Made by a program: the position numbers and the translations under genes | Source: Alistipes sp. | GTDB taxonomy: Bacteria > Bacteroidota > Bacteroidia > Bacteroidales > Rikenellaceae | Length of the DNA: 64,000 bases | Assembly: GCA_017465605.1 (NCBI GenBank) | Contig: JAFTVW010000054.1 | Span: 62,001 to 126,000 of the forward strand | Direction of reading: 5' to 3' | Notes under the pieces: model-generated | Told to the model about the DNA's origin: nothing | Databases searched by the model: none | What the model saw: only the letters and a program-made list of their open reading frames with translations | In this document: positions 1 to 64,000 of the stretch, piece by piece | Position numbering within the stretch: the stretch's first letter is position 1 | Layout of the letters: each line of letters starts with the position of its first letter

Positions 1-103
1 CATCAGCCGATTGACACACCTCACACTCACACCCAATGACGGGAACACCTTGCGATGTGCCTGTCCCCAAGAATGTGAGTTTTATGGGATTGTCGTTGCT
101 CAT
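1..103 (-). CDS. MBL-fold metallo-hydrolase, N-terminus only (cut by window edge)
   Basis: Reading leftward from the ATG at 103, the 34 visible codons give a start resembling [19 protein letters not shown] followed by [13 protein letters not shown]. The strand '[13 protein letters not shown]' and the CxCxxC cluster just after it are typical of the N-terminus of PhnP-like MBL-fold phosphodiesterases/hydrolases. The metal-binding HxHxDH motif lies outside the window. It sits 26 bp downstream of rnhA on the same strand, so it probably belongs to the valS-rnhA transcription unit. The family call rests on the N-terminus alone; the substrate is unknown. Confidence 0.8.
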
Positions 104-129
104 TTCTGCGCTTGTTACGTTATGGGTGT

Positions 130-588
130 TTACTGTTCGGGCGTGTAGCCAAAATCCTCCAAAAGATTACCACTATTGGCCGCCGCTACTGCCAACTCGT
201 CGCAACGATTGTTTTCAACGGTTGAGGCGTGCCCTTTCACCCACACAAATTGTACTCTATGACGGCGATATACCCTCAGAAAACGACCCCATAGATCGGG
301 GTTCTTCTTGCCTGAAAAACCCTTGCGTTCCCAGCCGAATACCCATCGTTGGTTCACTGCATCAACCACATATTTCGAGTCGGAGTAGATGGTTACATTG
401 CAGCCGTCAAATTTCAAGGCCTCCAACGCAACACATACGGCCATCAACTCCATTCGGTTGTTGGTCGTAAGTCTGTACCCCTGCGAGAGCTCCTTACGAT
501 GAGGGCCCGACATCAACACGATGCCGTATCCTCCTCGACCCGGATTGCCCTGTGCAGCTCCATCGGTATATATCGTAACGTCAGCCAT
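130..588 (-). CDS. rnhA: Ribonuclease HI
   Basis: Cleaves the RNA strand of RNA-DNA hybrids, removing primers and R-loops in the cytosol. The 152-residue protein starts [17 protein letters not shown] and carries the expected catalytic carboxylates: D9 (YTDG), E47 (NNRMEL), D70 (IYSDS) and D130 (NRCDEL), plus H120 in VKGHA. I chose the internal ATG at 588 because family members begin at this strand; an in-frame ATG at 645 would add 19 residues without homology and would overlap the valS-rnhA hairpin. It is a single-domain bacterial RNase HI without an HBD. It lies 97 bp downstream of valS on the same strand. Confidence 0.93.
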
Positions 589-620
589 AAATAGCCAAAT
601 CTTTTGCAGATTATCACCAT

Positions 621-651
621 TCGAGGGTGTCGGTTGTTGTGACACCCTCGA
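621..651. other. Perfect 11-bp hairpin between valS and rnhA
   Basis: TCGAGGGTGTC at 621-631 is repeated as its exact reverse complement at 641-651 around a 9-nt loop. Neither side has a run of T, so it is not a standard intrinsic terminator. On the minus-strand transcript it lies between the valS stop and the rnhA start, where it could protect an mRNA end or set a processing point. The function is inferred. Confidence 0.6.
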
Positions 652-685
652 TGGAGTTATTGAAAATATGTAGTTCTCCTATGCT

Positions 686-3310
686 CTACTTCAAAGCCTC
701 CAAACGCTCCTTGATGGCTGCAATTTTAGCCTCTGCGTCAGCCTTCTTTGCACGCTCGTTGGCAACCACTTTTTCGGGGGCTGAACTTACGAAACGCTCA
801 TTCGAGAGTTTCTTCATTACACTTGCCAAGAATCCCTCCAAGTAGGTGAGTTCATCGTTGAGTTTCTTTGTTTCGGCCTCGATGTCAATCTGCTCGCCCA
901 TTGGAACAAAGTACTGCGTTGTCTTAACGATGAATGCATCGGCCATCGGGTCTTTCTCTGAAATGGCCTCAATTGATGAGAGGTTACATATCTTCGCAAT
1001 CACAGGTGCATACTCTGCGGGGTAGTTCTCGTCGGTGATAACGTTGAGTTGCAGAGCGTTCTTCTGAGCGATATTCTTCTGCTTGCGCACGTTACGCACA
1101 CCCGTAATCGCCTCCTTTGCAAGCTCAAATCGAGCCAACAGAGCCTCATCAACCTGCTCGGCCTTAGGCATTGGAGCGTACATAATTGATTCGCCCGCCT
1201 TGCGCTCGGCCAAGTCCTGCCAAATCTCCTCTGTTACGAATGGCATAAACGAGTGGATAAGACGCATCAAAAGGTCGAAGTAGTGGCGTGTAGCCTCCAT
1301 TGTGGCTTTGTCGGTTGGCTGCTGATATGCAGGTTTTACCATCTCCAAGTACCAGCCGCTGAAATCGTCCCAGAAGAGCTTGTAGATGCACATAAACGCC
1401 TCTGAAATGCGGTATGATGAGAAGTTGTCATCAATCTCGGCAATAGCCTTCGAGAGAGTGTGACCAAACCACTCAATCGACAAACGGTTGTTCTCGCTCT
1501 GCTCCAAATTCTCGTCAATATTCCAGCCGCTAATCAAGCGATATGCGTTCCAAATCTTGTTGCCGAAGTTGCGTCCCTGCTCGCAGAGAGCCTCGTCGAA
1601 CATCACGTCGTTACCAGCCGACGACGAGAGCATCATTGCTACACGCATACCGTCGGCACCATACTTAGCAATCAAATCGAGTGGGTCGGGTGAGTTACCC
1701 AACTGCTTCGACATCTTGCGACCCAACTTGTCGCGAACAATACCTGTGAAATACACATTGCCAAATGGCTTCTCCGAGCGATACTCATATCCTGCCATAA
1801 TCATACGGGCCACCCAGAAGAAGATGATATCTGGACCAGTGATAAGGTCGCTTGTGGGGTAGTAGTAGTTGATATCCTCGTTGTCGGGGTTGCGTATGCC
1901 ATCAAATACCGAGATAGGCCACAGCCACGATGAGAACCAAGTGTCGAGTACGTCTTCGTCTTGACGAAGGTCGCTGAGTTGCAAATCTGCATTGCCCGAC
2001 TTCTCGCGAGCAGCCTCCAAAGCCTTTTCAGGAGTCTCTGCAATCACATAACCACCCTGTGGCAAGTAGTAAGCAGGAATACGCTGACCCCACCACAATT
2101 GGCGAGAGATACACCAATCCTTGATGTTCTCCATCCAGTGACGATATGTGTTCTTGTATTTTGCAGGAATAAACTTAATAGCGTCTTCCAATACGGCCTT
2201 AGTTGCAGGCTCGGCAATCTCCTTCATCGACATAAACCACTGCATCGAGAGCTTTGGCTCGATAGCAACACCCGTACGCTCCGAGTAACCCACGTTGTTG
2301 GTGTATGCCTCGACTTTCTCCATCAAGCCAGCGGCCTGCAAGTCACCCTCGATAACCTTGCGGCACTCGAAACGCTCCATACCAACATACATTCCAACCT
2401 TGTCGTTGATTGTACCATCGTCGTTGAAGATGTCGATTGACTCCAAGTTGTACTTCTCGCCCAACATATAGTCGTTTACGTCGTGTGCAGGAGTAACCTT
2501 CAATGCACCCGTACCAAACTCAATGTCAACGTATTCATCGCGAATGATAGGAATTGAACGGCCTACGAGTGGTACAATCACTCTTGCTCCCTCTGGGATA
2601 TCCTTGTAACGCTCGTCGTTGGGGTTGAGGCATACAGCGGTATCACCCAAAATGGTCTCGGGGCGAGTTGTTGCTACTACCAAGTAGCGGTCTGAACCCT
2701 CCACTATATAACGCAAGTAGTAGAGTTTACCCTGCGACTCTTTGTAGATTACCTCCTCGTCCGATAGAGCAGTCTTTGCCGATGGGTCCCAATTGACCAT
2801 TCTTACACCGCGATAAATCTTGCCTTTGCGGTAGAGGTCGCAGAATACTCTGATTACACTCTCTGTACGAGCTTCGTCCATCGTAAAGCAGGTGCGATCC
2901 CAGTCGCACGATGCACCCAATTTGCGCAACTGCTTCAAGATGATGCCTCCGTGCTTCTCTTTCCACTCCCAAGCGTGAGCCAAAAACTCCTCGCGCGAAA
3001 GGTCAGCTTTGTTGATGCCCTCGGCGGCGAGTTTTGCAACCACCTTTGCCTCTGTTGCGATTGATGCGTGGTCGGTACCCGGTACCCAGCAGGCATTCTT
3101 ACCCATTTGGCGAGCGCGACGCATCAAAACATCTTGCAATGTGTTGTTGAGCATATGACCCATATGCAACATACCTGTAACGTTGGGGGGTGGGATAACT
3201 ATCGTGTAAGGCTCACGAGCATCAGGCTCCGAATGGAAAAGTTTGTTCTCAATCCAATACTCATACCACTTCGATTCAATATCTTGTGGTGTGTACTTGT
3301 CTGCTACCAT
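686..3310 (-). CDS. valS: Valyl-tRNA synthetase
   Basis: Charges tRNA-Val with valine in the cytosol. The 874-residue length is normal for class I ValRS. The HIGH-type signature is seen as HMGH at residues 49-52 after PPPNVTG, and the KMSKS-type loop as KMSKQ at 532-536. An editing (CP1) domain lies between them, with the family phrases [14 protein letters not shown] and [12 protein letters not shown]. The C-terminal ~65 residues are a Lys/Glu-rich coiled coil, the usual ValRS tRNA-binding arm. The start [19 protein letters not shown] matches the family. A promoter box lies about 150 bp upstream, leaving a leader with 15-bp repeats. Confidence 0.98.
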
Positions 3311-3338
3311 AATCTTTCGTATATATTTTGTTATTAAT

Positions 3339-3410
3339 TTCTCTGCTTGTGTCCCCCTGCACTTGTATTCCTTGTACTTGTGCTCCCTGCACTTGGTGTT
3401 CTCCTGCGTG
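3339..3410 (-). repeat. Imperfect 15-bp tandem repeats in the valS leader
   Basis: Three clear 15-bp units lie at 3351-3365, 3366-3380 and 3381-3395, each ending in CACTTG or TACTTG on the plus strand, with decayed units on both sides. They fall between the likely valS promoter and its start codon, so they are probably transcribed. A translation of the minus strand would give a five-residue period ([15 protein letters not shown]), but I see no convincing gene there. Confidence 0.6.
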
Positions 3411-3458
3411 CAGGCTCATATACGGGCTCGCGCACGAGCGCAATGCGCGTACAACTTG

Positions 3459-3466
3459 CAAATATA
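3459..3466 (-). promoter_or_regulatory. Likely valS promoter -7 box
   Basis: TATATTTG on the minus strand fits the Bacteroidota TAnnTTTG box. It would start transcription near 3450, about 140 bp before the valS ATG. I see no good -33 TTTG. Confidence 0.45.
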
Positions 3467-3501
3467 TAAAAAAATACCTAAATAGGCGTTTTATAATATG
3501 G

Positions 3502-3537
3502 AAAAATCCGACTTTGCAATCTGGAAGTCGGATTTTT
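3502..3537 (-). terminator. Intrinsic terminator after nhaD
   Basis: A 13-bp perfect stem, AAAAATCCGACTT (3502-3514) with its complement at 3525-3537, surrounds a 10-nt loop. A and T tracts at the two ends make it potentially bidirectional. It lies 20 bp after the nhaD stop and upstream of valS. Confidence 0.85.
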
Positions 3538-3556
3538 CTATTTGTGAAATGATTTT

Positions 3557-4858
3557 TTATAAGAATATCACCTGTACCAAGATATAGACAGGCAATAAAA
3601 CCACTAACGAGAATTGAATGATATATCCAAAGAAATCGGGCATCTTGATTCCATTCTGCTCGGCAATGGCTTTGACCATAAAGTTTGGCCCGTTACCGAT
3701 GTAGGTCATCGCGCCAAAGAATACTGCTCCCAGCGATATGGCTTTCAAAAGCTGCTCGGGTACTCCTGCCACAAGGTCGATATATGCCGAGTGGGGTAGT
3801 CCCTGAGCCACAGTATGGAATGCCACAGCCGTTGGCGAGTTATCGAGGAATGCCGACAATAATCCTGCTCCGTAGTAGAACTGCCAGGGCTCGGTGATTC
3901 CAAGTTTGGCGGCATTGGCGTTGAGGTAGAGCAGAGCGGGTGTCATCGTGGCGAAGATTCCGATAAACACAACTCCAACCTCTACTATTGGCTCCCACGA
4001 AAAATTGTTGTCCTTGCGTACTCGCTTCTTTGTTGTGAGTAGCGAGAGGAGTATGATTCCGATGAGTATAAACTCTCGCAAGAAACGCAGCATTATAGGC
4101 GCATCGTGAGCCCCCATTCGGGGTATGTACGATGAGTTGACAAACGACACTGTAAGAACGATAGCCAGCAGATATACAATATTGATTTTGCCGTTGATTT
4201 TCAACCTCTCCTTCTCTCTTACGTCGGCCATTACGGCTTCGATAGGCTCTCGCTTGTAGTATGTGTAGGTGTCAAATGTGTAGTATATTGCAAGGAGCGT
4301 AATACCCGTGAATAACCATTGTGGCAGTAGGTTTAAGAACCAAAAGAAATCCACTCCTCGCAGATACAACAGAAATAGCGGTGGGTCACCCAGCGGGGTT
4401 AATACTCCTCCGCAATTGGCAACCAAAGCAATGAAAAATAGTATCGTGTGAGTTACGTGTTTGCGCTGTTGATTCATATCAATCAGTGGCCTAATCATCA
4501 ACATTGCAGCACCTGTTGTGCCGATAAACGAAGCCAGCACGAAACCTATGGCGAGAACTATGGTGTTATTCAGCGGGCGAGCCTGCATACTGCCGTGTGT
4601 GTAGATTCCACCCGTAACCACAAAAAGAGCGCAAAGCAGTGTGATGAATGGTAAGTAGTCGAATGCCATTTGATGGGTGAGATTTTCGCCCATTCCGTTT
4701 GCAATAAGATATATTGCTGTTGGCAGGGCTAATCCCAATGCAACACACAATTTATGAAAATTACTCTCCCACCATTTTCCTGCAATCAGTGGCATTATCG
4801 CGATACTGAGCAGCATCAGGATAAATGGGACGAGTGACCAAAGTTCAATCTCTTGCAT
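3557..4858 (-). CDS. nhaD: NhaD-type Na+/H+ antiporter
   Basis: A polytopic inner-membrane protein of 433 residues with about 12 hydrophobic segments, expected to exchange Na+ for H+ and so control pH and salt. Family-like stretches include FIGTTGAAMLMIRPLI, the LTPLGDPPLFLLYLRGV loop and SAFLDNSPTAVAFH, with conserved Asp/Asn/Pro residues within the membrane as in NhaD/ArsB-like (IT superfamily) transporters. I chose the ATG at 4858 (MQEIELWSLVPF) rather than one at 4960, because a promoter box lies at 4885-4892, between the two. NhaD, rather than an arsenite or citrate carrier, is the better fit, but the ion is inferred. Confidence 0.82.
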   Translation of the reverse strand: MQEIELWSLVPFILMLLSIAIMPLIAGKWWESNFHKLCVALGLALPTAIYLIANGMGENLTHQMAFDYLPFITLLCALFVVTGGIYTHGSMQARPLNNTIVLAIGFVLASFIGTTGAAMLMIRPLIDMNQQRKHVTHTILFFIALVANCGGVLTPLGDPPLFLLYLRGVDFFWFLNLLPQWLFTGITLLAIYYTFDTYTYYKREPIEAVMADVREKERLKINGKINIVYLLAIVLTVSFVNSSYIPRMGAHDAPIMLRFLREFILIGIILLSLLTTKKRVRKDNNFSWEPIVEVGVVFIGIFATMTPALLYLNANAAKLGITEPWQFYYGAGLLSAFLDNSPTAVAFHTVAQGLPHSAYIDLVAGVPEQLLKAISLGAVFFGAMTYIGNGPNFMVKAIAEQNGIKMPDFFGYIIQFSLVVLLPVYILVQVIFL

Positions 4859-4884
4859 AATTTTGAATAGCTTGAAATTTGCGA

Positions 4885-4892
4885 CAAAAGTA
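4885..4892 (-). promoter_or_regulatory. Likely nhaD promoter -7 box
   Basis: TACTTTTG on the minus strand matches TAnnTTTG and lies 27 bp before the chosen nhaD start. It supports the shorter protein. Confidence 0.5.
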
Positions 4893-5438
4893 TGAAAAAA
4901 AACGTTACGTTGTTCTTGCGCTTGTTGAAATTTTGCTTTTGTGATTTGTACTTTTGCCATTGAAGATAATTATGTGGCTCTTGAATAACCTTTGTGTAGG
5001 CTTGATTAATCAACATTCGCATTATGCGTTAAGGTAAAAAAGTGATATAATCTACTCAATTTTGACGCTGAAAAATTACACCAATAATCGCTTGGCGCGA
5101 GCCTCTGATTTCCCTGAAATAATTTATTCATAAATAGGAATATTTTTGTTTTATTTTCGTTTTTGTATATCGAGCTTGTTTTACACTTCGACTTTACTTG
5201 TTTAGTTTTATTGTTTTGCCTGCAAACTATTGTTTCCTATCCGTTCAAATAAGGTTGGTATGTAGTTTGGTTTTATTTCGTGTGAATTGGTCTGTTTGTC
5301 GCATAAAAAATGTTGCTAAAAATTTGCCAAAATCGACCACAAAATTGAGAGTTGTGAATTATTTATTAACATTCTGTTAAAAGTGTTGTCGTAGATAGCT
5401 AAATTTTACTATTTTTGCAATCGTGAAATAGTGTAACT
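4893..5438. other. AT-rich divergent intergenic region between nhaD and lon
   Basis: About 550 bp without a credible gene. It is strongly AT-rich and carries several TAnnTTTG-like boxes, notably at 5141-5148 and 5410-5417. I see no clear stable hairpin or heat-shock-type inverted repeat (CIRCE) ahead of lon. Confidence 0.6.
5410..5417 (+). promoter_or_regulatory. lon promoter -7 box
   Basis: TATTTTTG matches the Bacteroidota -7 consensus, with a TTG at 5386-5388 about 21 bp upstream. It lies 21 bp before the lon ATG. Confidence 0.55.
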
Positions 5439-7856
5439 ATGAGTAAGAAAAAGATTGAAATAACAGATTTGGAGGCTCTGCCCGAATTGTTTGATGGCAA
5501 ACATCAGGTAGTGCCTATTATCGCAAGTGGCGACGATATAGTTGAAAATGTTGCCATTCCCGAGTCGCTTCCGATTTTGTCGTTGCGTAGCTCGGTTTTG
5601 TTTCCGGGTGCTATTACCCCCATTACGGTAGGTCGTGAAAAGAGCATAAAACTTGTTCGTGATGTAAATTCAACGGGAGGTCTTTTGGGCGCAGTGTTGC
5701 AGCGTGAGACCGAAGTTGAGGTTCCAACTCCCGACGATATGTACAAAGTGGGTACAGCGGCCCGCATTATCAAGATATTGGAGATGCCCAATGGCAACCT
5801 TACCGTTATTCTCAGCGGTTTGGAGAAGATTGAGGTTGGCGAATATTTGCAGTCTGAGCCATATTTGAAGGCTGTTGTTCGTACTATTCGTGATTCGCAG
5901 CCCGACGAGAACAATGTCGAGTTTCAGGCTTTGGTCGATTCAGTTCGCGAGGTGGCTCTCAATATTATCAACATCTCAGCTACGATGCCAAAAGAGGCGG
6001 TTTTCGCTTTGAAGAATATTGATTCCAAGCGAGGGCTGATTAACTTCGTATGCTCGAATATGGATTTTTCCGACGATGACCGTCAGGCGTTGTTGGAGGC
6101 TCCGGGTTTGTTGGCCCGCGCTCGCAAATTGTTGGAGATTCTGGTGCGTGAGCAGCAGATGGCCGAACTTAAAAACGAGATTCAGAACAAGGTTAAGCAG
6201 GAGATTGATAAGCAGCAGCGTGACTACTATTTGCAGCAGCAGATGCGTGCTATTCAAGACGAGTTGGGCGATTCGGCCGATGCCGAGATTGAGCAGATGC
6301 GCGAGGCAGCGAAAAAGAAGAATTGGCCCAAGGAGGTGGGAGAACTCTTCGAGAAGGAGCTGGCGAAGGTTGAGCGTCTGAATCCTGCCGTTGCAGAGTA
6401 TTCGGTGCAGATGACCTATTTGCAGTTGATGTTGGAGCTTCCGTGGAACGAGGTGACAAAAGATAACCTCGATTTGGAGTGTGCTCGCAAGCAACTCGAC
6501 GATGACCACTTCGGTTTGGAGGAGGTAAAGGATAGAATTTTGGAGCATTTGGCCGTTATTAAGCTCAAAGGCGATTTGAAATCTCCAATTTTGTGCTTGT
6601 ATGGCCCTCCGGGAGTAGGTAAGACTTCGCTTGGTCGTTCTGTTGCGCAGGCGTTGGGCCGTAAGTTTGGTCGTATATCGTTGGGTGGCCTGCACGATGA
6701 GTCGGAGATTCGTGGTCACCGCCGTACATATATCGGAGCTATGCCGGGTCGAATCATTCAAACCATCAAGCGTTGTGGCTCATCAAACCCTGTGATTATT
6801 CTCGACGAGGTCGATAAGATTACCGTAAGCAATCACGGCGACCCATCGAGTGCATTGTTGGAGGTGCTTGACCCCGAGCAGAACACCACATTCCACGATA
6901 ACTACCTCGATACCGAGTACGATTTGTCGAAGGTGTTGTTCCTCGCTACGGCCAACGATGTGGGGGCTATTAACCCTGCGTTGCGTGACCGTATGGAGAT
7001 GATAAATATTCCGGGATATATTTTGGAGGATAAAGTTCGTATTGCCGAGGAGCATTTGATTCGCAAGCAGTGCGAGGCTCACGGCTTGAAGGAGTCGGAG
7101 TTTATCCTTACAGAGCCTGTTGTGGAGAAGATTATCTCCGATTATACTCGCGAGTCGGGTGTGCGTTCACTGGATAAGCATATTGCAAAGTTGGCACGCG
7201 CAAGAGCTAAAAATATCGCCTTCGACGAGGCTTTTGCTGCGGAGATGAGTGCTGCCGATGTGGAGAAGATTCTCGGTAAGCCTAAGTTCCGTAACGACGA
7301 GTACGAGATTGCTGGTATGATTGGCGTTGTGACGGGTCTTGCGTGGACAGCCGTTGGTGGCGATATCCTCTACATTGAGTCGGTCTTGACTCCTGGTAAG
7401 GGTGGTTTGAACCTTACGGGTAATTTGGGCGATGTGATGAAGGAGTCGGCCACAATTGCTTATGAGTGGGTGCAGGCTCACCACGAGGAGCTGGGTATCT
7501 CGGCCGATGTTTTCGAGAAGAAGAATCTCAATATCCACGTTCCCGAGGGTGCAATTCCGAAGGACGGCCCATCGGCTGGTATTACGATGGTGACATCGAT
7601 TGTTTCGACCTTTACTGGCCGAGAGGTGAAGGAGCGAATCGCTATGACAGGCGAGATGACCTTGCGTGGCCGTGTAATGCCCGTAGGTGGAATCAAGGAG
7701 AAAATTTTGGCGGCGAAGCGAGCTGGTATCACCGAATTGATTTTGTGTGAGGATAACCGTAAAGATGTGGAGGAGATTAAGGCTGAGTATGTGAAAGGAC
7801 TTAACTTCCACTATGTCAAGCAGATTAATGAGGTACTAGCGTTAGCTTTGAAGTAA
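5439..7856 (+). CDS. lon: ATP-dependent protease Lon
   Basis: Cytosolic AAA+ serine protease that degrades misfolded and regulatory proteins. The 805 residues show an N-terminal LON substrate-binding domain (about 40-245, with LPILSLRSSVLFPGAI), a coiled-coil stretch, Walker A GPPGVGKT at 389-396, Walker B VIILDEVDKI, and the C-terminal protease domain with Ser712 (KDGPSAG) and Lys755 (GGIKEK) as the catalytic dyad. The length and order are normal. Only 19 bp separate it from kdsB, so read-through into the Kdo genes is likely. Confidence 0.98.
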   Translation: MSKKKIEITDLEALPELFDGKHQVVPIIASGDDIVENVAIPESLPILSLRSSVLFPGAITPITVGREKSIKLVRDVNSTGGLLGAVLQRETEVEVPTPDDMYKVGTAARIIKILEMPNGNLTVILSGLEKIEVGEYLQSEPYLKAVVRTIRDSQPDENNVEFQALVDSVREVALNIINISATMPKEAVFALKNIDSKRGLINFVCSNMDFSDDDRQALLEAPGLLARARKLLEILVREQQMAELKNEIQNKVKQEIDKQQRDYYLQQQMRAIQDELGDSADAEIEQMREAAKKKNWPKEVGELFEKELAKVERLNPAVAEYSVQMTYLQLMLELPWNEVTKDNLDLECARKQLDDDHFGLEEVKDRILEHLAVIKLKGDLKSPILCLYGPPGVGKTSLGRSVAQALGRKFGRISLGGLHDESEIRGHRRTYIGAMPGRIIQTIKRCGSSNPVIILDEVDKITVSNHGDPSSALLEVLDPEQNTTFHDNYLDTEYDLSKVLFLATANDVGAINPALRDRMEMINIPGYILEDKVRIAEEHLIRKQCEAHGLKESEFILTEPVVEKIISDYTRESGVRSLDKHIAKLARARAKNIAFDEAFAAEMSAADVEKILGKPKFRNDEYEIAGMIGVVTGLAWTAVGGDILYIESVLTPGKGGLNLTGNLGDVMKESATIAYEWVQAHHEELGISADVFEKKNLNIHVPEGAIPKDGPSAGITMVTSIVSTFTGREVKERIAMTGEMTLRGRVMPVGGIKEKILAAKRAGITELILCEDNRKDVEEIKAEYVKGLNFHYVKQINEVLALALK

Positions 7857-7875
7857 AGTAATAGTTTAAGTAAAT

Positions 7876-8643
7876 ATGGATAAATCATTGAGATTCATTG
7901 CTATAATCCCTGCTCGATATGCATCAACGCGTTTCCCTGGTAAACCCCTTGCAATGCTGGGTGGCAAACCTGTGATTCAGCGTGTATATGAGCAAGTTAC
8001 GGGAGTTATTTCAAGTGCTGTCGTAGCTACCGATGACGAGCGCATTGCCGATGCAGTTAAATCGTTTGGCGGTCAGGTAGTTATGACCTCTCCAAATCAC
8101 AAAAGCGGCACTGACCGTTGCTGGGAGGCATATCAGAAGCAGGGCGAGGAGTATGATGTGGTGATAAACGTGCAAGGTGATGAGCCTTTCATTGCTCATT
8201 CGCAGTTGCAGGCGATTATGGATTGTTTCAATAACGAGCAGACCGACATCGCGACACTCGTAAAACCCTTTACCGAGCAAGATGGATTGGCTGCTTTGGA
8301 GAATCCAAACTCTCCAAAAGTGGTGCTAGATAGCGAGTCGAGAGCGATTTATTTTTCACGCTCGGTGATTCCATATTTGCGTGGTGTAGAGCCTGAGCAG
8401 TGGCTCTCTCGACACACATTCTACAAACATATCGGAATGTATGCTTTCCGACGTGATGTGTTGGGTGAGATTACATCGCTACCGCAATCGACTTTGGAGA
8501 AGGCCGAGTCGTTGGAGCAGTTGCGTTGGTTGGAGAATGGCTACAAGATTGGAGTGGGTATTACGGAGGTTGAGACCGTCGGAATTGATACTCCCGAAGA
8601 TTTGGAGCGAGCCGAGAAGTTCCTTGCTGAAATAGAGAAATAA
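7876..8643 (+). CDS. kdsB: CMP-Kdo synthetase (3-deoxy-manno-octulosonate cytidylyltransferase)
   Basis: Activates Kdo with CTP to give CMP-Kdo for the LPS inner core. The 255-residue protein starts [18 protein letters not shown], the nucleotide-binding signature of the family, and has [17 protein letters not shown] and NVQGDEPFI, whose Asp is the metal ligand. It is followed after 11 bp by kdsA and then kdsD, so Kdo synthesis and activation are encoded together. No kdsC phosphatase is present in this window. Confidence 0.97.
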
Positions 8644-8654
8644 AAGAAAAAGAT

Positions 8655-9404
8655 ATGAAAAAATTTGTTGCAGGGCCGTGCGTGATTGAGTCGGCTGAAC
8701 TGTTGGATATGGTTGCCCAGAAGTTGGTTGAAATCAACAAGCGTTTGGGCGTGAATATCATCTTTAAGGCATCGTTTGATAAGGCTAACCGCACGTCGCT
8801 TACGTCGTATCGAGGTGTGGGTCTGGATAAAGGATTGCAGATGCTCTCAGATGTTAAGCAGAAGTGGGGGCTTAGCCTCTGCACGGATATTCACGAGGCG
8901 TGGCAGGCTGCACCAGCGGGTGAGGTGATTGATGTGTTGCAAATCCCTGCTTTCTTGTGTCGTCAGACCGATTTGTTGGTGGCTGCGGCTGCAACGGGTC
9001 GCATAGTGAATATCAAGAAGGCTCAATTCCTTTCGGGCGAGGATATGAAATACCCTTACGAGAAGGCTGTGCGCTCGGGTGCGCAGGAGGTGTGGCTTAC
9101 CGAGCGTGGAAACATCTACGGATATAACAATCTTGTGGTTGATTTTCGCAATATACCCGATATGTTGAAGATTTCACCTACGGTGATGATGGACTGTACG
9201 CATAGCGTGCAACGCCCAGGTGCCGCAGGAGGCAAGACGGGTGGCAATCGTGAGTTTGTGCCAGCAATGGCTCAGGCTGCCAAAGCTTTTGGTGCTAACG
9301 CCTTCTTCTTTGAGGTTCACCCCGACCCCGACAACGCATTGAGCGATGGCCCAAATATGTTGCGACTCGATGATTTGGAAGGTGTAATTGAGAGCCTGAT
9401 ATAG
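8655..9404 (+). CDS. kdsA: Kdo-8-phosphate synthase
   Basis: Condenses phosphoenolpyruvate with arabinose-5-phosphate to Kdo-8-phosphate. At 249 residues it is shorter than the roughly 280 of E. coli KdsA because it lacks the N-terminal beta-hairpin extension and starts directly at MKKFVAGPCVIES. FKASFDKANRTS is the PEP-binding signature. Cys9 in AGPCVIES sits where metal-dependent enzymes (Aquifex type) have their Cys ligand and E. coli has Asn; a later His (CTHSVQ) and the Glu/Asp in EVHPDPDNALSDGP complete the likely metal site. I therefore read it as the metal-dependent class. It lies between kdsB and kdsD. Confidence 0.96.
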   Translation: MKKFVAGPCVIESAELLDMVAQKLVEINKRLGVNIIFKASFDKANRTSLTSYRGVGLDKGLQMLSDVKQKWGLSLCTDIHEAWQAAPAGEVIDVLQIPAFLCRQTDLLVAAAATGRIVNIKKAQFLSGEDMKYPYEKAVRSGAQEVWLTERGNIYGYNNLVVDFRNIPDMLKISPTVMMDCTHSVQRPGAAGGKTGGNREFVPAMAQAAKAFGANAFFFEVHPDPDNALSDGPNMLRLDDLEGVIESLI

Positions 9405-9476
9405 ATGATGTAATCCAATGCCGCTTGGTGTGGATTTTAGGATAGGATACTGAACGACTAACAAAACTAAATTATA

Positions 9477-10442
9477 ATGAGCAATTATACTTCACAGGAT
9501 ATATTCGCTTCGGCAAAGCGAACTCTTACGCTCGAAGCCGAGGCGTTGAATAATTTGGCCGATATTTTAGACGAGCAGTTTGTGGGTGCGGTTGACCGTA
9601 TTTTGAACTGTAAAGGCAAAGTGATTATTACGGGAATGGGCAAGTCGGGCCTTGTGGGCCGTAAGATTGCGGCTACTTTGGCAAGTACTGGCTCGCCGAG
9701 TTTCTACCTCCACCCCGGGGAGGCTTTTCACGGTGATTTGGGTATGATCTCTTCGGAAGATGTGGTGCTTGCGTTGTCGCATTCGGGCGAGACCGACGAG
9801 GTGTTGAAGATTGTGCCGTTTATTCACTCTAACGGTAATGTGCTTATCTCGATTACGAGCAATCCCAACTCTACACTGGCCAAAAATTCCGATTTGCACC
9901 TCAATACAGGCGTGAAGGAGGAGGCTTGTGCATTGCGTTTGGCTCCTACAACTTCGACTACTGCACAACTTGCTTTGGGTGATGCATTGGCCATTGCATT
10001 GATGGAGGCTCGCAAGTTTACGGCAATGGATTTTGCTCGTTTGCACCCGGGCGGAAGTCTCGGTCGCAGATTGCTTATGACAGTTGGAAATGTGATGCGT
10101 AGCCACGATTTGCCTGTTGTTGGGCCTGATTGTGGGGCGGTGGAGATGATTCACAAGGTAAGTCGTGGAGGATTGGGCTTGATTATTATAGTCGATAATG
10201 GCGAGATTTTGGGAATCGTGACCGATGGAGATATTCGTCGAGCTATGGAGAGCCGTGAGGCTGAGTTTTTCAAAATCAAGGCTATGGATATCGCAACACG
10301 CTCTCCAAAGTGTGTGAATGTAAATGCCAAACTTATCGAAGCCGAGCGATTGATGACGCAACGTAAGGTAAATTCGTTGCTTGTGACCGATGCTGATGGA
10401 GCATTGTGTGGTGTGATACAGATTTACGATATCAAGTTGTAA
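9477..10442 (+). CDS. kdsD: Arabinose-5-phosphate isomerase (KpsF/GutQ family)
   Basis: Converts ribulose-5-phosphate to arabinose-5-phosphate, the sugar used by KdsA. The 321-residue protein has an N-terminal SIS domain (about 40-175) with ITGMGKSGLVGRKIAATLASTGSPSFY and the SHSGETDE phosphate-binding loop, then a pair of CBS domains (about 205-320). This layout is standard for KdsD. It ends the lon-kdsB-kdsA-kdsD run, 72 bp after kdsA. Confidence 0.95.
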   Translation: MSNYTSQDIFASAKRTLTLEAEALNNLADILDEQFVGAVDRILNCKGKVIITGMGKSGLVGRKIAATLASTGSPSFYLHPGEAFHGDLGMISSEDVVLALSHSGETDEVLKIVPFIHSNGNVLISITSNPNSTLAKNSDLHLNTGVKEEACALRLAPTTSTTAQLALGDALAIALMEARKFTAMDFARLHPGGSLGRRLLMTVGNVMRSHDLPVVGPDCGAVEMIHKVSRGGLGLIIIVDNGEILGIVTDGDIRRAMESREAEFFKIKAMDIATRSPKCVNVNAKLIEAERLMTQRKVNSLLVTDADGALCGVIQIYDIKL

Positions 10443-10514
10443 ACTTCGTTCTGTGAATCTGAATCCGCATACCCGATAAATAGATACTATAACCTAAACA
10501 AAACTCTTAAAACT

Positions 10515-11837
10515 ATGAAAAAGATATTTTTAACGGCTTGCATCGTGCTGTGTTGTATGGCGTGTAATTCGGCGGAGCGTGGTGGCTGGAAGAGCCTCTT
10601 CAATGGCCGTAATCTGAATGGTTGGATCAAGTTAAATGGTCGAGCTGAATTTCGCGTCGAGAATGGCGAGTTGGTGGGCGTAAGTACAATGAATACACCA
10701 AATACTTTCCTTGCTACGAAGCGCGAATATGGTGATTTTATACTCGAAATGGAGTATAAGGTTGACGAGGGTGTCAATTCGGGTGTGCAGATTCGTAGCC
10801 ACTCAAAGGCAGAGTATAAAAATGGTAGAGTCTATGGCTATCAGTGCGAAATAGACCCTTCGGCTTTTAGTGGAGGTATTTACGATGAGGCTCGTAGTGG
10901 TTGGCTCTATCCGCTGTTTGATTTGCCTCAGGCTCAAAAGGCTTTCAAACGTGGCGAGTGGAACAAGATGCGTGTTGAGGCTGTGGGAGAATCGGTAAGA
11001 GTATGGCTCAACGGAGTGGCAACAGCCGATATGGTAAACAATGCCGATATGTCGGGCTTTATTGCTTTGCAGGTGCACGATATAGGTACTCGCAAGGAGT
11101 TGGCAGGCAGTACGATTCGCTGGCGCAATATTAGAATCAAAACCGATAATTTGGCAGAGGAGCTCTCGCCTGTAATCACAACTATCCCCCAAAAGAATCA
11201 TATCCCAAATACACTCTCGGAGCGCGAGAAGGCCGAAGGCTGGGCTTTGTTGTGGAATGGAGTTGATATGTCGGGTTGGAAGAGTAATTCGGGCAAAGAT
11301 TTCAAGAAGGGGTGGACTTGTGCTGATGGCGTGATGACGATTAGTCCCAATTCGGGCGCTGGCGATATTATTACCGAGCGTAAGTACCACGATTTTGAGT
11401 TGTCGATAGATTTTCGCTTTGCGGAGGGAGCTAATAGTGGTATCAAATATTTTATTGGCGAAAATGGAAGCGTGGGTTGTGAGTTCCAGATTCTCGACGA
11501 TGAGCGTCACCCCGACGCAAATAAGGGTTTCGATGGAAATCGCAGGCTCGGCTCGTTGTATGATATATTGGCGGCACCGGGTTGGAAATATGTGCGTAAG
11601 AAGGATTGGAATACTGCCCGTATTGTTGTGCGAGGTGCAAACGTAGAGCATTGGTTAAATGGCGTGAAGATTCTCTCTTACACCAAAGAGGGTAAGGAGT
11701 GGGAGCAGCTTATTGCCCGAAGTAAGTTCGCAAAGGTGAATAACTTTGCAGGTGGTGATGGCGGTCATATCCTTTTGCAAGATCATAACGACAAGGTACA
11801 GTATAGGAATCTGAAAATCCGAGAGTTGAACAAGTAA
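10515..11837 (+). CDS. Lipoprotein with two DUF1080 (3-keto-disaccharide hydrolase) domains
   Basis: The N-terminus MKKIFLTACIVLCCMAC is a lipoprotein signal with Cys17, so the 440-residue protein should be on the periplasmic side or at the outer membrane. Two DUF1080 concanavalin-like domains follow: about 25-200 (GWKSLFNGRNLNGW, SGVQIRSH) and 240-440 (GWALLWNGVDMSGWK, SGIKYFIGENG). DUF1080 members are known or proposed to hydrolyse glycosides oxidised at C3 of a sugar. It precedes a small membrane protein, ApbE and a Gfo/Idh/MocA oxidoreductase, a fitting partner for a 3-keto sugar route. The tandem domain arrangement is noteworthy; the substrate is unknown. Confidence 0.85.
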   Translation: MKKIFLTACIVLCCMACNSAERGGWKSLFNGRNLNGWIKLNGRAEFRVENGELVGVSTMNTPNTFLATKREYGDFILEMEYKVDEGVNSGVQIRSHSKAEYKNGRVYGYQCEIDPSAFSGGIYDEARSGWLYPLFDLPQAQKAFKRGEWNKMRVEAVGESVRVWLNGVATADMVNNADMSGFIALQVHDIGTRKELAGSTIRWRNIRIKTDNLAEELSPVITTIPQKNHIPNTLSEREKAEGWALLWNGVDMSGWKSNSGKDFKKGWTCADGVMTISPNSGAGDIITERKYHDFELSIDFRFAEGANSGIKYFIGENGSVGCEFQILDDERHPDANKGFDGNRRLGSLYDILAAPGWKYVRKKDWNTARIVVRGANVEHWLNGVKILSYTKEGKEWEQLIARSKFAKVNNFAGGDGGHILLQDHNDKVQYRNLKIRELNK

Positions 11838-11854
11838 TTTCAAGTAATACAACT

Positions 11855-12091
11855 ATGAAAGATTCGATAATTACCGCCGCAATGAAGAGGCGTGAGATGC
11901 TGATTTTGCTGGTGTGTTTTGTTGTCGCAAATGTGGTGAATTGGTGCGCGATAGTGAAATTTGAGCGTCCGTGGTGGGAGATTTTTTCACAAATTGGCTA
12001 TGTGGTGGTGACAACACTTATACTCTATGGTCTGATGCTTATTCTGCGCATCGCGTGGCATTTGTTTATGCGTTTGGCTGGCAAGAAATAG
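11855..12091 (+). CDS. Small two-helix membrane protein
   Basis: A 78-residue protein with a charged N-terminus, a first hydrophobic helix at about 15-33 (MLILLVCFVVANVVNWCAIV), a short loop with FERPWWEIF, and a second helix at about 47-70, ending in basic residues. I do not recognise the family. It sits 17 bp after the DUF1080 gene and 18 bp before apbE, so it is almost certainly co-transcribed with them. Confidence 0.65.
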   Translation: MKDSIITAAMKRREMLILLVCFVVANVVNWCAIVKFERPWWEIFSQIGYVVVTTLILYGLMLILRIAWHLFMRLAGKK

Positions 12092-12100
12092 TGTAGAGCG

Positions 12101-12105
12101 AGGAG
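12101..12105 (+). promoter_or_regulatory. Shine-Dalgarno supporting a GTG start for apbE
   Basis: AGGAG lies 4 bp before the GTG at 12110. Such a clear site is uncommon in this genome and favours the GTG over later in-frame ATG codons. Confidence 0.5.
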
Positions 12106-12109
12106 TAAG

Positions 12110-12985
12110 GTGGCAACAGAATTTACATATAGCACCAAGAACGCAGAGTGTGCGGTGGCGTATGCTCGGTTTTATGCTATGCATACCCGTATGGAGATTG
12201 TTTTGCCACGATTGGAAGAGCCGATGGCTCAAAGTGTGGTGCGAGATGTGGAGCAGAGGGTGAGCAAGTTGGAGCGATTGATGAATCGTTTTGATAATGC
12301 AAGTCCCCTTGCAATGGTGAATGCTGTGGCTGCTACTCAGGCAGTTGAACTTGACGGGGAACTGTTTATGGCTTTGGAACTATGCGAGGTTTTTCGTCGT
12401 GGTACGGGTGGTTATTTCGATGTGGCGGCAGCAGAGCAACCACGCTCGGGTGCTGCATATCTGCTTGATGGGAAAGATCACACGATTCGGCTTGCGTCGG
12501 CCGATGTAAAGATTGACTTGGGCGGATTTGCCAAAGGCTTTGCGTTGGAGCAGGTGTGTAGAATGTTGCGCGAGAGCGGAGTTGAGAGCGGAGTGGTGAA
12601 TTTTGGAAATAGCTCGATTGCTGCTCTGGGGCATCACCCTTACGGCGAGTGGTGGCCAATTGGCGTGGCCAACCGAAAGTGTGCTGGTGCTGTGGCTGGG
12701 GAGTTCAGATTATGCGATAGCGCATTGTCGGTGTCGGGTATGGCCGAGAGTGGCGAATATCACATTCTCAATCCGCATACGGGATTGCGTGTGGCGGGTG
12801 AGGAGTTGGTCGCAGTTGAGGGCCGCTCGGCATTGGTGGCCGAAGTGCTATCGACTGCATTGTATGCTGCTCCGCATAACCAACGGGCCGAGATTATGGG
12901 ACAATATGAAGGCTATCGTGCCACCGAGCTATATTGCCGAAAAGATGGTACGACGGAGAGAAGATTGATTGAAAATAATAGATAA
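12110..12985 (+). CDS. apbE: FAD:protein FMN transferase (ApbE family)
   Basis: ApbE attaches FMN through a phosphodiester bond to Thr/Ser of target proteins such as NqrB/C and RnfG. The 291-residue protein has family motifs VKIDLGGFAKGFALE, VNFGNSSIAALG, the SVSG stretch and HILNPHTG. It shows no signal peptide, unlike periplasmic ApbE. In the Mg-binding segment the usual 'ADALxTA' reads AEVLSTA, a conservative Asp-to-Glu change. It starts with GTG after a good ribosome binding site. The neighbours suggest a role linked to an exported oxidoreductase pathway, but no flavinylation target is visible nearby. Confidence 0.85.
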   Translation: MATEFTYSTKNAECAVAYARFYAMHTRMEIVLPRLEEPMAQSVVRDVEQRVSKLERLMNRFDNASPLAMVNAVAATQAVELDGELFMALELCEVFRRGTGGYFDVAAAEQPRSGAAYLLDGKDHTIRLASADVKIDLGGFAKGFALEQVCRMLRESGVESGVVNFGNSSIAALGHHPYGEWWPIGVANRKCAGAVAGEFRLCDSALSVSGMAESGEYHILNPHTGLRVAGEELVAVEGRSALVAEVLSTALYAAPHNQRAEIMGQYEGYRATELYCRKDGTTERRLIENNR

Positions 12986-12999
12986 AAATATATAACCCA

Positions 13000-14301
13000 A
13001 TGAACAGAAAAGAATTTTTGGCCGATTGTGGAGCAAAGGGGCTCGCAGGTGTTGCGTTGTCGTTATTTCCGTGGTTGGAGTCGTGTACACCCAAAGCCCA
13101 GCAGGAGATTAAGGGCGAGAAGGCTCGTATAGGTATTATAGGTACAGGCTCTCGCGGATTATTCCACATTAAGAATCTGTTGCAGATGCCAGAGGTGGAG
13201 GTTGTGGCTTTGTGCGATGACTATCGTCCTCATTTGGAAGATGCAGCGCAATATTTCCCGAAGGCGAAGCTCTACGATGATTACCATCGCTTGTTGGAGG
13301 ATAGCGAGGTGAAGGGTGTGATTATAGCTACACCGCTTTATCTTCACGGCCGTATGACTATCGATGCATTGGAGGCAGGAAAGAGAGTCTTTTGCGAGAA
13401 GTCTATGGCATTTACTTTGGACGAGGCGTTGGAGGTGTATAAGTGCCGCGAGCGAGTGGGTGGAGTGTTGTTGATTGGTCAGCAGCGATTGTTCGACCCC
13501 AAGTATGTGAAGGCTATGCAGATGATTCACGAGGGCAAGATTGGTAAGGTTGTAGGCGTTAGAAACTATTGGTATCGCAATAACGATTGGCGCAGAGAAG
13601 TTCCCTCGCCAGAGTTGGAGCGCAGAATCAATTGGCGATTGTATAGCGAATATTCGCGCGGCCTTATGACCGAGCTTGCGTGTCACCAGTTGCAGAACGG
13701 CTCGTGGGCTATGGGTATGTTGCCCGAAAAGGTGATGGGCTCGGGTAGCTTGATTCATTGGAATAAAGATGGCCGTGATGTGTATGATACGGTGTGTGCT
13801 ATATTTACATATCCAAATGGTGTGAATATGACTTTTGAGTCGATTATATCGAACAAGCATTTCGGTATGGGTGAGCAGATTCTCGGCTCGGAGGGTACGA
13901 TTGATTTGGTGACGGCTATGCACTATACCGATGAGCCTGCTCCGAAGGGTAGTGGTATGCACCAGCTCGTTGAGCAGATTGAAAATGGCCTTATGAGTAA
14001 TTCTGTCTTTGCAGGTACAAGCTGGGCTACCGAGACGAGTGCTTTGGCACCCGGTCTGCCTATAATGCAGAATGTAAAGGTGGTGTCGGGCGAGAGTTCT
14101 GTGGGAGCTGAGGCCGATGGCTCAAAGGAGCTTATCGAGGCATTTGCTCACGCTGTGATTACAGGTAAGCAACCCGATAAGGTATTGGAGGAGTCGTACT
14201 ACGCTACGCAGTTTGCTCTGCTTGCAGATAAGGCTATGAAGGAGGGCGCGATATTGACCCTCGATGAGAAGTATAAGATTCCCTACGAGCCTTTGAAATA
14301 G
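13000..14301 (+). CDS. Exported Gfo/Idh/MocA-family oxidoreductase
   Basis: A 433-residue NAD(P)-dependent sugar oxidoreductase. The start MNRKEFLADCGAKGLAGVALS looks like a Tat-type signal with RK in place of RR, and a Cys follows at 'LESC', so it may be exported as a lipoprotein. The Rossmann fold begins at ARIGIIGTGSRG; the usual EKP motif is CEKS here, and the likely catalytic His is in ELACHQ. These enzymes oxidise C3 of sugars or act on 3-keto sugars. It lies two genes after the DUF1080 protein, 14 bp after apbE. The substrate is unknown. Confidence 0.88.
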   Translation: MNRKEFLADCGAKGLAGVALSLFPWLESCTPKAQQEIKGEKARIGIIGTGSRGLFHIKNLLQMPEVEVVALCDDYRPHLEDAAQYFPKAKLYDDYHRLLEDSEVKGVIIATPLYLHGRMTIDALEAGKRVFCEKSMAFTLDEALEVYKCRERVGGVLLIGQQRLFDPKYVKAMQMIHEGKIGKVVGVRNYWYRNNDWRREVPSPELERRINWRLYSEYSRGLMTELACHQLQNGSWAMGMLPEKVMGSGSLIHWNKDGRDVYDTVCAIFTYPNGVNMTFESIISNKHFGMGEQILGSEGTIDLVTAMHYTDEPAPKGSGMHQLVEQIENGLMSNSVFAGTSWATETSALAPGLPIMQNVKVVSGESSVGAEADGSKELIEAFAHAVITGKQPDKVLEESYYATQFALLADKAMKEGAILTLDEKYKIPYEPLK

Positions 14302-14326
14302 ATTAAATAATTAATTAAAGAGTACA

Positions 14327-15019
14327 ATGAAAAAACTGTTATTACTTTTGCTCTTTTTGGTGGCGGGATTTTCGTTGTCGGCTCAAAATATCAAGAGTCG
14401 AAGTATTGATGCGAAGGATATTATATCATTGTTGCGCAATGATGGATACGACCTTTATTCATTCGATTTGAATGATTTTATGAAGGGTGATTATAATGTC
14501 ACGCTTTACATTAAGGAGTATTCAAAGGAGGCTGGCGAGATAAATTCACGAGGTTTCGATGCAGGAGGAAATAAGATTTTGTTCTCGCAATTTACAGAAG
14601 AAGAGAAAAAAGCAGCCAAAGAGTTGGGGCTTACGAAAGGAATGAAGCGCGGAATTTTTTATAAGATAGATAGAATCAATTTGGCTCTTATTCCAAATAA
14701 AGCAGATTCGCTAATGAAGCTTAATGCGGAGTATGGAAACCTTGGTGCAGTTAGTCAGCGTTTGAAATTGAGACCTATTTCGGCTGAAAAAGTTTATAAA
14801 TATGAAATCCGTCCTTTCGTGATAGATAACTTTGAAAGCGGTAAGTTCATTCCATTGGTGGCCATTCTTTCGTATTGGTATGACGAAAAGGCGAAATTGA
14901 TTAGATGTTGTGGTGAGCCTATGCTCAAATCGGATTTGTCTGATGAGATATTGGAAAATGTACCTCATTATTATATCATAGGAGTTACATTGGATAAAAT
15001 AGAGAAAAAAGAGAATTAA
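14327..15019 (+). CDS. Secreted protein of unknown function
   Basis: A 230-residue protein with a Sec signal MKKLLLLLLFLVAGFSLSAQ, cleavage probably after SAQ, so it should be periplasmic. The mature part is mixed alpha/beta and rich in Lys/Glu, with a Cys pair near the C-terminus (IRCCGEP). I do not recognise the family. It lies 25 bp after the oxidoreductase gene and 6 bp before ubiD. Codon use is more AT-rich than in the neighbours. Confidence 0.7.
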   Translation: MKKLLLLLLFLVAGFSLSAQNIKSRSIDAKDIISLLRNDGYDLYSFDLNDFMKGDYNVTLYIKEYSKEAGEINSRGFDAGGNKILFSQFTEEEKKAAKELGLTKGMKRGIFYKIDRINLALIPNKADSLMKLNAEYGNLGAVSQRLKLRPISAEKVYKYEIRPFVIDNFESGKFIPLVAILSYWYDEKAKLIRCCGEPMLKSDLSDEILENVPHYYIIGVTLDKIEKKEN

Positions 15020-15025
15020 TTAGCA

Positions 15026-16879
15026 ATGTATAAAAACCTGCGAGAATATATCGAGCGTTTGGAGCGCGAGGGTGAGTTGGTGCGAATTAAAACACCCGTA
15101 TCGACACGCTTTGAGATTGCCGAGATTACCGACCGCGTGGTGAAGAGCGAGGGTGGAGGTAAGGCACTGCTTTTTGAAAATACCGACTCGGAGTTCCCAG
15201 TTATTACAAATATGATGGGCTCTACACACCGTATAGCTATGGCTTTGGGTGTGGAGTCGCTCGATGAGATAGGTGGTAGAATATCAGCTCTTTTGGGTGA
15301 TGCACTCTCGCCAAAGGCAACACTTTGGGATAAGATGCGAATGTTGCCACTGCTGGCCGATGTGGCAAAGTGGTTCCCGAAGAACGAGTCGGGTAGGGGT
15401 GAGTGTCAGCAGGTTGTATGGAGTGGTGATGAGGTCGATTTGGAGCGTTTGCCACTGTTGCATTCGTGGGAGTGTGATGGCGGAGCGTTTGTGACCCTGC
15501 CGATGGTGAATACGATAGACCCTGAGACGGGAATGAGAAATGTGGGAATGTATCGTATGCAACGTTTCGACAAGCGTACAACGGGTATGCATTGGCATAT
15601 TCACAAGACAGGCGCACGCCATTATGACGCCTATAAACGATTGGGCCGTAAGATGCCCGTCGTGGTGGCTTTGGGTGGTGATCCTGCATATACATATGCT
15701 GCAACAGCTCCGATGCCCGACAATATGGACGAATATTTGTTGGCTGGATTCCTGCGCCAAAAGCCTGTTAGGTTGGTGAAGGCTATCACTAGTGATATTC
15801 GTATTCCTTCGGATTGTGATTTTGTGATTGAGGGTTATGTTGACCCTGCTGAGGAGAAGACCATCGAGGGTGATTTTGGCGACCACACTGGATTCTATTC
15901 TCTGAAAGATTACTATCCGAAATTCCACGTCACTTGCATTACCCACCGTCGTGATGCTATCTATCCCGCTACTGTTGTGGGTGTGCCACCTCAGGAAGAT
16001 GCCTACATCTCGCAGGCTACCGAGAAGATATTTTTAGCTCCTATCCGTTTGGCTGTGCAGCCCGAAGTGGAGGATTTGTATATGCCCGTCGAGGGAACGT
16101 CGCACAATATAGCAATAGTAAGCATTGCGAAACGTTACGAGGGTCAGGCTCACAAGGTGGCGCAATCGTTGTGGGGCGCGGGACAGATGATGTTTAATAA
16201 GTATCTGCTCATAGCTTCGGCTGGTATAAATATCCGCTCTTTTAAGCAGCTGAGCCAATTGATGCGTCGTTTGAATGTGGAGCGTGATGTGATTCGTGGT
16301 GAGGGGGTGTTAGATGTACTTGACCACGCTACGGCAACGTGTGGCTTTGGTGGAAAGCTTGCTTTTGATTTCACTTCGATTGATGCCGATTCCGAGGTCG
16401 AGCCTATCGAAGTGCCTCGTATGGCCGAGCCTTATGGGGGAGTAGCAATGTTTGATAGCCGCTTTGTTGAGGAGTATGGCTTATTGTTGCTATTTGCCGA
16501 GAGAGAACGTCCCGTTGAGGTTGATGTAGAGGGCTATTTGAAGCATAATAATATAGAGGGTGTGAAGTTTGTGGCACTGTTCGATGGCCAAGCTGCGGGT
16601 GTTATGACACCGAGTGATTTGTTGTGGCTGGCGGCTGCGAATACCGACCCACGCAGAGATGTTGTGCAGTTGTCGGGCGGAGAGCTACTTTTCGATGCAC
16701 GAAGCAAGCACCCATCTGTTGATGGTAATCCTCGCAGATTCCCAAATGTGGTGATGTCGTCGGTTGAAACCATAGCAAAGGTTGATGGTCGCTGGGCGGA
16801 GTATGGTTTGGGTGATAAAATTGAATCGCCTTCACGCAAATACCGCAAGTTGTGGCTTTCGGATAAGGCTGAGTGGTAA
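15026..16879 (+). CDS. UbiD-family decarboxylase (likely menaquinone synthesis)
   Basis: UbiD enzymes use prenylated FMN to remove carboxyl groups from aromatic or unsaturated acids. The 617 residues are long for UbiD (about 490) but match the longer Bacteroidota form usually assigned to menaquinone synthesis. Motifs include GMHWHIHKTGARHY, EGDFGDHTGFYS with the conserved Glu/Asp of the active site, and PATVVGVPPQEDAYI. No UbiX flavin prenyltransferase is seen in the window. It starts only 6 bp after the secreted protein gene. The exact substrate is inferred. Confidence 0.87.
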   Translation: MYKNLREYIERLEREGELVRIKTPVSTRFEIAEITDRVVKSEGGGKALLFENTDSEFPVITNMMGSTHRIAMALGVESLDEIGGRISALLGDALSPKATLWDKMRMLPLLADVAKWFPKNESGRGECQQVVWSGDEVDLERLPLLHSWECDGGAFVTLPMVNTIDPETGMRNVGMYRMQRFDKRTTGMHWHIHKTGARHYDAYKRLGRKMPVVVALGGDPAYTYAATAPMPDNMDEYLLAGFLRQKPVRLVKAITSDIRIPSDCDFVIEGYVDPAEEKTIEGDFGDHTGFYSLKDYYPKFHVTCITHRRDAIYPATVVGVPPQEDAYISQATEKIFLAPIRLAVQPEVEDLYMPVEGTSHNIAIVSIAKRYEGQAHKVAQSLWGAGQMMFNKYLLIASAGINIRSFKQLSQLMRRLNVERDVIRGEGVLDVLDHATATCGFGGKLAFDFTSIDADSEVEPIEVPRMAEPYGGVAMFDSRFVEEYGLLLLFAERERPVEVDVEGYLKHNNIEGVKFVALFDGQAAGVMTPSDLLWLAAANTDPRRDVVQLSGGELLFDARSKHPSVDGNPRRFPNVVMSSVETIAKVDGRWAEYGLGDKIESPSRKYRKLWLSDKAEW

Positions 16880-16937
16880 GGCGGGCCGAAATATATGAGC
16901 GAAGTGCCTAACAGAATCGTTTAAGAACTTACGTCTG

Positions 16938-18077
16938 ATGAAACTATTTTCTAATACAGAACGCAGGGGAGTTATTTTCCTTGCGCCGTTGTTGGCAGTT
17001 GTTATTTTGCTGGCGGCGGTATATGAGATGCGTGATAGACGAGTGATAGACGATGCGAAGCAGTTGGCCGTAGTTGAGCGCACATCGCAGGAACTAAAAC
17101 CATTTAATCCCAATGTCGATAGTTATGAACAGTTGCGTGATGCGGGAGTGCCTGCCGAAGTGGCTGTGGGGATAGTGCGTTGGCGAAGGTATGGTAAGGT
17201 GTATCGCATGGTTGAAGATTTGGCTTTGGTGTCGGGTGTGAACGATTCGTTGTACGCAGAGCTAAAACCGTTTGTGGTGATTGATGAGAGTGTGGTGGCG
17301 AAACCAAAACCCGATGTGAAAGAAGAGGTAAGGCCGAGTGTGCGGGCAAGAACGAATACTGCAAACTCGGCAAAGAAAAAGCCTTCATTTGCCGCAAGAA
17401 GAGAGCCTTTTGCGATTGATACTGCGTCGGTGGAGTATTTGACAGGGTGGGGGCTTAGTACGAAGCAGGCCGAAGTGGTTGTGAAGTATCGCGATGCATC
17501 GGGCGGTATGTTTTCGGAGGAGCATCTTAGACGTTGTTATGTGATTGATGATGCGGTGGCTGATTCGATGGTGCGATATATCATATATTCCGAGAGGAAA
17601 TCCGATGAGAAACGGTCGGCTATCGCAGAGCATAAAACCGAGAGTGGCGGCGTAGAACAGCCACTGGTGGAGATAAATTCGGCCGATTCAGCTGCGTTGG
17701 TTGCTATTGATGGTATAGGCCCAAAGAGTGCGTCGGAGATTATAAAATACCGAAATCTATTGGGTGGATACTACTCGGTAGAGCAAATTTTGGAGCTAAA
17801 ATGCATTATGGAGCAGAATTTTGTGAAATTTTTGCCTAAAATTTTGTGTGATAGTTGCAAAATATCAAAAATTGATATTAACTTTGCGGGTCCGAAAGAG
17901 TTGGAACGTCACCCATATGTGTCGGCGAAGGCTCTGAGGCGAATTATTAAACAACGACAATTGAAAGGAGGTTGGACAAGAATCGAAGAGATGACCGAAC
18001 AAAACATATTATCCGATGAGGAGGCCAAACGTTTGGCTCCGTATCTTCGATTTGGCTCTGAGCCGCTGAGTAGATAG
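16938..18077 (+). CDS. Membrane-anchored helix-hairpin-helix (ComEA-like) protein
   Basis: A 379-residue protein with one N-terminal membrane helix (about residues 10-28) followed by several HhH units: one at about 50-105 (NPNVDSYEQLRDAGVP), one at about 155-210, a classic ComEA-like unit at about 235-285 (INSADSAALVAIDGIGPKSA), and a last one near 305-370. HhH pairs bind DNA non-specifically. ComEA-like proteins work in DNA uptake, but no other competence gene is nearby. A role in DNA uptake or envelope-associated DNA binding is possible, not shown. Confidence 0.75.
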   Translation: MKLFSNTERRGVIFLAPLLAVVILLAAVYEMRDRRVIDDAKQLAVVERTSQELKPFNPNVDSYEQLRDAGVPAEVAVGIVRWRRYGKVYRMVEDLALVSGVNDSLYAELKPFVVIDESVVAKPKPDVKEEVRPSVRARTNTANSAKKKPSFAARREPFAIDTASVEYLTGWGLSTKQAEVVVKYRDASGGMFSEEHLRRCYVIDDAVADSMVRYIIYSERKSDEKRSAIAEHKTESGGVEQPLVEINSADSAALVAIDGIGPKSASEIIKYRNLLGGYYSVEQILELKCIMEQNFVKFLPKILCDSCKISKIDINFAGPKELERHPYVSAKALRRIIKQRQLKGGWTRIEEMTEQNILSDEEAKRLAPYLRFGSEPLSR

Positions 18078-18221
18078 TAGTAAGTGCGGGACAATCGAGC
18101 AACAAGGTTGCAAGTGTCCGAGAAGCAAGTCGGCAACGCGCAATAAAGCAATGCCGCAAAATTGGCCAAAGTGCCGCAAAGAGAATAAAATTAAAAATAA
18201 TAAAATAAAAAGAGTAAGATT

Positions 18222-18413
18222 ATGATTATTATGCCCGTTAAGGAGGGAGAGAATATCGAGAAGGCCCTCAAAAAGTTTAAGCGTAAGTATGAGCGTACAG
18301 GTGTTTTGAAGGAGTTGCGTCGTCGTCAGTACTTCACAAAGCCATCAATCGCAAAGCGTGAGCAGATGCAGCGCGCTATCTATGTAGAGCACACTTACCG
18401 CTTGGAGGAGTAA
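18222..18413 (+). CDS. rpsU: 30S ribosomal protein S21
   Basis: A 63-residue, strongly basic protein matching bS21: VKEGENIEKALKKFKRKYE, then RRRQYFTKPS. It joins the 30S subunit near the anti-Shine-Dalgarno end of 16S rRNA, the region whose masking is thought to explain weak ribosome binding sites in Bacteroidota. It has a purine-rich leader and its own strong terminator. Confidence 0.96.
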   Translation: MIIMPVKEGENIEKALKKFKRKYERTGVLKELRRRQYFTKPSIAKREQMQRAIYVEHTYRLEE

Positions 18414-18435
18414 TTCTCGAAAGATAGAGCAAGAG

Positions 18436-18466
18436 AGGTTTGGACCATTGGTTCAAACCTTTTTTT
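18436..18466 (+). terminator. Intrinsic terminator after rpsU
   Basis: AGGTTTG (18436-18442) pairs with CAAACCT (18454-18460), continued by an inner ACC/GGT pairing, and is followed by a run of T. Confidence 0.9.
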
Positions 18467-18534
18467 GCTTTTGTGTGGTGATGCAACAATTTCCATACAA
18501 TAATGTAGGAATTTACTTTATAAAAACGCACTGA

Positions 18535-18722
18535 AAAGATGCGAGATTGCGGCAGGATACACTCCCTCCCCCTTTGGGTGCTCCCTCTTGCCTTAGAGGG
18601 AGAGTTTTTTTTTGTTGTCGCATACTGCAAGGTCTTTAATAAGCGGTTGATTCCATCATTTTTACATAGACTTTGATACTATCACCGAAGGTTGGTTGAT
18701 GTAAAAATGCGGAATGACGTGT
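18535..18722 (+). repeat. Modular intergenic repeat, unit 1
   Basis: Three modules in order: a GCGGCA-containing lead; a CTCCCTC module (18561-18611) whose CTCCCTC arm pairs with GAGGGAG ahead of a long T run; and a covarying hairpin (18650-18715). The hairpin has outer stem ATTCC/GGAAT, a 3-by-2 internal loop, inner stem ATTTTTACAT (18658-18667) with ATGTAAAAAT (18699-18708), a 31-nt loop and a GACGTG end. Compared with unit 3 it lacks the GC-rich CCGCCACC hairpin. Confidence 0.75.
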
Positions 18723-18743
18723 GTGGAATTAAAATAACGCACC

Positions 18744-18867
18744 GATGAATTTTAGGGAACAGGGCAGACGGTGAAATTTCTGTAAAAAAACAGAGACCTT
18801 TTGATTGCTTCAAAAGTGCGAAGCATCTGTTTTAGGAAATTTCGGTGGCTGACCCCTAAAATTTATC
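18744..18867. other. Structured element closed by a 14-bp inverted repeat
   Basis: GATGAATTTTAGGG (18744-18757) pairs with CCCTAAAATTTATC (18854-18867), with one G-U pair. Inside, GCTTC and GAAGC form a sub-hairpin near 18807-18825, and a GAAATTTC motif occurs on both sides. It could be a small non-coding RNA or a miniature mobile element. No promoter was recognised. Confidence 0.5.
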
Positions 18868-18929
18868 ATTGCGCCGCTTTTTGCTCCACTTTTTACGGTT
18901 AAAAAGTGGAATAAAACAAAACTATACTA

Positions 18930-19068
18930 CAAGGAAAAACTTTGCGGCAAAGACACACTCCCTCCCCTTCGGGTACTCCCTCTAACTTAGAGGGAGAGTT
19001 TTTGAAGTTCTTTGGAAGGCGGTAAATATGAAATGACGTGAAAAAACCGCCACCCCGAAAGGTGGCGG
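18930..19068 (+). repeat. Modular intergenic repeat, unit 2
   Basis: It contains the GCGGCA lead, the CTCCCTC module (18957-19003), a short junction in which AAGGCGGT runs straight into AAATATGAAATGACGTG (19015-19040), and the CCGCCACC hairpin. Against unit 3 the whole central covarying hairpin has been removed between GCGGT and AATATGAAATG. Confidence 0.7.
19041..19068 (-). terminator. Minus-strand terminator after the orphan lipoprotein
   Basis: CCGCCACC (19047-19054) pairs with GGTGGCGG (19061-19068) around CCGAAA. A run of A at 19041-19046 becomes a T tail on the minus strand, 17 bp after the lipoprotein stop. It is also the last module of repeat unit 2. Confidence 0.8.
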
Positions 19069-19085
19069 CAATATACAAATGTAGA

Positions 19086-19619
19086 TTAATCCTCTTTTTC
19101 AAGATGAGACATAACCTTTTCCTCTAAAAATTCCTTTGTTTCGGGCATCATTAGATATATTCTAAGTTTGTCACCCTCCTTAAATTGAGTTATCTTATCG
19201 GGGGTGAATACCAATATACTATCGGGGACACACTCCAAAAAATAGTCTCGCGACAACTCTAAATTTGCCCTGTGGTGGTAGGGAGTAGCAGTGGAATTTG
19301 GGAATGTCGGTAACGAATACGAGTCCCAACCATTCTTATCAAATACAAATATTTCGTTTCCACCGCCATAAAGTAAATCCCATCTATTCTTAATTATGAC
19401 CTTACCATTCTCTATTCTGCCTACACGTTCACTACCGCCAGCATACCAACAAGGGGTATTTACCAAGATTTCCTCAAAGTCGTTGGGCAGTGCTGCGGGG
19501 ATATTCCACTCCGCCCAATTAGTTGACACCTGCTGTGGCTCTTCGGGAGTCTGCTCGTTGTCCTTTGCGCAAGCTGCTAAAACCATAGCAACCAACGCGC
19601 TCAAAATAATCTTTTTCAT
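19086..19619 (-). CDS. Lipoprotein of unknown function
   Basis: A 177-residue protein with a lipobox signal MKKIILSALVAMVLAAC (Cys17), then an acidic Gln/Glu/Pro linker and a compact domain rich in Trp and Tyr with phrases WAEWNIPAALP, YGGGNEIFVFDKNG and DKLRIYLMMPETKEF. I do not recognise the family. It is a lone minus-strand gene inside a plus-strand region and has modular repeats on both sides, which suggests a late insertion or a rearranged site. The terminator below it comes from repeat unit 2. Confidence 0.7.
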   Translation of the reverse strand: MKKIILSALVAMVLAACAKDNEQTPEEPQQVSTNWAEWNIPAALPNDFEEILVNTPCWYAGGSERVGRIENGKVIIKNRWDLLYGGGNEIFVFDKNGWDSYSLPTFPNSTATPYHHRANLELSRDYFLECVPDSILVFTPDKITQFKEGDKLRIYLMMPETKEFLEEKVMSHLEKED

Positions 19620-19770
19620 CTGCTATGAATTTTAAGTTTAACAATATTAAAAAATGAACTCTGATTTCTCGATTGCAATTTACAAATAAATTTTGAATAA
19701 AATTTGAAATCTTCACGAAATTTCATTCATAGTGTTCAAATTTGCCATACATTTATACAAATAAATAGTC

Positions 19771-19836
19771 ATTCCGCATTTCTTTATTGGTGAGGTTCAG
19801 AGAAGTAATTAGCGTCTATAAAGAAATGCAGGGAAT
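19771..19836 (-). repeat. Inverted copy of the covarying hairpin
   Basis: Read on the minus strand, it has ATTCC, CT, GCATTTCTTTAT, a 30-nt loop starting AGAC, ATAAAGAAATGC and GGAATGAC. The outer ATTCC/GGAAT and GGAATGAC flank match unit 1, but the inner arms have a different sequence and are still perfectly complementary (12 bp). Confidence 0.75.
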
Positions 19837-19851
19837 CTACCTTATAATAAT

Positions 19852-20017
19852 CCACGCTCCAAAGAATAACTTTGCTGCAAATGCAATTCTCTGCAAGGCC
19901 GTAATTAAGCGGTAGATTTCAACATTTTCGCATAGATGTTTATTCTATCACCGCTGGTCGTTGATGCGAAAATATGAAATGACGTGGTAAAAAACCGCCA
20001 CCCCGAAAGGTGGCGGT
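19852..20017 (+). repeat. Modular intergenic repeat, unit 3
   Basis: Order: an ACTTTGCTGCAAA lead, the GCAAGGCCGTAATTAAGCGGT segment, a covarying hairpin (19916-19980) with outer ATTTC/GAAAT and inner ATTTTCGCAT/ATGCGAAAAT around a 30-nt loop, then GACGTGG and the CCGCCACC hairpin (19989-20017) with a minus-strand T tail. It lacks the CTCCCTC module. No minus-strand gene ends here, so the terminator-like hairpin is an orphan. Confidence 0.75.
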
Positions 20018-20062
20018 GCTGAAAAATTGGGTGTAAATTTTGTTGTGGTCGAAAATTTGTAT

Positions 20063-20070
20063 TATCTTTG
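20063..20070 (+). promoter_or_regulatory. rho promoter -7 box
   Basis: TATCTTTG, with TTTG at 20039-20042 twenty bases upstream, is a full Bacteroidota promoter. It gives a leader of about 80 nt carrying two GATRTCGTTAA direct repeats. Confidence 0.7.
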
Positions 20071-20155
20071 TGATGTCGTTAAGAGGTTTGCGATATCGTT
20101 AAAATAATCATTCGGTTATTTTTCAATCAGCAGAAATAATATAAACAGAGAATAT

Positions 20156-21898
20156 ATGCAAGATTTTGATGCCCTTGAAGGCAAGACATTGGCCGAACTA
20201 AGAGAAATCGGTAAAGTGCTTGGTGTGAACGATACTACGCTTCGCAAGAAGGAGTTGTTGGATAAAATTATTGAGGTAGCTACGGGTGCTCCCGTTGCAG
20301 ATTCGCAGGCGACTGAGCCTGTTTCAGCCGAGGCCGCAGCTCCCAAAAAGCGTGGACGTCGCCCCAGAATGAATACCCTTCGTGTGGAGGAGAATAAGCC
20401 GATGGGCGAAGCCGCTCGTGTTGATTCCGATGCTGAGGTAAAGCAACCTCAGAACGGAACATTCGCCGTCGAAAAGCCTTTGGAGAGTGTGAATAATATC
20501 GCTACACCAGCCGCAGAGGCTATATCTGCTGCACCTGCACCAACTGCAAATCCTGTGGCCGAGCAGCCAAAGCGTCGTGGTCGTAAGCCAAAGGCGTTGA
20601 AGGAGCAGGAGGCTCGTGAAGCGGCCGAGCGTGAGGCTATGGCGCGTAATGCGGCAGCTCAGAGCCAAGCTGAGAGTGAGGCAGTGTCGGATTCTGCCAA
20701 TGAGGTGAAGGAGACTCCAACTGTCGAAGAGCCCGCGCAGGTGCGTGTTGAGGCGCGTCGTGAGCCAGTGCGTGAGAGCTTCGCAGGTGAGGTTATAGGT
20801 GAGGGTGTTTTGGAGGTTATGCCCGATGGCTACGGATTCCTTCGCTCGGCTGATTACAACTACTTGAACTCTCCCGACGATATCTATGTGTCGCCTTCGC
20901 AAATCAAACTCTTTGGTCTGAAACCCGGAGATACCATCAGCGGCGTGATTCACCCACCAAAAGAGGGTGAAAAATATTTCCCGCTCATTCGTGTTAACGA
21001 AATCAACGGTTTGCAACCGGAGTATATCCGTGACCGTGTGCAGTTTGAGTATATGACTCCGCTGTTCCCCAGCGAGAAGTTCAACTTGACGGGCAAGGGG
21101 CATAACAGCCTATCGAATCGAGTAGTGGATTTGTTCTCGCCAATCGGTAAGGGTCAGCGTGGCTTGATTGTGGCTCAGCCCAAGACGGGTAAGACAATGC
21201 TCTTGCAATCAATCGCTAATGCTATTGCCGATAATCACCCTGAGGTCTATATGATTGTGCTTCTGATTGATGAGCGACCAGAGGAGGTTACCGAAATGGC
21301 CCGTAATGTGAAGGCCGAGGTGGTTGCATCGACCTTCGATGAGCAGGCTTCGCGTCACGTTAAGGTGGCCGAGATGGTGCTTGAAAAGGCAAAACGTATG
21401 GTGGAGTGTGGTCACGATGTGGTGATCTTCCTCGACTCTATTACCCGTTTGGCGCGTGCCTACAACTCTGTTCAGCCTGCGTCGGGTAAGGTGCTTTCGG
21501 GAGGTGTTGATGCCAATGCATTGCATAAGCCAAAGCGTTTCTTCGGTGCGGCTCGTAATACCGAGGAGAAGGGCTCGCTTACGATTATCGCTACGGCCTT
21601 GATTGATACAGGCTCGAAGATGGACGAGGTTATCTTTGAGGAGTTTAAGGGTACGGGTAATATGGAGTTGCAGCTCGACCGCAAGCTCTCTAATAAGCGT
21701 GTATATCCTGCTGTTGATGTTATTTCGTCGGGTACACGACGTGAGGATTTGTTGCTCTCGCGCGATGTGATGAATCGTACTTGGGTGATGCGTAAATACC
21801 TCTCTGAGATGACTACTGTTGAGGCGATGGAGTTCTTGCAGAAACAGATGGGAATGACGGAGAGTAATGAGGAGTTTCTTGCCACAATGAACCAGTAG
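20156..21898 (+). CDS. rho: Transcription termination factor Rho
   Basis: Hexameric RNA helicase that ends transcription. The 580-residue protein is longer than E. coli Rho (419). It has an N-terminal Rho-N/SAP-like segment (1-45), a 160-residue Ala/Glu/Arg-rich disordered insertion (about 50-210) with two AT-hook-like motifs (KKRGRRPR near 64 and KRRGRKPK near 140), a cold-shock RNA-binding domain (about 215-290, [13 protein letters not shown]), Walker A AQPKTGKT at 340-347, [13 protein letters not shown] and the Q/R-loop region [11 protein letters not shown]. Such insertions are known in Bacteroidota Rho, where in B. thetaiotaomicron the region promotes condensates. It has its own promoter and terminator. 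Confidence 0.97.
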
Positions 21899-21967
21899 AA
21901 ATTGTATAGCAAGTATCTTTTGGCGTCTTGCTCGTCCTCGAAATCCTCATTTACGTCGAGTAAACTG

Positions 21968-21999
21968 CGGTTTCTCGGACATCGGCAATCCCCAAAATA
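21968..21999. repeat. Intergenic direct repeat, copy a
   Basis: It shares GGACATCGGCAAT and the flanking CGGTTT and CCCAAAA with copy b at 22122-22152, about 150 bp away. The surrounding sequences differ, so the element is dispersed rather than a simple tandem. Confidence 0.65.
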
Positions 22000-22121
22000 T
22001 ATCTTGCTCTCCAAATTCTATAATGGGGTAGAGTGGTTGTCGTAAAACGGTCGCAAGACTGCGCGTTCAGCTCCTGCGAGCAGCCTCAAAATAGCTTACC
22101 TTATACTATTTTGCAGGAAGT

Positions 22122-22152
22122 CGGTTTTTGGACATCGGCAATTCCCAAAAAT
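22122..22152. repeat. Intergenic direct repeat, copy b
   Basis: Second copy of the GGACATCGGCAAT repeat, with a slightly shorter CGGTTTTT lead and CCCAAAAATA end. It is preceded by AAAATAGC and ACTATTTT arms that can form a separate hairpin. Confidence 0.65.
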
Positions 22153-22184
22153 AGTTCTTATAATACGACTTTCCATTGAGTTGG

Positions 22185-22219
22185 GGCTACTAACGCAAAT
22201 TGTTAGTAGCCTCTTTTTT
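22185..22219 (+). terminator. Intrinsic terminator, distal to rho
   Basis: GGCTACTAAC (22185-22194) pairs perfectly with GTTAGTAGCC (22202-22211), followed by TCTTTTTT. It lies nearly 290 bp beyond the rho stop, so the repeats in between would be transcribed. Confidence 0.88.
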
Positions 22220-22363
22220 GTCTGTATGGATTCTTTTTCGAGGGTTTGTGCAAAATATATTTTTTGTTTTTGATTGAATTGTTTTGTGAAATAAGCTTTT
22301 TTTTCTTAATTTTACAATGATTTTGACCTAAACAGAATTTTATCAACCTAAAACTTTTAATAT

Positions 22364-23578
22364 ATGGACAGACGAGATTTTCTGAAAGTATTTGCAGCAT
22401 CTGCTGCATTCTCTATGGTAAAGCCTTTGGGTGTGATGGCAGGCGAGAAGATTAATCGCCCAATTCGCATCGGTTTTATCGGTACTGGTAATCGTGGTAC
22501 TTATGGCGTTATTACATCTATGAGCCATAATAACAACGTGGAGTTGTATGCTTTGGCTGATTTGTTCCGCGACCGTATTGATAAGGTGCTTCCTCATTTG
22601 AACAGCCTCAATAAGGCGAAGGGTTTGCCTAATATCGCCGAGAAGAATATCTATGTTGGTAAAGATGCTTACAAGCAGCTCTTGAAGGACGACAATGTTG
22701 ATGCTGTCGTAATTGCAACTCCTGCTTATGCTCACCCATTCATTTTCGAGGCTGCTGTTAAGGCTCACAAGCACGTTTATTGCGAGAAGCCAGCTGCTCC
22801 CGATGCTTACGGTGCATTGCGTATGATTAAGGCTGCTGAGGGTGTGAAGGACTTGTCGCTTGTGATGGGATTCCAAGTACGTCACTCTTCGGCTTATAGC
22901 GAGATGATTCGTCGTGTTCATAATGGCGATATCGGTAAGATTGTAGCCGCTCAGCTCTACTATAACTCAGGAGGTGGCAGTGGCAAGAAGCCCGCAGTCG
23001 AGGACGATGAGTTCCGTATCCGTCACCACTTCCAGTATTTGGAGCTTTCGGGTGGTACATTCCACGATCAGGCTATCCACGTTATGGATATCTGCCGCGA
23101 GGTGATGCAGTCCAATCCTATCTATGCTATCGGTCATAGCAGTCGCAAGGGTTACAAGTATGAGTATGGTAATACCAATACCAACTATCAGGTACTCTAT
23201 AAGTATCCAGATGATGTCAATGTAATGGTTCAGCAGACATCTGTTGGTGCAGCATCGGGTGGCGTTGTGGCTCGTTTCTTTGGTGAGAAGGGTACTGCCG
23301 AGGCTAAGTATTCAGGCGGTGTATTCATCACAGGCCCAAATAAGTGGGATTCAGGTGTTGACAACGCTTTGGGTGATGCCGATCCTAACAAGGGTAGGTC
23401 GTTTATCGATAGCATTGTGAGCGGAAACTACATCAACCAGATTGAGGCTGGCTGTAACTCTACTCTTATGTCGGTATTGGGTCGTGAGGCTTGCGAGAAG
23501 GGTGAGAAACTCACTTGGGACGAGCTTATCAAGAGCAAGCAGCGTTATGACAAGCAGCCTGATTTAAGTAAGTTTTAA
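22364..23578 (+). CDS. Tat-exported Gfo/Idh/MocA-family oxidoreductase
   Basis: A 404-residue NAD(P)-dependent sugar oxidoreductase. MDRRDFLKVFAASAAFSMV is a clear twin-arginine signal, so it should fold with its cofactor and be exported to the periplasm. The Rossmann motif is IGFIGTGNRG; the EKP motif is intact (VYCEKPAAP), and GTFHDQAIHVMD carries the likely catalytic His. It is only distantly similar to the enzyme at 13000. It is followed 17 bp later by a TIM-barrel isomerase/epimerase, a pairing typical of sugar or cyclitol oxidation and of 3-keto-glycoside cleavage. The substrate is unknown. Confidence 0.9.
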   Translation: MDRRDFLKVFAASAAFSMVKPLGVMAGEKINRPIRIGFIGTGNRGTYGVITSMSHNNNVELYALADLFRDRIDKVLPHLNSLNKAKGLPNIAEKNIYVGKDAYKQLLKDDNVDAVVIATPAYAHPFIFEAAVKAHKHVYCEKPAAPDAYGALRMIKAAEGVKDLSLVMGFQVRHSSAYSEMIRRVHNGDIGKIVAAQLYYNSGGGSGKKPAVEDDEFRIRHHFQYLELSGGTFHDQAIHVMDICREVMQSNPIYAIGHSSRKGYKYEYGNTNTNYQVLYKYPDDVNVMVQQTSVGAASGGVVARFFGEKGTAEAKYSGGVFITGPNKWDSGVDNALGDADPNKGRSFIDSIVSGNYINQIEAGCNSTLMSVLGREACEKGEKLTWDELIKSKQRYDKQPDLSKF

Positions 23579-23595
23579 TCGTTAATTAGTTGGTT

Positions 23596-24498
23596 ATGAA
23601 GATTTTAAGTAGAATATTGTGTGCGATGTTGCTCGTTGCTGGCATCGCTACTGCCGAGGCGCAGAACGTAACAGTTGGTTTGTTGGGCGGTATGGGTAAA
23701 GACCCAGAGGCTACATTCAAGAAGTTGCACGATGCAGGCTTTAAGGCTTGTCAGACAGGTTACAGCGATAATTGGACTCAGAAAGATGCCGATTTGCTCA
23801 AAGAGTTGCAGGCTAAGTACGATATCAAAATCAGTACTCTTATGTGCCTTACCCCTAATTGCCGTTGGAATTTCACCGAGGGCCCATCGACTATCGGTTT
23901 GGTACCACCATTGAACAGAGTGAAGTATTTGGATTTGCACAAGCGTGCAGTTGATTTCTGCGCAATGGCTGGTATTCCTGCTATGCACTCTCATTTTGGT
24001 TTTATTCCCGAAGAGCCAACAAACGAGTTGTATCCTGGCTTTATTGAGGTGATGAGAGATTTGTGCCAGTATGCAAAGGATAAGGGTGTGATGATCTTCT
24101 GCGAGACAGGTCAAGAGACTCCCACTACACTTATTCGTGCTATTCAGGATATTGGTACAGGTAATATCTTTGTGAATTGCGATACTGCCAATTTGATTCT
24201 TTATGGTAAGGCTAACCCAGTAGATGCAATCTATCAGTTTGGCCCATTGCTCAAAGAGTTGCACATCAAGGACGGTAAGTATCCAACCAATCCTTACTAT
24301 CTCGGTCGTGAAACTAAGATTCCAGAGGGCGATGTTGATTTCCCAGGTGTAGTGAAGGCTTTGGCTGAGATTGGTTTCGAGGGTGTTATGACTATTGAGT
24401 GTGAGCTTGGTGGCGACAACTCAGAGTACATTGCAAAGACCAAGAAGTATCTCGAAGATTTGGTAAAGGATATTTACAAAAAGCATTATAAGAAATAA
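23596..24498 (+). CDS. Exported sugar phosphate isomerase/epimerase-like TIM-barrel protein
   Basis: A 300-residue AP-endonuclease-2-like TIM barrel with a Sec signal (MKILSRILCAMLLVAGIATAEAQ, cleavage likely after AEA). The metal-binding acidic/His set is visible: FCETGQE, NCDTANL, KELHIKDG and IECELGG. Periplasmic relatives next to Gfo/Idh/MocA enzymes act on keto sugars as epimerases or lyases. I chose the ATG at 23596 over a TTG two codons earlier. It forms an operon with the upstream oxidoreductase. The activity is inferred. Confidence 0.88.
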   Translation: MKILSRILCAMLLVAGIATAEAQNVTVGLLGGMGKDPEATFKKLHDAGFKACQTGYSDNWTQKDADLLKELQAKYDIKISTLMCLTPNCRWNFTEGPSTIGLVPPLNRVKYLDLHKRAVDFCAMAGIPAMHSHFGFIPEEPTNELYPGFIEVMRDLCQYAKDKGVMIFCETGQETPTTLIRAIQDIGTGNIFVNCDTANLILYGKANPVDAIYQFGPLLKELHIKDGKYPTNPYYLGRETKIPEGDVDFPGVVKALAEIGFEGVMTIECELGGDNSEYIAKTKKYLEDLVKDIYKKHYKK

Positions 24499-24535
24499 AC
24501 CTTTGTTTCTTTGCTATACAACTTCTGAAAACTAT

Positions 24536-24571
24536 GGGTCTGTCTAACAAGTATGTTGGCAGGCCCTTTTT
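24536..24571 (+). terminator. Intrinsic terminator after the isomerase gene
   Basis: GGGTCTGTCTAACA and TGTTGGCAGGCCC pair with two small bulges, followed by TTTTT. The CTGTCTAAC/GTTGGCAG core recurs in the hairpins at 37425-37508. Confidence 0.8.
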
Positions 24572-24712
24572 AATTCATATTTTTAATCTCTCTTATCCAA
24601 AACCAAATCCCGATAAGGGTTTTGTCTTTGCAAAAGCTGGAAAAATACGAGCCATTTCAAACTCTTTTTTGAAAGATGCCAAAGTCTATTTTTCTATTCA
24701 GAAAAAAGTTCG

Positions 24713-24720
24713 TAACTTTA
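24713..24720 (+). promoter_or_regulatory. Possible promoter of the HU-like/sigma-54 operon
   Basis: TAACTTTA resembles TAnnTTTG except for the last base and lies 21 bp before the chosen ATG at 24742. Confidence 0.4.
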
Positions 24721-24741
24721 CCCCAAATTTATGTACATACA

Positions 24742-25713
24742 ATGGTAGTAGAGATTATATCTAAATATTTGGAGGCAAACAAACGTTTGATTATCCCCAA
24801 TTTGGGTGCTTTTATTGTGAAAGTACCTGCGCAAACTATTCTATTTTCCAACCTTTTGAAAAACGACGATGGCGTGTTGCGCTCGTTGCTCGTGCAGAAT
24901 GGAATGTCGGAAATCGAGGCTGCGGGTGTGGTCGATAGATTTGTATTCGAGATTAATTACCGTTTGCAGAGCAATGGTGAGTGCCGACTTGGCGGCTTTG
25001 GCCGTTTGGTGGCAGGCGCAAATGGTGCAGTAGCTTTTGAGTATGCTCCTACAACCGAGGGTGATGATTTGGAGGGTAGTGTGAATACTCCTGCCGAGAA
25101 TCTATCGGTTGAGAGTGTGGCAAGTAGTGTGAATGTGGCAGAAGATGTGGTAGCAGATGTGGTTACTACTGCTGAGGTTGCCGCTGAACACAAAGCCGAG
25201 CCAATGGATAAGGCCGAGCCAAAGCAAGCGGCTACTCAGATGGCTAAACGAAGCCCAAAAACTGTCCAGCAACCTATTGCCGATGCGACGGAAGATGCAG
25301 ATGACGATGATGAGCAGGATAGCGTGGAAATTGAGGTTACACCCCGTACGCGACGTGAGCCTTCGGGCGCGCGCCGAATGAATCGTGATGAGGTTGTATA
25401 TGATGGGCAGCGAGTATCGGCTTCGTCGAAGATGCGCCCCGACGATTATGTGAAGGGTTTGCGTTATGGCAAAGGTCGTAAGATTGTCTCGGGCCGTGAG
25501 TCAGCTATGGTTCGCCGCTCAAATAAGAGTGATTTGATAATGAAGATAGCCATAGCGGCTGCGCTGATTGCCGTAGCAGCTTTGGCCTATGGAATGTGGA
25601 ATGATTGGCGTGCGTCACGTTTCGATGCCGAGATTTATGGCGAGGTGCCTGAAAGTGCCGAGAGTGGAGTGCGCAATCCCGATTTGGATTATATCGAAAA
25701 GAAAGCTCAGTAG
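24742..25713 (+). CDS. HU/CCDC81-like domain protein with one membrane helix
   Basis: A 323-residue protein. The first ~85 residues (VEIISKYLEANKRLIIPNLG, then AFIVK) match the bacterial HU-like/CCDC81-type domain often fused to SPOR in Bacteroidota. A long acidic, disordered middle follows, then a basic stretch, and a single membrane helix at about 270-295 (KIAIAAALIAVAALAYGMW). I see no SPOR domain after the helix. I chose the ATG at 24742 because homology starts there; an upstream ATG at 24676 adds 22 unrelated residues and lies ahead of the promoter box. It is the first gene of the block that ends with secG. Confidence 0.75.
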   Translation: MVVEIISKYLEANKRLIIPNLGAFIVKVPAQTILFSNLLKNDDGVLRSLLVQNGMSEIEAAGVVDRFVFEINYRLQSNGECRLGGFGRLVAGANGAVAFEYAPTTEGDDLEGSVNTPAENLSVESVASSVNVAEDVVADVVTTAEVAAEHKAEPMDKAEPKQAATQMAKRSPKTVQQPIADATEDADDDDEQDSVEIEVTPRTRREPSGARRMNRDEVVYDGQRVSASSKMRPDDYVKGLRYGKGRKIVSGRESAMVRRSNKSDLIMKIAIAAALIAVAALAYGMWNDWRASRFDAEIYGEVPESAESGVRNPDLDYIEKKAQ

Positions 25714-25722
25714 TATAGGATT

Positions 25723-27027
25723 ATGCTGGAAGGTCAGGATATAATGAGTGTCAAGCAACGATTTGGTATCATCGGTAACTCCGATGCTATGAATCGTGCG
25801 CTGAGTGTTGCGTTGCGTGTAGCACCCACCGATTTGTCGGTATTGGTGACAGGCGAAAGTGGTGTGGGAAAAGAGTATTTTCCACAGATTATTCACGCCT
25901 ACTCGGCTCGTAAGCACGCAAAGTATATCGCAGTAAACTGTGGTGCTATTCCCGAGGGTACGATTGATTCAGAATTGTTTGGCCACGAGAAGGGCTCGTT
26001 TACGGGTGCAACCGAGGCTCGTAAGGGCTATTTCGAGGAGGCTGATGGTGGAACAATCTTTCTTGATGAGGTGGGTGAGTTGCCCCTCTCAACTCAGGTG
26101 CGCTTGTTGAGAGTGTTGCAGTCGGGTGAGTTCTTGCGCGTTGGCTCGGCCCGCGTACAGAAGACCAATGTAAGAGTTGTCGCGGCTACAAACAATAATC
26201 TATTGCAATCTATCGAAAAAGGCCGTTTTCGCGAAGATTTGTACTACCGACTCAACACTGTGCCTATCTCGGTGCCGCCACTTAGAGAGCGTCAGGAGGA
26301 TATTCCTCTCTTGTTTAGGAAATTTGCAGCCGATGTAGCTGTGCAGTATAAGATGCCCGCCGTTCAGCTTGATGAAGGTGCAAAGGCGTTGTTGCAGAGC
26401 CACTATTGGCGTGGAAACGTGCGCCAGTTGAAAAATGTTGCAGAGCAGATTTCGGCCCTTGAAAAGAATAGAGTTATTACGGCCGATATTTTGGCCACAT
26501 ATCTCGCCCCTAACCACACTACCACGTCGGCTATGTCGGTGGGTAAATCAGCTGGTGAGGAGTTTTCGTCGGAGCGAGAACTCTTGTATAAGATTCTTTT
26601 CGATATGCGAAGCGATATCAACGACTTGAAGCGTATGCTTTCGGAGTTGATGCACGCGAGCCACGCAATGTCGCCGCAGCAGGCATCGGAGGTGATAGGT
26701 CTGTTGCCATCGCCCATTGTGTCGCATCAGTCGGGAGTGGTGTCACATTCGGCAGGAGTTGTTTCTCACCCATCGGGAGTGGTGTCGCATCACCCTTCGT
26801 CGGTTGTTGCCGATGTGGACTCTGCGGCTGATTATGCCGAGAGCGAGGAGGTGGTCGATGAGGCTCCGCGTGAGCAGACCAAAGCCGATATGCAGCGCGA
26901 ACAAATATTGCGAGCATTGAAAAATAATAATGGTCGTCGTCGTGATGCGGCACGCGAGTTGTTCTTGTCGGAACGTACTCTCTATCGCCGTATCAAGGAG
27001 TTGGGTATCACCGATGACGATATCTAA
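25723..27027 (+). CDS. Sigma-54-dependent activator without receiver domain
   Basis: A 434-residue AAA+ activator of sigma-54 RNA polymerase. Walker A GESGVGK is at 44-50. The sigma-54 contact loop reads GSFTGA at 91-96 instead of the common GAFTGA, and Walker B is TIFLDEVGEL. A C-terminal Fis-type helix-turn-helix (NNGRRRDAARELFLSERTLYRRI) binds DNA. There is no N-terminal receiver, PAS or GAF domain. Between the ATPase and the HTH is a disordered linker with four seven-residue repeats of the form VVSHxSG. An alternative start is Met8. It lies 9 bp after the HU-like gene and upstream of lptE. Confidence 0.92.
   Translation: MLEGQDIMSVKQRFGIIGNSDAMNRALSVALRVAPTDLSVLVTGESGVGKEYFPQIIHAYSARKHAKYIAVNCGAIPEGTIDSELFGHEKGSFTGATEARKGYFEEADGGTIFLDEVGELPLSTQVRLLRVLQSGEFLRVGSARVQKTNVRVVAATNNNLLQSIEKGRFREDLYYRLNTVPISVPPLRERQEDIPLLFRKFAADVAVQYKMPAVQLDEGAKALLQSHYWRGNVRQLKNVAEQISALEKNRVITADILATYLAPNHTTTSAMSVGKSAGEEFSSERELLYKILFDMRSDINDLKRMLSELMHASHAMSPQQASEVIGLLPSPIVSHQSGVVSHSAGVVSHPSGVVSHHPSSVVADVDSAADYAESEEVVDEAPREQTKADMQREQILRALKNNNGRRRDAARELFLSERTLYRRIKELGITDDDI
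26716..26799 (+). repeat. Four 21-bp in-frame repeats in the sigma-54 activator
   Basis: Units at 26716, 26737, 26758 and 26779 encode IVSHQSG, VVSHSAG, VVSHPSG and VVSHHPS. They keep the frame and probably arose by slippage, so copy number may vary between strains. Confidence 0.8.
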
Positions 27028-27060
27028 ATAGTTTCTTAATAACGGTTAAAGAGTATTTTT

Positions 27061-27594
27061 GTGAAGTTGATTAATATATTCAAGCCCCTGTTGTTGCCCG
27101 TTGTGGTAGCTGGTTGCCTTGTGCTTACGGGTTGTATATTTATGAAGGGAGGATATTCGCTTTCGGGTGCGAGTGTGCCCGAGGCTGCAAAGACTTTCAG
27201 CGTGGCATATTTCCCTAATAATGCCCCAATGGTATCGCCTACGTTGAGCACAACGCTTGTCGAGGAGTTGAAGGATAAATTTTCGCGTCAGACGAAACTG
27301 CAACTTGTCGAGGAGAATGGCGATTTTGCCTTTGAGGGTGAAATCACTGGTTATAGCTCAACAACCGCTTCGGTGTCGAGTAACGACTACGCTCTGTTGA
27401 ATCGTTTGACAATTAAGGTTAAGGTGCGATTCACCAATGAAATTGAGCCAAATAACTCGTTTAACCGAGAGTTTTCGGCTTTCACCGATTACGACTCTTC
27501 GCAGTTGCTTACTGATATTCAGAGCGACCTCGATGCCGAGATTGTAAAACAGATTGTGAATGATATTTTTATGGCTGCGGCATCAAATTGGTAG
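27061..27594 (+). CDS. lptE: LptE-family LPS assembly lipoprotein
   Basis: LptE plugs the LptD barrel that inserts LPS into the outer membrane. The 177-residue protein uses a GTG start and has a lipoprotein signal with Cys25 (VLTGC), then the family pattern GYSLSGASVPEAAKTFSVAYFPN and a mixed alpha/beta fold ending in VKQIVNDIFMAAASNW. Bacteroidota LptE is poorly conserved, so the name rests on the N-terminal pattern and on its place between a sigma-54 activator and secG. It lies 4 bp before the next ATG. Confidence 0.82.
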   Translation: MKLINIFKPLLLPVVVAGCLVLTGCIFMKGGYSLSGASVPEAAKTFSVAYFPNNAPMVSPTLSTTLVEELKDKFSRQTKLQLVEENGDFAFEGEITGYSSTTASVSSNDYALLNRLTIKVKVRFTNEIEPNNSFNREFSAFTDYDSSQLLTDIQSDLDAEIVKQIVNDIFMAAASNW

Positions 27595-27598
27595 GATT

Positions 27599-28087
27599 AT
27601 GGGAATTTTTTCAAAAAAAAATAATGCGGCCGATGCCGAGCAATTTTTCATCGAAAGCGATGATGTTGCAGCTCTTTTGAAGTCGGAGCGTTGGGAGTCA
27701 CTTGGCGTGCAAACCCCCGATTCCGATAGCCAAAAAGCGAGAGTTAAGCAGCTTCTTCAAGAGCTTGCGGAACGGCCTGAATTGCAGGGTAAAGATGTTG
27801 ATATAGAGCGTCTTATGCATCTGTCAGCCGATGATATTATCGAGCGGTTTTTGCGCACTTCGCACGGTAGAATCGTAGCCGAAGAGGGTGAGCCTGCTGA
27901 TGAAATTGTAACCCAAGCCGAGATTGATGATGAGGAGGATATGGTGAGCGAGGAGCTTGCCGAGGTGTACCTTGCTCAGGGCTTGAAAGATATGGCAATA
28001 GAAACTTATCGCAAATTAAGTTTGCTAAATCCCGAAAAAAGTGTTTACTTTGCAGGGTTAATTGAAAAAATTGTAAAAAATAATTAA
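27599..28087 (+). CDS. Small acidic cytosolic protein, possible TPR
   Basis: A 162-residue acidic protein, MGIFSKKNNAADAEQFFIES, mostly helical. The last 45 residues (ELAEVYLAQGLKDMAIETYRKLSLLNPEKSVYFA) look like one TPR unit. I do not know its function. The ATG at 27599 is preferred to a frame beginning at 27560, which would overlap lptE. It lies between lptE and secG, which suggests a link to envelope biogenesis. Confidence 0.72.
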   Translation: MGIFSKKNNAADAEQFFIESDDVAALLKSERWESLGVQTPDSDSQKARVKQLLQELAERPELQGKDVDIERLMHLSADDIIERFLRTSHGRIVAEEGEPADEIVTQAEIDDEEDMVSEELAEVYLAQGLKDMAIETYRKLSLLNPEKSVYFAGLIEKIVKNN

Positions 28088-28102
28088 AAACAGTATAGAA
28101 TT

Positions 28103-28447
28103 ATGTTATATTCAATTTGTATCGGATTGATTTTGATTGCGAGTGTTATCCTTATTCTCGCTATTTTGGTGCAGAATCCCAAGAGCGGTATGGCTGCTAA
28201 CTTTGGTGCTGCTAATCAGGTTATGGGTGTTCGTGAGTCTGCTAATATTTTGGAGAAGACCACTTGGACATTGTCGGCTCTTATCTTGGTGTTGAGCTTG
28301 GTAGCTACTATCACTATGGAGGCTGATTCTGCTTCAAGCGCAGCTTCATCTTTGCAGAAGGACGCTGATGCCTTGATCGAGAAGGTTAACGCTAATGCAA
28401 CAGAGGCTATGCCTCAGGCTGAGATTCCAGCAGAGAAGGCTGAGTAA
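28103..28447 (+). CDS. secG: Preprotein translocase subunit SecG
   Basis: Inner-membrane subunit of the SecYEG channel. The 114-residue protein has two membrane helices, at about 2-22 and 52-72, with the conserved LVQNPKSGMAANFG loop between them. The Ala/Glu-rich C-terminal tail (about 75-114) is longer than in E. coli. It ends the HU-like/sigma-54/lptE block and is followed by a strong terminator. Confidence 0.93.
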   Translation: MLYSICIGLILIASVILILAILVQNPKSGMAANFGAANQVMGVRESANILEKTTWTLSALILVLSLVATITMEADSASSAASSLQKDADALIEKVNANATEAMPQAEIPAEKAE

Positions 28448-28468
28448 TCTTTTTAGTCGCAGTTTTAG

Positions 28469-28503
28469 GCGAGAATTCCACACGGAATTCTCGCTTTTTT
28501 TTG
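28469..28503 (+). terminator. Intrinsic terminator after secG
   Basis: GCGAGAATTCC (28469-28479) pairs perfectly with GGAATTCTCGC (28484-28494) around a 4-nt loop, followed by a run of T. Confidence 0.93.
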
Positions 28504-28529
28504 CCCTTTTTATACCTGAACTAAATTTC

Positions 28530-28556
28530 ATAGTTAAAAAACTATAAAAAATAGTT
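28530..28556. promoter_or_regulatory. Three-arm palindromic operator ahead of blaI
   Basis: ATAGTT (28530-28535), AACTAT (28540-28545) and ATAGTT (28551-28556) alternate with 4- and 5-nt A-rich spacers, giving two overlapping dyads. The last arm covers the -33 TTG of the promoter. BlaI/MecI repressors bind such AT-rich dyads, so autoregulation is likely. Confidence 0.65.
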
Positions 28557-28576
28557 GCATATGAAGATTTTTTAGT

Positions 28577-28584
28577 TACCTTTG
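28577..28584 (+). promoter_or_regulatory. blaI promoter -7 box
   Basis: TACCTTTG, with TTG at 28555-28557 nineteen bases upstream. The -33 element overlaps the palindromic operator. Confidence 0.7.
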
Positions 28585-28614
28585 TGATAGTGAAACAATA
28601 AAATACTCAATATT

Positions 28615-28971
28615 ATGCAAAAGTTGACAAACAAAGAGGAGGAGTTGATGCAGATGTTTTGGAAGCGTGGAGCAATGTTCGTAAAGGATATTGTGGGTTT
28701 GTATGCCGAGCCACGACCTCATTTCAATACAATCTCGACTATGGTTCGTGCGTTGGAGGCGAAGGGTTTTTTGGATCACGAGGCCTTTGGTAATACCTAT
28801 CGTTATTACCCCATCATATCGCAAGAGGAGTTTTCGAAGGGTGTGTTGGGTAATGTGGTGAATCGCTATTTCGAGAATTCATATCGTCAGGTTGTGTCGG
28901 CTCTGATTGAGGAGGAGAAGATTTCGGTAGAGGAGCTGCAAGAGCTTATTCGCAAAATTCAAAATCAATAA
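28615..28971 (+). CDS. BlaI/MecI/CopY-family repressor
   Basis: A 118-residue winged-helix repressor: LTNKEEELMQMFWKRGAMFV starts the DNA-binding domain, PHFNTISTMVRALEAKGFL is the recognition helix and wing, and the C-terminal half (SVEELQELIRK) is the dimerisation arm where BlaI is normally cleaved. It is paired with the M56 receptor-like gene 9 bp downstream, as in BlaI-BlaR1 systems. No beta-lactamase is nearby, so the regulated genes may be its own operon or distant ones. Confidence 0.93.
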   Translation: MQKLTNKEEELMQMFWKRGAMFVKDIVGLYAEPRPHFNTISTMVRALEAKGFLDHEAFGNTYRYYPIISQEEFSKGVLGNVVNRYFENSYRQVVSALIEEEKISVEELQELIRKIQNQ

Positions 28972-28980
28972 AATCTGCCT

Positions 28981-31900
28981 ATGTTCGACGTGTTGATATA
29001 TTTGGGTCACTCGGCTTTGTGCTTGGCGGCACTCTATATTATATATAAGGCCGCGATGAGCAACGAGACGATGCACCGCCTGAATCGTGTGGTGTTGCTC
29101 GGTATAGTTGCCCTGTCGGCTCTGTTGCCGCTATGCGAAATCAAAATCAAGGAAGAGGTAGAGGTCGAATTGGTTGAGTGTAATAACTTTTATCTGCCCG
29201 ATGCGCAGGCTATCTCAACTGCCGAGATGGTTGTGACCGAGGTTGAGCCGTTTGACTATTTAGGCCTATTGAAGAGCGCGGCTATTGGTCTGTTCTTGCT
29301 GGGCGTGGTGTTTATGTTGGTGCGCTTGGCGATGAGTGTGTTCTCGGTATGGCGAATGATTCAGAGCGGTAGGGTGGAGTATCTCAAAGATGACGTGACA
29401 CTCACCGTTGTCGATAATCTCCCCTCGCCATTCAGCTACTTTGGCCATATCGTGGTGGCAGAGTCGGATTTGAAAGAGAATCGCGATTTGATACTTGCGC
29501 ACGAGCTGGCGCATATCCGTTTGCGTCATTCGTGGGACGTGTTGTTTGTAGATTTGGCACTATGTGTTTGGTGGTTCAACCCTGCTATGTGGCTTCTAAG
29601 ACGTGAATTGCAGTCGTTGCACGAGTATCAGGCCGACAAGGCTGTGCTGGATAGCGGTGTAGATGCGAAAACCTATCAATTATTATTAATAAAAAGAGCA
29701 GTTGGCGCAAGGCTCCACTCCATTGCCAACTGCTTGAATCACAGTAATCTTAAAAATAGAATAACTATGATGTGTAAAAAATCATCTTCACGGTGGGCGG
29801 CAGCAAAGTTGTTGCTCGTACTGCCACTTGTGGTTCTCTCGCTTGCTGCGACTGCCACAACGGTCTATGTTACGGTTGATAACATAGACGAAAGCAAAGT
29901 TAAGCAAAATTCTCAAAACAACCAAACACAAAGCCGTATCGAGGAGCGCACGTTCGATATCGAGGTGGTGAAAGATGATAAATTCGCTTTGTCGCCTGCG
30001 GGAAGTGAGCGATACAATCTTGTCCCCGCAGAGGCAAATGTCGCAACTCAGCAGAGCGAGAAGCGCGAGATTAAGGGTAAGATTGTAGATGAGCAGGGCA
30101 AACCTATTGGAAATGTATTTGTCTTGGTGAAGAATAGTAATATGGGCTCTATTACTGATGGTGATGGCCAATTTGCAGGTCTGGAAGTAACCGACGATGA
30201 TATTCTCGAAATTAGCCACGTTGGTTATGAGAGTCAGCAGGTGGCTGTAAAAGGTAAGTCGTCGTTTAATATTACTTTGAAAACGAGGATTTATACTACC
30301 GAGACGGCGGCAGAGGTGTCGAGTGAGCCTGCTGTGCTTAAAGCCGAGGTGATGCCTAAGTTTATGGGTGGCGATCTTAATAAATTCCGCAACTGGGTGC
30401 AGATGCACATTAAGTATCCAAAAGTAGCGCAGGAACAGGTTATTCAGGGCCGTGTGATTGCTGAGTTTATAATCGAGAAAGATGGAAAATTGACATTCTC
30501 GAAGATTATGGAATCTCCGCACGAGTCACTTTCGGCAGAGGTGGAGGGCGCAATACGCCTCTCTCCAAATTGGACACCGGGTGCAAATGGTGGCAAGCCT
30601 GTAAGAGTGAAGATGCACATTCCAGTTAATTTTGCAATAAGAAATGGCGGTCCTGTAAATAATGCAGAGCAACCTGCCAAGAGGAGTGTTTCGGGTAATG
30701 CCATCGACGAGGATATTGCAACACTTGTAGTTATATCGAACAACGAATTCCTGTATAATGGGATAAAGGTTAACCAAGTGGAACTTCTTAAACATTTGGA
30801 GAATTATAATTGCGAAACAATAAATGTTCAGTGCTATAAAACAGCATCATTGAATTATATTGGATTTTTATTAGGGAAAGTTGTAGATAAAGCAAACATT
30901 GAATTTATTGACCCGCCTACTGAAAGGTCTAACGAGAATCAGCCTTACACATCAATCATTAGATTCTTTCACGATTATTTGGGCCGAATAATCAGAAATG
31001 ATGAGTGTGCTGTTGGTGTTGTATATGCTGATATAGAAGTTGGACGTACGGGTCTTATGACTATTAAAAGTATTACTGCATCGAATAAATCATCAGAGGT
31101 GTCATCATACCTAATTAAAAAGGTTGAGACTGCATTAAAGCGAGTTATTGTCTCTATTCCTGAAAATATTGATGAGCCTCAGTCTATTCGTTTGGAGATA
31201 GTATTTGCTAAAAGAGAGAATGGAGAGTTGTTTATGCCTGATGTTCAGTTGGGTAAAGATCCATTTACTATAATCGGTGGAGAACCACTCTCCGTGGCAG
31301 AAAACAAGGCCGCGAGCAGTAGTAAAGAGAAAGTTGTAGCAGGTTTTAGCGATTCAAAGCCCGCCCCTACAAGCAGCAATAACGATGATGACGACGAGGA
31401 TCAGCCTTTGATGAAGGCCGAGGTGATGCCTAAGTTTATGGGTGGCGACCTTAATAAGTTCCGCAACTGGATGCTAATGTACAATAAGTATCTTATAGTA
31501 GTAGGGCCGGAGCAGGAGGTTATTCCGGGCCGTGTGATTGCTGAGTTTGTGGTCGAGAAAGATGGTAAAGTGTCGTTCTCAAAGATTATTGAGTCTCCAC
31601 ACGAGTTACTTTCGGCAGAGGTAGAGGACGCAATACGACACTCTCCAAATTGGACACCAGGCACTAATGGCGGCAAGCCCGTAAGAGTGAAGATGCATAT
31701 TTCAGTTAATTTTGGAATTCGTAATGATGGTCCTGTTGATAATGCAAAAAGGGGAAACGACGAGGATCAACCTTTGATGAAGGCCGAGATTTTGCCTTCG
31801 TTCCAAGGTGGCAATTTGGACGATTATCAGCATTGGGTTGAGAGCCAAATCGAATATCCTAAAAAGTTGCGAAAGAAGGGCGTTGGTGGCAGAGTGACTG

Positions 31901-32490
31901 TGGAATTTGTGGTGGAAAAAGATGGCTCGGTCACATTCTCGAAGATTTTGCAGTCGCCTCACGAACTCTTTTCTGCCGAAGTAGAACGAGTGATGAAATC
32001 ATCACCAAAGTGGAGCCCCGGAAAGCAACGTGGTGAGCCTGTGACGGTAAAAATGCAGATGAGAGTTAATTTTCAAGAGAACGAATTTCTACCTACGCAG
32101 GTTAAGGGAATAACCAAATATGGGTATGATGAGCCATTAGAAAAAGCTGAGAAGATGCCGTCTTTTATGGGTGGTGGTATGGATAAGTTTACGGCTTGGG
32201 CGCAATCAAAATTGGAATTCCCTCGGAGTGCTAGGATAGCAGATATAGATAAAGGTAAAATTATCGCTACATTTATAGTAGAAAAAGATGGTTCGGTTAG
32301 TTCTGCGGGGGTTATGTCCACACTGCCAAATGGTAAGGCTTTTGCAGATGAGGCGTTGCGAGTGATAGAGCTCTCTCCTAAATGGGAACCTGGCTCAAAT
32401 AATGGCAATCCAGTGAGAGTGAAATGTAGTGTTACTTTCAAATTTGCGGAGTACAAAAGAAAATTGATGGCGACGGTGGTCAATCACTAA
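28981..32490 (+). CDS. Giant BlaR1-like M56 metallopeptidase with carboxypeptidase-regulatory and TonB-C domains
   Basis: An 1169-residue membrane protein. Residues 1-300 form the M56 part: membrane helices, the zinc site HELAH at 174-178 with a later Glu in HEYQAD, and a final helix near 275-300. A CarboxypepD_reg-like Ig fold follows (about 360-435, KGKIVDEQGKPIGNVFVLVK). Then come TonB-C-like domains near 453-560, 811-920, 933-1030 and 1053-1160, each with a KAEVMPKFMGG-like start and a (V/I)EKDG core. A divergent region at about 580-760 may be a decayed fifth domain. BlaR1-like proteins sense a signal and inactivate BlaI. Ordinary Bacteroidota relatives carry one TonB-C domain, so four is unusual. 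Confidence 0.88.
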   Translation: MFDVLIYLGHSALCLAALYIIYKAAMSNETMHRLNRVVLLGIVALSALLPLCEIKIKEEVEVELVECNNFYLPDAQAISTAEMVVTEVEPFDYLGLLKSAAIGLFLLGVVFMLVRLAMSVFSVWRMIQSGRVEYLKDDVTLTVVDNLPSPFSYFGHIVVAESDLKENRDLILAHELAHIRLRHSWDVLFVDLALCVWWFNPAMWLLRRELQSLHEYQADKAVLDSGVDAKTYQLLLIKRAVGARLHSIANCLNHSNLKNRITMMCKKSSSRWAAAKLLLVLPLVVLSLAATATTVYVTVDNIDESKVKQNSQNNQTQSRIEERTFDIEVVKDDKFALSPAGSERYNLVPAEANVATQQSEKREIKGKIVDEQGKPIGNVFVLVKNSNMGSITDGDGQFAGLEVTDDDILEISHVGYESQQVAVKGKSSFNITLKTRIYTTETAAEVSSEPAVLKAEVMPKFMGGDLNKFRNWVQMHIKYPKVAQEQVIQGRVIAEFIIEKDGKLTFSKIMESPHESLSAEVEGAIRLSPNWTPGANGGKPVRVKMHIPVNFAIRNGGPVNNAEQPAKRSVSGNAIDEDIATLVVISNNEFLYNGIKVNQVELLKHLENYNCETINVQCYKTASLNYIGFLLGKVVDKANIEFIDPPTERSNENQPYTSIIRFFHDYLGRIIRNDECAVGVVYADIEVGRTGLMTIKSITASNKSSEVSSYLIKKVETALKRVIVSIPENIDEPQSIRLEIVFAKRENGELFMPDVQLGKDPFTIIGGEPLSVAENKAASSSKEKVVAGFSDSKPAPTSSNNDDDDEDQPLMKAEVMPKFMGGDLNKFRNWMLMYNKYLIVVGPEQEVIPGRVIAEFVVEKDGKVSFSKIIESPHELLSAEVEDAIRHSPNWTPGTNGGKPVRVKMHISVNFGIRNDGPVDNAKRGNDEDQPLMKAEILPSFQGGNLDDYQHWVESQIEYPKKLRKKGVGGRVTVEFVVEKDGSVTFSKILQSPHELFSAEVERVMKSSPKWSPGKQRGEPVTVKMQMRVNFQENEFLPTQVKGITKYGYDEPLEKAEKMPSFMGGGMDKFTAWAQSKLEFPRSARIADIDKGKIIATFIVEKDGSVSSAGVMSTLPNGKAFADEALRVIELSPKWEPGSNNGNPVRVKCSVTFKFAEYKRKLMATVVNH
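30338..30664 (+). repeat. Internal DNA repeat, TonB-C copy 1
   Basis: Highly similar at the nucleotide level to 31408-31746, with long identical stretches such as GCCGAGGTGATGCCTAAG and TCTCCAAATTGGACACC. This points to a fairly recent in-frame duplication. Confidence 0.8.
31408..31746 (+). repeat. Internal DNA repeat, TonB-C copy 2
   Basis: Partner of 30338-30664. The third and fourth TonB-C units (from 31777 and 32139) are more diverged, so copies 1 and 2 are the youngest pair or have been kept alike by gene conversion. Confidence 0.8.
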
Positions 32491-32543
32491 TCGATGTATC
32501 GTGAATGTTTAATTCATATTTTTCAAAAGTCTAAAAAGAAGTT

Positions 32544-32658
32544 ATTAATATATAGCGGTGGGTGCGCCCCAGCAATAAACTCATACCGAAAAATAAAATT
32601 GCCGAGGCCGCCCACGCTTTTTGATATATTAATCGAGATTTTTTGAGGGCTCTCGATT
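32544..32658 (+). promoter_or_regulatory. Structured leader with two competing hairpins
   Basis: ATTAATATAT (32544-32553) pairs perfectly with ATATATTAAT (32624-32633), closing a region that includes GTGGG (32558-32562) and CCCAC (32611-32615). The right arm shares AAT with a second stem, AATCGAGA (32631-32638) and TCTCGATT (32651-32658). The two stems exclude each other, like a switch, but I recognise no known riboswitch class. Confidence 0.4.
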
Positions 32659-32767
32659 CTTATGTTGATTTGTGGCTCAACTTTAAGTGTTTCTATGAAA
32701 AGGCTTTTCAGTTGTAAAATTAATAAAAAAAGCGATTTGTAAATATTTTTTGTCATCATTTGTAACA

Positions 32768-32806
32768 AACGGCGAGGAGTATTTAGGATATTTTGATTTG
32801 AAGTAA
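32768..32806 (+). pseudogene. 3' remnant of a beta-propeller lipoprotein paralogue
   Basis: Twelve codons and a stop read NGEEYLGYFDLK, nearly identical to the C-terminus DGEEYLGYFDLK of the intact gene that follows. Four of the eleven shared codons differ only at silent third positions. Upstream sequence is unrelated. This is best read as the end of an ancestral tandem copy whose body was deleted. Confidence 0.75.
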
Positions 32807-32822
32807 TTTTAATACAGATAAT

Positions 32823-33866
32823 ATGAAAAGAATTTTAACCTTTTTGGTGGTTGCTGCGATGGCTGCGGCTTGTTCTCCAACGGTGGAGGATAATAAAGTT
32901 TACACTGCACCAAAATTTAAAAGTGAGCACAAGGTTGAGTTTACACCCTTGTCAAATCAATTGATGATTGACCACAATCCCGATTTGTTTATGATTGGCG
33001 ACAATAAACTTATCATATGCTCGAAGTGTGCTGATAATAATCATAATTTTCAGATTGTAGATGCTCAAAGCGGAGAATATATCAGTTCGTTTGGAATCAA
33101 AGGTCGTGGGCCTTATGAGTTGAGCGATTTTTCGCGTAAGGCTGTCGATGCAAAGCGTGGAGTTATGTATCTTATGTCGCAGAATAGCGAACTTTTACAG
33201 GTCGATTTGGATAAAGCAATTGACGGTAATCATCACCCATACATAGGTGAGAAAACAGGCAAAATCAAAGGTAATCCCACGCAGTTTATCTTTGCTCTCA
33301 ATGGGGAATTATTACAAGTTCATTCGAATAGGCGTATGGCTCTAACATCACTCGATATGCAAGATACGCTCGGTTATTACGACGATTATCCTTCGATCGA
33401 GTCGCGAGTAGATGCTGAGCGTAAGAAGACCGAGGGATTCTTTATGTATAATGCAATCTATGGAGTAAAACCAGACAATAGCAAAATGTATTGCGTTACA
33501 AGAACGGGTATGATACTCGAAATATTCGATGTGGCAAAGAGTGGTAAAATTCGCCAACGGGCAATAAAGCGTTTCTATGAACCCAAACCGCAAAGTTTGG
33601 CATGGGGTACAGACGATTGCATATTTGGGGCGATATACACTTGTGCTACCGACAAATATATCTATGTGCTATATAGCGATAGACCGAATAGTGAGCCTGA
33701 GCATTTCCGATTGGGAGTGTTTGATTGGTCGGGTAATCCCGTTAAGGCTTATATTTTCGACCCTGTGGTTGCTCGCATGGCGATAAGCCTCGACGATAAA
33801 TATTGCTATGGTTGGGTGCAAAATGCCGACGGTGAGGAGTATTTGGGTTACTTTGATTTGAAGTAA
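32823..33866 (+). CDS. BF3164-like six-bladed beta-propeller lipoprotein
   Basis: A 347-residue lipoprotein (MKRILTFLVVAAMAAAC, Cys17). The body shows repeating strands typical of TolB-like/BF3164 propellers: FQIVDAQSGEYISSFGIKGRGPYEL, then DLDKAIDG, and LGVFDWSGNPVKAYIFD near the end. Members are common surface or periplasmic lipoproteins of gut Bacteroidota with unknown ligands. A remnant of a second copy lies just upstream. It is followed 5 bp later by a secreted protein gene. Confidence 0.83.
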   Translation: MKRILTFLVVAAMAAACSPTVEDNKVYTAPKFKSEHKVEFTPLSNQLMIDHNPDLFMIGDNKLIICSKCADNNHNFQIVDAQSGEYISSFGIKGRGPYELSDFSRKAVDAKRGVMYLMSQNSELLQVDLDKAIDGNHHPYIGEKTGKIKGNPTQFIFALNGELLQVHSNRRMALTSLDMQDTLGYYDDYPSIESRVDAERKKTEGFFMYNAIYGVKPDNSKMYCVTRTGMILEIFDVAKSGKIRQRAIKRFYEPKPQSLAWGTDDCIFGAIYTCATDKYIYVLYSDRPNSEPEHFRLGVFDWSGNPVKAYIFDPVVARMAISLDDKYCYGWVQNADGEEYLGYFDLK

Positions 33867-33871
33867 AATAT

Positions 33872-34480
33872 ATGACTATGTGTAGGTTAATATTATTTGT
33901 TGCAATTTTATCCATTGTCCAGACGCAGATGATTTTTGCTCAACCGAGTGCGAAGCGTGCATCGCAAGGCAAAGCGCAACAAGAGGTGGTGAACGATAGG
34001 GATTTTAAGCCATTTGAGAATCAGTATTTTTCGGTTAAGATTCCCAAACAGTTGGAATACAATCCTATTATGGCGTATAATCCCTCGCCATTTAACGATT
34101 TTATAGTGAAGGAGTCGGCTATATTTTCGGCGCAAAATACTGGTGGGAAAAGTGACGATTTGACCATACATATCGAGATGGTCGATGGTCGCGACAATAG
34201 TTTGATACGAGTCGAAGATGCCCGAGAAAAGGAGAATCAGCAGGTCCTGTCGCACACCTCATTGTCGGTTGGTGAAAGGCAACTTTCACAGCGTAGATTA
34301 AAGCGATTCTTGTCGGCCCAGAATCGCTATATTTATACTTTGGAATATAGTTTCTATCAGGGACACACATTGTGCGTGATATCGGTTAATTCGTTTCGAC
34401 GCAAGAGTCTCGATTTATACGATGCTAAATTGCGATATGTGGCTTGTTCGTTCTCGCTTAAACGCCATATTCGGCAGTAG
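33872..34480 (+). CDS. Secreted protein of unknown function
   Basis: A 202-residue protein with a Sec signal ending FAQ (residues 1-24). The mature domain (FENQYFSVKIPKQLEYNPIM) is predicted alpha/beta with a basic C-terminus. I do not recognise the family. It is co-transcribed with the propeller lipoprotein (5-bp gap), suggesting they work together in the envelope. Met3 (33878) is an alternative start. Confidence 0.7.
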   Translation: MTMCRLILFVAILSIVQTQMIFAQPSAKRASQGKAQQEVVNDRDFKPFENQYFSVKIPKQLEYNPIMAYNPSPFNDFIVKESAIFSAQNTGGKSDDLTIHIEMVDGRDNSLIRVEDAREKENQQVLSHTSLSVGERQLSQRRLKRFLSAQNRYIYTLEYSFYQGHTLCVISVNSFRRKSLDLYDAKLRYVACSFSLKRHIRQ

Positions 34481-34496
34481 TGGTTAAGTTTATTTA

Positions 34497-34553
34497 TAAA
34501 AAGAGAAACCGATGTGGTAGTTGAAGATTTGGCTACTACATCGGTTTCGTTTT
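34497..34553. terminator. Bidirectional terminator between convergent genes
   Basis: A 16-bp stem, GAAACCGATGTGGTAG (34505-34520) with CTACTACATCGGTTTC (34533-34548), has one G-U pair. An A tract on the left and T tract on the right allow use from both strands. It serves the secreted protein gene and the MATE gene. Confidence 0.92.
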
Positions 34554-35868
34554 ATCTCGCCTGCTCGTAAATCTTGTGTAGGCGGCTCGACATCAGGTAT
34601 TGCAATGCTCCGCGCAGGAACATATACGACGAGAAGGCCAGCCATAGAGCGTTGTTGCCAATCAACGGCTCGAACCCGTAGAATAGGGCAAAATAGGCAA
34701 CCGTTGAGTAGAACATCGAGTCGCGCATAATGCGTGAACGGGTTGCTCCAACCATAATTCCGTCCATTACAAATGGCATAGCGGCAGCCAACGGAATGGC
34801 TATAATCCAACCTATGTAGCGACCAGCATAGTCGAGCAGAAGCTCCGCATCGGCACCATCGCTGATAAACAGCGATAGCAACTCTCGCCACCAGCCGATA
34901 TATACTCCGATATAGATTATGGCCACAACCAAGCACCAAATCATACACTTCTTCACCGCATCACGAAGCGATGGTTCGTCTTTCGCACCTATAAAACGAC
35001 CCGTCAGAGCCTCGGCAGCAAATGCAAAACCGTCGTTCATATATGAGAATAGGGTGAAGAGTTGCAATAGAATGGTATTCACCGCCAAAATCGTATCGTC
35101 GCCCATACGAGCCGATGCAGCTGTGAAGAATGTGTAGGTAGCAACGATGCAGAGGGTGCGAATGATGATGTCGCGGTTGATAAGGAAAAACTCCTTCATT
35201 GCTTTCATATCGACCACTTCGGCCCAACTGATTGCGACAAATCCTCGGCGAAAGTACCACCAAGTAATAGCGGCCGTAATCATCACTCCTGTCCATTGAG
35301 CCACAACCGAGGCGTAGGCGATGCCCACAATACCCATATCGAATCCAAAGGCAAACCAAAAACTACACGCAACGTGAATTACGTTGACAGTGATGGCCAC
35401 AACCATCGGAATTATAGCATTCTGCATACCCGTAAGCCAACCATTTAGGCCAAAGAGTAACACACCTGCCGGAACAGCCCACACGCGCGCGAAGAAGTAG
35501 TCGGCAACCATCTCGCTGCCGTTCATCATCTTCAATGCGCCCAATCCGATGGGGCGTTGTAGCAATAATACGCCAAATCCAACCACTACCGATACGAGCA
35601 GTGCGCGTGCCAGCATCAGTGTTGTGGTACGATTATCGCCAGCTCCGTATGCTTGTGCTGTAAGGCCGCTTGTGCCCATACGGATAAAGCTGCAATTCCA
35701 ATATATAAAGTTGAATATCGACACGCCAATCGCCAGCGCACCTATTGTCGCTACCGAGTTACCCAAATGGCCCGCAATCATTGTTCCTGCAATTCCCATA
35801 ATCGGGACTGTGATGTTGGAGATGATATTGGGTAGGGCTATTCGCAATATTTCACGATTCATTCCCAT
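34552..35868 (-). CDS. MATE-family efflux transporter
   Basis: A 439-residue polytopic inner-membrane protein with 12 predicted helices in two MatE halves: LPNIISNITVPIMGIAGTMI opens the first, and the second contains FFTAASARMGDDTILAVNTIL. MATE proteins export drugs or metabolites in exchange for Na+ or H+; the DinF-like subgroup is a possible match. I chose the ATG at 35868 because the promoter box at 35902-35909 excludes the much longer open frame. Met3 is an alternative. Confidence 0.93.
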   Translation of the reverse strand: MGMNREILRIALPNIISNITVPIMGIAGTMIAGHLGNSVATIGALAIGVSIFNFIYWNCSFIRMGTSGLTAQAYGAGDNRTTTLMLARALLVSVVVGFGVLLLQRPIGLGALKMMNGSEMVADYFFARVWAVPAGVLLFGLNGWLTGMQNAIIPMVVAITVNVIHVACSFWFAFGFDMGIVGIAYASVVAQWTGVMITAAITWWYFRRGFVAISWAEVVDMKAMKEFFLINRDIIIRTLCIVATYTFFTAASARMGDDTILAVNTILLQLFTLFSYMNDGFAFAAEALTGRFIGAKDEPSLRDAVKKCMIWCLVVAIIYIGVYIGWWRELLSLFISDGADAELLLDYAGRYIGWIIAIPLAAAMPFVMDGIMVGATRSRIMRDSMFYSTVAYFALFYGFEPLIGNNALWLAFSSYMFLRGALQYLMSSRLHKIYEQAR

Positions 35869-35901
35869 AATATTACACTTTTTTATGGTTTTTGCTTGTG
35901 A

Positions 35902-35909
35902 CAAAGATA
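35902..35909 (-). promoter_or_regulatory. MATE gene promoter -7 box
   Basis: TATCTTTG on the minus strand, 34 bp before the chosen ATG. Confidence 0.6.
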
Positions 35910-36025
35910 CGAAATATATGCTAATGTTTGTCACGGAGAGTTTTTTCGTGGCGTTATGGCCTGCAAGTTGCGATAAAATAGCCTTGATTTTGATGTATCG
36001 GTTGCTATATATCGGAAAAATAATG

Positions 36026-36033
36026 TACCTTTG
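36026..36033 (+). promoter_or_regulatory. Promoter of the pseudouridine synthase gene
   Basis: TACCTTTG on the plus strand, 22 bp before the ATG, with a TTG at 36002-36004. Confidence 0.65.
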
Positions 36034-36054
36034 CGCGTTCAAACTTAACAAATT

Positions 36055-37326
36055 ATGAAAAATACAAAGCAAGACTCAACATTTGCAGTGTCGCGTTTCG
36101 GCCGCGATAAGCGTGAGCGTAGTGGCTCGGCTTTTTCGGAGCGTGTTGAGCGTAGTCCCCGCCCTCGCCGTGAGGCCGACAACGAGGGGCAAAGATTTGG
36201 CACGACTCGCCGCGATTCATCGGCACGTCGAGCATCGTACAATCCTAATTTCTCGGCTGATAATCGTCTGCGTGAGGATTACCGCCGCAATGATTCCAAC
36301 TCTTATGTAGAGGAGCGTGGTCAGCGTGAGGAGCGTGCGCATCGTGGCGCAGGTCGCAATCAGGCTGGTGCTGGTTTTGGCCGCTCGAATCGCTCGGAGG
36401 GTGGTTTCAAGAAGGCAGGTCAGCGTTCTTCATTCGGAACATCATCTGGCTCTACATATGGCTCGGAGCAGCGTTCTGAGGCTCGTGGCTTTAAGTCGCA
36501 GGGTCGCGATGGCTATCAATCGAAGGGTGGATTCAAGGGTGGTAAAAAACCTTTCCGCTCTGCCGATAATCGTCAGAAGGATTATCCTAAGTACAATCCT
36601 GCAAAGCAGACTGGCGCAATGCGTTTGAATCGTTTCTTGGCTCAGTCGGGTCTTTGCTCACGTCGTGAGGCTGATGATTTCATTACAGCTGGATTGGTAA
36701 CCGTAAATGGTGTAATTGTAACAGAACTCGGAACTAAGATTATGCCTTCCGATGAGGTGAAGTTCAACGACGAGAAGGTACAAGGCGAGAAGAAAGTATA
36801 TTTGGTACTTAACAAGCCAAAGGGTTACGTCACTTCACTCGAAGACCCTCACGCCGATAAGACCGTAATGGAGCTTGTGAAGGGTGCTTGCACCGAGAGA
36901 ATCTATCCCGTTGGCCGTCTGGATAAGAATAGTTTGGGCTTGTTGCTCTTTACCAACGATGGCGATATTACCCGTCAACTTACTCACCCCTCACACGAGA
37001 AGAAGAAGATTTATCAGGTGACTCTCGATAAACCACTCACTCGCTCGGATATGGAGCAGATTACCGAGGGTATCACTTTGGAAGATGGTGAGATTTATGC
37101 CGACGAGGTTGCATACGTTAGCGATACAAAGAAGGAGGTAGGTATCGAGATTCACTCGGGCCGTAACCGTATCGTGCGTCGTATCTTCGAGCATTTGGGA
37201 TATAGTGTGCAGAAGCTCGACCGCGTATATTATGCAGGTATTACCAAGAAGAATCTGAAACGAGGCCAGTGGCGTTTCCTTACTCGTGAGGAGGTTGACC
37301 GCTTGAAGAGTGGTCGTTACGAGTAA
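36055..37326 (+). CDS. RluB/RsuA-family pseudouridine synthase with long Arg/Gly/Ser-rich N-terminus
   Basis: Isomerises uridine to pseudouridine in rRNA. Residues 189-245 are an S4 RNA-binding domain (MRLNRFLAQSGLCSRREAD). The catalytic domain follows, with Asp290 in GRLDKNSLGLLL and the KIYQVTLDKPL and GRNRIVRRIFEHLG motifs. The first ~185 residues are low-complexity, rich in Arg, Gly, Ser and aromatic residues, and resemble eukaryotic RGG-type RNA-binding regions. Such extensions occur in some Bacteroidota RluB-like proteins; this one nearly doubles the protein. 23S rRNA is the likely target (RluB type), by analogy. Confidence 0.93.
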   Translation: MKNTKQDSTFAVSRFGRDKRERSGSAFSERVERSPRPRREADNEGQRFGTTRRDSSARRASYNPNFSADNRLREDYRRNDSNSYVEERGQREERAHRGAGRNQAGAGFGRSNRSEGGFKKAGQRSSFGTSSGSTYGSEQRSEARGFKSQGRDGYQSKGGFKGGKKPFRSADNRQKDYPKYNPAKQTGAMRLNRFLAQSGLCSRREADDFITAGLVTVNGVIVTELGTKIMPSDEVKFNDEKVQGEKKVYLVLNKPKGYVTSLEDPHADKTVMELVKGACTERIYPVGRLDKNSLGLLLFTNDGDITRQLTHPSHEKKKIYQVTLDKPLTRSDMEQITEGITLEDGEIYADEVAYVSDTKKEVGIEIHSGRNRIVRRIFEHLGYSVQKLDRVYYAGITKKNLKRGQWRFLTREEVDRLKSGRYE

Positions 37327-37424
37327 AAAGCATTTTCGTGGGTGATTTCGGCGTTATGCTTGCTTGAACAATCCTTACATACGCCCAGTATGCGTAGAAG
37401 TAGCAGGAAATTACTGCATAGATA

Positions 37425-37460
37425 ATATAGCCTGTCAACAATTAAGTTGGCAGGCTATAT
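37425..37460. terminator. Long hairpin between convergent genes, first
   Basis: A 15-bp stem (37425-37439 with 37446-37460) of ATATAGCCTG then TCAAC, one G-T pair and a 6-nt loop. There is no T tail. It shares a CTGTCAAC/GTTGGCAG core with its neighbour and with the terminator at 24536. Confidence 0.65.
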
Positions 37461-37471
37461 GTTTGTCTGAA

Positions 37472-37508
37472 AAATATTCTGCCTAACTCGATGTTGGACA
37501 GAATATTT
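37472..37508. terminator. Long hairpin between convergent genes, second
   Basis: A 16-bp stem with one mismatch (37472-37487 with 37493-37508), core CTGCCTAAC/GTTGGACAG, loop TCGAT. The AT-rich outer arms provide short A and T tracts. It is probably the terminator of the peptidase gene on the minus strand, the plus-strand gene, or both. Confidence 0.65.
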
Positions 37509-37557
37509 AGTCAACTTTGAATTTTGAATATTGAAATTTGAATTTTGAATTCTTTCT

Positions 37558-38805
37558 CTAATGCGTTGCTTTATACCAAGCGGTATTGGTGTAATTATCT
37601 CTATACAAAATAGATGGGGCAGAGGTAGTTAGACCCGAGAACGTGCGAATCGGATACTCACCAGCAGTGCCGAGATTCGACCAAAATACCGATAGCGTGT
37701 ATTTGGTCGGTATGGTGCGATTCATCTGCTCGCGGAATGCTTTTAAGGCTTGCGCATCGTCGCACATCTGCTCGATATAGTCACCCAAATCGAAAAATAT
37801 GTGGTCTTCGTGTCCCTCAAAGCTCTGCAAATCATCTATGTTATAACTCTTCTGTGTGCTATTATTTACGGCCTTTACAGCTGCTGCAAGTGCATCGAGT
37901 TGTTTGCAATCAACCAATGCCACCGAGCCTGAACGATACGATTTATGGTTGTCGTAATATTTGTTGAATGCCTCGCACACACCCGCGAGGTCGTGTGAGC
38001 GGCCACCATCTTTCATTAGCAATGGGACAACATCTTCGTATGGGAATCCTGCCGCCATAATCTCGCAAGGCGACGCAATAATGTATCGTGCGTTTTTACG
38101 CAAATCATACAATGCCTCCACATTGGCCATAAGGCAGGCATCAAACAATATGTAGTCGAAATAGATGTTTGTCGCGGCAAGTCCCTTTGCTAATTCAGGA
38201 ATGTCGAATGCATTTGCTGCGGTATCAGAATATTTCTCGCCAAAGAAACGTGTCTCCACTCCTGAGTCTTGCTTTTTCCATAACTCTTCGTGAGAGATAT
38301 ACTCTTTGGGGTGCTTTTTGCTGCTTGCTGCTATGCTGCCCGATTGTGCAACGCCATTGATTGGTACCCAACCAGTTGCGTGGCCCGCTAATACGATTCC
38401 ATAGCTATCGGCAGGAGCTAAGCCAACGATATTTTTGATATTCTCTGTCAGTTGTTCTGCGGTCATAACTGAGGGCAACTCGTAGGTGGCCAACACCTTT
38501 CTTTCGCACAGTCCATTGTCTTCGACAAGCTCTATTACGTCGGCACTTTTACGATTGTTCGATTGAAAGAAACAGATTATACGGCTATTCTCTTTCACCC
38601 CCTTGCGTACTGCATCTTCTGCGGCCGAAATATTGTTAAGGAAGTGCAGACTCAGACTTGTGCCTGTGAAATAATATATAAGTGTGTGGGGTGTTTTGGG
38701 ATTCTTCTCGATAGGCTCCGAGTTCTCGTCTTTTTTACACGAGGTCACAACGAGCATCACAAGAAGCATCGCCATAGTTAAAATATTTTTCAACACTAAC
38801 TTCAT
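37558..38805 (-). CDS. Clostripain-family (C11) cysteine peptidase lipoprotein
   Basis: A 415-residue lipoprotein (VVTSC, Cys23) with a C11 caspase-like fold. The catalytic pair is His142 in LAGHATGW and Cys224 in FDACLMANVEA. C11 peptidases cut after Arg or Lys; clostripain and the Parabacteroides enzyme PmC11 are activated by self-cleavage. Here it is anchored to an envelope membrane. The substrate and exact cleavage preference cannot be read from the sequence. It is last in the minus-strand run ligA-dapA-DUF4919-C11, 46 bp after the DUF4919 gene. Confidence 0.9.
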   Translation of the reverse strand: MKLVLKNILTMAMLLVMLVVTSCKKDENSEPIEKNPKTPHTLIYYFTGTSLSLHFLNNISAAEDAVRKGVKENSRIICFFQSNNRKSADVIELVEDNGLCERKVLATYELPSVMTAEQLTENIKNIVGLAPADSYGIVLAGHATGWVPINGVAQSGSIAASSKKHPKEYISHEELWKKQDSGVETRFFGEKYSDTAANAFDIPELAKGLAATNIYFDYILFDACLMANVEALYDLRKNARYIIASPCEIMAAGFPYEDVVPLLMKDGGRSHDLAGVCEAFNKYYDNHKSYRSGSVALVDCKQLDALAAAVKAVNNSTQKSYNIDDLQSFEGHEDHIFFDLGDYIEQMCDDAQALKAFREQMNRTIPTKYTLSVFWSNLGTAGEYPIRTFSGLTTSAPSILYRDNYTNTAWYKATH

Positions 38806-38851
38806 CTTATTTTCTGTTTGGATTTGTTGTTGGCTGTATATCTGTAAAAAT

Positions 38852-39592
38852 CTACTTATACTCCTTTACTCCGAGGTTGTTGAACTGCCAAGTGCGCTCG
38901 CGCTTGAATGTTGCTCCTTCGGGCTTGTTGCGATATATGCGACTGTAATCGAAGTAATATCCTTTGATGCGTTTCCCGTCGGGTACTTCGTGAGGTGAAA
39001 CCAATGGTACAACCTCCACCGTACGGCTCACAATCTGCGGGCGACGTGTTTCAAGGCCCATCGAAGTTACAACATCTATGGCGTGCGAGAACATAATTAT
39101 ATGCATCGGGTACTTTTCGCTACGTCCGTCGCCCGAAGTTTTGATGGTCTCCATAATGCCCTGCATATGGTAGAAATACGCCTTCTCCTTCTCTTTGTCA
39201 CCCATCGCTCCGTAAGCGAAAACCAATAGGTTGAGCATCGTCGGGTTGAATGGGTCTTGCTCTAAGGCCCGATTGCAATAGATGATAATCTGCTCAATCT
39301 GCTGTCGGTCGGGGTCATCGGTGTTGAGGCCCGGAATACGTGCATACAACTCGTCAGCCGAAGGGTTCGATGCTGTGGGCTTGTAACGGTCCTGATACGC
39401 AAAACCATAGTAGAGATAGTGATACTCCTCGTCGCTGAGTTTTTCGAGGTTGTTGTATCGCATCATCAGATTGGTGTAGTAGAACTGCGATTGAGGGTCT
39501 AATATTTTACGTTTGATATCCTCCTCATCGGGAATCTTTGCCGAGCCGATGAGTGGCAGAATCAACATAAAAGCCAAAAGTAGTCGTTTCAT
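38852..39592 (-). CDS. DUF4919-type secreted protein
   Basis: A 246-residue protein with a Sec signal (MKRLLLAFMLILPLIGSAK) and a helical N-terminal part containing LSDEEYHYLYYGFAYQD, then TPR-like helices (CNRALEQDPFNPTMLNLLVFA). The C-terminal part (DGKRIKGYYFDYSRIYRN) fits DUF4919 proteins of Bacteroidota, whose role is unknown. It lies 37 bp downstream of dapA. Confidence 0.75.
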   Translation of the reverse strand: MKRLLLAFMLILPLIGSAKIPDEEDIKRKILDPQSQFYYTNLMMRYNNLEKLSDEEYHYLYYGFAYQDRYKPTASNPSADELYARIPGLNTDDPDRQQIEQIIIYCNRALEQDPFNPTMLNLLVFAYGAMGDKEKEKAYFYHMQGIMETIKTSGDGRSEKYPMHIIMFSHAIDVVTSMGLETRRPQIVSRTVEVVPLVSPHEVPDGKRIKGYYFDYSRIYRNKPEGATFKRERTWQFNNLGVKEYK

Positions 39593-39629
39593 AAATCAAT
39601 ATTGTTACGTTTTATTGTAAAACGCAGAT

Positions 39630-40520
39630 TTAGCACAATTCGTATTCTCGAATCAATCTTTCCATCTTTTTCATCAACAGGTCGGTGGCTGGGACAAGTG
39701 GCAGACGCAATACGTTTTCTATCTGACCCGTAATTGCAAGTGCAGCCTTTACTCCTGTGGGGTTACCCTGCTCGAAGAGTGCGCACACTGCCTCGTGCAG
39801 AGGCTCGTATGCCTCGGCTGCACGGTCAAACAATCCCTGACTTGCGAGATATACAACGTGCGAGAATCGCTTGGGGAAGGCATTTACCGCAACCGAGATT
39901 ACTCCATCACCACCTTTTCGCATTACATCGACCGTCATTCCATCGTCACCCGAGAGTACCAAGAAATCTTTTGGGCGATTCTTGATAATTTGGTCAATCT
40001 GGTCAATTTTGCCCGATGCCTCTTTAACGGCAATGATATTGGGGTGGTCGGCTGCAAGTCGGCAAGTGGTCTCGGCAGTCATATTTACTCCTGTACGACC
40101 CGGAACATTGTAGAGAATTACGGGTACGGGCGATGAGTCGGCAACGGTCATAAAGTGATGATACAATCCCTCTTGCGAAGGCTTGTTGTAGTAGGGGGTA
40201 ACGCTGAGGATTGCCTCTACACCCTCCAAATCCATTTGGCTGATTTGTTGCGTGAGCTTGCGCGTATCGTTACCTCCTGCACCAGCAACTATTGGGCAGC
40301 GACCCGCAACGTGCTCTTTTGTAAGACGCAATACCTCGTTCTTCTCTTCGGGTGAGAGGGTGGGGGTCTCGGCTGTCGTGCCAAGACTTACTATATAATC
40401 AGTACCTCCATCAATCACATAATCGAGCATCGAGCGAAGTGAATCCCAGTCGCACGAAAAATCGCTCTTAAATGGAGTAATCATTGCGGCACCTACACCG
40501 CTGAGTTTGTGTCGTTTCAT
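39630..40520 (-). CDS. dapA: 4-hydroxy-tetrahydrodipicolinate synthase
   Basis: First committed step of lysine/diaminopimelate synthesis: condenses pyruvate with aspartate semialdehyde. The 296-residue TIM barrel has the Schiff-base Lys166 (IAVKEASG), Tyr137 (ILYNVPGRTG) and the GTTAETPTLS substrate loop. I chose the ATG at 40520, six codons after an in-frame ATG, because MKRHKLSGVGAAMITPF begins at the barrel. It lies 76 bp downstream of ligA on the same strand. Confidence 0.96.
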   Translation of the reverse strand: MKRHKLSGVGAAMITPFKSDFSCDWDSLRSMLDYVIDGGTDYIVSLGTTAETPTLSPEEKNEVLRLTKEHVAGRCPIVAGAGGNDTRKLTQQISQMDLEGVEAILSVTPYYNKPSQEGLYHHFMTVADSSPVPVILYNVPGRTGVNMTAETTCRLAADHPNIIAVKEASGKIDQIDQIIKNRPKDFLVLSGDDGMTVDVMRKGGDGVISVAVNAFPKRFSHVVYLASQGLFDRAAEAYEPLHEAVCALFEQGNPTGVKAALAITGQIENVLRLPLVPATDLLMKKMERLIREYELC

Positions 40521-40596
40521 AATCGAAAGTATCTTCATTTATTTCATTAACCTAATTCCTATCTAATATCTAAACCAACGGCCTAAAATATAGAGC

Positions 40597-42750
40597 CTAA
40601 AATAGCGAGCCTTGAATTGCTGTTGGTGCATTGCTTGTGGCAACTTCGCTATTTTCTGGGGCATTAGCCTTTGCCTCGTTCTTTGTGTCGCTCTCTTGTT
40701 GAGTAATATTGTTGTCGGTGGACTCTGCTGGCTGCGATTGCTCTTGTGAAAGTATTGTGTCGCCTCCAATCATTTCGACAAACTCCTGCTCCGAGATTAT
40801 CTTAACGCCCAATTTGTTGGCCTTTTGCAACTTTGCAGGGCCGATTTTATCGCCCGCTAAAAGATACGATGTGTTGGCCGATACGGCTGCCAAATTCTTG
40901 CCTCCGTGAGCTTCGATAAGAGCTTTCAACTCGTCGCGCGAATGATCGGCAAACGAGCCTGAAATCACAAATGCCAATCCGGCCAATCGTTCCGATGCTG
41001 CAACTCTCTCTTCGGCCTCAAATTGCAATCCAGCCGCACGAAGTCGCTCGATTATCAAAATATTCTTCTCATCGGCAAAGTAATCTATAATAGCATCGGC
41101 AATCTTCTCGCCAACCTCTTCGGCCTCGATTAACTCTTCGCGTGATGCAGCCATCACAGCATCGAGTGAACGGAAATGAGCAGCCAAATATTTTGCTGTT
41201 GTCTCGCCGACGAATCGAATACCTAATGCAAATAGCACCCGATGGAACGGTGTGAGCTTTGAGTTTTCTATGCTTTGTATAATATTGTCGGCAGACTTTT
41301 CACCCAGTCTCGGTAATACCGACAATTGAGCCGCCTTCAAATCATATAAGTCGGCAATGTTGCTTATGAGACTATTCTCAAAGAGCAATTCGATGGTCTC
41401 CTCACCCAAACTCTCGATATTCATCGCTTTGCGACGGATAAAGTGAATGATGCGTCCCAAAATCTGCGGACGGCAACCACTCTGATTGGGGCAGTAGTGC
41501 TTGGCCTCGCCCTCGTAGCGTACCAATTTTGAGCCGCATTCGGGGCAAGTGTCGATATATTTTAGCGGTTCGCTATCGGCCTTACGCTCCGATAGCTCCA
41601 CGCCTGTAATCTTCGGGATAATCTCTCCACCCTTCTCCACATAGACCATATCGCCCTCTCGCAAGTCGAGTGCTGCTATTTGGTCGGCATTGTGCAGTGT
41701 GGCGCGTTTTACCGTTGTGCCAGCCAAGAGTACGGGTTCAAGGTTGGCAACGGGTGTAATTGCGCCTGTGCGCCCCACTTGATATGTCACCTTTATCAGT
41801 CGGGTGAGTGCCTGCTCGGCCTTGAACTTATAGGCCACAGCCCATTTGGGAGCCTTCGATGTTGTACCCAATTTGCGACGGTCAGAGTAGCGATTGACCT
41901 TAATTACTATACCATCTGTTGCAAAAGGCATCTCTTTTCGAGCCGTATCCCAATGGTTGATATATTCGTTAATCTCCTCTATCGAGCAGCACAATTGGCT
42001 GCAATCCGACACTTTGAAACCCCATCGGCGAGCTGCATCAAGACTCTCGGCGTGTGACTCAAACGGAAGGTGGTCACCCGCCAACTGATATAATGTGCAG
42101 TCTAATCCTCGTTTTGCCACGACCTGCGACTGCTGCTGTTTAAGTGTGCCGGCGGCAGCATTGCGCGGGTTGGCGAAGAGTTGTTCTCCTGCGGCCTCTC
42201 GCTCGGCATTGAGGCGGTCGAATGAGGAGTATGGCATAAAAATCTCACCTCGAATCTCAAAAAAGTCTGGGTATCCATCGCCCGTCAGCACCAATGGTAT
42301 CGAGCGTATCGTGCGTACATTCTCTGTTACATCGTCGCCACGAGTGCCATCACCGCGAGTTACGGCTCTTAGTAGTCGGCCATTTTCGTAGGTGAGCGAG
42401 ATGGCTGTGCCATCGAATTTCAATTCGCACATATACTCCACCTGCCCAACTTCACGCTCTGTGCGCTCAACCCATTCTCGCAATTCATCGAGTGAGTAGG
42501 TGTTCGATAGTGAGAGCATAGCAAAAGAGTGTTCCACGCTGCGAAACGAGTTCGTCAGGTCGCTGCCAACTCGTTTTGTGGGCGAGTTTGGGTCGTTGAA
42601 TTGCGGGTTATCCCGCTCTAAATCTTGTAGTTGACGCAGTAGTGAGTCGAATTCATAATCCGACACAACGGGGGCATTCTCAACATAGTACTTGTGATTG
42701 TACAAGTTGAGAAGTTGGCGTAACTCATTGATTTGTTGCTCTACACTCAT
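40597..42750 (-). CDS. ligA: NAD-dependent DNA ligase
   Basis: Seals nicks in replication and repair using NAD+. The 717-residue protein has the Ia domain, the adenylation domain with KFDG (Lys111), the OB fold, a four-Cys zinc finger (CPECGSKL and later CPNQSGC), HhH repeats and a BRCT domain (about 590-665). After BRCT is a 45-residue disordered tail rich in Asn, Ser, Glu and Gln that ends in QGSLF, resembling a beta-clamp-binding peptide (QxxLF). I chose the ATG at 42750 because it lies after a promoter-like box and begins the family N-terminus. Confidence 0.97.
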   Translation of the reverse strand: MSVEQQINELRQLLNLYNHKYYVENAPVVSDYEFDSLLRQLQDLERDNPQFNDPNSPTKRVGSDLTNSFRSVEHSFAMLSLSNTYSLDELREWVERTEREVGQVEYMCELKFDGTAISLTYENGRLLRAVTRGDGTRGDDVTENVRTIRSIPLVLTGDGYPDFFEIRGEIFMPYSSFDRLNAEREAAGEQLFANPRNAAAGTLKQQQSQVVAKRGLDCTLYQLAGDHLPFESHAESLDAARRWGFKVSDCSQLCCSIEEINEYINHWDTARKEMPFATDGIVIKVNRYSDRRKLGTTSKAPKWAVAYKFKAEQALTRLIKVTYQVGRTGAITPVANLEPVLLAGTTVKRATLHNADQIAALDLREGDMVYVEKGGEIIPKITGVELSERKADSEPLKYIDTCPECGSKLVRYEGEAKHYCPNQSGCRPQILGRIIHFIRRKAMNIESLGEETIELLFENSLISNIADLYDLKAAQLSVLPRLGEKSADNIIQSIENSKLTPFHRVLFALGIRFVGETTAKYLAAHFRSLDAVMAASREELIEAEEVGEKIADAIIDYFADEKNILIIERLRAAGLQFEAEERVAASERLAGLAFVISGSFADHSRDELKALIEAHGGKNLAAVSANTSYLLAGDKIGPAKLQKANKLGVKIISEQEFVEMIGGDTILSQEQSQPAESTDNNITQQESDTKNEAKANAPENSEVATSNAPTAIQGSLF

Positions 42751-42771
42751 AAACACAGCGAATTTTAGCAG

Positions 42772-42779
42772 TAAAGGTA
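42772..42779 (-). promoter_or_regulatory. Possible ligA promoter -7 box
   Basis: TACCTTTA on the minus strand, one base off TAnnTTTG, 22 bp before the ligA ATG. Confidence 0.45.
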
Positions 42780-42861
42780 CATATTTTGTTTGTAACAACG
42801 GCAAAAATCAAAAAAAATGCAAAAAAAATATCCATATTTGGTAATGTATGCAAATTTTGCT

Positions 42862-42869
42862 TATACTTG
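42862..42869 (+). promoter_or_regulatory. Promoter of the small acidic protein gene
   Basis: TATACTTG with TTTG at 42837-42840, spaced by 21 bp, and 18 bp before the chosen ATG. Confidence 0.55.
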
Positions 42870-42887
42870 CAGAAAATTTTGAGATAT

Positions 42888-43205
42888 ATGACACCGAATA
42901 ACACCAAGAAAAGATTAGTTACAAGTTTCAACAACCTTACGCCAGAGCAGCAAGATGCTGTTAGAGAGTTATATCCTCGTGGATTCACCGAGGTAATGAC
43001 CCGTATCGATAAGCCAAACGGCGATTTTTTCTATGTCGTACCCTACGAGACCGACGAGATTTCATATCTTGTAAAGATTGATGTGAAGATTGACGAGGTA
43101 GGCGAAGATGGCGTAGATGACGATTTCTTCGGCGATGAGGAGTTGGGCGGTGCTGACGATATGCAGGAGGAGGCAAATCAGTTGGCCGACGACGATATGG
43201 AGTAG
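42888..43205 (+). CDS. Small acidic conserved protein
   Basis: A 105-residue protein, MTPNNTKKRLVTSFNNLTPE at the start, then ELYPRGFTEVMTRIDKPNGDFFYVVPYET, ending in a strongly acidic tail (DDDFFGDEELGGADD). I recall similar proteins in Bacteroidales but no function. I chose the ATG at 42888, downstream of the promoter box, over a start at 42786. It is divergent from ligA and upstream of purA, with its own terminator. Confidence 0.72.
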   Translation: MTPNNTKKRLVTSFNNLTPEQQDAVRELYPRGFTEVMTRIDKPNGDFFYVVPYETDEISYLVKIDVKIDEVGEDGVDDDFFGDEELGGADDMQEEANQLADDDME

Positions 43206-43231
43206 TCAGTGTTGCCGCAAAACATACCACA

Positions 43232-43273
43232 GGACTCGCAGTGAAGCAATTTGCTGTGTAGTCCCTTTTTTTT
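43232..43273 (+). terminator. Intrinsic terminator after the small acidic gene
   Basis: GGACT and CAG pair with CTG and AGTCC around a longer loop, with an asymmetric internal bulge, followed by a run of eight T. Confidence 0.75.
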
Positions 43274-43378
43274 GAGAATTTTGGCTGTTTGCGGCCGAGA
43301 TAATTCGCAAAACAAGTTTTTTTAACAATCTGTTGATAATTTCGCTTGTTTGTAGGCGTGTAGATAGAAAATAATGTG

Positions 43379-43386
43379 TACCTTTG
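43379..43386 (+). promoter_or_regulatory. purA promoter -7 box
   Basis: TACCTTTG, 40 bp before the purA ATG. Confidence 0.6.
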
Positions 43387-43426
43387 AATGCAAAAAATGT
43401 CTTTTGCGTAATAATGCTAACAGATA

Positions 43427-44695
43427 ATGAAAAAAATTGATGTAGTACTTGGTTTACAATGGGGTGATGAGGGTAAAGGTAAAGTGGTTGATGTGCTTAC
43501 CCCTAATTATAAGGTAATTGCTCGCTTTCAGGGCGGCCCAAATGCCGGTCACTCGTTGCACTTTGGAGATACCAGCTTCGTGTTGCGTACCGTTCCTTCG
43601 GGTATCTTCCGCGAGGGTTCAGTAAATATTATTGGTAATGGTGTGGTTGTTGACCCCGTTAGTCTTACCGAGGAGCTTACAAATATCGCAGCTCAGGGTA
43701 TCGATGTGAAGCAGAAACTCTTCATCTCGAAGAAGGCTCACATCATATTGCCTACTCACCGTATGCTCGATGCTGCCAGCGAGGCTGCAAAGGGTAAGTC
43801 GAAGATTGGTTCTACATTGAAGGGTATCGGCCCAACATATATGGATAAGACTGGCCGTAATGGTTTGCGTTTTGGCGATGTGTTGGCTGACGATTTTATG
43901 GAGCGTTACAACAAGTTGAAGAGCAAACATGTTGAGATGCTTTCGCAGTACAAGGGCTTCGAGTACGATATCACAGATTACGAGAAGACTTGGTTCGAGG
44001 GTATCGAGTACTTGCGTGGTTTCCGCTTTATCGATAGCGAGCACGAGGTAAACAACTATATCAACGACGATGTTGCAATCTTGGCCGAGGGTGCTCAGGG
44101 CTCAATGCTCGATGTTGACTTTGGTACATATCCTTTCGTTACATCTTCTAACACCGTATGTGCAGGTGTCTGCACAGGTTTGGGTGTTGCTCCTACAAAG
44201 ATTGGTGACGTGTATGGTATCTTCAAGGCATATTGTACTCGCGTAGGTAGCGGCCCATTCCCCACAGAGTTGTTCGACGAAACGGGTAAGGAGCTTGCTC
44301 GCATCGGTCACGAGTTCGGAGCTGTTACAGGCCGTCCACGCCGTTGCGGTTGGTTGGATTTGGTAGCGTTGAAGTATGCCGTTATGGTTGATGGTGTTAC
44401 TGGCCTTATTATGATGAAGTCTGACGTTATGGACGATTTCGATGTTGTGAAGGTCGCTACGGCTTACAAGGTAGGCGGAGAGGTTGTTGACCACCTCCCT
44501 TACGAGCTCAACGATGAAATCGAGCCTGTATATACCGAGTTTAAGGGTTGGAAAACTCCTATCAGCGGTATTCGTAAATATGAGGATTTCCCAGCCGAGT
44601 TCAAGGCTTATGTAGAGTTTATCGAGGAGCAGACTGGTGTGCCTGTGAAGATTATCTCAGTAGGTCCAGACCGCGAGGAGACTATCATTCGATAA
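43427..44695 (+). CDS. purA: Adenylosuccinate synthetase
   Basis: Joins IMP and aspartate using GTP in AMP synthesis. The 422-residue protein has the P-loop-like GDEGKGK at 13-19, NAGHSL, the FGTYPFVTSSNT switch and TGRPRRCGWLD, all typical. Length is normal. It stands alone with its own promoter and a strong terminator; no other purine gene is nearby. Confidence 0.98.
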   Translation: MKKIDVVLGLQWGDEGKGKVVDVLTPNYKVIARFQGGPNAGHSLHFGDTSFVLRTVPSGIFREGSVNIIGNGVVVDPVSLTEELTNIAAQGIDVKQKLFISKKAHIILPTHRMLDAASEAAKGKSKIGSTLKGIGPTYMDKTGRNGLRFGDVLADDFMERYNKLKSKHVEMLSQYKGFEYDITDYEKTWFEGIEYLRGFRFIDSEHEVNNYINDDVAILAEGAQGSMLDVDFGTYPFVTSSNTVCAGVCTGLGVAPTKIGDVYGIFKAYCTRVGSGPFPTELFDETGKELARIGHEFGAVTGRPRRCGWLDLVALKYAVMVDGVTGLIMMKSDVMDDFDVVKVATAYKVGGEVVDHLPYELNDEIEPVYTEFKGWKTPISGIRKYEDFPAEFKAYVEFIEEQTGVPVKIISVGPDREETIIR

Positions 44696-44745
44696 ACAGT
44701 ATATATCGTTGGCGTTCACGATGTCGCGTAGCTGAACGCAAAGAG

Positions 44746-44787
44746 AAAACCGAGATGCATCAAACGATATGCATCTCGGTTTTTTTG
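44746..44787 (+). terminator. Intrinsic terminator after purA
   Basis: AAACCGAGATGCAT (44747-44760) pairs perfectly with ATGCATCTCGGTTT (44769-44782) around an 8-nt loop, then T. The A tract on the left could also serve the minus-strand gene that ends at 44809. Confidence 0.93.
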
Positions 44788-44808
44788 TAGAGAATAACTT
44801 AATGTGAG

Positions 44809-45876
44809 TTATTTATCCTTGTAAAACTCCTTTTGACGTTTGACTATTATACTTGCCAGTCGTTTGTATAACCCTTTGTCCTGTTCGGTTCCGCGATTAA
44901 GCTCCGACCAAGCGTGATTGCCTTGATAATAGGCTACATTGTAGCTGTCGAAGATTCCATTCTTCTCATAAGAGTCGATATATGCCGCCATACGACAACC
45001 TCTATCGCCATTCTGCTGCAATACTCTCTCGTCAAACTCCATTTCGAGCGACATATTGGCCGCCTTAGCCAACGTGCAAGTCTCATCTACACGCGAATCG
45101 GGAATCGATGTGTTGAAGAAGTGGTTGGGCTGCAAATATGCGTGGTCGAATCCCCACTCGTTCCATCTCTCATAGCCATTGGCCTTGAAATAAGGAATCC
45201 AATAGAAGTCAAGCTCTTTTTCGTGAATGTAGTCCGATACGGCCTTTACGAAAGTGAGCGTTTCGGTGACGTGCTCGGCCAACCAATAGAATCCACAAAG
45301 TTGCACATTCTCCAACTCGGCCTCTTTGAATCGCTCAATCAAAAGGTCAATATACCACTTGCAGGCGGCAATACGGTCTTCGTCTTTGTTGAAATCGAGA
45401 GCCTTGCCGTTGAGCTCGCCCCAATCTGTCTGCCCCAAAAGTGGTTCAGGCAGCGAAAGCACAACCTTACGACGGTGGAACGGGCCATCAATCTTCTTGC
45501 GTGCCTCGCCAACGGCATCGTTCAATGCGGCAATGTCGCGGTTGGGGCTGAGGTATTGGTCAATCAAGCCAATCCAATGCTCCTTCTGTGCTCCGCCTTT
45601 GCGATAGCCTGTGGCATATCCTCTATCTTTGTTGCAGATGATTTCAAGGAATAGGAATCCATCGTAGAGCCATTGCTCTTTGCCATCAACTACATCGGTC
45701 GAAACATACGGGGCAAACTTCTCTTTGTTCCAGTCGATTTTGCGGTGGTCGCCACCATCATATATAAGTACAAGGTCGCGGACCTCGGCACTCCCAACTA
45801 CCGACTTTGTGCAGGCTGAAAATGATACTGCTGCAAGCAATGCTACACAGCAAACGATTGTGTTTCGGATTTTCAT
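44809..45876 (-). CDS. DUF4855-family lipoprotein, copy 1
   Basis: A 355-residue lipoprotein (SFSAC, Cys21). The fold looks like a TIM-barrel glycoside-hydrolase relative, with YDGFLFLEI, VVLSLPEPLLGQTDWGE, GFYWLAEHV, LDFYWIPYFKANG, HAYLQPNHFF and SLEMEFDERVL. The conserved Glu and Asp in these strands could form an active site. The function of DUF4855 is not established to my knowledge. It is 6 bp downstream of a clear paralogue, so they form a duplicated operon. Confidence 0.83.
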   Translation of the reverse strand: MKIRNTIVCCVALLAAVSFSACTKSVVGSAEVRDLVLIYDGGDHRKIDWNKEKFAPYVSTDVVDGKEQWLYDGFLFLEIICNKDRGYATGYRKGGAQKEHWIGLIDQYLSPNRDIAALNDAVGEARKKIDGPFHRRKVVLSLPEPLLGQTDWGELNGKALDFNKDEDRIAACKWYIDLLIERFKEAELENVQLCGFYWLAEHVTETLTFVKAVSDYIHEKELDFYWIPYFKANGYERWNEWGFDHAYLQPNHFFNTSIPDSRVDETCTLAKAANMSLEMEFDERVLQQNGDRGCRMAAYIDSYEKNGIFDSYNVAYYQGNHAWSELNRGTEQDKGLYKRLASIIVKRQKEFYKDK

Positions 45877-45882
45877 ACTCTT

Positions 45883-46959
45883 TTATTCTTGATTATAATG
45901 TTTTTTCTGTCGTGCGGTTATCAATTTTACCAATCGATCAAATAAAGCTCTCTCGTTTTCTGTTCCGTATTTGAGTTTGTAGAAAGTATCTACCTCTTGA
46001 TAGTAGGCCACATCGAGATTGTCGAATACTCCATTCTTCTCATATATATCGATATAAGCCTTCAAGCGATCGCGGCGGTCGCCTTTGCTCTCCAATACTC
46101 GATCGTCGAACTCCATCTCAACCGACATGTTGGCTGCGGCTGCGAAGTCGTATGTGTCCTGAATTCGTGAGTCGGGTACATCTAAGTGGAAGAAGTGGTT
46201 GGGTTGCAGATAGGCGTGGTCGAAACCCCATTGAGCCCATCTTTCGCGTCCCACACCTCGGTTGTAAGGAATCCAATAGAAATCCATTCCTTTTGAGTGC
46301 ACATAATCAGCCACCTCGTTGACTATACTATGGGTGTCGATGACATGCTCGGCCAGCCAGTAGAATCCGTCAAGTTCAAGGTTTTGTAGTTTGGCCTGCT
46401 CTATGCGTTCGATAATATAATCCACATACCACTTGCTGGCAGCGATGCGGTCTTTGTCGTAATAGAAGTCGAGTGCCTTGCCATCAACCTCGCCCCAATC
46501 GGTTTGAGCAAACAGCGGTTCTGGAAGTGAGATGACGAGTCGGCGAGGGTGATATTCGCCACCTATGTTCTTGCGAGCATCACCTATTGCATCGTCTAAT
46601 GCCATGATGTTCAATCCGGGTGTAAGCCATTGGTCAATCAAGTCAATCCATTCAACCTTGCGGCAACCTTTGTCGCGGTAGTTCTTCGCAAAACCTCGCT
46701 GGCGGTCATAGCTGATTTCCAGGAATAGGAATCCGTCGAATAGCCACTCTGCCGATTTTTCAGCCGTTGCATCGGTGGCAACATATGTTGAGAAGTGCTC
46801 TTTATCCCATTTTACGGTACGATGCTTTCCTCCATTGTATATAAGCACCATGTCGCGAATGTTTTTTCTCTCACTATTTGGAGTATTGTTGCATGATGGT
46901 AACAACAAAATAGCAGCTACGAATGCCGCAAAAATTGATACGGGAAATATTCTCTTCAT
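45883..46959 (-). CDS. DUF4855-family lipoprotein, copy 2
   Basis: A 358-residue lipoprotein (LLPSC, Cys23) with the same strand order as the downstream copy: FDGFLFLEI, LVISLPEPLFAQTDWGE, GFYWLAEHV, MDFYWIPYNRG, HAYLQPNHFF, SVEMEFDDRVL. The two are well diverged outside these motifs, so the duplication is old and both copies are likely kept for distinct substrates. It is the first gene of the pair, 38 bp after its promoter box. Confidence 0.83.
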   Translation of the reverse strand: MKRIFPVSIFAAFVAAILLLPSCNNTPNSERKNIRDMVLIYNGGKHRTVKWDKEHFSTYVATDATAEKSAEWLFDGFLFLEISYDRQRGFAKNYRDKGCRKVEWIDLIDQWLTPGLNIMALDDAIGDARKNIGGEYHPRRLVISLPEPLFAQTDWGEVDGKALDFYYDKDRIAASKWYVDYIIERIEQAKLQNLELDGFYWLAEHVIDTHSIVNEVADYVHSKGMDFYWIPYNRGVGRERWAQWGFDHAYLQPNHFFHLDVPDSRIQDTYDFAAAANMSVEMEFDDRVLESKGDRRDRLKAYIDIYEKNGVFDNLDVAYYQEVDTFYKLKYGTENERALFDRLVKLITARQKKHYNQE

Positions 46960-46996
46960 AATAATATTTGTTTTGTTGTTAGCGTTGTGATATATA

Positions 46997-47004
46997 CAAA
47001 GGTA
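46997..47004 (-). promoter_or_regulatory. Promoter of the DUF4855 operon
   Basis: TACCTTTG on the minus strand, 38 bp before the ATG of copy 2. Confidence 0.6.
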
Positions 47005-47038
47005 ATACTTTATTTATATTAAGTATAATAAACTCTTT

Positions 47039-47046
47039 TATATTTG
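47039..47046 (+). promoter_or_regulatory. Promoter of the DUF5106/thioredoxin-like gene
   Basis: TATATTTG on the plus strand, 60 bp before the chosen ATG at 47106, divergent from the DUF4855 promoter. Confidence 0.5.
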
Positions 47047-47105
47047 CGCCGATTGTGCTATTTTTGTCTTATGCTATATTGTTAAATTGCAATTTTACCA
47101 AGAAA

Positions 47106-48083
47106 ATGAAGTGCTCGAATAAAATATTTTTGTTTTTGGCTTTGGCCGTTGTTTCATTAGGGCTTTGTGGTTGCGGCTCGCGTGCGAAACAAACTGCGAG
47201 CGATGCTAATGCTTCTGCACCTAATGCTCAGCAGGTGAAACCGCTCAAACCTTTTGTGCCAACTCTGGCTCCTGCCTCGTTTAACCCTGAGCAGAAGATT
47301 TTGTATATGAATCAACACTATTGGGATAAGTTCGATTTTGCCGACACCACATTCATATCGCGAGCCGACACATCGAGTATGCTCACATCGTTTGCTATGT
47401 ATGCGGTTGGTTGTGTTCCCGATTCGTTGATTGATAAATCAATGAAGGGCCTTATGCAAAAAGCCTCTAAGTCGAAGCCGATGTTTGAATATTTCCTGTT
47501 CCTTGCGGAGCAGGTGCTGCATAATCCCAATTCAACGGTGCGCGACGATGAAAAATATATCCCCGTTTTGGAGTCGGCCATCGCAAGTCCTCTGCTCGAT
47601 GAGTATGAGCGCAAGCCCTATGAATATGACCTCTCTATCGCTTTGCAGAATAGGGTAGGTCGTGCCGCAAACGATTTTCTCTATACTCTGCCATCGGGGC
47701 GCACAAAGCGTATGTATGATATCGAGGCCGAGTATCTGCTTGTGTTTATCAGTAATCCGGGTTGTCCGATGTGCCGCGAGGTGCGTGAGCAGTTGCTCTT
47801 GTCGCCTATGCTCAACGAACTCTCGGAGCGTGGTGATATGAAGGTGCTGGTGCTATATCCCGATGAGGATTTGGCTGCTTGGCGTGACCATTTGAAGGAT
47901 TATCCTTCGGCTTGGATTAATGGCTACGATAAGGGCAAGGCTATCACCCAGCAACGCACATATGACCTTCGTGCTATCCCTGCAATGTATCTGCTCGACA
48001 GCAAGAAGCGTGTGATGGCAAAGGATTGTACCGACGTGGCCTATATCGAAAAACTTATTTCGGAGGCGGAGGAAAAGAATTAA
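47106..48083 (+). CDS. DUF5106 / thioredoxin-like lipoprotein
   Basis: A 325-residue lipoprotein (LGLCGC, Cys23 likely lipidated). The N-terminal half (YMNQHYWDKFDFADTTFI) resembles DUF5106; the C-terminal half is thioredoxin-like with a CPMC motif (FISNPGCPMCREV) and a late cis-Pro region AIPAMYLLD. Such proteins act as periplasmic thiol-disulfide reductants or detectors. I chose the ATG at 47106 where the lipoprotein signal begins; a start at 47055 would add 17 residues before it. Confidence 0.83.
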   Translation: MKCSNKIFLFLALAVVSLGLCGCGSRAKQTASDANASAPNAQQVKPLKPFVPTLAPASFNPEQKILYMNQHYWDKFDFADTTFISRADTSSMLTSFAMYAVGCVPDSLIDKSMKGLMQKASKSKPMFEYFLFLAEQVLHNPNSTVRDDEKYIPVLESAIASPLLDEYERKPYEYDLSIALQNRVGRAANDFLYTLPSGRTKRMYDIEAEYLLVFISNPGCPMCREVREQLLLSPMLNELSERGDMKVLVLYPDEDLAAWRDHLKDYPSAWINGYDKGKAITQQRTYDLRAIPAMYLLDSKKRVMAKDCTDVAYIEKLISEAEEKN

Positions 48084-48235
48084 AAGATATTATAGGAGCC
48101 CTGCAAATGGTTATATACTCCTAATATATAATATTTATAAGGTTGCGACGCCAAGATTCGTTGTGTATAAGTTTAGCTTATGATTCGATAGAAAATTGTG
48201 ATAAAAAAACGAATTGCAAAAGTCGGAAATTATTT

Positions 48236-48243
48236 TATCTTTG
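48236..48243 (+). promoter_or_regulatory. Rubrerythrin promoter -7 box
   Basis: TATCTTTG, with TTG at 48214-48216 nineteen bases upstream, 57 bp before the ATG. Confidence 0.7.
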
Positions 48244-48299
48244 CAATAGAAAAAGAAAATAAACTATTATAAACAAACAAACTTAAAACAGACAAAATT

Positions 48300-48854
48300 A
48301 TGGCAAAGAAATTTCGTTGTACAGTATGTGGTTATATTCACGAGGGAGATGCAGCTCCCGAGAAGTGTCCACTTTGCAAGGTAGGTGCAGATAAGTTCGT
48401 AGAGGTAGAGGAGCAGGAGGGTGACCTTACATTCGTTACCGAGCATCAGTTGGGTGATGGTAAGGGCGCAAGCGAGGAGCTCTGGAAGGGTTTGCAGGAC
48501 CACTTTATGGGCGAGTGTACCGAGGTTGGTATGTACTTGGCAATGAGCCGTCAGGCCGATCGTGAGGGTTATCCCGAAATCGCAGAGGCTTACAAGCGTT
48601 ATGCTTGGGAGGAGGCTGAGCACGCATCGAAACTTGCAGAGCTTATCGGCGAGGTTGTTTGGGATACAAAGACCAACTTGAAGAAGCGTATGGAGGCTGA
48701 GAGTGGTGCTTGCGAGGATAAGTTCCGTTTGGCACGTTTGGCTAAGGAGGAGAACTTGGACGCAGTTCACGACACAGTTCACGAAATGGCAAAGGACGAG
48801 GCTCGTCACGGTGCTGGTTTCCAGGGACTTTACAAGCGTTACTTCGGCAAATAG
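48300..48854 (+). CDS. Reverse rubrerythrin (rubredoxin domain first)
   Basis: A 184-residue peroxide-scavenging protein of anaerobes. Residues 1-35 are a rubredoxin-type iron site (Cys7, Cys10, Cys23, Cys26: CTVCGYI and CPLCKVG). Residues 45-184 are a four-helix diiron domain with Glu/His ligands in [23 protein letters not shown]. This order is opposite to classic rubrerythrin. It reduces hydrogen peroxide to water with electrons from NADH via a partner. It stands alone with a strong promoter and terminator. Confidence 0.93.
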
Positions 48855-48875
48855 TTTAAGTAAAATATCTGTCGG

Positions 48876-48907
48876 GCGGTCATCATTTTAGGTGACCGCT
48901 TTTTTTG
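48876..48907 (+). terminator. Intrinsic terminator after rubrerythrin
   Basis: GCGGTCA (48876-48882) pairs with TGACCGC (48893-48899), followed by a run of T. Confidence 0.9.
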
Positions 48908-48944
48908 TGATATTACCGTTTTGAAGTGTTGATTATTAGGATAT

Positions 48945-48977
48945 GAAAAAATGACTGCTCCTTCGGGAACAGTCATT
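48945..48977 (-). terminator. Intrinsic terminator after yajC
   Basis: AATGACTG (48950-48957) pairs with CAGTCATT (48970-48977), with an inner TCC/GGA and a TTCG tetraloop on the plus strand. The A tract at 48946-48951 gives a T tail on the minus strand. Confidence 0.88.
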
Positions 48978-49009
48978 TACCATAAGCAATATTATTGTTT
49001 TATTTTCGC

Positions 49010-49336
49010 TTACTTCTGCTGAGCCAACTGTGAGTTGTCGGCTACAACCATATTCTTGTCAACACGCAATGTGATGTTGCTGTCAACCTCGATAAGGATA
49101 GTTGCATCGTTGGGCTTAACCTCCTTAACAACGCCATAGATACCACCTGCTGTGATAATCTTGTCGCCCTTCTTCAACCCATCGCGGAATTTTGCCATCT
49201 CCTTGCGACGCTTCGACTCTGGACGCCACATAAAGAAGTACATAACTCCAATCATAAGCAACATCATAACCCAAAAGCTACCCATTCCGGGCTGCTGTGG
49301 TGTGGCAGCCTCTGCTGCCTGTAAAAAATTCATCAT
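49010..49336 (-). CDS. yajC: Preprotein translocase subunit YajC
   Basis: A 108-residue single-pass inner-membrane protein of the SecDF-YajC complex. The membrane helix is at about 20-38 (FWVMMLLMIGVMYFFMWRP), followed by the conserved RKEMAKFRDGLKKGDKIITAGGIYG. It follows the DUF1573 and nusB genes on the same strand, a recurrent Bacteroidota order. Met2 is an equally possible start. Confidence 0.95.
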   Translation of the reverse strand: MMNFLQAAEAATPQQPGMGSFWVMMLLMIGVMYFFMWRPESKRRKEMAKFRDGLKKGDKIITAGGIYGVVKEVKPNDATILIEVDSNITLRVDKNMVVADNSQLAQQK

Positions 49337-49438
49337 AATCTATTCTTTTTATTGTTATTTTCTGTTTTAGCGGCCATCTGCAATGATGGTTCCACCGCAA
49401 GTCTTGCAAATATACAAAATATTGGACAAACTACAACA

Positions 49439-49897
49439 CTACTCAACCTCGGCCTCGATGTATATTTTGAGTGGATTGGCCGAATCTGCGAAATAAAACT
49501 CCAAAAGTTTCATCTGCCACCCTGACTGACCTCGTGAATCGTAGGTGAAATGCACATCGCAACTCTGTTTCGAAGCGATGGGTTTGCGTTCGTACTCTAT
49601 GTTCACGCAGCCGCACGAGGTGACGTGGCGTAGCAGCACCATCGATTTCTCGCCAACGTTCTGCAATCTCAAATCCTTTATCACCTGTTCGCCTTGACGC
49701 ATCACGCCAAATCGCAATGTGTCGGTAATGCCGCTTTCCAATCCCTCGGTCGAAATATCTACGGTCTGAACCTTGATGGTCGGAGCTTTGCTCTCCTGCT
49801 TTGGATTGGAGCTACTCCCGCCGCACGATACCGTAAGTAGGGTGGCCGTTGCTCCCAAAAGCAATAACGAGATTCCTCTTTCGATATTTATTCGCAT
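49439..49897 (-). CDS. DUF1573 lipoprotein
   Basis: A 152-residue lipoprotein (LLTVSC, Cys25) with one DUF1573 immunoglobulin-like domain (about 60-150) containing the VTSCGCVNIEYERKPI signature. DUF1573 proteins are ASH/PapD-like and of unknown role, often near nusB and yajC in Bacteroidota. It lies 15 bp after nusB and about 100 bp before yajC. Confidence 0.87.
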   Translation of the reverse strand: MRINIERGISLLLLGATATLLTVSCGGSSSNPKQESKAPTIKVQTVDISTEGLESGITDTLRFGVMRQGEQVIKDLRLQNVGEKSMVLLRHVTSCGCVNIEYERKPIASKQSCDVHFTYDSRGQSGWQMKLLEFYFADSANPLKIYIEAEVE

Positions 49898-49912
49898 AAC
49901 CGCAAAGGTGAA

Positions 49913-50851
49913 TTATATTAAGCCTCGACCGCTCTTGTTAATCTTGCCGCTCTCTTTGAGCGATATGGTCACCTTGTCGAGAATTCCGTTGATAAATGTG
50001 CTACTGCTTTGCGTAGAGTAGTATTTTGCAATCTCGATATACTCGTCAAGCGTAACTTTCACAGGAATTGATGGGCACGATACCAACTCGGCCAAAGCTG
50101 TAACCATAATGATATTGTCCATAAATGCGATGCGCTCCACGTCCCAATTGCGAGTGTATTGCTCGATAGTCTCCAAATGAGAGTCGAAATTTACTGCCGC
50201 ATTCTCGAATAGCCCTGTTGCGTAATCCAAATCCTCCTCGCTCTTGAATTTTGGCAATACCTTCACCTCTTTGTGAGAAGGACGCATATTCGAGAGTGTG
50301 CGAGTGACCATCACAAGCGCAAATCCCAAATCATCGTTCCAGAGTATCGACTGCTCGTCGAGAGCCTCCTCCAACTTCTCGCAATCCTCCAACTCGTTGG
50401 TGTAGAAATCCATCACAAGAGCCAAATCCTCGCGGAATGAACGCTCCTGCGAAGCCATATATTTCTTGTAGTATGGAGCCTGCTCCAACTGATTATATAG
50501 CATTCTGATTAGTTCGGGATACTTTGCCCAAGTGAGCTTGTGAGCAGCCAAGTGGTCATTTACCGAATCGCTCTCGGCAATCAGGTGAATAACACTATTC
50601 TCAACAAATTTGCGGTTGGGATTCAAATCTTCATAAGTGGGTAGTTTTTTCTGCATAGCGGCCTGCTGTCGCTGCTCGGCATAGTGAGCCAATTCTACCA
50701 CCAATGAGAGCATCTGAAAATAGAGGTCGTAAGTCTTGTCGATTGATGCAATGAGAGTTTTCTCCGAGGCCATCAATGAATCCGACTCCGATTTCAGGTG
50801 CATATACAAGGCCTTGATGACCTTAATTCTGAGCATTCTTCTGCTTATCAT
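49913..50851 (-). CDS. nusB: Transcription antitermination factor NusB
   Basis: Binds boxA of rRNA leaders with NusE (S10) to prevent premature termination. At 312 residues it is twice the length of E. coli NusB; the first ~180 residues are a Bacteroidota-specific helical extension (MISRRMLRIKVIKALYMHL), and the NusB fold with WDVERIAFMDNIIMVTALAEL is at about 230-300. The C-terminus is basic. It has its own promoter and heads the nusB-DUF1573-yajC unit. Confidence 0.93.
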   Translation of the reverse strand: MISRRMLRIKVIKALYMHLKSESDSLMASEKTLIASIDKTYDLYFQMLSLVVELAHYAEQRQQAAMQKKLPTYEDLNPNRKFVENSVIHLIAESDSVNDHLAAHKLTWAKYPELIRMLYNQLEQAPYYKKYMASQERSFREDLALVMDFYTNELEDCEKLEEALDEQSILWNDDLGFALVMVTRTLSNMRPSHKEVKVLPKFKSEEDLDYATGLFENAAVNFDSHLETIEQYTRNWDVERIAFMDNIIMVTALAELVSCPSIPVKVTLDEYIEIAKYYSTQSSSTFINGILDKVTISLKESGKINKSGRGLI

Positions 50852-50889
50852 ATTATAGAACTTTATCGCTGTATGCGTTTTTCATTGGG

Positions 50890-50897
50890 CAAAGATA
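50890..50897 (-). promoter_or_regulatory. nusB promoter -7 box
   Basis: TATCTTTG on the minus strand with TTTG at 50918-50921, spaced by 20 bp, and 39 bp before the nusB ATG. Confidence 0.7.
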
Positions 50898-50974
50898 ATA
50901 CAAGCCGAGTTGCCAAACAAATAATTGCGCTTAAATTAGTCGATAATTTTTCTATAAAAATCCAATAATTTTTC

Positions 50975-50982
50975 TAAATTTG
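50975..50982 (+). promoter_or_regulatory. Promoter of the glycosidase pair
   Basis: TAAATTTG on the plus strand. It gives a leader of about 135 nt containing a hairpin ATAAGAGT (51026-51033) with ACTCTTAT (51048-51055). No T tail, so not a terminator. Confidence 0.5.
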
Positions 50983-51123
50983 CAATCAATGTTTTTTGGA
51001 ATTGTGGTTTTAGAAGATGTGTGAAATAAGAGTTGTGCCGGCAAAACACTCTTATAATAAAATCCAACAGCTTATTGGAACGCATATCAAGGAATTGAAA
51101 ATTAAGTCTAAATATAAATCATT

Positions 51124-54100
51124 ATGAAAAGAGTTCAGGCTATATCTTTGTCCGTAGTTGTATTGCTGTCGATGATTTTCTCTGTTTCGTGTCGTGATAC
51201 AAAACCTGTGGCAGTACCATCTTCGACAGAGATGGGTCGCAAGTTTGGTAATCACGATCGCAAAGCTTTTGTCTCGCCCGATAAGGCTCATTATCCTGAG
51301 ACTTGGTTTCACTATATTGGAGGTAATGTATCTCTCGAAGGCATCACTGCCGATTTAGAGGCTATTGCTTCGGCTGGTCTTTCGGGTGTACAGCTCTTTC
51401 ACGGCCAGTTCGGTGGCCAGTGGCCCGCTACAAACGATAAGATTGAGTGCCTGAGTGAGAATTGGGATTCAGCTGTGAAATATACTGCCGAAGAGTGTAA
51501 ACGTTTGGGACTTAGATTCACTATGCAGAACTGCCCGGGTTGGGCAATGTCGGGCGGCCCGTGGATTAAACCCGAAAATGCTATGCGTACTTTGGTTTAT
51601 AGCAGAGCCGATGTAGAGGGTGGTGATGTTGAAATTACTCTGGAAAAACCCAAGCCAAGTTCCGAGTCGTGGCGCGATTATCGCGATATCGCAGTTGTTG
51701 CATTTCCTCGTTTGGAGGGTGATTTGGGCAAACCATTGGCCTATACCACAATCAAGGGTAGTGGCGATTATAATTGGAAGGAGTTGATGCTCAGTGCCAG
51801 AACGATAAAATTTCCTCCCACTACTGCCGATAATCCCCATTGGGTGGAAACCCGTTTTTCGACTCCATCGGTGGTACGCTCGATTGAGTTCCCTTCTGTC
51901 CAGAGCCTCAATCACAATATGTCATATGAGCCCGGAGTTCACATAACTTGTTATGTTATCAAGGCCGATGGCAGCAAACATAAAGTGGTTGATGCCGATT
52001 TGCCACAAAGTAGCTGGCAGGATAATTACCCGATTACATTTGCTTGTGAAGAAAAGGGTGAAGCTGTTGGTTGCCGTATCGAACTTACCAATGCTTACGA
52101 TATGAATATGCGTGGCGTGAAGGTATGGTCGGCAGCATACAAAAATAGCTGGCAGTCGGAGGCTGGCTGGACTTTGCGTAGTTTTGAGCGCACAGCCGAC
52201 GATGTTGAGCAGAGCGCAGAGGCCTATATTGCCAATAACGGAGTGGTTGATATCTCGCAACATATGGACACTGAGGGTAATCTCAAATGGAGTCCCCCGA
52301 AGGGTGGAGAGTGGACTATCTTGCGAATAGGCCACATCAACGAGGGTAAGAGGAATGCCCCTGCACCCCCAGAGGGGACAGGCTGGGAGTGCGATAAACT
52401 CTCGACCGAAGGCCCAGATGCTCACTATGCTGGATATATTGGCCGACTTACAAGCGGTGTGTTGCAGGGTGGTATGCTTGGTGGACTTCTGCTCGATAGT
52501 TGGGAGTGCAGAACTCAGATGTGGACTATGAAAATGGAGCAGGAGTTTAGCGAGCGTAAGGGTTATGAATTGCGTAAATGGTTGCCTGCACTCTTTGGTT
52601 ATGTGATTGATTCACCTGAAACCACATCTCGCTTTTTGCTTGATTGGCGTTCCGTTGTGGGTGATTTGTTTGCCAATAAATTCTATCGTCGTATGGCCGA
52701 GTTGGGCCACGCCGAGGGCCTGACCGTATCATACGAAACAGCCGCTGGCGATATCTTTCCAGCCGATATTATGGAGTATTTCAAGTACGCCGATATCCCT
52801 ATGTGCGAGTTCTGGCACCCATATTCCACTGGATATGTGGGCTCGATTAATTTCAAACCCATCAAACCCACTGCTTCGGCTGCTCGACTTTATGGCAAGC
52901 CTCGTGTTGCGGCAGAGTCGTTCACCTCGTTTTCGCTCACTTGGGACGAACATTTGGATATGCTCAAAGAGTATGCCGACTACCACTTTGTAGAGGGTGT
53001 TACTCATAATGTTTTCCATACCTATACCCACAATCCTCAGATTGGATTCCTGCCACCGGGTACATCTATGGGCTCTCGAATCGGAACACCATTCCTGCGT
53101 GGTCAGACTTGGTGGCCATATGTTGGACAACTCACCACATATCTGGCACGATGCAGCTATATGTTGGAGCGAGGCCGCTCGGTATCTGATGTGTTGTGGT
53201 ATTTGGGCGATGAGATTAGCCATAAACCCGATCAGGAGTATCCTTTCCCCTGCGGTTACAAATACGATTATTGTAATCCCGATGTTTTGCTCAATCGCCT
53301 TAGTGTTAAAGGTGGAAATATTGTAACTCCCGAGGGCCTATCGTACAGAGTGTTGTGGATTCCTGAAAACAAACGTATGCGGCCTGAAACTTTGGAGCGT
53401 CTGCACTCTCTTTTGGAGCAGGGTGCTACGATTGTAGCCAATGCTCCTGCATCGCTCGCAACGTTGCAGGGCGGTGAGGAATCTCAGCAACGTTTCGATA
53501 AGGCTGTCAAAGCCATTTGGGGTGGTGCTTCCGATGGCGAAATTTCGCAGGTGGGTGCTGGCCGATTGTTGAGCGGAATCTCAATTGATGAGGCTTTGGC
53601 TATGCTCTCTATCAAACCCGATGTTAAAGGCGATGTCAGATGGATTCATCGCACTGTTAAGGGTGCAGATTGGTATTTCGTTACACCCGAGAAATTGTCA
53701 TCATTCAGTGGTGAGGTGGCGTTCTTGGCCGATGGCGCAGCCGAGTTGTGGAATCCTGTAACGGGAGAGATTGAGCCTTTGGCAGTTGAGCGTAGGGGTG
53801 ATTACTCGGTCGTTACTCTCGATATGCCCCAAGCTGGCTCTTGCTTTGTAGTGTTTGAGCACGATGCAAAGCAAAAGAGTCCAAAAACTATCGAATATAA
53901 GAACCAGCAGCCTATCAATTCAGAGTGGACTGTTCGTTTCCCCGAAGGTTGGGGTGCTCCCGCCGAGTTGAAGATTTCGGACTTGGTGGCTTGGTCTAAT
54001 TTGCCTATCTCGGAGGAGGGTAAAGCCTTTTCGGGTAGTGTGGTTTACTCTAATAAATTCAATCTGCAAGAAGTACCCGATAAACTTTTGTTGGATTTGG

Positions 54101-54372
54101 GTAGTGTCAATATGATTGCTGAGGTGACGATAAATTCTCAGGTTTTGCGACCTTTGTGGTGTGCACCTTACTCAATCGATATTGCCGATTATGTTCGCAA
54201 GGGCGAGAATGATTTGCAGATTAAAGTCACAAGCACTTGGTTTAATCGTTTGGTTTACGATGCCTCAAAACCAGAATCCGAGCGCAAGACGTGGACAATC
54301 AGCGGCCCATCGGCTCAATCTCAGCTTAAAGAGTATGGTTTGTTTGGCCCTGTTGTGTTGAAGAGTGAATAA
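51124..54372 (+). CDS. GH106-like alpha-L-rhamnosidase lipoprotein
   Basis: An 1082-residue lipoprotein (SVSC, Cys23). The N-terminal catalytic region has the GH106 pattern: PETWFHYIGGNVSLEGITADLEAI, SGVQLFHGQFGGQWP, RFTMQNCPGWAMSGGPWI and SYETAAGDIFPADIMEYFKYAD, with Glu and Asp lining a TIM barrel. The C-terminal ~150 residues form a beta-sandwich like a GH2-type sugar-binding domain. GH106 removes alpha-L-rhamnose from pectin (RG-I, RG-II) and plant conjugates. It is paired with a GH92 gene; no SusC/SusD pair is in the window, so the exact glycan is unclear. Confidence 0.87.
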   Translation: MKRVQAISLSVVVLLSMIFSVSCRDTKPVAVPSSTEMGRKFGNHDRKAFVSPDKAHYPETWFHYIGGNVSLEGITADLEAIASAGLSGVQLFHGQFGGQWPATNDKIECLSENWDSAVKYTAEECKRLGLRFTMQNCPGWAMSGGPWIKPENAMRTLVYSRADVEGGDVEITLEKPKPSSESWRDYRDIAVVAFPRLEGDLGKPLAYTTIKGSGDYNWKELMLSARTIKFPPTTADNPHWVETRFSTPSVVRSIEFPSVQSLNHNMSYEPGVHITCYVIKADGSKHKVVDADLPQSSWQDNYPITFACEEKGEAVGCRIELTNAYDMNMRGVKVWSAAYKNSWQSEAGWTLRSFERTADDVEQSAEAYIANNGVVDISQHMDTEGNLKWSPPKGGEWTILRIGHINEGKRNAPAPPEGTGWECDKLSTEGPDAHYAGYIGRLTSGVLQGGMLGGLLLDSWECRTQMWTMKMEQEFSERKGYELRKWLPALFGYVIDSPETTSRFLLDWRSVVGDLFANKFYRRMAELGHAEGLTVSYETAAGDIFPADIMEYFKYADIPMCEFWHPYSTGYVGSINFKPIKPTASAARLYGKPRVAAESFTSFSLTWDEHLDMLKEYADYHFVEGVTHNVFHTYTHNPQIGFLPPGTSMGSRIGTPFLRGQTWWPYVGQLTTYLARCSYMLERGRSVSDVLWYLGDEISHKPDQEYPFPCGYKYDYCNPDVLLNRLSVKGGNIVTPEGLSYRVLWIPENKRMRPETLERLHSLLEQGATIVANAPASLATLQGGEESQQRFDKAVKAIWGGASDGEISQVGAGRLLSGISIDEALAMLSIKPDVKGDVRWIHRTVKGADWYFVTPEKLSSFSGEVAFLADGAAELWNPVTGEIEPLAVERRGDYSVVTLDMPQAGSCFVVFEHDAKQKSPKTIEYKNQQPINSEWTVRFPEGWGAPAELKISDLVAWSNLPISEEGKAFSGSVVYSNKFNLQEVPDKLLLDLGSVNMIAEVTINSQVLRPLWCAPYSIDIADYVRKGENDLQIKVTSTWFNRLVYDASKPESERKTWTISGPSAQSQLKEYGLFGPVVLKSE

Positions 54373-54415
54373 AAGTTTTTTATAATTAATAAGATATAAA
54401 TTAAAACGCAGTAAT

Positions 54416-56419
54416 ATGAAACGAGTTTTGTTGTCAATAGTGGCCCTTTGTGCTGTGATTGTATGTTCGGCACAAAACGAGAAATATGTGAATATGTTTC
54501 TCGGAACAAGTGGTGATCACGGTCAGATGTCACCTGCTGCGGCAGTTCCTTTTGGAGCTATTGCCGTTGGCCCCGATAGCTCTCCCGCAAGCCACGTTGG
54601 ATATGATTATTCGGTGGCAACCGTAAGCGGTGTCTCGATTAATCGTGTGTCGGGAGTTGGTTGTAGTGGTACGGGTTGTAATATCAGCGTAAGACCTGCT
54701 ATGCCCGATGCCATTTTGAAGATTGTGAAGGGTACAGAGAATGCTCACCCCGGATATTACGAGACAATGTTCGATAATGGCGTGAAGGGTGAATTTACAG
54801 CCACAAAGAATATGGCTGTCGAGCGATATATCTTCCCCGAACAGGGCCGTAAACTCCTTTTTGTGGATTTCTCATCTTCGGTTGAGAAGCGTAATGTTAA
54901 ATCATCGTATGAGGTCGTGTCGGATAAATTAATCAAGGGTTGTGTTGATTCTCCTACCGCTTGTTCAAGAGGAAGTTATAGGCTTTACTTCAACTTTTGC
55001 GTTAACTCTTCCTACAAGGTTGTAGAGAGTTCTGCAACCACCGCTTTGTTGGAGTTCGCAGCCGATACCAAGCAGGTTGAGGTGCGTATTGCGGTGTCGG
55101 CTGTTGGTCAAGATGCAGCCGATGATATTGCAGCCGATTGGCAGTCGTATAGCTTTAAGAAGTTGCATAAGATGGCTTGTGCCGAGTGGCGTGAAAAACT
55201 CAATCAAATCGACGTCGAGGGCAGTACCGAGGATCAGCGAAAGATTTTTTACACACTCCTTTATAGAGTCTATCTCAGCCCGATGGACGTTACAACCAAC
55301 GATGGTCGCTATAAAGCTACCGATGGCAAGATTTACAATGCTGATGGGTTCAATTACTACACCTCTTGGAGTATGTGGGATTCATTCCGCACAAAATTCC
55401 CTCTGCTTACAATCGTTGAGCCTGAGGCTACGCGCGATATTACACTCTCGCTATTGCATCAGTATAGAACAGGCAAAGCCAATTGGGCCACACCTCACGA
55501 GTCGGCCCCAACGGTGCGTACCGAGCATAGTGGAGTTGTGATTCTTGATGCGTGGAAAAAGGGTATTCGCAATGTGGATTTGAAAATCGGCTATGAGGGT
55601 ATGAAACGCGAGGCTGCGTTTGATTTGCTCTATCGTACACCAGACCAGCGTTTGGAGAGTTCGTATGACTTGTGGGCGTTGGCTCAGATTGCCGATATTC
55701 TTGGCGAGAAAGATGATGCCAAGATGTATATGGCTAAGGCCGATTCCTTGTTCGATGCCACTTGGCCAACAGAGTTTATGACTATCCGCGACGACTTTAC
55801 AAAGATGCGTGGTAATGGCTTGTATCAAGGTACACGTTGGCAGTATCGTTGGGCTGCGCCTCACTGCTTCGATAAGATGATTAAGTTGGTGGGTCAGAAG
55901 ACTCTTGCCGAGCAGATTGATTACTTCTTCAAGAACGATTTGTTCAATCAAGGCAACGAGCCCGATATCCATACTCCATTCTTGTATAATGTTTTTGGAA
56001 ATCCGGCTGGTAGTCAACGTCTTGTGCGTGATTTGCTTACTCGCGAAGATATGGTGCATCGTTACGGAGGCAATGCCGAGTACCCAACTCCTTTTGTGGG
56101 GCGTGCATTCCAAAACAAACTCGATGGTTTTGCTCCCGAAATGGACGAGGACGATGGAACTATGAGTGCGTGGTATATCTTCTGTTCGATGGGATTCTAT
56201 CCTGTTACGGTGGGTGACAATTGCTACGAAATGGTCTCTCCGCTATATGATAAAATCAAGATTCGTTCAGGTGCTAACACCATTACAATTAGCACTTCGG
56301 GTCGTAAGTCAGCCGATGATTTGATTCGCTCAATCGAGATTGATGGTAAACCTATGGAGGGCTATACACTCAGCCACGATGTGTTCTTGAAGAACTCAAA
56401 GATTACTATCCACTATTAA
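54416..56419 (+). CDS. GH92-like alpha-mannosidase, secreted
   Basis: A 667-residue protein with a Sec signal (MKRVLLSIVALCAVIVCSAQ). GH92 features are YVNMFLGTSGDHGQMSPAAAVPFG near the N-terminus, FNYYTSWSMWDSFRTKFPLLT, QGNEPDIHTPFLYN and the acid/base region EMDEDDGTMSAWYIFCSMGFYPV. GH92 enzymes are calcium-dependent exo-alpha-mannosidases. It is somewhat shorter than usual (about 740). It follows the GH106 gene after 43 bp and should share its promoter. Confidence 0.9.
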   Translation: MKRVLLSIVALCAVIVCSAQNEKYVNMFLGTSGDHGQMSPAAAVPFGAIAVGPDSSPASHVGYDYSVATVSGVSINRVSGVGCSGTGCNISVRPAMPDAILKIVKGTENAHPGYYETMFDNGVKGEFTATKNMAVERYIFPEQGRKLLFVDFSSSVEKRNVKSSYEVVSDKLIKGCVDSPTACSRGSYRLYFNFCVNSSYKVVESSATTALLEFAADTKQVEVRIAVSAVGQDAADDIAADWQSYSFKKLHKMACAEWREKLNQIDVEGSTEDQRKIFYTLLYRVYLSPMDVTTNDGRYKATDGKIYNADGFNYYTSWSMWDSFRTKFPLLTIVEPEATRDITLSLLHQYRTGKANWATPHESAPTVRTEHSGVVILDAWKKGIRNVDLKIGYEGMKREAAFDLLYRTPDQRLESSYDLWALAQIADILGEKDDAKMYMAKADSLFDATWPTEFMTIRDDFTKMRGNGLYQGTRWQYRWAAPHCFDKMIKLVGQKTLAEQIDYFFKNDLFNQGNEPDIHTPFLYNVFGNPAGSQRLVRDLLTREDMVHRYGGNAEYPTPFVGRAFQNKLDGFAPEMDEDDGTMSAWYIFCSMGFYPVTVGDNCYEMVSPLYDKIKIRSGANTITISTSGRKSADDLIRSIEIDGKPMEGYTLSHDVFLKNSKITIHY

Positions 56420-56432
56420 GAAACGTTTTGAG

Positions 56433-56451
56433 TAAAGAAACAGTTTCTTTA
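56433..56451. other. Perfect 19-bp palindrome after GH92
   Basis: TAAAGAAAC and GTTTCTTTA flank one A. It could be a weak terminator of the glycosidase pair or an operator for the S1-protein gene, whose promoter box starts 27 bp away. Confidence 0.5.
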
Positions 56452-56478
56452 TAGAGATGTTAGTTGTCTGAATTTTTG

Positions 56479-56486
56479 TATCTTTG
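56479..56486 (+). promoter_or_regulatory. Promoter of the S1-domain protein gene
   Basis: TATCTTTG, 49 bp before the ATG. Confidence 0.6.
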
Positions 56487-56535
56487 CCGCGCAGTGGCCG
56501 AATGAATGGTTGCGCACTTGCAAAAAGAGTAAATT

Positions 56536-57369
56536 ATGAAAGTAGGACGTATTCAAACCTTGAAGGTTAGCCGCATATCGGATTACGGATTGTATTTGGC
56601 CGATGACGAGGGTCAGGAGGTACTTCTTCCCAACCGCTTTGTGTCGCTTGCGAATGCCGTAGGCGATGAGATTGAGGTCTTTGTGTATCACGATTCGGAG
56701 GATAGATTGGTTGCTACGACCGATAAGCCTCTTATAACCGAAGGCCGAGTGGCTTACCTGAAAGTTATAGATAAAAATATTCACGGAGCATTCCTTGATT
56801 GGGGTGTGTCGGGTAAGGATTTGTTCTTGCCAAACCGCAATCAGCAGGGTGGTGTGCTGGCTGGCCGCAGCTATGTGGTGTGGTTGTATGTAGATAATAT
56901 CACAGGCCGATGCGTAGCTACAATGAAACTCAAAGGCTTCATCGATAACGATGTAATCACCGTTGAGCCTCGCCAAAAGGTCGATTTGCTTATCGCGTCG
57001 GAGAGCCCAATCGGCTATCGTGCTATTATCAACTCGCGCCATTGGGGTATGATATATAAGAATCAGATTTTTAGTGATGTTAGAGTAGGCGATAGCTTGG
57101 AGGGTTATGTGCGTCGTATTACCGAGGATAACCGTATTGATTTGTCGTTGCGTCGTGAGGGATACGATGGTGTGGCAGCATCGGCCGAGACCCTCTATTC
57201 ATTATTGCGAAATAATGGGGGCGAGTTGTCGGTTGGTGATGACTCTTCGCCCGAGGAGGTGCACGCCGTAACGCAGATGAGTAAAAAAGTATTTAAGCGA
57301 GCCGTCGGAATGTTGTTAAAACGTGGCGATATTGTAGCTGAGGGTCATCAGATTAAACTCAAAAAATAA
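56536..57369 (+). CDS. S1-domain RNA-binding protein (CvfB/YitL type)
   Basis: A 277-residue cytosolic protein with several S1-like OB folds (about 1-65, 66-130, 145-210), phrases KVSRISDYGLYLADDEGQEVLLP and GAFLDWGVSGKDLFLPNRNQ, and a C-terminal winged helix (about 225-277, MSKKVFKRAVGMLLKRGDIV). This matches CvfB-type RNA-binding proteins. The target RNAs are unknown. It ends 2 bp before the methyltransferase ATG. Confidence 0.9.
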   Translation: MKVGRIQTLKVSRISDYGLYLADDEGQEVLLPNRFVSLANAVGDEIEVFVYHDSEDRLVATTDKPLITEGRVAYLKVIDKNIHGAFLDWGVSGKDLFLPNRNQQGGVLAGRSYVVWLYVDNITGRCVATMKLKGFIDNDVITVEPRQKVDLLIASESPIGYRAIINSRHWGMIYKNQIFSDVRVGDSLEGYVRRITEDNRIDLSLRREGYDGVAASAETLYSLLRNNGGELSVGDDSSPEEVHAVTQMSKKVFKRAVGMLLKRGDIVAEGHQIKLKK

Positions 57370-57371
57370 TT

Positions 57372-58139
57372 ATGGCAAAAATCCATACTGCCGAGCGAGT
57401 ATCGGCACGCGATGCATCAGATAATTTCGTTTTTCAACGCTCGATTTTGGCCTATTATAAGGCTGCCGAATTGGTTTCGGGAGATGTGTTGGAGATTGGT
57501 ACGGGTATGGGTTATGGTGTCGATGTGATTGCCCCTGCCGCCAAGAGTTTTACAACGATTGACAAGTGCCGACCAGAGTTTGAAAAACCTCTCCCCGAAA
57601 ATACCTCTTTTCGTCAGATGGTCGTTCCTCCAATTGATTTTGCCGACGAGAGTTTCGATTATGTGGTGTCGTTTCAGGTAATTGAGCATATCGAGCGAGA
57701 TTCCGATTTTGTTAAGGAGGTATGCCGAGTATTGCGCCCCGGTGGCAAATTTATCGTTTCAACCCCCAATGCCCCAATGTCGCTTACTCGCAATCCGTGG
57801 CACGTTAGGGAGTATCGTTCCGAGGAGTTGAAAAATTTGCTTTTGGGTAGCTTTTCATCGGTTGAGTGTATGGGCGTTGACGGCAATGAACGAGTGATGG
57901 AGTATTACGAGCAGAACCGTCGTGGCGTGGAGCGTATAACCCGTTTCGATATTTTCGATTTTCAGCATCGTCTGCCGCGTTGGGTATTGCAGATTCCATA
58001 CGATTTGCTGAATCGTCTGAATCGTCGCCGATTGCTTGCTCAGAATGAGGGTCTTACAACCTCTATCCGTATGGAGGATTATAATATTGGCCCCATTACA
58101 GATCATAGTTTCGACCTTTATTACATCGCCACCAAATAG
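57372..58139 (+). CDS. Class I SAM-dependent methyltransferase
   Basis: A 255-residue UbiE/BioC-like methyltransferase. Motif I is DVLEIGTGMGYGVDVIAP (about 38-55), motif II ESFDYVVSFQVIEHIERD, motif III LRPGGKFIVSTPN. The substrate is unknown. The C-terminal 90 residues, rich in Arg and aromatic residues, may bind it. It is coupled to the S1-domain protein gene by a 2-bp gap. A terminator hairpin begins inside its last codons. Confidence 0.88.
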   Translation: MAKIHTAERVSARDASDNFVFQRSILAYYKAAELVSGDVLEIGTGMGYGVDVIAPAAKSFTTIDKCRPEFEKPLPENTSFRQMVVPPIDFADESFDYVVSFQVIEHIERDSDFVKEVCRVLRPGGKFIVSTPNAPMSLTRNPWHVREYRSEELKNLLLGSFSSVECMGVDGNERVMEYYEQNRRGVERITRFDIFDFQHRLPRWVLQIPYDLLNRLNRRRLLAQNEGLTTSIRMEDYNIGPITDHSFDLYYIATK

Positions 58140-58158
58140 TGTGGCGATATTTTTTTTG
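58125..58158 (+). terminator. Terminator overlapping the methyltransferase stop codon
   Basis: ATCGCCAC (58125-58132, coding) pairs with GTGGCGAT (58141-58148); the stop codon is in the loop, followed by T after a TA. The stem fixes the last codons (IAT). Confidence 0.88.
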
Positions 58159-58201
58159 CAAAAATCTCGGCTTATAAGGCGTGTTTTATTGGATTTTTTA
58201 T

Positions 58202-58209
58202 TATCTTTA
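58202..58209 (+). promoter_or_regulatory. Possible promoter of the TSUP gene
   Basis: TATCTTTA, one base off TAnnTTTG, 40 bp before the ATG. Confidence 0.4.
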
Positions 58210-58249
58210 TGAATTAACAAATAGTTTTTTGCTGATATAGACAATTTGT

Positions 58250-59062
58250 ATGGATTTCGTTAGTGAATATGCGATTGAGATAATACTCGTGCTGTCGGGT
58301 GTTTTGGTCGGTGTGATTAACACATTGGCTGGTGGCGGTGCGATTATCACTATGACGCTATTTACCGTTTTGGGCCTTCCGATTAGCGTTGCCAATGGAA
58401 CTAATCGTATTGCTGTTGTGTTGCAAAATCTTACAGCCTCGGTAGCCTTTATTCGTAAGCGAATGTTGCATATCAGCAGCGGTATCAAACTGGCCATTCC
58501 TGCTGTTATTGGTAATATTATTGGCTCGATGGTCGCTACTCACATAAGCGATGCAGTGTTTAAGATTTGTATGGCTGTGGTGTTGACCGTTGTGCTGGTC
58601 TATATGATTTTCGACCAAAGTCATAAGCAAACTACTCATATTCACGGTGGTCACCCTCTCGATACCAAATTCTACCACTATATTTGGTTTCTGCTTTTAG
58701 GTTTTTACGGCGGATATATCTACATTGGTTTGGGATATGTGATTTTGGCCGTTACGATATGGTCGATGAAGCTCGATATTATTACCGCCAATGTGATAAA
58801 AGGTTTTATTATATTCCTTGCCACACCATTCTCGTTGGTTATTTTCATTATGAACGATCAGGTTGATTATGCTTATGGCCTGTGGCACGGTTTGGGTAAT
58901 ATTTTAGGGGCTATGCTGGCTTCGCACTTTGCAATGAGTTGGGGCGTGAAGTTCGTGCGCTTGTTTACGATGGCAATTTTGGTGGTTTGCTTTGCCGATT
59001 TGGTGGGGCTCATATCATTGAAGGGTATGATGAGCGCAATGCTCGAAGCACTCAATTTATAG
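58250..59062 (+). CDS. TSUP-family (TauE/SafE) membrane transporter
   Basis: A 270-residue polytopic protein with about eight helices in two halves: ILVLSGVLVGVINTLAGGG opens the first, WFLLLGFYGGYIYIGLGYVIL the second. TSUP proteins move sulfite, sulfoacetate or related anions. The substrate is unknown, and no sulfur gene is nearby. It lies 26 bp before uvrA and may be co-transcribed with it. Confidence 0.9.
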   Translation: MDFVSEYAIEIILVLSGVLVGVINTLAGGGAIITMTLFTVLGLPISVANGTNRIAVVLQNLTASVAFIRKRMLHISSGIKLAIPAVIGNIIGSMVATHISDAVFKICMAVVLTVVLVYMIFDQSHKQTTHIHGGHPLDTKFYHYIWFLLLGFYGGYIYIGLGYVILAVTIWSMKLDIITANVIKGFIIFLATPFSLVIFIMNDQVDYAYGLWHGLGNILGAMLASHFAMSWGVKFVRLFTMAILVVCFADLVGLISLKGMMSAMLEALNL

Positions 59063-59088
59063 TCAATGCACTTGTGCAATTTTGAGAA

Positions 59089-61917
59089 ATGAAATTTAAT
59101 AAGGAGGATAAAATAGTTGTTACGGGGGCGCGAGTTCACAATCTTAAAAATGTTGATGTCACGATTCCCCGCTATTCTTTGGTCGTTATAACCGGCCTAT
59201 CTGGCTCGGGCAAGTCGTCGTTGGCATTCGACACAATCTATGCCGAGGGTCAGCGTCGCTATATGGAGACCCTTTCGACCTATGCTCGTCAATTCGTAGG
59301 AACTATGGAGCGTCCCGATGTCGATAAGATTACGGGCCTAAGTCCTGTCGTGGCCATCGAACAAAAGACAACCAATAAAAATCCCCGCTCGACAGTTGGT
59401 ACTGTTACCGAAATCAACGACTTCTTGCGTCTGTTGTATGCACGAGCTTCACGAGCCTATTCTCCCATCACCAACGAGGAGATGGTGCATTATACCGATG
59501 AACAAATCTGCGATTTGATAATCAACGGCTTCGATGGTCGTCGTGTGGCGTTTATGGCTCCTGTGGTTAAGGGACGTAAAGGTCACTATCGCGAATTGTT
59601 TGAGTCGCTGGCCAAACGAGGTTACATCTATGCACGAATTGATGGCGAGATAAGAGAGATAACCGCAGGAATGAAACTCGACCGCTACAAGATTCACACC
59701 ATCGATTTGGTGGTTGATCGTATGCGAGTGGGTGAGGATTTGCGTGAACGAGTTATGACCTCGCTCAAAGAGGCTATGCGTCAAGGCAAGGGTACTATGG
59801 CTTTGTATGATTACGAGGCCGATGGTATGCGTTATTACTCGCGCCATTTGATGTGCCCCACAACAGGTGTGGCATTTGAGGATCCAGCACCTCACACCTT
59901 TTCGTTCAATGCTCCGCAAGGTGCTTGTCCACGATGCAGCGGTTTGGGTGTGGAGGCTGTTTTTGATAGAGATAAAATTATCCCCGATGAGAATCGTTCA
60001 CTCAGTGAAGGAGCTATCGAACCTCTCGGAAAATATAAGAATAATAAGATTTTCACCCTGCTCACCATTCTTGGCCGTCGCTACGATTTTACGTTAGATG
60101 ACCCCGTAAATACCATTTCGGAGGAGGGAATGAATGCAATCTTGTATGGAGATGCAAAGCCGTTGACTGTGGATTTGTCGGAGTTTAGCTCCATCTCAGG
60201 CCGAAGAATGATAGCTTGGGAAGGTATTGCCGAGTATGTCGCATCGGCCGATGACGAGGAGTCAAAACGTGGTCAGAAGTGGCGTGAGCAGTTTATGAAG
60301 CATCGCCCGTGTAGTGTTTGTGGTGGCTCACGTTTGAAGAAGGAGTCGTTGCAATTCCGTATTGGAGGTAAAAATATTGCCGAAGTGTCGGCTATGTCGA
60401 TTGCCGATTTTGCCGAGTGGATGTCGCATATCGAGGAGCATTTCAACGCCAAAGAACTGAAAATTGCGCAAGAGATTGTAAAGGAGATTCGTGAGCGACT
60501 TCACTTCTTGGTAGAGGTTGGTTTGGGCTACCTTTCGCTTGGCCGTTCAGCCCGTTCTTTGTCGGGTGGAGAGAGCCAGCGTATTCGTTTGGCAACGCAG
60601 ATTGGCTCAAAGCTGGTGAATGTGCTTTATATCCTCGATGAGCCGAGCATCGGCCTTCACCAGCGCGATAATCGTCGTTTGATAAACACGCTCAAAGAGT
60701 TGCGCGATGCAGGCAACTCGGTGATTGTTGTCGAGCACGATGAGGATATGATGCGCTCGGCCGACTTTATTGTCGATGTGGGCCCAAAGGCGGGTCGCCG
60801 AGGAGGTCAGATTGTAGCTGCGGGTACGATTGACGATATTATGCGCTCCAACTCTATCACTGCCGACTATCTGTGTGGTCGTCGCACGATTGAGATTCCC
60901 GAAACGCTCCGCGAGGGTAGTGGTCAGAGCATTTTTATAAGAGGCGCAAGAGGTAATAATCTCAAAGGTGTTGATGTAGAGTTTCCGCTCGGTAAGTTTA
61001 TCTGTGTTACGGGTGTGAGTGGCTCAGGCAAATCAACCCTCGTAAACGAAACTCTGCGACCCATAATCAGCCGATTGTTGTATCGCTCATTCGACCAGCC
61101 GTTGCCATACGACAAGGTGGAGGGCTTGGAGCATATTGATAAGTTGGTTGTGGTTGACCAATCTCCCATTGGTCGCACTCCACGCAGTAATCCAGCTACC
61201 TATTCAAATGTCTTTTCCGATATTAGAAAACTATTTGAGGCTACCCCCGATGCACAAGTCAGAGGATTCAAGGCGGGCCGTTTCTCGTTCAATGTGAAAG
61301 GTGGCCGTTGTGAGGAGTGTCGTGGTGCAGGAGTGCAGACTATCGAGATGAACTTCCTGCCTGATGTCTATGTGAGATGTAAGGCTTGTGCGGGCCATCG
61401 TTATAATCGAGAAACGTTGGAGGTGAAGTATAAGGGCAAAAATATCGACGATGTGTTGAATATGACCGTTAACATAGCTGTCGAGTTCTTTGCCAATATC
61501 CCCAATATATATCAAAAGTTAAAGGCTATTCAAGATGTCGGCTTAGGCTATCTTACGCTGGGTCAACCTTGCACCACTCTGTCGGGTGGAGAGAGCCAGC
61601 GAATCAAACTTGCAGCCGAACTGTCAAAGAGTGATACAGGCCGTACACTCTATATCTTAGACGAGCCAACCACAGGCCTTCACTTCGAGGACGTAAGGCA
61701 ATTGCTGGGCGTGATTAATAAACTTGTCGATAGGGGTAATACCGCTATCGTTATCGAGCACAATCTCGATGTGATAAAGGTTGCCGACCACATTATCGAT
61801 ATGGGTCCCGAAGGTGGAGCTGGCGGAGGTATGGTTGTCGCTACGGGTACTCCGAGTGAAATAGCCAAGTCGAAAGATAGTGCAACAGGCGAATTTTTAC
61901 GCAACATTATCCATTAG
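59089..61917 (+). CDS. uvrA: Excinuclease ABC subunit A (UvrA)
   Basis: DNA-damage recognition ATPase of nucleotide excision repair. The 942-residue protein has two ABC halves: Walker A GLSGSGKSS at about 36-44 and GVSGSGKST near 645; signatures LSGGESQRIRLATQIG and LSGGESQRIKLAAEL. The second zinc finger is complete (CEECRGAG and CKACAGH). The first reads CPTTG and then CPRC, so one Cys of the usual four is Thr; this seems shared by some Bacteroidota UvrA. Its terminator stem runs into the next gene's start. Confidence 0.97.
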   Translation: MKFNKEDKIVVTGARVHNLKNVDVTIPRYSLVVITGLSGSGKSSLAFDTIYAEGQRRYMETLSTYARQFVGTMERPDVDKITGLSPVVAIEQKTTNKNPRSTVGTVTEINDFLRLLYARASRAYSPITNEEMVHYTDEQICDLIINGFDGRRVAFMAPVVKGRKGHYRELFESLAKRGYIYARIDGEIREITAGMKLDRYKIHTIDLVVDRMRVGEDLRERVMTSLKEAMRQGKGTMALYDYEADGMRYYSRHLMCPTTGVAFEDPAPHTFSFNAPQGACPRCSGLGVEAVFDRDKIIPDENRSLSEGAIEPLGKYKNNKIFTLLTILGRRYDFTLDDPVNTISEEGMNAILYGDAKPLTVDLSEFSSISGRRMIAWEGIAEYVASADDEESKRGQKWREQFMKHRPCSVCGGSRLKKESLQFRIGGKNIAEVSAMSIADFAEWMSHIEEHFNAKELKIAQEIVKEIRERLHFLVEVGLGYLSLGRSARSLSGGESQRIRLATQIGSKLVNVLYILDEPSIGLHQRDNRRLINTLKELRDAGNSVIVVEHDEDMMRSADFIVDVGPKAGRRGGQIVAAGTIDDIMRSNSITADYLCGRRTIEIPETLREGSGQSIFIRGARGNNLKGVDVEFPLGKFICVTGVSGSGKSTLVNETLRPIISRLLYRSFDQPLPYDKVEGLEHIDKLVVVDQSPIGRTPRSNPATYSNVFSDIRKLFEATPDAQVRGFKAGRFSFNVKGGRCEECRGAGVQTIEMNFLPDVYVRCKACAGHRYNRETLEVKYKGKNIDDVLNMTVNIAVEFFANIPNIYQKLKAIQDVGLGYLTLGQPCTTLSGGESQRIKLAAELSKSDTGRTLYILDEPTTGLHFEDVRQLLGVINKLVDRGNTAIVIEHNLDVIKVADHIIDMGPEGGAGGGMVVATGTPSEIAKSKDSATGEFLRNIIH

Positions 61918-61928
61918 GCAAGAATTTT

Positions 61929-61980
61929 GAAGTCGTTTCAGCAAAATCATTATTGCTATGAAACGACTTCTTTTTATTTT
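61929..61980 (+). terminator. Terminator-like hairpin covering the start of the DUF4251 gene
   Basis: GAAGTCGTTTCA (61929-61940) pairs perfectly with TGAAACGACTTC (61959-61970) around an 18-nt loop, followed by TTTTTATTTT. The 3' arm contains two bases of the ATG at 61958-61960 and the next three codons. It is 11 bp after the uvrA stop. It can end uvrA transcripts or hide the start codon. Confidence 0.85.
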
Positions 61981-62512
61981 GATGTGCACTACGGTATGCA
62001 CTTTCTGCGGCCCATATACCTTTGAGGCCATTGCACAACAAGCCCCTTCGGAGGCTGCTAAGTTATCTCACGAAGAGCGCGCCGCACGCCGAGCCGAGCG
62101 ACTTGCCGAGTTTGAACGCACGATTGATTCGGTGGTGATGTCGCACAACTTCCAATTCAATCCTCAATCTGTCGAGATGCTACCCGCTGGTAGTACCCAA
62201 TTTCTGATGAATCCCAACTATATGGTTACTGTGTTGCGAGGCTCGGTAGATGTCTGCTTGCCGTATTATACGGGCTACACTCCTCCATATCGTTATGTGT
62301 TGCTCAATACGGGCTCTCCTTCGCTCACTGATTTTGTTACACAGCAGACCGAAGATGGTTGGGTTGTGACGTTCAAGTGTTATCTCTATGCCTCGACGCA
62401 ATACACTTTCCATTTCGATATCAACAAGCGTTATGGCGGTGCAACCCTTACTATCACAAATCCGTGGTATAATGCCGTGCAGTATTCGGGAACAATCACT
62501 AAGGTATATTAA
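61958..62512 (+). CDS. DUF4251 secreted protein, copy 1
   Basis: A 184-residue protein with a Sec signal (MKRLLFILMCTTVCTFCG, then cleavage likely after AIA, about 26) and a DUF4251 domain (about 50-184: IDSVVMSHNFQFNPQSVEMLP, ending NPWYNAVQYSGTITKVY). The domain is a lipocalin-like beta sheet of unknown role, frequent in gut Bacteroidota. Its start codon lies in the terminator hairpin of uvrA, so it may be transcribed only by read-through, or from an unseen promoter inside uvrA. It is followed 12 bp later by a paralogue. Confidence 0.85.
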   Translation: MKRLLFILMCTTVCTFCGPYTFEAIAQQAPSEAAKLSHEERAARRAERLAEFERTIDSVVMSHNFQFNPQSVEMLPAGSTQFLMNPNYMVTVLRGSVDVCLPYYTGYTPPYRYVLLNTGSPSLTDFVTQQTEDGWVVTFKCYLYASTQYTFHFDINKRYGGATLTITNPWYNAVQYSGTITKVY

Positions 62513-62524
62513 TCGGCTGCGAGT

Positions 62525-63310
62525 ATGAAAAAATATATCTATACACTCTATGGTAGTATTGTGGTTACTATGTTGGCCGTAATTATCGCTTCGGCTCACA
62601 ACATCTACGTTGGCCGACAAGCCAAAGCAGAGCAACTGCATAGTGCAACCACCCAACCTCAAAATGGTAGCTCTCCGATTGTAGCCAGTGACTCGCTCTC
62701 GCAACGGTTTTCGTTTCGCTCAGATAGCGTTCCTGTGATGAACTATGTGCCGTTGCAAGGCCCAGAATATTCTTCGCTCGATACAATCAATGCTCCTGTT
62801 TCACAATCAGCTCTTTTAACCGCATCGGCTCGACGTCAGCAGGTGGCAAATCGCGTTGCCTTTACAATCGACTCGCTGATTGCTACTCGCTCTTATGGTT
62901 TCTATCCAAGTGCGATGCAGACCAAAGGAGCGCAGATGCGAATGATTTATAACGATTACTATTATCTCTATATCTCGCCTGTCGATTTGGAGGTGCATAT
63001 TCCAGTCGAACATTCGCCAACCAAATATCTCACAATGCTTAATTTTGACTCCAATAGCGTTGCGGATTACGTTAGCCGCAAACAACAATCAGAGTGGGTG
63101 GTGAGTTTTTCTGCCTCGACATCGGGCGATAAATACGATTTTCAACTCGTTGTGTCAACCGTTACGGGCGAAGCAGAGTTGTTAGTGGCATCACCTCGTA
63201 TTTCGATGCGATATTTGGGAACAATAGGCTCTCGCCAGAAGATTCAGCAGAGCCGAGCGGCCAAATTCTTTCAAGAGTTGGGTGCTACCAATCCTGCCGC
63301 TACAAATTAA
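62525..63310 (+). CDS. DUF4251-like membrane-anchored protein, copy 2
   Basis: A 261-residue protein with an N-terminal helix (about 5-24; anchor or signal), a Ser/Gln-rich linker to about 105, and a DUF4251-like domain (about 110-240: FTIDSLIATRSYGFYPSAMQ, ending ISMRYLGTIGS). It is clearly related to the upstream gene (IDS.. and the final GTI motif) but diverged, with an added linker. The function is unknown. It has a strong terminator. Confidence 0.78.
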   Translation: MKKYIYTLYGSIVVTMLAVIIASAHNIYVGRQAKAEQLHSATTQPQNGSSPIVASDSLSQRFSFRSDSVPVMNYVPLQGPEYSSLDTINAPVSQSALLTASARRQQVANRVAFTIDSLIATRSYGFYPSAMQTKGAQMRMIYNDYYYLYISPVDLEVHIPVEHSPTKYLTMLNFDSNSVADYVSRKQQSEWVVSFSASTSGDKYDFQLVVSTVTGEAELLVASPRISMRYLGTIGSRQKIQQSRAAKFFQELGATNPAATN

Positions 63311-63331
63311 ACATTGCGTCTTAACATAACA

Positions 63332-63373
63332 AAAACGAGGGTGAGATTTTTACGATAATCTTACCCTCGTTTT
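63332..63373. terminator. Bidirectional terminator between DUF4251 genes and ispF
   Basis: A 17-bp stem, AAAACGAGGGT then GAGATT, with its complement at 63357-63373, has one G-U pair and an 8-nt loop. A and T tracts on the two ends allow use by both strands. Confidence 0.92.
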
Positions 63374-63403
63374 GTTGCCTGCTTTATTGCTTGCCTCAGT
63401 CCA

Positions 63404-63883
63404 TTACTCCTTGATAAGTAGAGCTACGGCATCAACCGATACACCCTCTTCACGTCCCTCAAAACCGAGCTTTTCGGTGGTTGTGGCCTTTACCGAAACT
63501 CTATCAACGCCTAAGCCCATTACATTGGCTATGGTTTGGCGCATATTGTCGATGTGAGGACGCAACTTCGGGCGTTGCATCGCTATCGTACAATCTACAT
63601 TCGAGATTTTGTAACCCTGCTGTTCAACCACATCACACACTCGACGCAACAAAATTTTCGAGTCAATGCCTTTGAATTCAGCCGATGTGTCGGGGAAGAG
63701 CTTGCCAATATCGCCCAAAGCCAGTGCCCCAAGCAGTGCATCACAAATGGCGTGAATGGCTACATCACCGTCAGAGTGAGCCACACAACCCTTTGTGTGT
63801 TGAATCTCTATACCTCCAATTATGAGTGGTAAACCCTCAGCCAATGCGTGTACGTCAAATCCGTGTCCAATTCTAATATCCAT
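63404..63883 (-). CDS. ispF: 2-C-methyl-D-erythritol 2,4-cyclodiphosphate synthase
   Basis: MEP-pathway enzyme of isoprenoid synthesis. The 159-residue protein begins [14 protein letters not shown] with metal ligands Asp10 and His12, then His44 ([16 protein letters not shown]), and ends with [16 protein letters not shown], the CDP-binding loop. Length and motifs are standard. It lies on the minus strand at the window end. Confidence 0.97.
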
Positions 63884-63924
63884 ATTCTTTTTATTATTTA
63901 TATTCTATTATATTCTATTATTCA

Positions 63925-64000
63925 TTATTCCCAATATGCAACGTCTTGCTATCTGCGGCAGTGCCAACCATATGCAACTCTTTGCTCTCCATTCGCGGCT
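63925..64000 (-). other. Possible 3' end of a minus-strand gene, or repeat sequence
   Basis: One minus-strand frame is open from the window edge to a TAA at 63925 and ends with MESKELHMVGTAADSKTLHI, then GNNE. It looks somewhat protein-like, but another frame is also open, and the segment begins with GGAGAGCAA, as does the repeat near 22012 read on the minus strand. I cannot decide between a gene end and an intergenic repeat. Confidence 0.3.

Follow-up and report, generated by a model that had tools for sequence, protein, structure and literature searches.

Intergenic mosaic elements of Neisseria containing dRS3 mix CGTC-tagged hairpins with unrelated repeat modules. In the same genus a small GIY-YIG nuclease, Ssn, has reportedly been described in 2025 together with an abundant CGTC-type repeat, NTS. 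The CGTC-tagged REP superfamily is present in Bacteroidetes and was reported to lack a dedicated transposase; in Neisseria, many CGTC-1 repeats are embedded in mosaics together with repeats of other kinds (Di Nocera et al., 2013, PMC3733652). A second group, the GTAG REPs, is served by RAYT-type transposases, and TnpA-REP of E. coli needs both GTAG and the stem bulge (PMC8266576).

The window analyzed here is a 64,000-nt stretch of a draft genome of Alistipes sp. (contig JAFTVW010000054.1, positions 62,001 to 126,000). Its hairpins share with the CGTC-tagged superfamily the unpaired CGTC tag, the AT stem start, HH (tag-out) dimers and an intergenic position, but they have a bulged stem of ~16–17 bp and a loop of ~33 nt instead of 8–9 bp stems with 4–5 nt loops, their tail is CTAC instead of CCA, they carry a GTAG-like tag on the opposite strand, and a partner gene was found for them (superfamily characters from PMC3733652). 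With GTAG REPs and REPtrons they have in common GTAG directly before a bulged hairpin and inverted pairs (PMC8266576 and PMC6006769), whereas a Y1 transposase gene was not found in the 37 genomes of this genus. The likeness to the Neisseria dRS3 mosaics, CGTC-tagged hairpins lying among unrelated modules between genes, is one of description and not of sequence, and the present hairpins are long and come from another phylum. Ssn and NTS, as they are said to occur, are alike in joining a small GIY-YIG protein to a CGTC-type repeat; here, however, inverted hairpin pairs and gene-less derivatives are present. Through the Ssn work the link between GIY-YIG proteins and such repeats may already be partly in print; it was not found in the open-licence literature searched.

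The region 18535–20017 of the window had been described in a preliminary description as three units built from shared modules, each lacking a different one. All three hairpins of ~74 nt that it placed there were recovered at their positions, and the module layout held with two exceptions: unit 3 has GCTGCA instead of GCGGCA, and in unit 2 nothing of the central hairpin is left but its 3' foot. The features are as follows.

18547–18610, plus strand: lead GCGGCA and CTCCCTC hairpin of unit 1, ending in a T-run (module A).
18645–18718, plus strand: right-type hairpin of unit 1, GTTG-ATTCC..ATTTTTACAT / ATGTAAAAAT..GGAAT-GACG.
18727–18921, plus strand: module C, a repeat of ~195 nt with its own 25-nt inverted ends (18738–18762 and 18849–18873).
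18939–19005, plus strand: lead and second CTCCCTC hairpin (module A) of unit 2.
~19024–19040, plus strand: 3' foot of the right-type hairpin of unit 2, body missing (AAATATGAAATGACGTG; repeat D4).
19046–19068, plus strand: CCGCCACC hairpin (module E), 3' of the minus-strand ORF 19086–19619.
19768–19841, minus strand: left-type (inverted) hairpin of unit 3, GTAG-ATTCC..GCATTTCTTTAT / ATAAAGAAATGC..GGAAT-GAC.
19842–19910, no strand: spacer between the two hairpins of the unit 3 dimer, without module A.
19911–19983, plus strand: right-type hairpin of unit 3, GTAG-ATTTC..ATTTTCGCAT / ATGCGAAAAT..GAAAT-GACG.
19995–20017, plus strand: second copy of the CCGCCACC hairpin (module E).

The only complete dimer in the window is 19768–19983, an inverted pair of 216 nt closed by the hairpin at 19911; unit 1 has no left hairpin, and of the right hairpin of unit 2 a foot remains. 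Beside the one complete pair, the window contains eroded, recombined copies. The outer tag of the inverted hairpin is degraded to AGTC, and this hairpin is identical to the letter in the sister genome SIG166 (L147), which shows 82% identity to the Alistipes genome over rho and about 88–92% over other stretches.

Several features of the surroundings were also recorded. Elsewhere in the genome, many complete dimers have module A in their spacer; CTCCCTC-type hairpins were seen without REP hairpins in a relative (L145, ~1100), on which account module A may be an independent repeat. Module C is often positioned after a right-type hairpin, and a stretch resembling it by eye lies upstream of the hairpin in G032 (L141). 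Between the two module E hairpins lies the 177-aa ORF 19086–19619 (minus strand), which we take from its sequence to be lipoprotein-like; the stretch flanking it on the 5' side is found again in L031 and in SIG166 (L270). A block of ~6 kb (18415–24676) with rho lies between the bS21 and HU-like genes, with repeats at its left edge; in SIG166 (L267, L268) the HU-like gene directly follows the bS21 gene and rho is on another contig. The names bS21, rho, HU-like, metG and glycyl-tRNA synthetase are our own presumed assignments from the sequences.

Read from the GTAG side, the hairpin is made up of GTAG, ATTCC, a bulge, CATTT, an inner stem, the loop of ~33 nt, the stem partners and GACG, the stem having 16–17 bp with the bulge and the tail being CTAC. 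The stem was immediately preceded on its 5' side by GTAG in 43 of 59 hairpins of the own genome and in 46 of 51 hairpins of relatives, the remainder carrying GTTG, GTGG, GTCG, GAAG or ATAG. Of the aligned hairpins, 53 of 59 in the own genome and 46 of 51 in relatives carried the GACG/CGTC tag, with GACA in three of each set. AT occupied the first two stem positions in all 58 own and all 51 relative distinct hairpins, a regularity to which the search patterns themselves contributed. The left hairpin repeats the design of the right one in inverse orientation, so that the unit has terminal inverted repeats. The bulge asymmetry was 1 nt in 55 of 75 own hairpins and 0 in 17. Among 52 parsed hairpins of relatives (one of which looks spurious), 44 had 2 nt on the GTAG side, a figure partly imposed by a pattern that allowed only 2–3 nt against 1 nt, and the same asymmetry appears also in matches to the covariance model.

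In order to compare pairing with chance, the stems were set against shuffled partners. Among 58 distinct own copies, 97.0% of 928 pair cells were standard pairs, compared with a mean of 88.8% when partners were shuffled and 38.6–50.6% when the arms were slid by 1–3 columns. Two-sided changes occurred at 7 of 16 pairs (6.2 in shuffles, reached by 134 of 500) and in 96 cells (26.1 in shuffles, reached by 0 of 500). Whole stem blocks differ at once between subfamilies, and since the changes are confined to few subfamilies they do not count as independent events. In the 51 hairpins of relatives, 95.7% of cells were paired and 9 of the 17 pairs showed two-sided changes, a count that averaged 5.8 in shuffles and was reached by none of 500. 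For 34 of these 51, which came from pattern-search loci, mainly the inner pairs are free evidence, because CATTT/AAATG and most of the outer stem were dictated by the pattern. The inner stems TTTTCACA, TTCTGTAT, TTCCGCA, TTGCGTAT and TTATGCAT each have a matching partner. The preliminary description had noted, from three hairpins, inner stems that differ while keeping their partners and an outer stem alternating between ATTCC/GGAAT and ATTTC/GAAAT; both observations were borne out in those hairpins, and the compensating changes extend to the larger sets. Its suggestion that structure is selected rather than sequence is likewise supported, in that the stems compensate while tags and asymmetric bulge largely persist. 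G-U pairs made up only 6 of 928 own and 5 of 864 relative cells, and with G-U so rare a DNA structure fits better than an RNA structure.

Complementary stems could also be kept without structural selection by quasi-palindrome correction, that is, template switching in replication, with the copies spread by recombination and duplication. The simultaneous change of whole stem blocks between subfamilies and the rarity of G-U intermediates are both what such correction would produce. The bulge and the tags, however, persist in most copies beside changing stem pairs, whereas correction would tend to erase the bulge, and the association with GIY-YIG genes described below would be left unexplained. 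We therefore consider this explanation improbable.

The hairpin family is present far above chance. A covariance model (R1) trained on 59 hairpin copies from the own genome gave 92 matches there, with a best E-value of 3.4e-17 (150 of 1205 first-look candidates scored); the 92 include the 59 training hairpins, and one or more palindromic places were counted twice, once for each strand. The three hairpins of the window thus belong to a dispersed family with further copies. The genome is a 2.3-Mb draft in 64 contigs, and the DNA of the region matches it at 92 places; contig ends are frequent among these, which indicates that the repeats probably break the assembly. A DNA search with the whole dimer in 61 genomes returned the own genome and one weak match in a relative only, and for this reason the covariance model was used. 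Under stricter filters, R1 matched 4 of 36 relatives of the same genus and none of the 24 genomes from elsewhere in the order. Across 84,980 species genomes, a pattern scan that required exact matches to one sub-pattern and possibly left out the own genome returned 43 stretches (12 isolates), all from Alistipes or Rikenellaceae MAGs; ruminants are named in the titles of the RGIG genomes among the matches.

Other repeat forms were seen as well. In a 93-nt chimeric right hairpin the inner stem is replaced by GAGTTTTACAACTC and the following bases (L032:26–118, L044:2844–2936 and others), and a second, terminator-like hairpin family, TCTAAC..GTTAGA with varying outer stems, lies near many elements (L035:2790–2820, L040:4871–4911 and others). 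At L045 (contig C15), positions 1–2642, a gene that is presumably a glycyl-tRNA synthetase is flanked by inverted copies of one repeat arm, a possible inversion.

The complete unit consists of an inverted left hairpin, a spacer with or without module A and a right hairpin, the CGTC tags pointing outward. There are 25 distinct complete tag-out dimers in the own genome (35 entries, some read on both strands), of 215–219 or 257–295 nt; the pattern sought the tag-out order only, and a module map agrees on the order. Other hairpins of this genome are single or in fragments. A fixed target-site duplication was not evident at the dimers: the words shared between flanks averaged 4.97 against 4.36 in re-pairings (0 of 200 reached it), a difference that may reflect AT-rich flanks and elements partly counted in both directions.

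The elements are intergenic. For 23 of the 47 clusters mapped, simple ORF calls gave a gene on either side, and of these 7 lie between convergent, 12 between co-directional and 4 between divergent genes. An intergenic position of this kind would also suit a structured RNA, such as a terminator or a processing or stability signal, under selection in the transcript and with only incidental spread. In addition, module A resembles an intrinsic terminator and points along the genes in 7 of 9 co-directional cases. Such an RNA would not be expected to show so few G-U pairs, conserved tags outside the stem or inverted dimers; hairpins of the same design enclose nuclease genes elsewhere, and Rfam gave no match at gathering score within the window. 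A family of structured RNAs, one of the two possibilities raised in the preliminary description, is consequently disfavoured, and we assign it a low probability. The other, a family of non-autonomous mobile elements, gained support.

If the units are mobile DNA, one candidate for the moving enzyme is a RAYT-type Y1 tyrosine transposase that reads GTAG and the bulged hairpin, as for classical REPs and BIMEs. The GTAG directly 5' of the stem (43 of 59 and 46 of 51), the bulge and the inverted, BIME-like pairing all speak for it. A search for the Y1 transposase domain PF01797 in the own and 60 other genomes, however, gave 0 of 37 in the genus, many of these being incomplete drafts, against 19 of 24 in other genomes of the order; in a control, 5 of 14 named genomes were positive. 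Moreover, around 10 Y1 loci there were no GTAG hairpins with a 7-nt exact arm, no hairpins in a stem-based scan, and YGTC hairpins at 0 loci with a 6-bp exact arm and at 2 with a 5-bp arm. The linked RAYT-type transposase that had been proposed was thus not found in the genus; RAYT was rejected as the partner because PF01797 is missing from all 37 genomes searched there, and the RAYT reading is very improbable.

A different gene was found beside the hairpins in the sister genome. At the 3' end of metG in SIG166, a 94-aa ORF with a GIY-YIG domain (E 1.4e-16) lies 10 bp before an inverted hairpin pair. The corresponding metG-like 3' end carries no element in SIG175, where the intergenic region is short, this gene and a dimer in SIG166, and the mosaic in the own genome. 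At the L052 site, too, the element is missing in a relative, RGIG7724. Nine of the 37 genomes of the genus encode relatives of the SIG166 protein, and Y7, Y18, R28 and E65 are invariant in 12 GIY-YIG proteins.

Small GIY-YIG genes are associated with tagged hairpins in the genus and at further loci of the phylum. YGTC hairpins with a 5-bp exact arm lay within 350 bp of the gene at 12 of 12 genus loci, at 30 of 30 phylum loci, the best-scoring of 162 positive genomes among 296, and at 13 of 20 lower-scoring phylum loci, compared with 3 of 19 control ORFs and 2 of 10 Y1 genes. This lenient arm length was adopted because stricter scans missed pairs visible by eye, and it was chosen after looking at the genus and phylum sets, so that the 20-locus replicate alone was scanned once the length had been fixed. 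L186, which prompted the GIY-YIG idea, is part of the genus set; L219, a broken GIY-YIG match, is not. The replicate loci, two of them cut at a contig end, were picked from the matches listed before their flanks were seen; matches with E above 1e-8 were left out altogether, as were the stronger L203, L206 and L216 from other genera of the order. As controls, a single ORF per region was taken by a simple call at a distance of ~20 kb, which was possible on 19 of the 20 replicate contigs.

Lengthening the exact arm to 6 bp weakened the signal (6 of 12 genus, 14 of 30 phylum and 6 of 20 lower-scoring loci, against 3 of 19 control ORFs); the replicate then hardly exceeded the controls by loci, with 32 matches against 3. 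The stem-based scan found hairpins at 7 of the 12 loci of the genus and at 13 of the 30 of the phylum set. Among all 64 tags of 3 nt, GTC ranked first in all three GIY-YIG sets, the other 63 averaging 0.94 (genus), 3.81 (phylum) and 2.30 (replicate) loci. By distance, 101 hairpin matches of the phylum set fell within 350 bp and 24, 23 and 18 in the next three bands.

The own draft genome contains no small GIY-YIG gene by protein search; PF01541 gave one ORF above cut-off, of 606 aa and presumably UvrC, and one sub-threshold match. As a negative this is weak, since these repeats are where the assembly breaks. In G014, R1 hairpins were present but no GIY-YIG match was obtained. Within the genus, GIY-YIG genes occurred in 3 of 5 genomes with R1 hairpins against 6 of 32 others, numbers too small to weigh. 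Compared with RAYT, a small GIY-YIG nuclease gene is the better partner.

The relationship between gene and hairpins was followed in relative G013, whose GIY-YIG element spans L214:1442–1919 and whose two flanking hairpins carry the same 2-nt bulge. At least 58 matches to this element lie outside it in the same genome (16 to the left end, 42 to the right end), and none of them contains the coding part (40 of 74 first-look candidates scored). The ends recur at at least 42 other places, 15 of them with both ends, and five places that were inspected consist of the left end followed by the right end, as short dimers without the gene. In G007, the ends of the L207 element occur in 20 further matches, again without the gene. 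The L207 element carries ATCTACCTTAT on the left and AAGCGGTAGATT on the right, like the own dimers, and L197 and the own family have the 15-nt tail GGAATCTACCTTATA exactly in common. The pattern of internally deleted derivatives was seen for the related G013 element; for the own family it is suggested only by the end motifs shared with L207 and L197.

The same association would be expected if a resident GIY-YIG nuclease used the hairpins as cutting sites that limit or steer DNA uptake, the hairpins having spread by other means. This explanation, too, fits the co-occurrence of gene and hairpins, and Ssn with NTS in Neisseria would, from what is reported of it, be a precedent. In G013, however, a coding part in single copy whose ends recur at so many other places looks like an element with its derivatives, and outward hairpins stood on both sides of the GIY-YIG gene at 5 of 12 genus, 15 of 30 phylum and 6 of 20 replicate loci, compared with 0 of 19 controls. 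We regard a resident nuclease of this kind as rather unlikely.

Overall, it is probable, though well short of certain, that the units of the window are REP-type DNA elements, namely non-autonomous, internally deleted derivatives of small mobile elements that encode only a GIY-YIG nuclease of ~90 aa. In such a system, each strand would fold where the region becomes single-stranded, on the lagging strand, during DNA uptake or in a cruciform, and the nuclease would read the unpaired tag and the bulge and cut beside the hairpin. The freed ends, or recombination begun there, could then bring the pair, copied or moved, to a new place between genes. Tag, bulge and pairing would be under selection but not the stem sequence, so that the stems would drift by compensating changes. 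In the own genome, mosaics would then have formed by recombination between the family and other repeats, and the window would hold partly deleted examples of them. Both the cutting and the mobilisation by the nuclease are inferred from the arrangement of genes and repeats, and the copies in the own genome would have been served by an enzyme that is now missing or unassembled. The more general proposal, that CGTC-tagged REP hairpins have their dedicated mobilising enzymes in small GIY-YIG nucleases, is offered tentatively, as a serious possibility rather than an expectation. Under it, a 90-aa nuclease would recognise a tagged and bulged hairpin with drifting stems in single-stranded DNA and, by transposition or homing, spread gene-less pairs through the genome.

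The hairpins provide a clean case of structure that is kept in DNA while the stem sequence drifts. The association with GIY-YIG genes was found in the genus and at 43 of 50 further phylum loci (5-bp arm), together with an element that has gene-less derivatives. This association and these derivatives make the question of what moves CGTC-tagged REPs directly testable.
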